Part shown: piece after piece, positions 1 through 10,800 of the stretch
Layout of the letters: each line of letters starts with the position of its first letter
Numbering within the stretch: the first letter of the stretch is position 1
Assembly (NCBI GenBank): GCA_903882725.1
Contig: CAIRYF010000162.1
Coordinates: 1 to 10,800 of the forward strand
Direction of reading: 5' to 3'
Length of the DNA stretch: 10,800 nt
Source: an uncultured Simplicispira sp.
GTDB taxonomy: Bacteria; Pseudomonadota; Gammaproteobacteria; Burkholderiales; Burkholderiaceae_C
Program-made: the position numbers and the translations under genes
The notes under the pieces: model-generated
The model's database searches: none
What the model saw: only the letters and a program-made list of their open reading frames with translations
Told to the model about the DNA's origin: nothing

Positions 1-736
1 ACCAAACCTGCGCTTGCAGCGTGGCAGCAATGATGTTGCGGTGCGTCAGCACCGCGCCTTTGGACAGGCCGGTGGTGCCGCCGGTGTATTGCAAAAAGGC
101 AATCGAGTCGAGCGTGGCGGTGCTGGGTTGCAACTTGCGCTGCGCGCCCTCGGTCAGCGCTTTTTTGAACGGTGTCAGTTGGCGTGCGCCAGTCATGGGC
201 AGGTCGTAGTCGGGCACCATTTTGGCGATGTGGCGCACGGCAAAGTTGATCCAGTGACCGTAGGCAAAGCCCAGCAAGTCGCCCATTGAGGCCATCACCA
301 CGTGCTTGACCGGGGAGCTGTCCAAAATACCGGCCAAGGTGTGGGCAAAGTTTTCGAGGATGACGATAACGCTGGCACCCGAGTCTTTGAGCTGGTGCGC
401 CAGTTCGCGCGGCGTGTACAGCGGGTTGACATTGACGCAGACGTAACCCGCGCGCAGCACGGCGGCCATGGTGACAGCAAATTGCGGAATATTGGGCAGC
501 ATGATGGCCACGCGCGCGCCGGGCTCCAGTCCCTGCGCCTGCAGCCACGCGCCCAAGGCGGCCGACTCGCGATCGAGTTCGCCATAGCTCATCCAGCGCT
601 CCATGCACACTGAAAACGCACTATTGGCGTGCTTTGCCATGGCTTCTTCAAGCAGGTGAGCCACCGATCGGTATTGCTGCGGATCGACGGTGTGGGGAAT
701 GCCTGCGGGATAGCTTTTAAGCCAAATTTTGTCCAT
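1..736 (-). CDS. fadD: Long-chain fatty-acid--CoA ligase, N-terminal part (partial)
   Basis: Reading the minus strand from ATG at 736 gives 245 codons with no stop before the window edge; the C-terminal half or more lies outside. The protein activates long-chain fatty acids to acyl-CoA through an acyl-adenylate and feeds beta-oxidation; it probably acts at the inner face of the inner membrane. Visible are the opening MDKIWLKSYPAG, a region typical of FadD (YVCVNVNPLYTPRELAHQL, residues 98-116), and the ATP-binding loop of AMP-forming ligases, YTGGTTGLSKGA, at 217-228. The segment from 145 to 200 (GDLLGFAYGHWINF...) also fits bacterial FadD. The start codon has no strong Shine-Dalgarno sequence. 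A perfect palindrome at 765-778 lies 28 bases upstream and may be a regulator site. The family call is firm; the exact chain-length preference cannot be read from this part. Confidence 0.95.
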   Translation of the reverse strand, partial: MDKIWLKSYPAGIPHTVDPQQYRSVAHLLEEAMAKHANSAFSVCMERWMSYGELDRESAALGAWLQAQGLEPGARVAIMLPNIPQFAVTMAAVLRAGYVCVNVNPLYTPRELAHQLKDSGASVIVILENFAHTLAGILDSSPVKHVVMASMGDLLGFAYGHWINFAVRHIAKMVPDYDLPMTGARQLTPFKKALTEGAQRKLQPSTATLDSIAFLQYTGGTTGLSKGAVLTHRNIIAATLQAQVW

Positions 737-764
737 GGGGAAGCCTGAGCAAGAGTCAAAGTGG

Positions 765-778
765 AATCGGGCCCGATT
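765..778. promoter_or_regulatory. Perfect 14-bp palindrome upstream of fadD (candidate operator)
   Basis: AATCGGGCCCGATT is its own reverse complement and sits 28 bases upstream of the fadD start codon. Symmetric sites of this kind are bound by dimeric regulators, and fatty-acid degradation genes in proteobacteria are often controlled by TetR- or GntR-type repressors (PsrA, FadR). The sequence is not a consensus I recognise for either. One 14-bp perfect palindrome is expected by chance in about 15 kb, so its position is the main argument. Confidence 0.3.
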
Positions 779-1007
779 GTTTAAGGGCCAAGACAAAAGG
801 GCTACCGGGCTTTTCCTAGGGTGGGGGCCGTTTCAGTCCCACAGGCGACAGGGTCTCATCAGTCAGTTGTAAAAAACATCTACTTTTGGTATCGAATTGA
901 GCGGCGCTGCAGAGCCCAATGCGTACAACTACGTAGGCTTTTTTGCGATATTAAAATGCCTGCCTACATCTTGTAAGTGATTGATTTAATAGCTGTAATT
1001 ACGAAAG

Positions 1008-1038
1008 CTGACAAATTTGTTGCAGCGCAGCAAATAAT
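1008..1038 (+). promoter_or_regulatory. Possible sigma-70 promoter of the GNAT gene
   Basis: CTGACA (1008-1013, one mismatch to TTGACA) and AATAAT (1033-1038, one mismatch to TATAAT) are separated by 19 bases, longer than the optimum of 17. A transcript would start near 1045. That favours ATG 1077 over the upstream TTG at 1041 as start of the GNAT protein. Two overlapping inverted repeats cover the spacer and the -10. Confidence 0.3.
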
Positions 1039-1076
1039 GCTTGGAAAGTTGCCACAAAAGCCCTACATTGGATTAC

Positions 1077-1802
1077 ATGACTGCAACCAAAGACTGGCTC
1101 AAAGCATCCTGGGACGCTGGCATTGATCTGCTGCACCCTGTGAGCGACCGTATCGACGGCGATGCTTCGTTTTCCTCTGCCTCGGCTCAATCCGTCAAAA
1201 CCCCGGTCGTGGTACCCATTCGATCCTTGGGCCCGGCGTACCGCGAGCGCATTGCCACGCACCTGCTGGCGCTGGACGACGCAGACCGCTACCTGCGCTT
1301 TGGCTACAAAGCCAGCGACGAGCAAATTGGCCGCTATGTGGCCGATCTGAACTTTGAGCGCGACGAAATTTTTGGCATTTACAACCGCCACCTGGAGCTG
1401 GTTGCCATGGCACACGTCGCCTTTGCCACAGACCCTGAGCACCATCAGTGCGCTGAGTTTGGCGTCTCGGTACTGAAAAAAGCCCGTGGGCGCGGTTACG
1501 GCAGGCGCTTGTTTGAGCGCGCCGTGATTCACGCGCGCAACGAGGGCGTGGACATGATGTTTATTCACGCGCTGTCCGAGAACACCACCATGCTGAAAAT
1601 TGCGCGCAACGCGGGTGCCAGCGTGCAGCGCGATGGTGCCGAATCTGAAGCGTTTTTGCACTTGCCTCCAGCCAATCTGGACTCGCGCATGGCGGCGCTG
1701 TTTGAGCACCAGTTTGCCGAGATGGACTACCGCATCAAACGCCAAGCCAAGCTATTTTGGGATTTTCTGGCGCGGATGCGGGCGCTGCGCACCCTGCGTT
1801 AA
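1077..1802 (+). CDS. GNAT-family N-acetyltransferase
   Basis: The product of 241 residues carries a GNAT domain at about residues 42-198. The acetyl-CoA pyrophosphate-binding motif is RGRGYG at 137-142, followed by the helix RRLFERAVIHARNEG. A second conserved block, FIHALSENTTMLKIARNAG, lies at 162-180 and fits the part of GNAT folds that closes over the cofactor. The segment RYLRFGY (71-77) resembles proteins related to the acetyltransferase domain of Pat-type protein acetyltransferases. A charged helical tail (200-241) follows the domain. I chose ATG 1077; an in-frame TTG at 1041 would add 12 residues but has no ribosome binding site and may lie upstream of the transcript start. The next gene on the same strand is corC, about 100 bases on. 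The substrate is unknown; a protein or small amine are both possible. Confidence 0.85.
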   Translation: MTATKDWLKASWDAGIDLLHPVSDRIDGDASFSSASAQSVKTPVVVPIRSLGPAYRERIATHLLALDDADRYLRFGYKASDEQIGRYVADLNFERDEIFGIYNRHLELVAMAHVAFATDPEHHQCAEFGVSVLKKARGRGYGRRLFERAVIHARNEGVDMMFIHALSENTTMLKIARNAGASVQRDGAESEAFLHLPPANLDSRMAALFEHQFAEMDYRIKRQAKLFWDFLARMRALRTLR

Positions 1803-1838
1803 CTGCACGGGGGCCGGGCAGGTGAAGCCCTAGGGCGC

Positions 1839-1864
1839 GTAGGCACTGCAATCCAGTATCCTAC
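1839..1864 (+). terminator. Hairpin between the GNAT gene and corC (possible weak terminator)
   Basis: GTAGG-c-ACTG-caatc-CAGT-at-CCTAC can fold into a two-part stem of 5 and 4 base pairs with an asymmetric internal bulge and a 5-base loop. The following sequence, gtgccttattt, is only mildly T-rich. It could be a weak terminator, an attenuator or a leader structure for corC, or chance. Confidence 0.25.
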
Positions 1865-1904
1865 GTGCCTTATTTCACTACCGCACGTTCTGCACCCCAA
1901 GGCT

Positions 1905-2780
1905 GTGTCTGACCCCCAACCCGCGCGTTTTCACGAAAAAGAAGATAAGCGCAGTTTTCTGCAAAAAGTCGCCGAGTTCATTCACCCCGGCCCCGACTCG
2001 CACGAAGAGCTGATTGCCATTTTGGGCAGCGCTGAAGACAACCAAGTCATCAGCGCCGAGTCGCGCATCATGCTAGAGCGCGTTATTCGTATGTCCAACC
2101 GCACCGTGGGCGACGTGATGGTGGCGGCTCCGCGCATGGACACCATCAACATCGATGCGCCGTTTGAGCAACTGCTGCACATCATCATCAACACCGCGCA
2201 TTCGCGCTTTCCGGTCTACCAAGGCGAGCGCGAAAACATCATTGGCATTTTGCTGGCCAAAGACTTGCTCAAGCTGCAGCGCTCGCCCGAATTGAACATC
2301 CGCGCCCTGATTCGCCCCGCCGTGTTTGTCCCCGAGACCAAGGGGCTGAACGATTTGCTGCGCGACTTTCGCAGCAACCGCAATCACTTGGCCATCGTTA
2401 TCGACGAGTTTGGCCGCGTCGCCGGCTTGGCAACGATTGAGGACGTGCTAGAAGAAATCGTCGGCGAGATTGAAGACGAATTTGACATTGGCGAAGACGA
2501 AGGCGATATCTTTGCCCTGGCCGACAGCACCTACCGCGTCAGCGGCGACACCCCGGTCGAGCGCGTGGCTGAAGCCTTTCACGTGCCCGTGGTCGGCAGC
2601 GACGCCGACGAAGACTTTGACACCATCGGCGGCCTCATCGCCCACGAAATGGGCCATGTGCCCAAGCGCGGTGAGCACCTGCAGCTGTGCGGCCTGCACT
2701 TTGTCGTGCTGCACACCAAAGGTGGCGCGGTGCGCTGGTTCAAGGTATCAGCCACTTTGCCCGAGGCCGGTGCATCTTGA
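1905..2780 (+). CDS. corC: CorC/YbeX-family CBS-domain protein
   Basis: The product of 291 residues matches the usual length and order of the cytoplasmic CorC/YbeX family. A pair of CBS domains lies at about 68-190, with VGDVMVAAPRMD (68-79), SRFPVY (100-105), VIDEFGRVAGLATIED (165-180) and the acidic run EEIVGEIEDE (183-192). A CorC_HlyC/transporter-associated domain follows at about 205-285, with TIGGLIAHEMGHVPKRGE (240-257). There are no membrane segments. E. coli CorC has been linked to magnesium and cobalt efflux with CorA, and YbeX also to ribosome metabolism; the biochemical role is not settled. The start is GTG, the only plausible one, with an AAGG only 2 bases before it, so initiation may be weak. 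Its stop codon overlaps the start of lnt, keeping the corC-lnt pairing of E. coli; ybeZ and ybeY are not directly upstream here. Confidence 0.93.
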   Translation: MSDPQPARFHEKEDKRSFLQKVAEFIHPGPDSHEELIAILGSAEDNQVISAESRIMLERVIRMSNRTVGDVMVAAPRMDTINIDAPFEQLLHIIINTAHSRFPVYQGERENIIGILLAKDLLKLQRSPELNIRALIRPAVFVPETKGLNDLLRDFRSNRNHLAIVIDEFGRVAGLATIEDVLEEIVGEIEDEFDIGEDEGDIFALADSTYRVSGDTPVERVAEAFHVPVVGSDADEDFDTIGGLIAHEMGHVPKRGEHLQLCGLHFVVLHTKGGAVRWFKVSATLPEAGAS

Positions 2781-4420
2781 CGGCGTCGGCCCCACAGCCT
2801 TGGCGGGAACGCCCCGCTTCGTTGTCCTATCCGCGCAGCGCTTTATCTGCCCCCTGGGCCCGCACCGGGCCACGCGCTGCGCCTTGGCACTGGCTGCTAG
2901 CGCTGCTGGCCGGGCTGGCGCACGCGGCCGCGCTGGCGTTTCCGGGCAGCGGCGTGCCGCAGTGGTGGTTGCAACTGGCGGCCTTGCTGGCGCTGGCATG
3001 GCTGGTGCGTCCGGGCACGCCGTGGCGCCGCGCAGCTGGGCTGGGTTGGGTGTTTGCTACTGCGTGGCTGGTGGGCACGTTTTGGTGGCTGTTTATTTCT
3101 ATGCACATTTATGGCGGCTTGGCATCACCGCTGGCCGCTGTGGCGGTGTTGGCACTGGCCGCCTTTTTGGCGCTGTATTACGCCGTCAGTTTGGGGCTTT
3201 TTAGTGCTTTAGCCCATACTCAGCGTGCGCTGTCTGCTCTTATTTTTGCAGCGCTGTGGTTGCTGGCCGAGCTGGCCCGGGGCACTTGGTGGACGGGCTT
3301 TCCGTGGGGTGCCAGCGGCTATGCCCATGTCGATGGCCCGCTGGCGGCGCTGGCGCGCAGCGTGGGCGTGTACGGCATCGCCGCCGTTGCCGCTGCGCTG
3401 GCCATGCTGTTGGCACAACTGCGCCGCAGTGACTTGCACAACCCGCGCGCGTGGGCGCTCCTGCTGGCTGTCGCCGCCGCGCTCACCGGCTTATCGTGGC
3501 AGCGCCAGCAGGCCATTGCCACGCCCAACCCATCCGCTGCTGCACCTCTGACGCTGGCGCTGCTGCAAGGCAGCATTCCACAGGACGAGAAATTTCAGTT
3601 CGGCAGCGGCATCCCGATGGCCTTGCAGTGGTACAGCGACCAACTGCGCAGCGCCAAAGAGCAACTGGTGGTGGCCCCCGAAACGGCCATCGCCGTACTG
3701 CCCCAGCAACTGCCGCCCAGTTATTTGCAGGCCATTGAAGACCAATACACCAGCGGCCCCCAAGCGGCGCTGATCGGCATTCCGCTGGGTGACCTGCGCT
3801 TGGGCTACACCAACTCGGTGCTGGGTTGGCAGCCGGGGCAGAGTGCGCCCTACCGCTACAACAAACAGCATTTGGTGCCGTTTGGCGAATTTATCCCGCC
3901 GTTTTTTCGCTGGTTCACCGACTTGATGAACATCCCGCTGGGCGACTTCAGCCGTGGTGCGCTGGTGCAGCCGCCGTTTGTGTGGCGCGGCGAGCGCCTA
4001 GCGCCCAACATTTGCTACGAAGATTTGTTTGGCGAAGAGCTGGGCGCGCGCTTTGCCGACCCGGCCAACGCGCCGACGGTGTTTGTCAACCTGAGCAACA
4101 TTGCGTGGTTTGGCAACTCGCTGGCCATCGACCAGCACCTGCAAATCAGCCGAATGCGCGCGCTGGAGTTTGAGCGCCCGATGGTGCGCGCCACCAACAC
4201 CGGTGCCAGCGCCATCATCGACCACCAAGGCCAAGTGACGGCGCACTACGAGCATGGCCGCCGCGGCGTGCTGACCGGCACAGTGCAAGGGCGCAGCGGC
4301 GCGCCCACGCCATACGGCGGGGGGGTAGCGCGCTTTGGTCTATGGCCGCTGTGGGGCCTGGGCCTGGGCGTGGTGCTGGCTGCGTTGTGGCGGCGAGCGC
4401 GGCGGGCACGGCAAATTTGA
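2777..4420 (+). CDS. lnt: Apolipoprotein N-acyltransferase
   Basis: Lnt transfers an acyl chain from phospholipid to the N-terminal cysteine of apolipoproteins, the last step of lipoprotein maturation at the periplasmic face of the inner membrane. From TTG 2777 the product has 547 residues. An N-terminal half rich in membrane helices (about 37-245) is followed by a carbon-nitrogen hydrolase domain (about 258-505) and a final helix (521-537). The catalytic triad is visible: Glu302 (VVAPETAIAV), Lys363 (YNKQHLVPFGEF) and Cys413 (PNICYEDLFG). TTG 2777 shares two bases with the corC stop (TTGA), which suggests translational coupling. A longer frame from GTG 2687 would overlap corC by 94 bases and add residues unlike the family. 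The first 35 residues are variable, so the true start could be slightly different. The segment 3193-3254 has unusual base composition and resembles the interspersed repeat. Confidence 0.95.
   Translation: MTASAPQPWRERPASLSYPRSALSAPWARTGPRAAPWHWLLALLAGLAHAAALAFPGSGVPQWWLQLAALLALAWLVRPGTPWRRAAGLGWVFATAWLVGTFWWLFISMHIYGGLASPLAAVAVLALAAFLALYYAVSLGLFSALAHTQRALSALIFAALWLLAELARGTWWTGFPWGASGYAHVDGPLAALARSVGVYGIAAVAAALAMLLAQLRRSDLHNPRAWALLLAVAAALTGLSWQRQQAIATPNPSAAAPLTLALLQGSIPQDEKFQFGSGIPMALQWYSDQLRSAKEQLVVAPETAIAVLPQQLPPSYLQAIEDQYTSGPQAALIGIPLGDLRLGYTNSVLGWQPGQSAPYRYNKQHLVPFGEFIPPFFRWFTDLMNIPLGDFSRGALVQPPFVWRGERLAPNICYEDLFGEELGARFADPANAPTVFVNLSNIAWFGNSLAIDQHLQISRMRALEFERPMVRATNTGASAIIDHQGQVTAHYEHGRRGVLTGTVQGRSGAPTPYGGGVARFGLWPLWGLGLGVVLAALWRRARRARQI
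3193..3254 (-). repeat. Degenerate interspersed repeat copy inside lnt (candidate)
   Basis: Read on the minus strand, this stretch has the block order of the copies at 9763-9827 and 8295-8347: an AAAAATAAGAGC head, AGCGCACG, a spacer, then GGGCTAAAGCAC and a run of A. The match is weaker than for the other copies and needs small gaps. It lies antisense to lnt and encodes residues of about 140-160, at the edge of a membrane helix (ALSALIFAALWLLAEL). The stretch carries locally AT-rich codons such as CTT, ATT, TTT and GCT. Confidence 0.4.
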
Positions 4421-4446
4421 CTTTGTGCGCACAAATGGCGGACAAT
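4417..4446 (+). promoter_or_regulatory. Promoter of the toxin-antitoxin operon
   Basis: TTGACT (4417-4422, five of six to the -35 consensus) and GACAAT (4441-4446, four of six to the -10 consensus) are 18 bases apart. Transcription would start near 4453, about 22 bases before the antitoxin ATG. The -35 overlaps the lnt stop codon TGA (4418-4420), so the module has its own promoter packed against the end of lnt. Confidence 0.55.
4422..4435. promoter_or_regulatory. Perfect 14-bp palindrome between -35 and -10 (probable antitoxin operator)
   Basis: TTTGTGCGCACAAA is a perfect palindrome in the spacer of the promoter at 4417-4446. Ribbon-helix-helix antitoxins of DUF1778-GNAT modules bind palindromic sites in their own promoters and repress them, with the toxin changing affinity (conditional cooperativity). 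The position is exactly where such an operator would block RNA polymerase. The assignment to this antitoxin is inference. Confidence 0.6.
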
Positions 4447-4474
4447 TTCGAGAAGCTTTTTTCAGGAGATTGCT

Positions 4475-4762
4475 ATGACCATCCCTATGCCCGCTCTGGC
4501 CAAGGACACGCGACTGCATATTCGTTGCGATCAAGAGGTGCGCCGTTTGCTCGACAAGGCGGCCGCGTATGCGCACATGAGCGTCTCCGAGTTCGTGCTG
4601 AAAAATGCGGTGGAGCAAGCGCAATCTGTGGTGCAGGCCAACGAGGCCATCACGCTGTCACAGCACGACTTTGCGGCCTTTCTCGATGCGCTGGATGCGC
4701 CGCCCCAACCAGCGCCTGCCTTGCAGCGCGCTTTTGCACGCCACGCCGAGCAAGTGCGCTAA
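4475..4762 (+). CDS. DUF1778 (TacA-like) ribbon-helix-helix antitoxin
   Basis: The product of 95 residues has the layout of DUF1778 antitoxins. An N-terminal ribbon-helix-helix DNA-binding part at about 10-55 (DTRLHIRCDQEVRRLLDKAA, then HMSVSEFVLKNAVEQAQ) is followed by a C-terminal tail with ITLSQHDFAAFLDALD (59-74). In TacA-TacT complexes this tail wraps the acetyltransferase and blocks its active site. A strong AGGAGA (4464-4469) lies 5 bases before the ATG, much better than for most genes here, which fits the need for excess antitoxin. The stop codon is directly followed by the toxin start. Its likely operator is the palindrome at 4422-4435. The module looks accessory: it sits between housekeeping genes and has its own promoter. 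Confidence 0.9.
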   Translation: MTIPMPALAKDTRLHIRCDQEVRRLLDKAAAYAHMSVSEFVLKNAVEQAQSVVQANEAITLSQHDFAAFLDALDAPPQPAPALQRAFARHAEQVR

Positions 4763-5317
4763 ATGCGCTGCCACATTCGTCCCTTGGATCACACGGCGGA
4801 CAGCGCCAATTTTGATTGTGGTGAGAGCGCGCTGAACGCCTATCTGCAACGCTATGCCACGCAAGACATCAAGCGCGGCGTGGCCCGGGCTTTTGTTGCC
4901 ACACCCATCCATCCTGACCAGCCCGACCAGCCCGACCAGCCCGACCAGCCCGATGCTGTCGGCAGCTTCCGCTGCGCAGTGGCTGGTTTTTACACACTGA
5001 GCGCCGCCAGCGTCGCTGCTGAGACGCTGCCTGAGGCATGGCGCAAAAAACTGCCGCGCTATCCGGTGCCAGCCGCCTTGCTTGGGCGCTTGGCAGTGGC
5101 GCAGTCAGCGCAAGGGCAGGGATTGGGCTCGATTTTGCTGGCCGATGCGTGCCAGCGCGTGGCGGCGGTGAGCCAAACCTTGGCGGTGGTCGCCATCATG
5201 GTGGACGCGCAATCGCCCCAAGCGGCGGCCTTTTATCAGCACTTTGGCTTTGTGCAACTGCCCGGCCAGTCCAGCCGCTGGATGTTGCCACGCTCGCACT
5301 TTGCCAGCTTGGCTTGA
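4763..5317 (+). CDS. TacT-like GNAT acetyltransferase toxin
   Basis: The product of 184 residues begins directly after the antitoxin stop (TAA then ATG, no gap), so translation is probably coupled. It has the family marks of GNAT toxins that acetylate the amino group of aminoacyl-tRNA and stop translation. FDCGESALNAYLQRYATQD lies at 17-35, VAGFYTLSAASV at 73-84, and PRYPVPAALLGRLAV at 98-112. The acetyl-CoA loop QGQGLG is at 117-122, and AFYQHFGF at 156-163 has a tyrosine (Tyr158) at the usual catalytic position. All key motifs are intact, so it is probably active. Oddly, the loop between RAFVATP and the next strand contains four PDQ units plus a partial one (51-64), encoded by a 9-nt tandem repeat; relatives usually have a short loop there. 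The tRNA target cannot be predicted. Confidence 0.9.
   Translation: MRCHIRPLDHTADSANFDCGESALNAYLQRYATQDIKRGVARAFVATPIHPDQPDQPDQPDQPDAVGSFRCAVAGFYTLSAASVAAETLPEAWRKKLPRYPVPAALLGRLAVAQSAQGQGLGSILLADACQRVAAVSQTLAVVAIMVDAQSPQAAAFYQHFGFVQLPGQSSRWMLPRSHFASLA
4913..4953 (+). repeat. 9-nt tandem repeat (CCCGACCAG) in the toxin gene
   Basis: Four units (the first with one T for C) and a partial fifth run in frame and encode PDQ-PDQ-PDQ-PDQ-PD. The near identity of the units suggests recent slippage expansion. Gain or loss of units keeps the frame and would change only loop length. Confidence 0.9.
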
Positions 5318-5330
5318 TGGCGCAGCGCCG

Positions 5331-5783
5331 TTAAACCGCCTTCGGCAATGTCCCTGCCGCTACCAGCCGCTGGTGCTCGACCAGCGCGCAGTGGTTTTGC
5401 ACCACTTGCAAACCGGCGGCGCGGGCGCGCTCGCAGGCGGCGTCGTTTTGCACGCCCAGTTGCAGCCACAGGGCGCGCGCACCAATGGCGATGGCTTCGT
5501 CGGCAATCGGCGGTACGTCAGCGCTGTTGCGAAACACGTCCACCAAATCAATACGCAGCGCGCCCAAATGCTGCGCCGCCTCAGTCAACGAGGGCCAGCA
5601 GCGCTCGCCCAAAATCTCGGTCGCCATCGGGTTGATGGGCACGATGCGGTAGCCCTGTTGCTGCAAATACTCGGCGACATGGTGGCTGTCGCGCTCGGGC
5701 TTGGGCGAGAGGCCGACGACGGCAATCGTGCGGCAGGTTTGCAAAATGTTCAGGGCGAGGTCGTCGAAAGTAGCTTGGGACAT
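5331..5783 (-). CDS. CoA-binding domain protein (YccU-like)
   Basis: The product of 150 residues is a single-domain CoA_binding_2 protein with a Rossmann-like fold, as in E. coli YccU. Visible are TIAVVGLSPKPERDSHHVAEYL (19-40), the strand YRIVPINP (45-52), LVDVFRNSADVPPIADEAIA (80-99) and the end VVQNHCALVEHQRL (127-140). The molecular role of this family is not established beyond likely CoA binding. I chose ATG 5783, which has GGAG 8 bases upstream; an upstream in-frame start at 5837 would overlap the end of dsbD and add residues not seen in the family. It follows dsbD on the same strand after 31 bases, so the two are probably co-transcribed. It converges on the toxin gene with only 13 bases between the stop codons. 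Confidence 0.9.
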   Translation of the reverse strand: MSQATFDDLALNILQTCRTIAVVGLSPKPERDSHHVAEYLQQQGYRIVPINPMATEILGERCWPSLTEAAQHLGALRIDLVDVFRNSADVPPIADEAIAIGARALWLQLGVQNDAACERARAAGLQVVQNHCALVEHQRLVAAGTLPKAV

Positions 5784-5814
5784 AGCAGTGCTCCAGTAGT
5801 GGACGGGTAAAACA

Positions 5815-8133
5815 TTACAGCGCGGACAGTGCGCCATGCACCTCGTCCGTGGTGAGGATTTCGGTCATCACCACCGGCGCTTTGCCGGGCGCGTACAGCA
5901 CGTACACCGGCACGCCGCTGCGCCCCAACTGCGCCAGCGCGGCGGTGATGTGCGGGTCGCGCCGCGTCCAGTCGGCGCGCAGCAGGGCGACGTTGCGCGC
6001 GGCAAAGCCCTCCAGCACGGCGGCGTTGGCCAGCGTGGTGCGCTTGTTGTATTGGCAGGTGACGCACCAGGCGGCGGTGAAATCGACAAACACCGGCTGG
6101 CCGCTGGCGTTCAGCTCGGCCACGCGCTCGGCAGACCAAGGTTGCCAGGCCGTGGTGGAGGGAGAAGTGCTGGCGGCCAGTGCCGGCATTTCCATCGCTT
6201 GAGTAACATTTTGGCCGATAGCCCCCGCCAGCCATGCGGTGATAGCTAGCAAAACAGTAGCAATCACCCAGCGCGCACGTCCGCGCAGTGTCAGCGCCCA
6301 GACCACGCCACTGCCGGCCACCAGCAGCACCAGCAGCGCACCCGCGCCGTCGATGCCGCTTTGCTGGCCCAGCACCCACACCAGCCAAGCCACGGTGGCA
6401 AACATCGGAAACGCCATGCCACGGCGGAAAGTGTCCATCCACGCGCCGGGGCGCGGCAGCCAGCCGACCACCGCCGGCACCCAACTGGCCGCCAGATACG
6501 GCAAGGCCATGCCCACGCCCAAGGCGACAAACACCAGCAGCGCCTGCGCCGTCGGCATCTCAATGGCAAAACCCAGCGACGCGCCCATGAACGGCGCGGT
6601 ACACGGCGAGGCAATGGCCACCGCCAAGATGCCGGTCAAAAAGGCGTCGGCGGCGGGGTGGCGCAGTTGCAGCGCCGCCAAGCGCCCAGGGGCAAACTGG
6701 CCAAACTCAAACACCCCGGCCAGGTTCAGGCCAATCAGCGTAAACAGCGCCGCCAGCGCCGCCACCACCGCCGGCGACTGCAGCTGAAAACCCCAGCCCA
6801 GCTGCTCGCCCGCCGCGCGCAAGCCCAGCAGCAAACCGCCCAGCGCCACAAACGACAGCACCACGCCAGCGGTATAGGCCAGCCCGGCTTGGCGGTGCGC
6901 GCGCCGGTTGCTGCCGTGTTGGGCAAAGCCCATCACTTTGATGGCCAGCACCGGAAAGACGCAGGGCATCAAATTCAAAATCAAACCGCCCAGCAAGCCG
7001 CCCAGCAGCGCCGTGATCCACACCCGGGTGCTGACGCTGTTAGCGCTGTTAGCGCTGTTGGCTGCTGCGGACGCCGACGCCGACTCTGGCGGCGGGCTCA
7101 GGGCGCGGTTGGCCTCTAGCGCAGCGGCCAGCGCGGGCGAGACCACTGCGCCGGGAGCAGCGGCGCTCCAACGGCCTTCGACCGTGGCCACGGTGCGCCA
7201 CGCGCGCGCGCCGTCTGCTGTCTGCGCCGTAGGGGTCTTGGGCATCTTGGGCGGCGCGGCCAACGCCAGCACCAACGGCAGGTGGCTCAGGCTCTCGCCG
7301 CGCTCGGACGACAGCGGCATGGTGGCCGTCCACACGTCGCCCTGCCATGCCTGCGTCCAGCCGCTGCCCGATTCGGCGGCGTGCTCGATGGTGGCCGGTG
7401 CCTCAGAAAACAGTTGCAGCTGCTGGCCGCGTGCCGCAGCTGGCAAACCGGGCACGCTGATGTGCAACTGCACGCCGTCGGCATCGACACGCGCGCGGCT
7501 GTCGCCACTGAGGGGCTGGGGCTGCGCGGCCTGCGCAGCCGCAAAAGCGCCGGCGTGCAAAGCGGTAGAGCCGCGCAGCGGCAGTTGCAGCGTGAAGTGG
7601 CCTTCTTCGGGGATGCATTCAAGTTTGCAGGCCAGCCACGTAGCGTGCAGGCGCACCGTCAGACTGTCAGCCGCGCTACCCACGCCACCCGCCCCGGCCC
7701 GCAGCGGCGCTTTGAAATTAGGTGCCAATTGCAGCACCACCGGCAGCAGCACCGTGCCGTCGTAGCCGTAGTTGGCCATGTTGTCGACGCGGATTTTTTG
7801 CGGCACCGGCCAAGCGATATCGCCGACATCTGCGCCCTCGGGCAGCGTCCAGGTCAGCTCGGTTGGCAGGCCCGAGTCACCGGGGTTTTTCCAATAGGTG
7901 TGCCAGCCCGGCTGGTGCGTTATTTGCAGCCCCAGCCACAGCGGCTGGCCCGGTGCCACGCCCTGCGGTGCGTGCGCCACCAGCTCGGCGCGCACACGCG
8001 GCGTGCTGAACACGCTGCTGGCTGCAACGGCATCGTTTTTAAGGCCAAATTGGGCGCTAACGCCCGTGGACAAAGCGCTAGCAGCTATTAAAAATAGAGT
8101 AGCCAGAAGGCGTTGAAAGAAGCGGTGCGACAT
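5815..8133 (-). CDS. dsbD: ScsB/DsbD-type transmembrane thiol:disulfide reductase
   Basis: This family carries electrons from cytoplasmic thioredoxin across the inner membrane to periplasmic partners. From ATG 8133 the product has 772 residues: a signal peptide (1-27, cleavage likely after GVSA), a large periplasmic domain with HTYWKNPGDSGLPTE (78-92) and a Cys169/Cys173 pair in WLACKLECIPEEG, and a linker rich in Ala, Ser and Asn (350-368). Then comes a membrane domain with about eight helices (371-640) holding the redox cysteines Cys391 (NLMPCVFPVLA) and Cys511 (ASPCTAPFMG), and a C-terminal thioredoxin domain with CVTC at 690-693. The long N-terminal domain resembles ScsB more than E. coli DsbD, so copper tolerance or cytochrome c maturation are both possible roles. 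An upstream ATG at 8250 would hide the signal peptide behind 39 atypical residues and is rejected. The signal peptide and the last helix are encoded by repeat-like DNA. Confidence 0.93.
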   Translation of the reverse strand: MSHRFFQRLLATLFLIAASALSTGVSAQFGLKNDAVAASSVFSTPRVRAELVAHAPQGVAPGQPLWLGLQITHQPGWHTYWKNPGDSGLPTELTWTLPEGADVGDIAWPVPQKIRVDNMANYGYDGTVLLPVVLQLAPNFKAPLRAGAGGVGSAADSLTVRLHATWLACKLECIPEEGHFTLQLPLRGSTALHAGAFAAAQAAQPQPLSGDSRARVDADGVQLHISVPGLPAAARGQQLQLFSEAPATIEHAAESGSGWTQAWQGDVWTATMPLSSERGESLSHLPLVLALAAPPKMPKTPTAQTADGARAWRTVATVEGRWSAAAPGAVVSPALAAALEANRALSPPPESASASAAANSANSANSVSTRVWITALLGGLLGGLILNLMPCVFPVLAIKVMGFAQHGSNRRAHRQAGLAYTAGVVLSFVALGGLLLGLRAAGEQLGWGFQLQSPAVVAALAALFTLIGLNLAGVFEFGQFAPGRLAALQLRHPAADAFLTGILAVAIASPCTAPFMGASLGFAIEMPTAQALLVFVALGVGMALPYLAASWVPAVVGWLPRPGAWMDTFRRGMAFPMFATVAWLVWVLGQQSGIDGAGALLVLLVAGSGVVWALTLRGRARWVIATVLLAITAWLAGAIGQNVTQAMEMPALAASTSPSTTAWQPWSAERVAELNASGQPVFVDFTAAWCVTCQYNKRTTLANAAVLEGFAARNVALLRADWTRRDPHITAALAQLGRSGVPVYVLYAPGKAPVVMTEILTTDEVHGALSAL
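6206..6262 (-). repeat. Interspersed repeat copy inside dsbD, encoding a transmembrane helix
   Basis: Read on the minus strand: GCTACTGTTTTG, CTAGCTATC, CGCATGG, GGGGGCTATCGGCC, AAAATG. It aligns with the copy at 8037-8104 in the same reading frame with a one-codon gap. Shared blocks are GCTACT, the T-rich run, TAGCT, CGC, GGGC/GGGGGC and CCAA. It encodes about residues 625-643 (ATVLLAITAWLAGAIGQNV), the last membrane helix before the thioredoxin domain. Confidence 0.6.
7036..7062 (-). repeat. 9-nt tandem repeat in the dsbD linker
   Basis: Three units of GCTGTTAGC (plus-strand reading, the third with one change) encode Asn-Ser-Ala repeats at residues 359-366 of the DsbD-like protein. This is the flexible linker between the periplasmic domain and the first membrane helix, where length variation should be tolerated. 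Confidence 0.85.
8037..8104 (-). repeat. Interspersed repeat copy inside dsbD, encoding the signal peptide
   Basis: Read on the minus strand: GGCTACTCTATTTTTAATAG, CTGCTAGCGCTTTG, GGGCGTTAGCGCCC, AATTTGGCC. It has the block order of the intergenic copies and includes codons that are rare in the rest of the gene (CTA, TTA, ATA, ACT). It encodes residues of about 10-32, the hydrophobic core and cleavage site of the signal peptide. It also contains a small perfect hairpin, GGGCG-CTAA-CGCCC (8052-8065). Confidence 0.65.
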
Positions 8134-8203
8134 AGGCTCAATGGGAGCGCCGGGCAGCGCTTTGGTTCCGGTGGGAGCTTCAGAGAGCTCAGGGCAGCCA
8201 AAC

Positions 8204-8265
8204 TGGGCTGCGCACGATGGTAGCGATGCCGCTGGACGGCGCACCTCCATTCACCGCGCAGCCCA
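8204..8265 (-). promoter_or_regulatory. 10-bp inverted repeat in the dsbD leader
   Basis: TGGGCTGCGC (8204-8213) and GCGCAGCCCA (8256-8265) are perfect reverse complements separated by 42 bases. If transcription starts just downstream of the putative -10 at 8270-8275, the first arm would lie at or very near the 5' end of the transcript and the stem could form in the leader RNA about 70 bases before the start codon. A protein-binding pair of half-sites is the other reading. Confidence 0.35.
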
Positions 8266-8269
8266 AGGT

Positions 8270-8298
8270 TTTATGGCCCAGCACCGATGGATAGCCAA
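8270..8298 (-). promoter_or_regulatory. Possible dsbD promoter
   Basis: On the minus strand TTGGCT (8298-8293) and CATAAA (8275-8270) are spaced by 17 bases; each matches four of six consensus positions. The -35 overlaps the T-rich tail of the repeat copy at 8295-8347, so the repeat may contribute part of the promoter. Confidence 0.3.
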
Positions 8299-8347
8299 AA
8301 CAGCCTCTGGCCCTTGTGCAAGCTGCGGTTGTAGCTAAGTTTTTTGC
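8295..8347 (-). repeat. Interspersed repeat copy downstream of cbpM
   Basis: Read on the minus strand: GCAAAAAACTTAGCTACAAC, CGCAGCTTGCAC, AAGGGCCAGAGGCTGTTTTG. Over 43 positions it aligns without gaps to the copy at 9763-9827 with roughly 30 identities, including TAGCTA, CGCAG, AAGGGC and TTTT. It begins 10 bases after the cbpM stop. A short GCAGC/GCTGT stem followed by TTTT could also serve as a weak terminator for cbpA-cbpM. Confidence 0.7.
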
Positions 8348-8356
8348 GTGCCGCTG

Positions 8357-8695
8357 TTATTCCGGTCCAGCTTGCTCGCCTTGCAGTTGTGCCACGCGCC
8401 GGCGCAGTTGGGCGACTTCTTCCATCAGGTCGGCAGTCAGTGCGGCCAGATAGGGGTCGGCGTCAAAGTGGCTTTCCAGTTGTGCAATGCGCCGGGCGCG
8501 CACCACGGTGGTGCTGGTAAAGCGCCATTGGCTGCTGTGGCCCTCGGCGCTGGCAGCTTCAATCACGCCAGCGGCAACGTGTTGGCTGACCCAGTCTGGG
8601 GCGCGGCCGCAGGCGTGTGCCAAGTCTTGCAGCGACAGGGCGTGCTGCTCTAGCAGCTCGCCCCATTGCACGGGCAGGTGAAAGGCGTGGGTCAT
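8357..8695 (-). CDS. cbpM: Chaperone modulator CbpM
   Basis: The product of 112 residues directly follows and overlaps the DnaJ-class gene by four bases (ATGA), the arrangement of cbpA-cbpM. In E. coli CbpM binds the J-domain of CbpA and inhibits its co-chaperone activity. The protein looks like a MerR-type helical fold. Residues 18-60 (HALSLQDLAHACGRAPDWVSQHVAAGVIE, then SSQWRFTST) fit the winged-helix part; 65-76 (VRARRIAQLESH) and the helix ALTADLMEEVAQLRRRVAQLQGE (85-107) form the typical C-terminal helical part. Overall similarity to E. coli CbpM is modest, so context carries part of the call. The frame is open further upstream inside cbpA, but that longer version is only the overlap of reading frames. 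Confidence 0.85.
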   Translation of the reverse strand: MTHAFHLPVQWGELLEQHALSLQDLAHACGRAPDWVSQHVAAGVIEAASAEGHSSQWRFTSTTVVRARRIAQLESHFDADPYLAALTADLMEEVAQLRRRVAQLQGEQAGPE

Positions 8696-9690
8696 GGCTG
8701 GGCTCCTACAGCGCGTGGGTTGAAGGTGGGAAAGGCTTTGGCCAACGCGGCGTAGGCCGCGCGCGCGCTGTCGGTGTCGGCGCTGGGCTGTGCAATGGTC
8801 AGTTCCAGATACAAATCTCCCGGCAAATCGCTCGGGGGCGAGGCCGGAATGCCGCGCCCCTTCAGGCGCAGCTTGCGCCCGGCGCGCGAGTGCGCTGGCA
8901 CCGTCACTTCGACCGTGCCGGTCGGCAGCTCGACCTCGATGCTGGCACCCAGCGCGGCTTCCCACGGCGCTAGGGGCAGCGTTTGGTAGATGTCGCGGCC
9001 CTCGGCGCGCCAGCGCGGGTGCGGGGCAAAGCGCACTTCCAAAAACAAATTGCCCGCCGCCGCACCGCCGCTGCCGGGCGAGCCTTGGCCGACCAAGCGG
9101 ATCAGCTGGCCCTCGCGCACGCCCTTGGGAATTTTGACTTGCAAGCTGCGCTCGTTGGGCACGACGTGGCCGCTGGCGTCCAGGTGCGCGCCGCGCAGCG
9201 TGATGGTGCGTTCGCTGCCGTGGTAGGCGTCCAAAATATCGAGCTCAATTTTGGCGTGGTGGTCTTCGCCGCGCTGCGCCGCTGGCGCACTGCCCGCGTG
9301 GCCGTGGCTGCGCTGCCGGGCGCTGCGGCCAAACAGTTGCTCAAAAAAGTCGCTGTATTCCCCCGCGCCCATGCCTGCGCCCGCGTCCGCGCCAGAGAAT
9401 TCAAAGCCCGCATCCCAGTTCGGTGGTGGCCTAAATCCACCGCCACCGCCACCACCACCGCCACCGCCGCGCTGTGCCTGCGCGCCCAACGAGTCGTAGG
9501 CGGCGCGTTTTTCGGGGTCAGACAGCACGGCATTGGCCTCGTTGAGCTCGGCCATGCGCGCGCCCGCGTCCGCTTCTTTGCTGACATCGGGGTGGTATTT
9601 GCGCACCAGCTTGCGAAAGGCTTTTTTGATCTCGTCAGCGCTGGCCGTTTTCTCGACGCCCAGCACCTTGTAATAGTCTTTGAAGTCCAT
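8692..9690 (-). CDS. cbpA: DnaJ-class co-chaperone CbpA
   Basis: The product of 332 residues is a class II (zinc-finger-less) Hsp40. A J-domain at 1-67 includes the HPD motif (33-35) that stimulates DnaK ATPase. A Gly/Phe region holds a run of 11 Gly (75-85) and EYSDFFEQLFG (111-121). Two C-terminal substrate-binding domains (about 143-300) contain LQVKIPKGVREGQLIRL (183-199) and SRAGRKLRLKGRG (268-280). No CxxCxGxG repeats are present, which separates it from DnaJ. Pairing with cbpM supports CbpA; E. coli CbpA is also a curved-DNA-binding nucleoid protein. The ATG has AGGAG 9 bases upstream. I found no clear heat-shock (sigma-32) promoter in the region before it. It is divergent from glmS. 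Confidence 0.95.
   Translation of the reverse strand: MDFKDYYKVLGVEKTASADEIKKAFRKLVRKYHPDVSKEADAGARMAELNEANAVLSDPEKRAAYDSLGAQAQRGGGGGGGGGGGFRPPPNWDAGFEFSGADAGAGMGAGEYSDFFEQLFGRSARQRSHGHAGSAPAAQRGEDHHAKIELDILDAYHGSERTITLRGAHLDASGHVVPNERSLQVKIPKGVREGQLIRLVGQGSPGSGGAAAGNLFLEVRFAPHPRWRAEGRDIYQTLPLAPWEAALGASIEVELPTGTVEVTVPAHSRAGRKLRLKGRGIPASPPSDLPGDLYLELTIAQPSADTDSARAAYAALAKAFPTFNPRAVGAQP
9438..9470 (-). repeat. GGN codon run (poly-Gly) in cbpA
   Basis: Eleven consecutive Gly codons (plus-strand reading CCACCGCCACCGCCACC...) encode the start of the Gly/Phe linker. The mix of GGT and GGC codons means it is not a pure homopolymer and is unlikely to be an assembly artefact. Linker length is expected to vary between strains. 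Confidence 0.85.
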
Positions 9691-9762
9691 GCCAGAAATC
9701 TCCTGAAGCGGGTGTAGGTTCTTGTCCCACTCTACGCCTATGGCTGTAGCGGGTTGTTTGGT

Positions 9763-9827
9763 GGCTATTTTTTGCTATTGAATAAATAGCTATAAGCGCA
9801 GGTATCTAAAGGGCTACAGTCATTTTT
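9763..9827 (+). repeat. Interspersed repeat copy between cbpA and glmS (best copy)
   Basis: The blocks are GGCTATTTTTTGCTATTG, AATAAATAGCTATAAGCGCA, GGTATCTAAAGGGCTACAG, TCATTTTT. It is the most AT-rich stretch of the window and shares the ordered blocks TAGCTA, AGCGCA, AAGGGCTA and TTTT with four other places. It lies between the divergent cbpA and glmS genes, so it may carry promoter elements or be neutral. From memory similar elements are frequent in Comamonadaceae genomes, but I cannot check this here. Confidence 0.7.
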
Positions 9828-9840
9828 CATCAAAATGATG
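9828..9840. other. Small inverted repeat upstream of glmS
   Basis: CATCA-AAA-TGATG is a perfect 5-bp inverted repeat with a 3-base centre, directly after the interspersed repeat and 83 bases before the glmS start. It could be a short operator or chance. Confidence 0.2.
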
Positions 9841-9922
9841 CGGCTATTGGACTTGGCCCGCTGTCGGCGGAGATCTGAGCCAACCCCCTACCATGGCGCC
9901 AATCTTTGATTGGAGCTTGAAT

Positions 9923-10800
9923 ATGTGCGGCATTGTTGGGGCAGTTTCATCACGCAATATCGTGCCGGTGTTGGTACAGGGTTTGCAGCGGCTGGAGTAC
10001 CGGGGTTACGACTCTTGCGGCGTGGCCATCCATGCGCTGGACAGCGCCGGCCAGCCCGCTGGCTTGCAGCGCGCGCGCAGCACGGCACGGGTGTCGCAGT
10101 TGATGGAGCGCATTCAGAGCGAGCACCTTGCATCTGGCACCGGCATTGCCCACACCCGCTGGGCGACGCACGGCGCGCCGCTTGAGTGCAACGCGCACCC
10201 GCATTTCAGCTACGGCGCTGGGGCTGGCGCTGACGGCCTGGTGGTTGGCCACGTGGCGCTGGTACACAACGGCATCATCGAGAACTACGAAGCCCTGCGC
10301 GCCCAGTTGCAAGCTGCTGGCTACCGCTTTGCCAGCCAGACCGACACCGAAGTCATCGCCCATTTGGTCGATAGCCTGTATGGGGGCAATTTGCTGCAAG
10401 CGGTGCAGGCGGCGGTGGCGCAGTTGCGCGGTGCGTTTGCCATTGCGGTGATGCACAAGGACGAGCCCCAGCGCGTGGTCGGTGCCCGGGTGGGTTCGCC
10501 GCTGATTTTGGGTATTGGCAATGGCGGCCAAATGGATGGCCAAGTTGATGGCCAGGTCGGCAGCGAGCATTTTTTGGCCAGCGACGCCATGGCGCTGGTC
10601 GGCGTGACCGACCAAATTGTCTATCTGCAAGAAGGCGACATCGTGGATTTGCAGCCGGGCTGTTATGCGATCACGGATCACAACGGCCATGTGCTCAGTG
10701 CCCAGCAGCGCCCAGTGCGCACGGTGCAAGCGCACAGCGGCGCGGCCGAGTTGGGGCCGTATCGGCACTATATGCAGAAGGAAATTTTTGAGCAGCCGCG
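9923..10800 (+). CDS. glmS: Glutamine--fructose-6-phosphate aminotransferase, N-terminal part (partial)
   Basis: GlmS makes glucosamine-6-phosphate from fructose-6-phosphate and glutamine, the first step toward UDP-GlcNAc for peptidoglycan and lipopolysaccharide. The window holds 292 codons: the glutaminase (Ntn-hydrolase) domain and the start of the linker. Cys2 (MCGIVG) is the nucleophile after Met removal, which fixes the start at ATG 9923; an in-frame ATG at 9893 would block it. GGAG lies 7 bases upstream. Other marks are [11 protein letters not shown] (23-33), [10 protein letters not shown] (77-86), HNGIIENY (115-122), TDTEVIAHL (140-148) and the conserved [11 protein letters not shown] at the edge. 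The isomerase SIS domains are outside. Between LILGIG and HFLASD the protein has an insert, [16 protein letters not shown], encoded by a 12-nt tandem repeat. No glmS ribozyme sequence is recognisable upstream. Confidence 0.96.
10529..10561 (+). repeat. 12-nt tandem repeat in glmS
   Basis: CAAATGGATGGC and CAAGTTGATGGC are followed by the partial unit CAGGTCGGC. They encode [11 protein letters not shown] at residues 203-213, a surface loop of the glutaminase domain. The insert keeps the frame. Confidence 0.75.

Follow-up and report, generated by a model that had tools for sequence, protein, structure and literature searches.

Two copies of a genome-wide DNA motif of about 65 bp lie within dsbD of an uncultured Simplicispira

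The dsbD gene of an uncultured Simplicispira sp. contains two copies of a roughly 65-bp DNA motif, which many Comamonadaceae genomes carry throughout their length and which is nearly missing from some relatives. We propose that this abundant double-stranded motif is maintained at the DNA level, and that its intragenic copies would mostly arise through base changes in place, as described for uptake signal sequences (USS), and not through mobile-element insertion. In dsbD the motif would have overwritten a pre-existing N-terminal leader and a pre-existing last membrane helix. The copies would be kept by a process acting on DNA, for which the likeliest candidate is a drive of the USS/DUS kind: DNA carrying the motif would be preferentially taken up and recombined. 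To this reading as a whole, a motif written in place and kept by a DNA-level process that is most likely uptake drive, we give a probability of about 45%.

The two motif sites in dsbD

The window, as we call the whole 10,800-nt stretch analysed, carries dsbD on the minus strand (5818..8133, 772 aa; the start is set at 8133 and the ORF is open to 8250), encoding the Pfam domains DsbD_N (residues 60–183), DsbD_TM (375–585) and Thioredoxin_7 (662–749). Motif copies were scored with two profiles, one of 72 columns trained on 165 copies from the relative G004 and one built from 35 copies in the window's own genome; both leave out dsbD. Lying on the DsbD N-terminal leader is copy 1 (site 1; 8035..8106, minus strand; scores of 65.8 with the G004-trained and 69.0 with the own-genome-trained profile), the codons of which begin CTG GCT ACT CTA TTT TTA ATA GCT GCT AGC GCT, and lying on the final hydrophobic helix ahead of the thioredoxin domain is copy 2 (site 2; 6196..6267, minus strand; 32.8 and 27.0). 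Both are in phase 0, in agreement with a preliminary description of this DNA that placed two repeat copies in one reading frame of dsbD. The limits it gave (8037–8104 and 6206–6262) locate the copies rightly, although these reach slightly further; the one-codon gap with which it aligned them disappears in the motif register, which aligns them gap-free, and the GCT ACT starts that it paired as a shared feature do not occupy homologous positions there.

Both segments are confirmed as copies of the genome-wide motif. They outscore the other segments of dsbD, the best other sense position reaching −36.9 with the G004-trained and −30.1 with the own-genome-trained profile. With the protein held fixed and codons redrawn per window usage, none of 20,000 synonymous recodings of dsbD attains the score of either site (z of 5.5 and 4.9). 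Reversed G004 sequence (1.2 Mb, both strands, about 2.4 million positions) yields two positions above 8, with a maximum of 17.0. The two sites are identical at 38 of 72 bases; no other in-frame stretch matches copy 1 at more than 30. Their AT-rich codons, also remarked on in the preliminary description, are indeed unlike the rest of the gene, with a GC content of 0.47 at site 1 and 0.53 at site 2 against 0.69 in the remainder of dsbD; equally AT-rich in-frame 72-nt windows of the gene number 6 of 748 for site 1 and 26 of 748 for site 2.

Besides the dsbD pair, the window holds at least two further copies. One is antisense within lnt (3187..3258, minus strand; 36.9 and 32.5), whose product, apolipoprotein N-acyltransferase, comprises LNT_N and CN_hydrolase domains, and the other is intergenic (9768..9839, plus strand; 62.1 with both profiles), between a DnaJ-type gene and a divergent ORF starting near 9893. 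A degenerate, weak motif-like stretch lies upstream of dsbD (8285..8356, minus strand; scoring 5.8 on the G004 profile and 23.5 on the own-genome one). An Rfam scan of the window gave two weak matches, both elsewhere and far under the gathering score.

Distribution across genomes and dsbD orthologues

The host genome contains 108 core matches, against 3 for a reversed-pattern control, and G004 has 258 profile positions scoring at least 15 against 1 on its reversed sequence (the 165 training copies counted in). Present in 1.2 Mb of G004 are 195 copies, of which 50 are intragenic by the gene calls (26 in sense and 24 in antisense orientation), 91 are intergenic and 42 run across a gene's 3′ end; the totals of 195 and 50 include its two dsbD sites, and the gene limits come from a simple ORF caller, which gave 1024 genes with 88% of the sequence coding. 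The motif is enriched outside genes, with convergent neighbours favoured (40 copies in 79 convergent gaps, 94 in 394 co-directional and 11 in 123 divergent, for gaps of at least 50 bp). Information is spread across about 65 columns (62.7 bits), and the copies are highly degenerate. Their spacing in this 1.2 Mb of one genome is evener than chance (CV of 0.774 versus 0.934, p 0.002): the 20-kb bins have a variance-to-mean ratio of 0.51, every bin is occupied, and 1 of 192 neighbour gaps is shorter than 500 bp. A profile iterated on G004, which drifted to a palindromic subtype counted on both strands, was dropped.

Read in the phase of dsbD, the consensus runs like xLFLIAASAxx, and hydrophobic segments therefore accommodate the motif well. 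Seven of the 19 sense phase-0 copies in G004 genes are hydrophobic, two of them those of dsbD; with dsbD removed, 5 of 17 compare with 8.4% of 4000 random segments, as would be expected from the suggestion that other hydrophobic segments of the genome carry the same profile in the same frame. Included among the five are the N-terminus of an SLT_2 transglycosylase, DsbB, YhhN and an FtsX-type permease.

After removal of 13 duplicates from 110 dsbD loci, 97 distinct genes were compared (96 in the tree, one being too short). Site 1 is present in 53 and site 2 in 25 of the 97, with constant phase throughout, and the split between presence and absence is clear at site 1 and mostly so at site 2. The rows of G009 and G019 lack the start and so cannot show site 1, and G028, whose site-1 motif is out of phase (25.6 at +28), is scored absent. 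In the 53 site-1 bearers, 70 of the 99 Ile codons within site 1 are ATA, compared with 60 of 1088 in the rest of these genes, and positions of the motif repeatedly carry the rare codons ATA and GCT. In genes thinned further to below 80% identity, identical residues have the same codon at site 1 in 63% of pairs (27 bearers) versus 39% (28 non-bearers), and at site 2 in 61% in bearers versus 46% in non-bearers; a sliding-window ranking by shared codons does not single the sites out, 35 of 147 windows (site 1) and 46 of 144 (site 2) ranking higher. Site 1 presence splits clearly with the abundance of the family, a split resting on two to three independent changes on the tree, and site 2 presence shows no association with it (p 0.19). 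Seven copies within genes of the window's genome, both dsbD sites among them, recur at the corresponding place in G004. A lineage 'dialect' at dsbD, looked for by eye in the consensus strings of G035, G001, G011, G000 and G004, is not supported: at the diagnostic position the window's copy departs from its own genome.

Writing in place and insertion

The DNA motif was very probably written in place over existing codons. Because motif-free orthologues still have a leader and encode the same final helix with different codons, and because site 2 shows no extra length (its span is 41–42 aa in 23 of the 25 bearers, as it is in 50 of 65 non-bearers), the motif seems to have been written over these segments and not to be their source. 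The preliminary description was right to see a repeat in coding DNA, a genome-wide motif being found at both sites, in one phase and with rare codons, but its proposal that an inserted repeat supplied the hydrophobic segments is not supported. Similar residues in unrelated codons, which it had named as refuting evidence, a sign of ordinary protein conservation, are found at site 2 in many motif-free genes, yet 25 genes overlay the DNA motif on that conservation. The aligned N-terminus at site 1 is most commonly 30 aa in bearers versus 26 aa in non-bearers, with overlapping ranges, and a short length change there is possible.

The insertion checks covered intragenic copies. A match in G002 spanning the motif exists for 14 of the 50 intragenic G004 copies; 4 of these 14 are gap-free and 1, query q14, is insertion-like, its gaps adding up to 17 aa (the L196-region protein aside), several of the 14 protein pairs being less than 60% identical. 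In six comparisons with solved homologues no insertion reaches 15 aa, and five of these six proteins are also among the 14.

It is accordingly unlikely that a mobile repeat (a MITE or REP, moved for example by a Y1/RAYT-type transposase) was inserted twice in dsbD and tamed as signal peptide and helix. Such an origin would suit the many dispersed copies of inverted-repeat character, 91 of 195 of them intergenic in G004, as well as the one 17-aa gap and the single Y1_Tnp genes common in Comamonadaceae, but it sits poorly with the unaltered length of site 2, with the even spacing and with most testable intragenic copies, which have no insertion-sized gap. The 99% complete genome G003 has 128 core matches yet no Y1_Tnp (PF01797), while the repeat-poor G002, G005 and G008 have three to four, and a dependence on RAYT is not supported. 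Two hallmarks of REP and MITE elements, insertion in the case of intragenic copies and Y1_Tnp in copy-rich genomes (G003), were thus not found.

Maintenance of the copies and comparison with known repeats

We infer that a process acting on DNA maintains the copies. That its mechanism is uptake is a serious possibility, if somewhat short of an even chance: the motif is much longer than known uptake sequences and is enriched outside genes, both of which count against it, and ComEC, present in repeat-rich and repeat-poor genomes alike, does not discriminate. A less likely keeper would be a chromosome-organising or other protein-binding site, selectively retained at regular distances. The even spacing with all 20-kb bins of the sampled 1.2 Mb occupied, the about equal use of both strands within genes and the conservation of sequence rather than stem pairing are consistent with such a site, to which we nevertheless assign a low probability, the copies being very degenerate and no binding protein being known here.

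Lower still stands an RNA hairpin, for example a bidirectional terminator, present in genes by accident. The palindromic core, the 42 copies over gene 3′ ends and the preference for convergent neighbours would all fit; however, stem covariation exceeds that of shuffles in 3 of 17 pairs (z of 3.6, 2.9 and 3.0) with no excess in the others, a G-G mismatch interrupts the main stem in 25 of the 35 copies from the window's genome, and 50 G004 copies lie inside genes. Ordinary protein conservation with codon bias, and no DNA motif at either site, is scarcely credible in view of the recoding result, the presence/absence split and the recurrent ATA and GCT codons, even though site 2 residues are similar without the motif.

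Uptake drive, the preferred reading, has its parallels in the USS of Pasteurellaceae and the DUS of Neisseriaceae, which the motif resembles more than it does a transposon. Shared with them are hundreds of copies, genic and intergenic, restricted frames and inverted pairs at gene ends (PMC1626085, PMC1939737, PMC2397512, PMC2346458, PMC3630211). That 'USS are not insertions' is a published parallel to an origin in place (PMC1626085), and even USS spacing is discussed, and itself debated, in this literature. The motif has the genome-wide over-representation, non-insertional intragenic copies (with one exception, and low-identity pairs) and even spacing (in one genome) of such sequences, but not their short core of 9–12 bp, being about 65 bp long, more degenerate and from a different bacterial family.

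A matching motif pair was published as early as 2017 (PMC5217627). Its authors list, as potential new motifs, GCTTAT(N)5AAGCG with 114 copies in Acidovorax ebreus TPSY and ATAGCT(N)22CAAAAG with 125 copies in Polaromonas naphthalenivorans CJ2. The Acidovorax pair, from the same bacterial family, fits the motif core (GCGCTTatTgaaTAAGCGC in G011); the Polaromonas pair has ATAGCT in common with the motif, but neither its second half nor its spacing matches the consensus, so its membership is unsure. Like the present motif, these pairs are mostly intergenic, with few between divergent genes; they are two pentamer/hexamer pairs, whereas the present motif spans 65 bp, and the accessible part of that report yielded nothing on coding frames, dsbD, spacing or origin (PMC5217627). 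None of four core 14-mers occurs in the open-licence PMC papers searched.

Tentatively, many Comamonadaceae may carry an independent, unusually long uptake- or recombination-type signal of about 65 bp that spreads by in-place rewriting and occurs about every 6 kb. Its strength would suffice to determine, across genera, rare codons as well as residues in the signal peptides and membrane helices encoded by conserved genes, dsbD among them. The literature consulted treats uptake signal sequences as confined to Pasteurellaceae and Neisseriaceae; if the proposal is true, this would be a third, longer signal across many genera, on which molecular drive and selection could be tested afresh, motif-rich and motif-poor species within one GTDB genus serving as natural contrasts. 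In that case the codons of a secretion leader and a membrane helix, along with some of their residues, would be set by a DNA-level signal, which matters wherever protein function is deduced from conservation in such proteins.

The betaproteobacterial repeat element (BRE), reported also in Comamonadaceae, likewise has some copies within coding sequence (PMC3110155). By its description of 75–91 bp, a GC content of 64–79% (69% on average) and frequent tandem arrangement it is unlike the present motif, with its GC of 0.47–0.53 in dsbD and its 1 of 192 G004 gaps below 500 bp (PMC3110155). Palindromic repeat DNA translated within proteins is also described for the Rickettsia palindromic elements. 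Those elements are insertions that lengthen the protein, whereas site 2 leaves its length unchanged. Exact matches to the motif core occur in 67 viral contigs.

Motif copies at two sites of dsbD

Within dsbD (8133 to 5818 on the minus strand, assigned by its open reading frame and domain matches) lie two copies of a ~65-bp motif that recurs genome-wide in many Comamonadaceae. Site 1 (8035–8106, minus) covers the N-terminal leader of DsbD, and site 2 (6196–6267, minus) covers residues ~622–646, the last hydrophobic stretch between the DsbD_TM (375–585) and Thioredoxin_7 (662–749) domains; read from the sequence, they encode a putative signal peptide and a putative membrane helix, respectively. 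The host is placed as a Comamonadaceae relative of Simplicispira psychrophila, whose DsbD is 82% identical in the best segment, and of a Giesbergeria bin, whose DsbD is 97% identical over residues 271–772. The 10.8-kb window is a single contig from a genome that is 67.5% complete.

Two 72-column profiles were trained without dsbD, one on the host's own genome and one on G004, a motif-rich, one-contig genome of the same GTDB genus. They gave scores of 69.0 and 65.8 for site 1 and 27.0 and 32.8 for site 2, respectively, with no other sense position of dsbD above −30. When synonymous codons were redrawn with the protein fixed, 0 of 20,000 draws reached the score of either site. Across 110 dsbD loci, scores at site 1 fall into two clear groups with a single intermediate (7.0); the separation is poorer at site 2, where 9 loci (7 distinct) score between 4 and 13. 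Removal of 13 duplicates left 97 genes, of which, at a score of at least 15, 53 bear site 1, 25 site 2, 21 both and 40 neither; reading phase is identical in all bearers (53/53 and 25/25). Examples of bearers come from Acidovorax, Simplicispira, Giesbergeria and Rhodoferax, plus a Polaromonas and an Ottowia bin; among the loci scored, both sites are absent from the rows of Variovorax, Hydrogenophaga and Caenimonas and from most of those of Ramlibacter and Comamonas. When presence is mapped on a DsbD tree of 96 rows, inferred with the site columns left out, 12 changes are required for site 1 and 17 for site 2, so both were gained or lost repeatedly at fixed places.

Of 57 copies examined in the host genome, 36 match the G004 stretches in some part of their flanks, in many cases weakly. 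Seven copies inside genes, both dsbD sites among them, have a counterpart at the corresponding position in G004, two of these being positioned from a single flank. Others have no counterpart there, for example an inverted pair in locus L039, for which both flanks were found. The 21 genomes that bear site 1 have 15–224 matches to the motif core and the 7 that lack it have 0–15, a relation that rests on 2–3 independent changes on the tree; presence of site 2 shows no link with core-match abundance (p 0.19). The repeat-poor relatives G002, G005 and G008 may have lost the family or may never have carried it: they group with Extensimonas, a site 2 bearer, on the 96-row tree (support 90), and fall outside the rest of the genus, with low support, on a 28-genome tree.

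Origin and level of the intragenic copies

The preliminary description suggested that an inserted repeat had supplied the two hydrophobic segments of DsbD, and the alignments argue against this. The site 2 region measures 41–42 aa in 23 of 25 bearers and 50 of 65 non-bearers, the latter having a similar helix in GC-rich codons. Leaders also exist in site 1 non-bearers, written in other codons; the commonest aligned N-terminus is 30 aa in bearers versus 26 aa in non-bearers, with overlapping ranges, a difference smaller than the ~22 aa expected from an insertion.

The 50 intragenic copies of G004 were compared with 1.07 Mb of G002, which holds 3 sites scoring at least 14, and 14 have a match spanning the motif. 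Four of these are gap-free, nine have smaller gaps (net −9 to +11 aa; three of these pairs, with <50% identity, are possibly not orthologous), and in one (q14) G002 lacks 17 aa, split over two gaps. Among six G004 proteins compared with solved homologues, five of them among the 14, none has a gap of at least 15 aa: RsmB-like and CoaBC have none, ornithine carbamoyltransferase has one of 3–4 aa, a RumA-like protein has 8 aa more, and RlmL-like and RarA have a shorter loop in G004. As far as tested, the intragenic copies do not appear to be insertions.

A recurrence of the motif in other hydrophobic segments, also anticipated, held in kind: 7 of 19 sense phase-0 copies in G004 encode hydrophobic segments (two being dsbD), or 5 of 17 without dsbD versus 8.4% of random segments. 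It did not extend to intragenic copies at large, of which 10 of 50 are hydrophobic and 40 are not. Further hydrophobic examples are in DsbB, YhhN, an FtsX-type permease and an SLT_2 transglycosylase, where the copy is N-terminal and precedes the domain; in a MatE transporter the copy is antisense. The window's third intragenic copy (3187–3258, minus, score 36.9) is antisense in lnt, at a place where the protein is hydrophobic.

We infer that the motif is a DNA-level rather than an RNA or protein feature. Intragenic G004 copies are 26 sense and 24 antisense and are concentrated in a small number of frames: antisense phase 1 (22), sense phase 0 (19), sense phase 2 (7) and others (2). Of 17 stem pairs, 3 covary beyond shuffles (z 3.6, 2.9 and 3.0), and the main stem has a G–G mismatch in 25 of 35 host-genome copies. 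Of the 99 Ile codons that bearers have within site 1, 70 are ATA, versus 60 of 1,088 elsewhere. Where two genes have the same residue, the codon is also the same in 63% of pairs at site 1 (27 thinned bearers) versus 39% (28 non-bearers), and in 61% (19 bearers) versus 46% (34 non-bearers) at site 2; for the rest of the gene the values are 60% versus 55% and 59% versus 57%. A sliding-window ranking of codon sharing does not single out the sites (35 of 147 windows are higher for site 1, 46 of 144 for site 2), because GC-rich codon bias lifts codon sharing everywhere.

Abundance and spacing of the motif

Allowing 2 mismatches at most, the core AATAGCTGCTAGCGC has 108 matches in the 2.02-Mb host genome (reversed pattern, 3), and the consensus common to copies reaches well past it. 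In 1.2 Mb of G004, the own-genome profile found 195 distinct copies scoring at least 14, with consensus GCTATtaAATtaATAGCTGCTAGCGCTTgatggatAAGCGCTAGAGGCcaATTTtaCttaAAAT. The G004 profile, trained on 165 of these and holding 62.7 bits, scores at least 15 at 258 positions (both strands, training copies counted) versus 1 on reversed sequence. A near-perfect palindromic subtype (AATAGCTTCTAGCGCTT...AAGCGCTAGAAGCTATT) occurs alongside the asymmetric motif in G004 stretches L166–L225 and took over an iterated profile.

Core matches are present in 42 of 120 genomes, ranging within the genus from 0 (G002, G008) and 4 (G005) up to 192, and up to 352 in other genera of Comamonadaceae. The genome with 352 (G064) also has 20 Y1_Tnp matches; other match-rich genomes have 0–1. 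Exact core matches occur in 67 viral contigs (IMG/VR, L292–L358), which may be phage DNA or host flank.

G004 copies are spaced more evenly than in a null in which intergenic gaps and genes were drawn at observed rates (2,000 draws): the inter-copy gap CV is 0.774 versus 0.934 (p 0.002), gaps of <1 kb number 10 where the null gives 22 (p 0.001), and the longest gap is 20.7 kb versus 33 kb (p 0.001). Successive 400-kb blocks hold 66, 64 and 65 copies; 20-kb bins have a variance/mean of 0.51, none empty. By our gene calls, 91 of the 195 copies are intergenic, 42 lie over a 3′ end, 12 over a 5′ end and 50 inside genes. Copies outside genes have convergent (40), co-directional (94) or divergent (11) neighbours, the available gaps of at least 50 bp numbering 79, 394 and 123, respectively. 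A strong copy in the window (9768–9839, plus, score 62.1) is intergenic between two divergent genes, a setting rare in G004 (11 of 145 copies outside genes).

Published parallels and a neighbouring gene pair

The likeliest mechanism, by analogy, would be a drive like that of uptake signal sequences (USS) or DUS, by which motif copies would be kept and spread. The literature on USS describes or discusses all of the features in question: origin by substitution, occurrence on both strands, even spacing and prolonged retention. One study applies the same gap logic and concludes that USS are not insertions (PMC1626085), another cites Karlin for even USS spacing and doubts its degree (PMC1939737), and a third argues for recombination as the origin of DUS (PMC2397512). 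There is a prior sighting in PMC5217627, where the pair GCTTAT(N)5AAGCG, listed for Acidovorax ebreus, fits our motif; ATAGCT(N)22CAAAAG in Polaromonas naphthalenivorans fits partially, and the most motif pairs (140) are given for Rhodoferax ferrireducens T118, pairs that may or may not correspond to this motif. The repeat of PMC3110155 is GC-rich and differs from ours. PMC2755013, PMC2346458 and PMC3630211 are of side interest.

Elsewhere in the window, a TacA1-type antitoxin gene is directly followed by a GNAT acetyltransferase gene (4475–5317, plus), which we take to be the layout of a TacAT-like toxin–antitoxin pair. Within the GNAT gene is an in-frame 9-bp tandem repeat (4904–4953; CCCGACCAG type, family D1).
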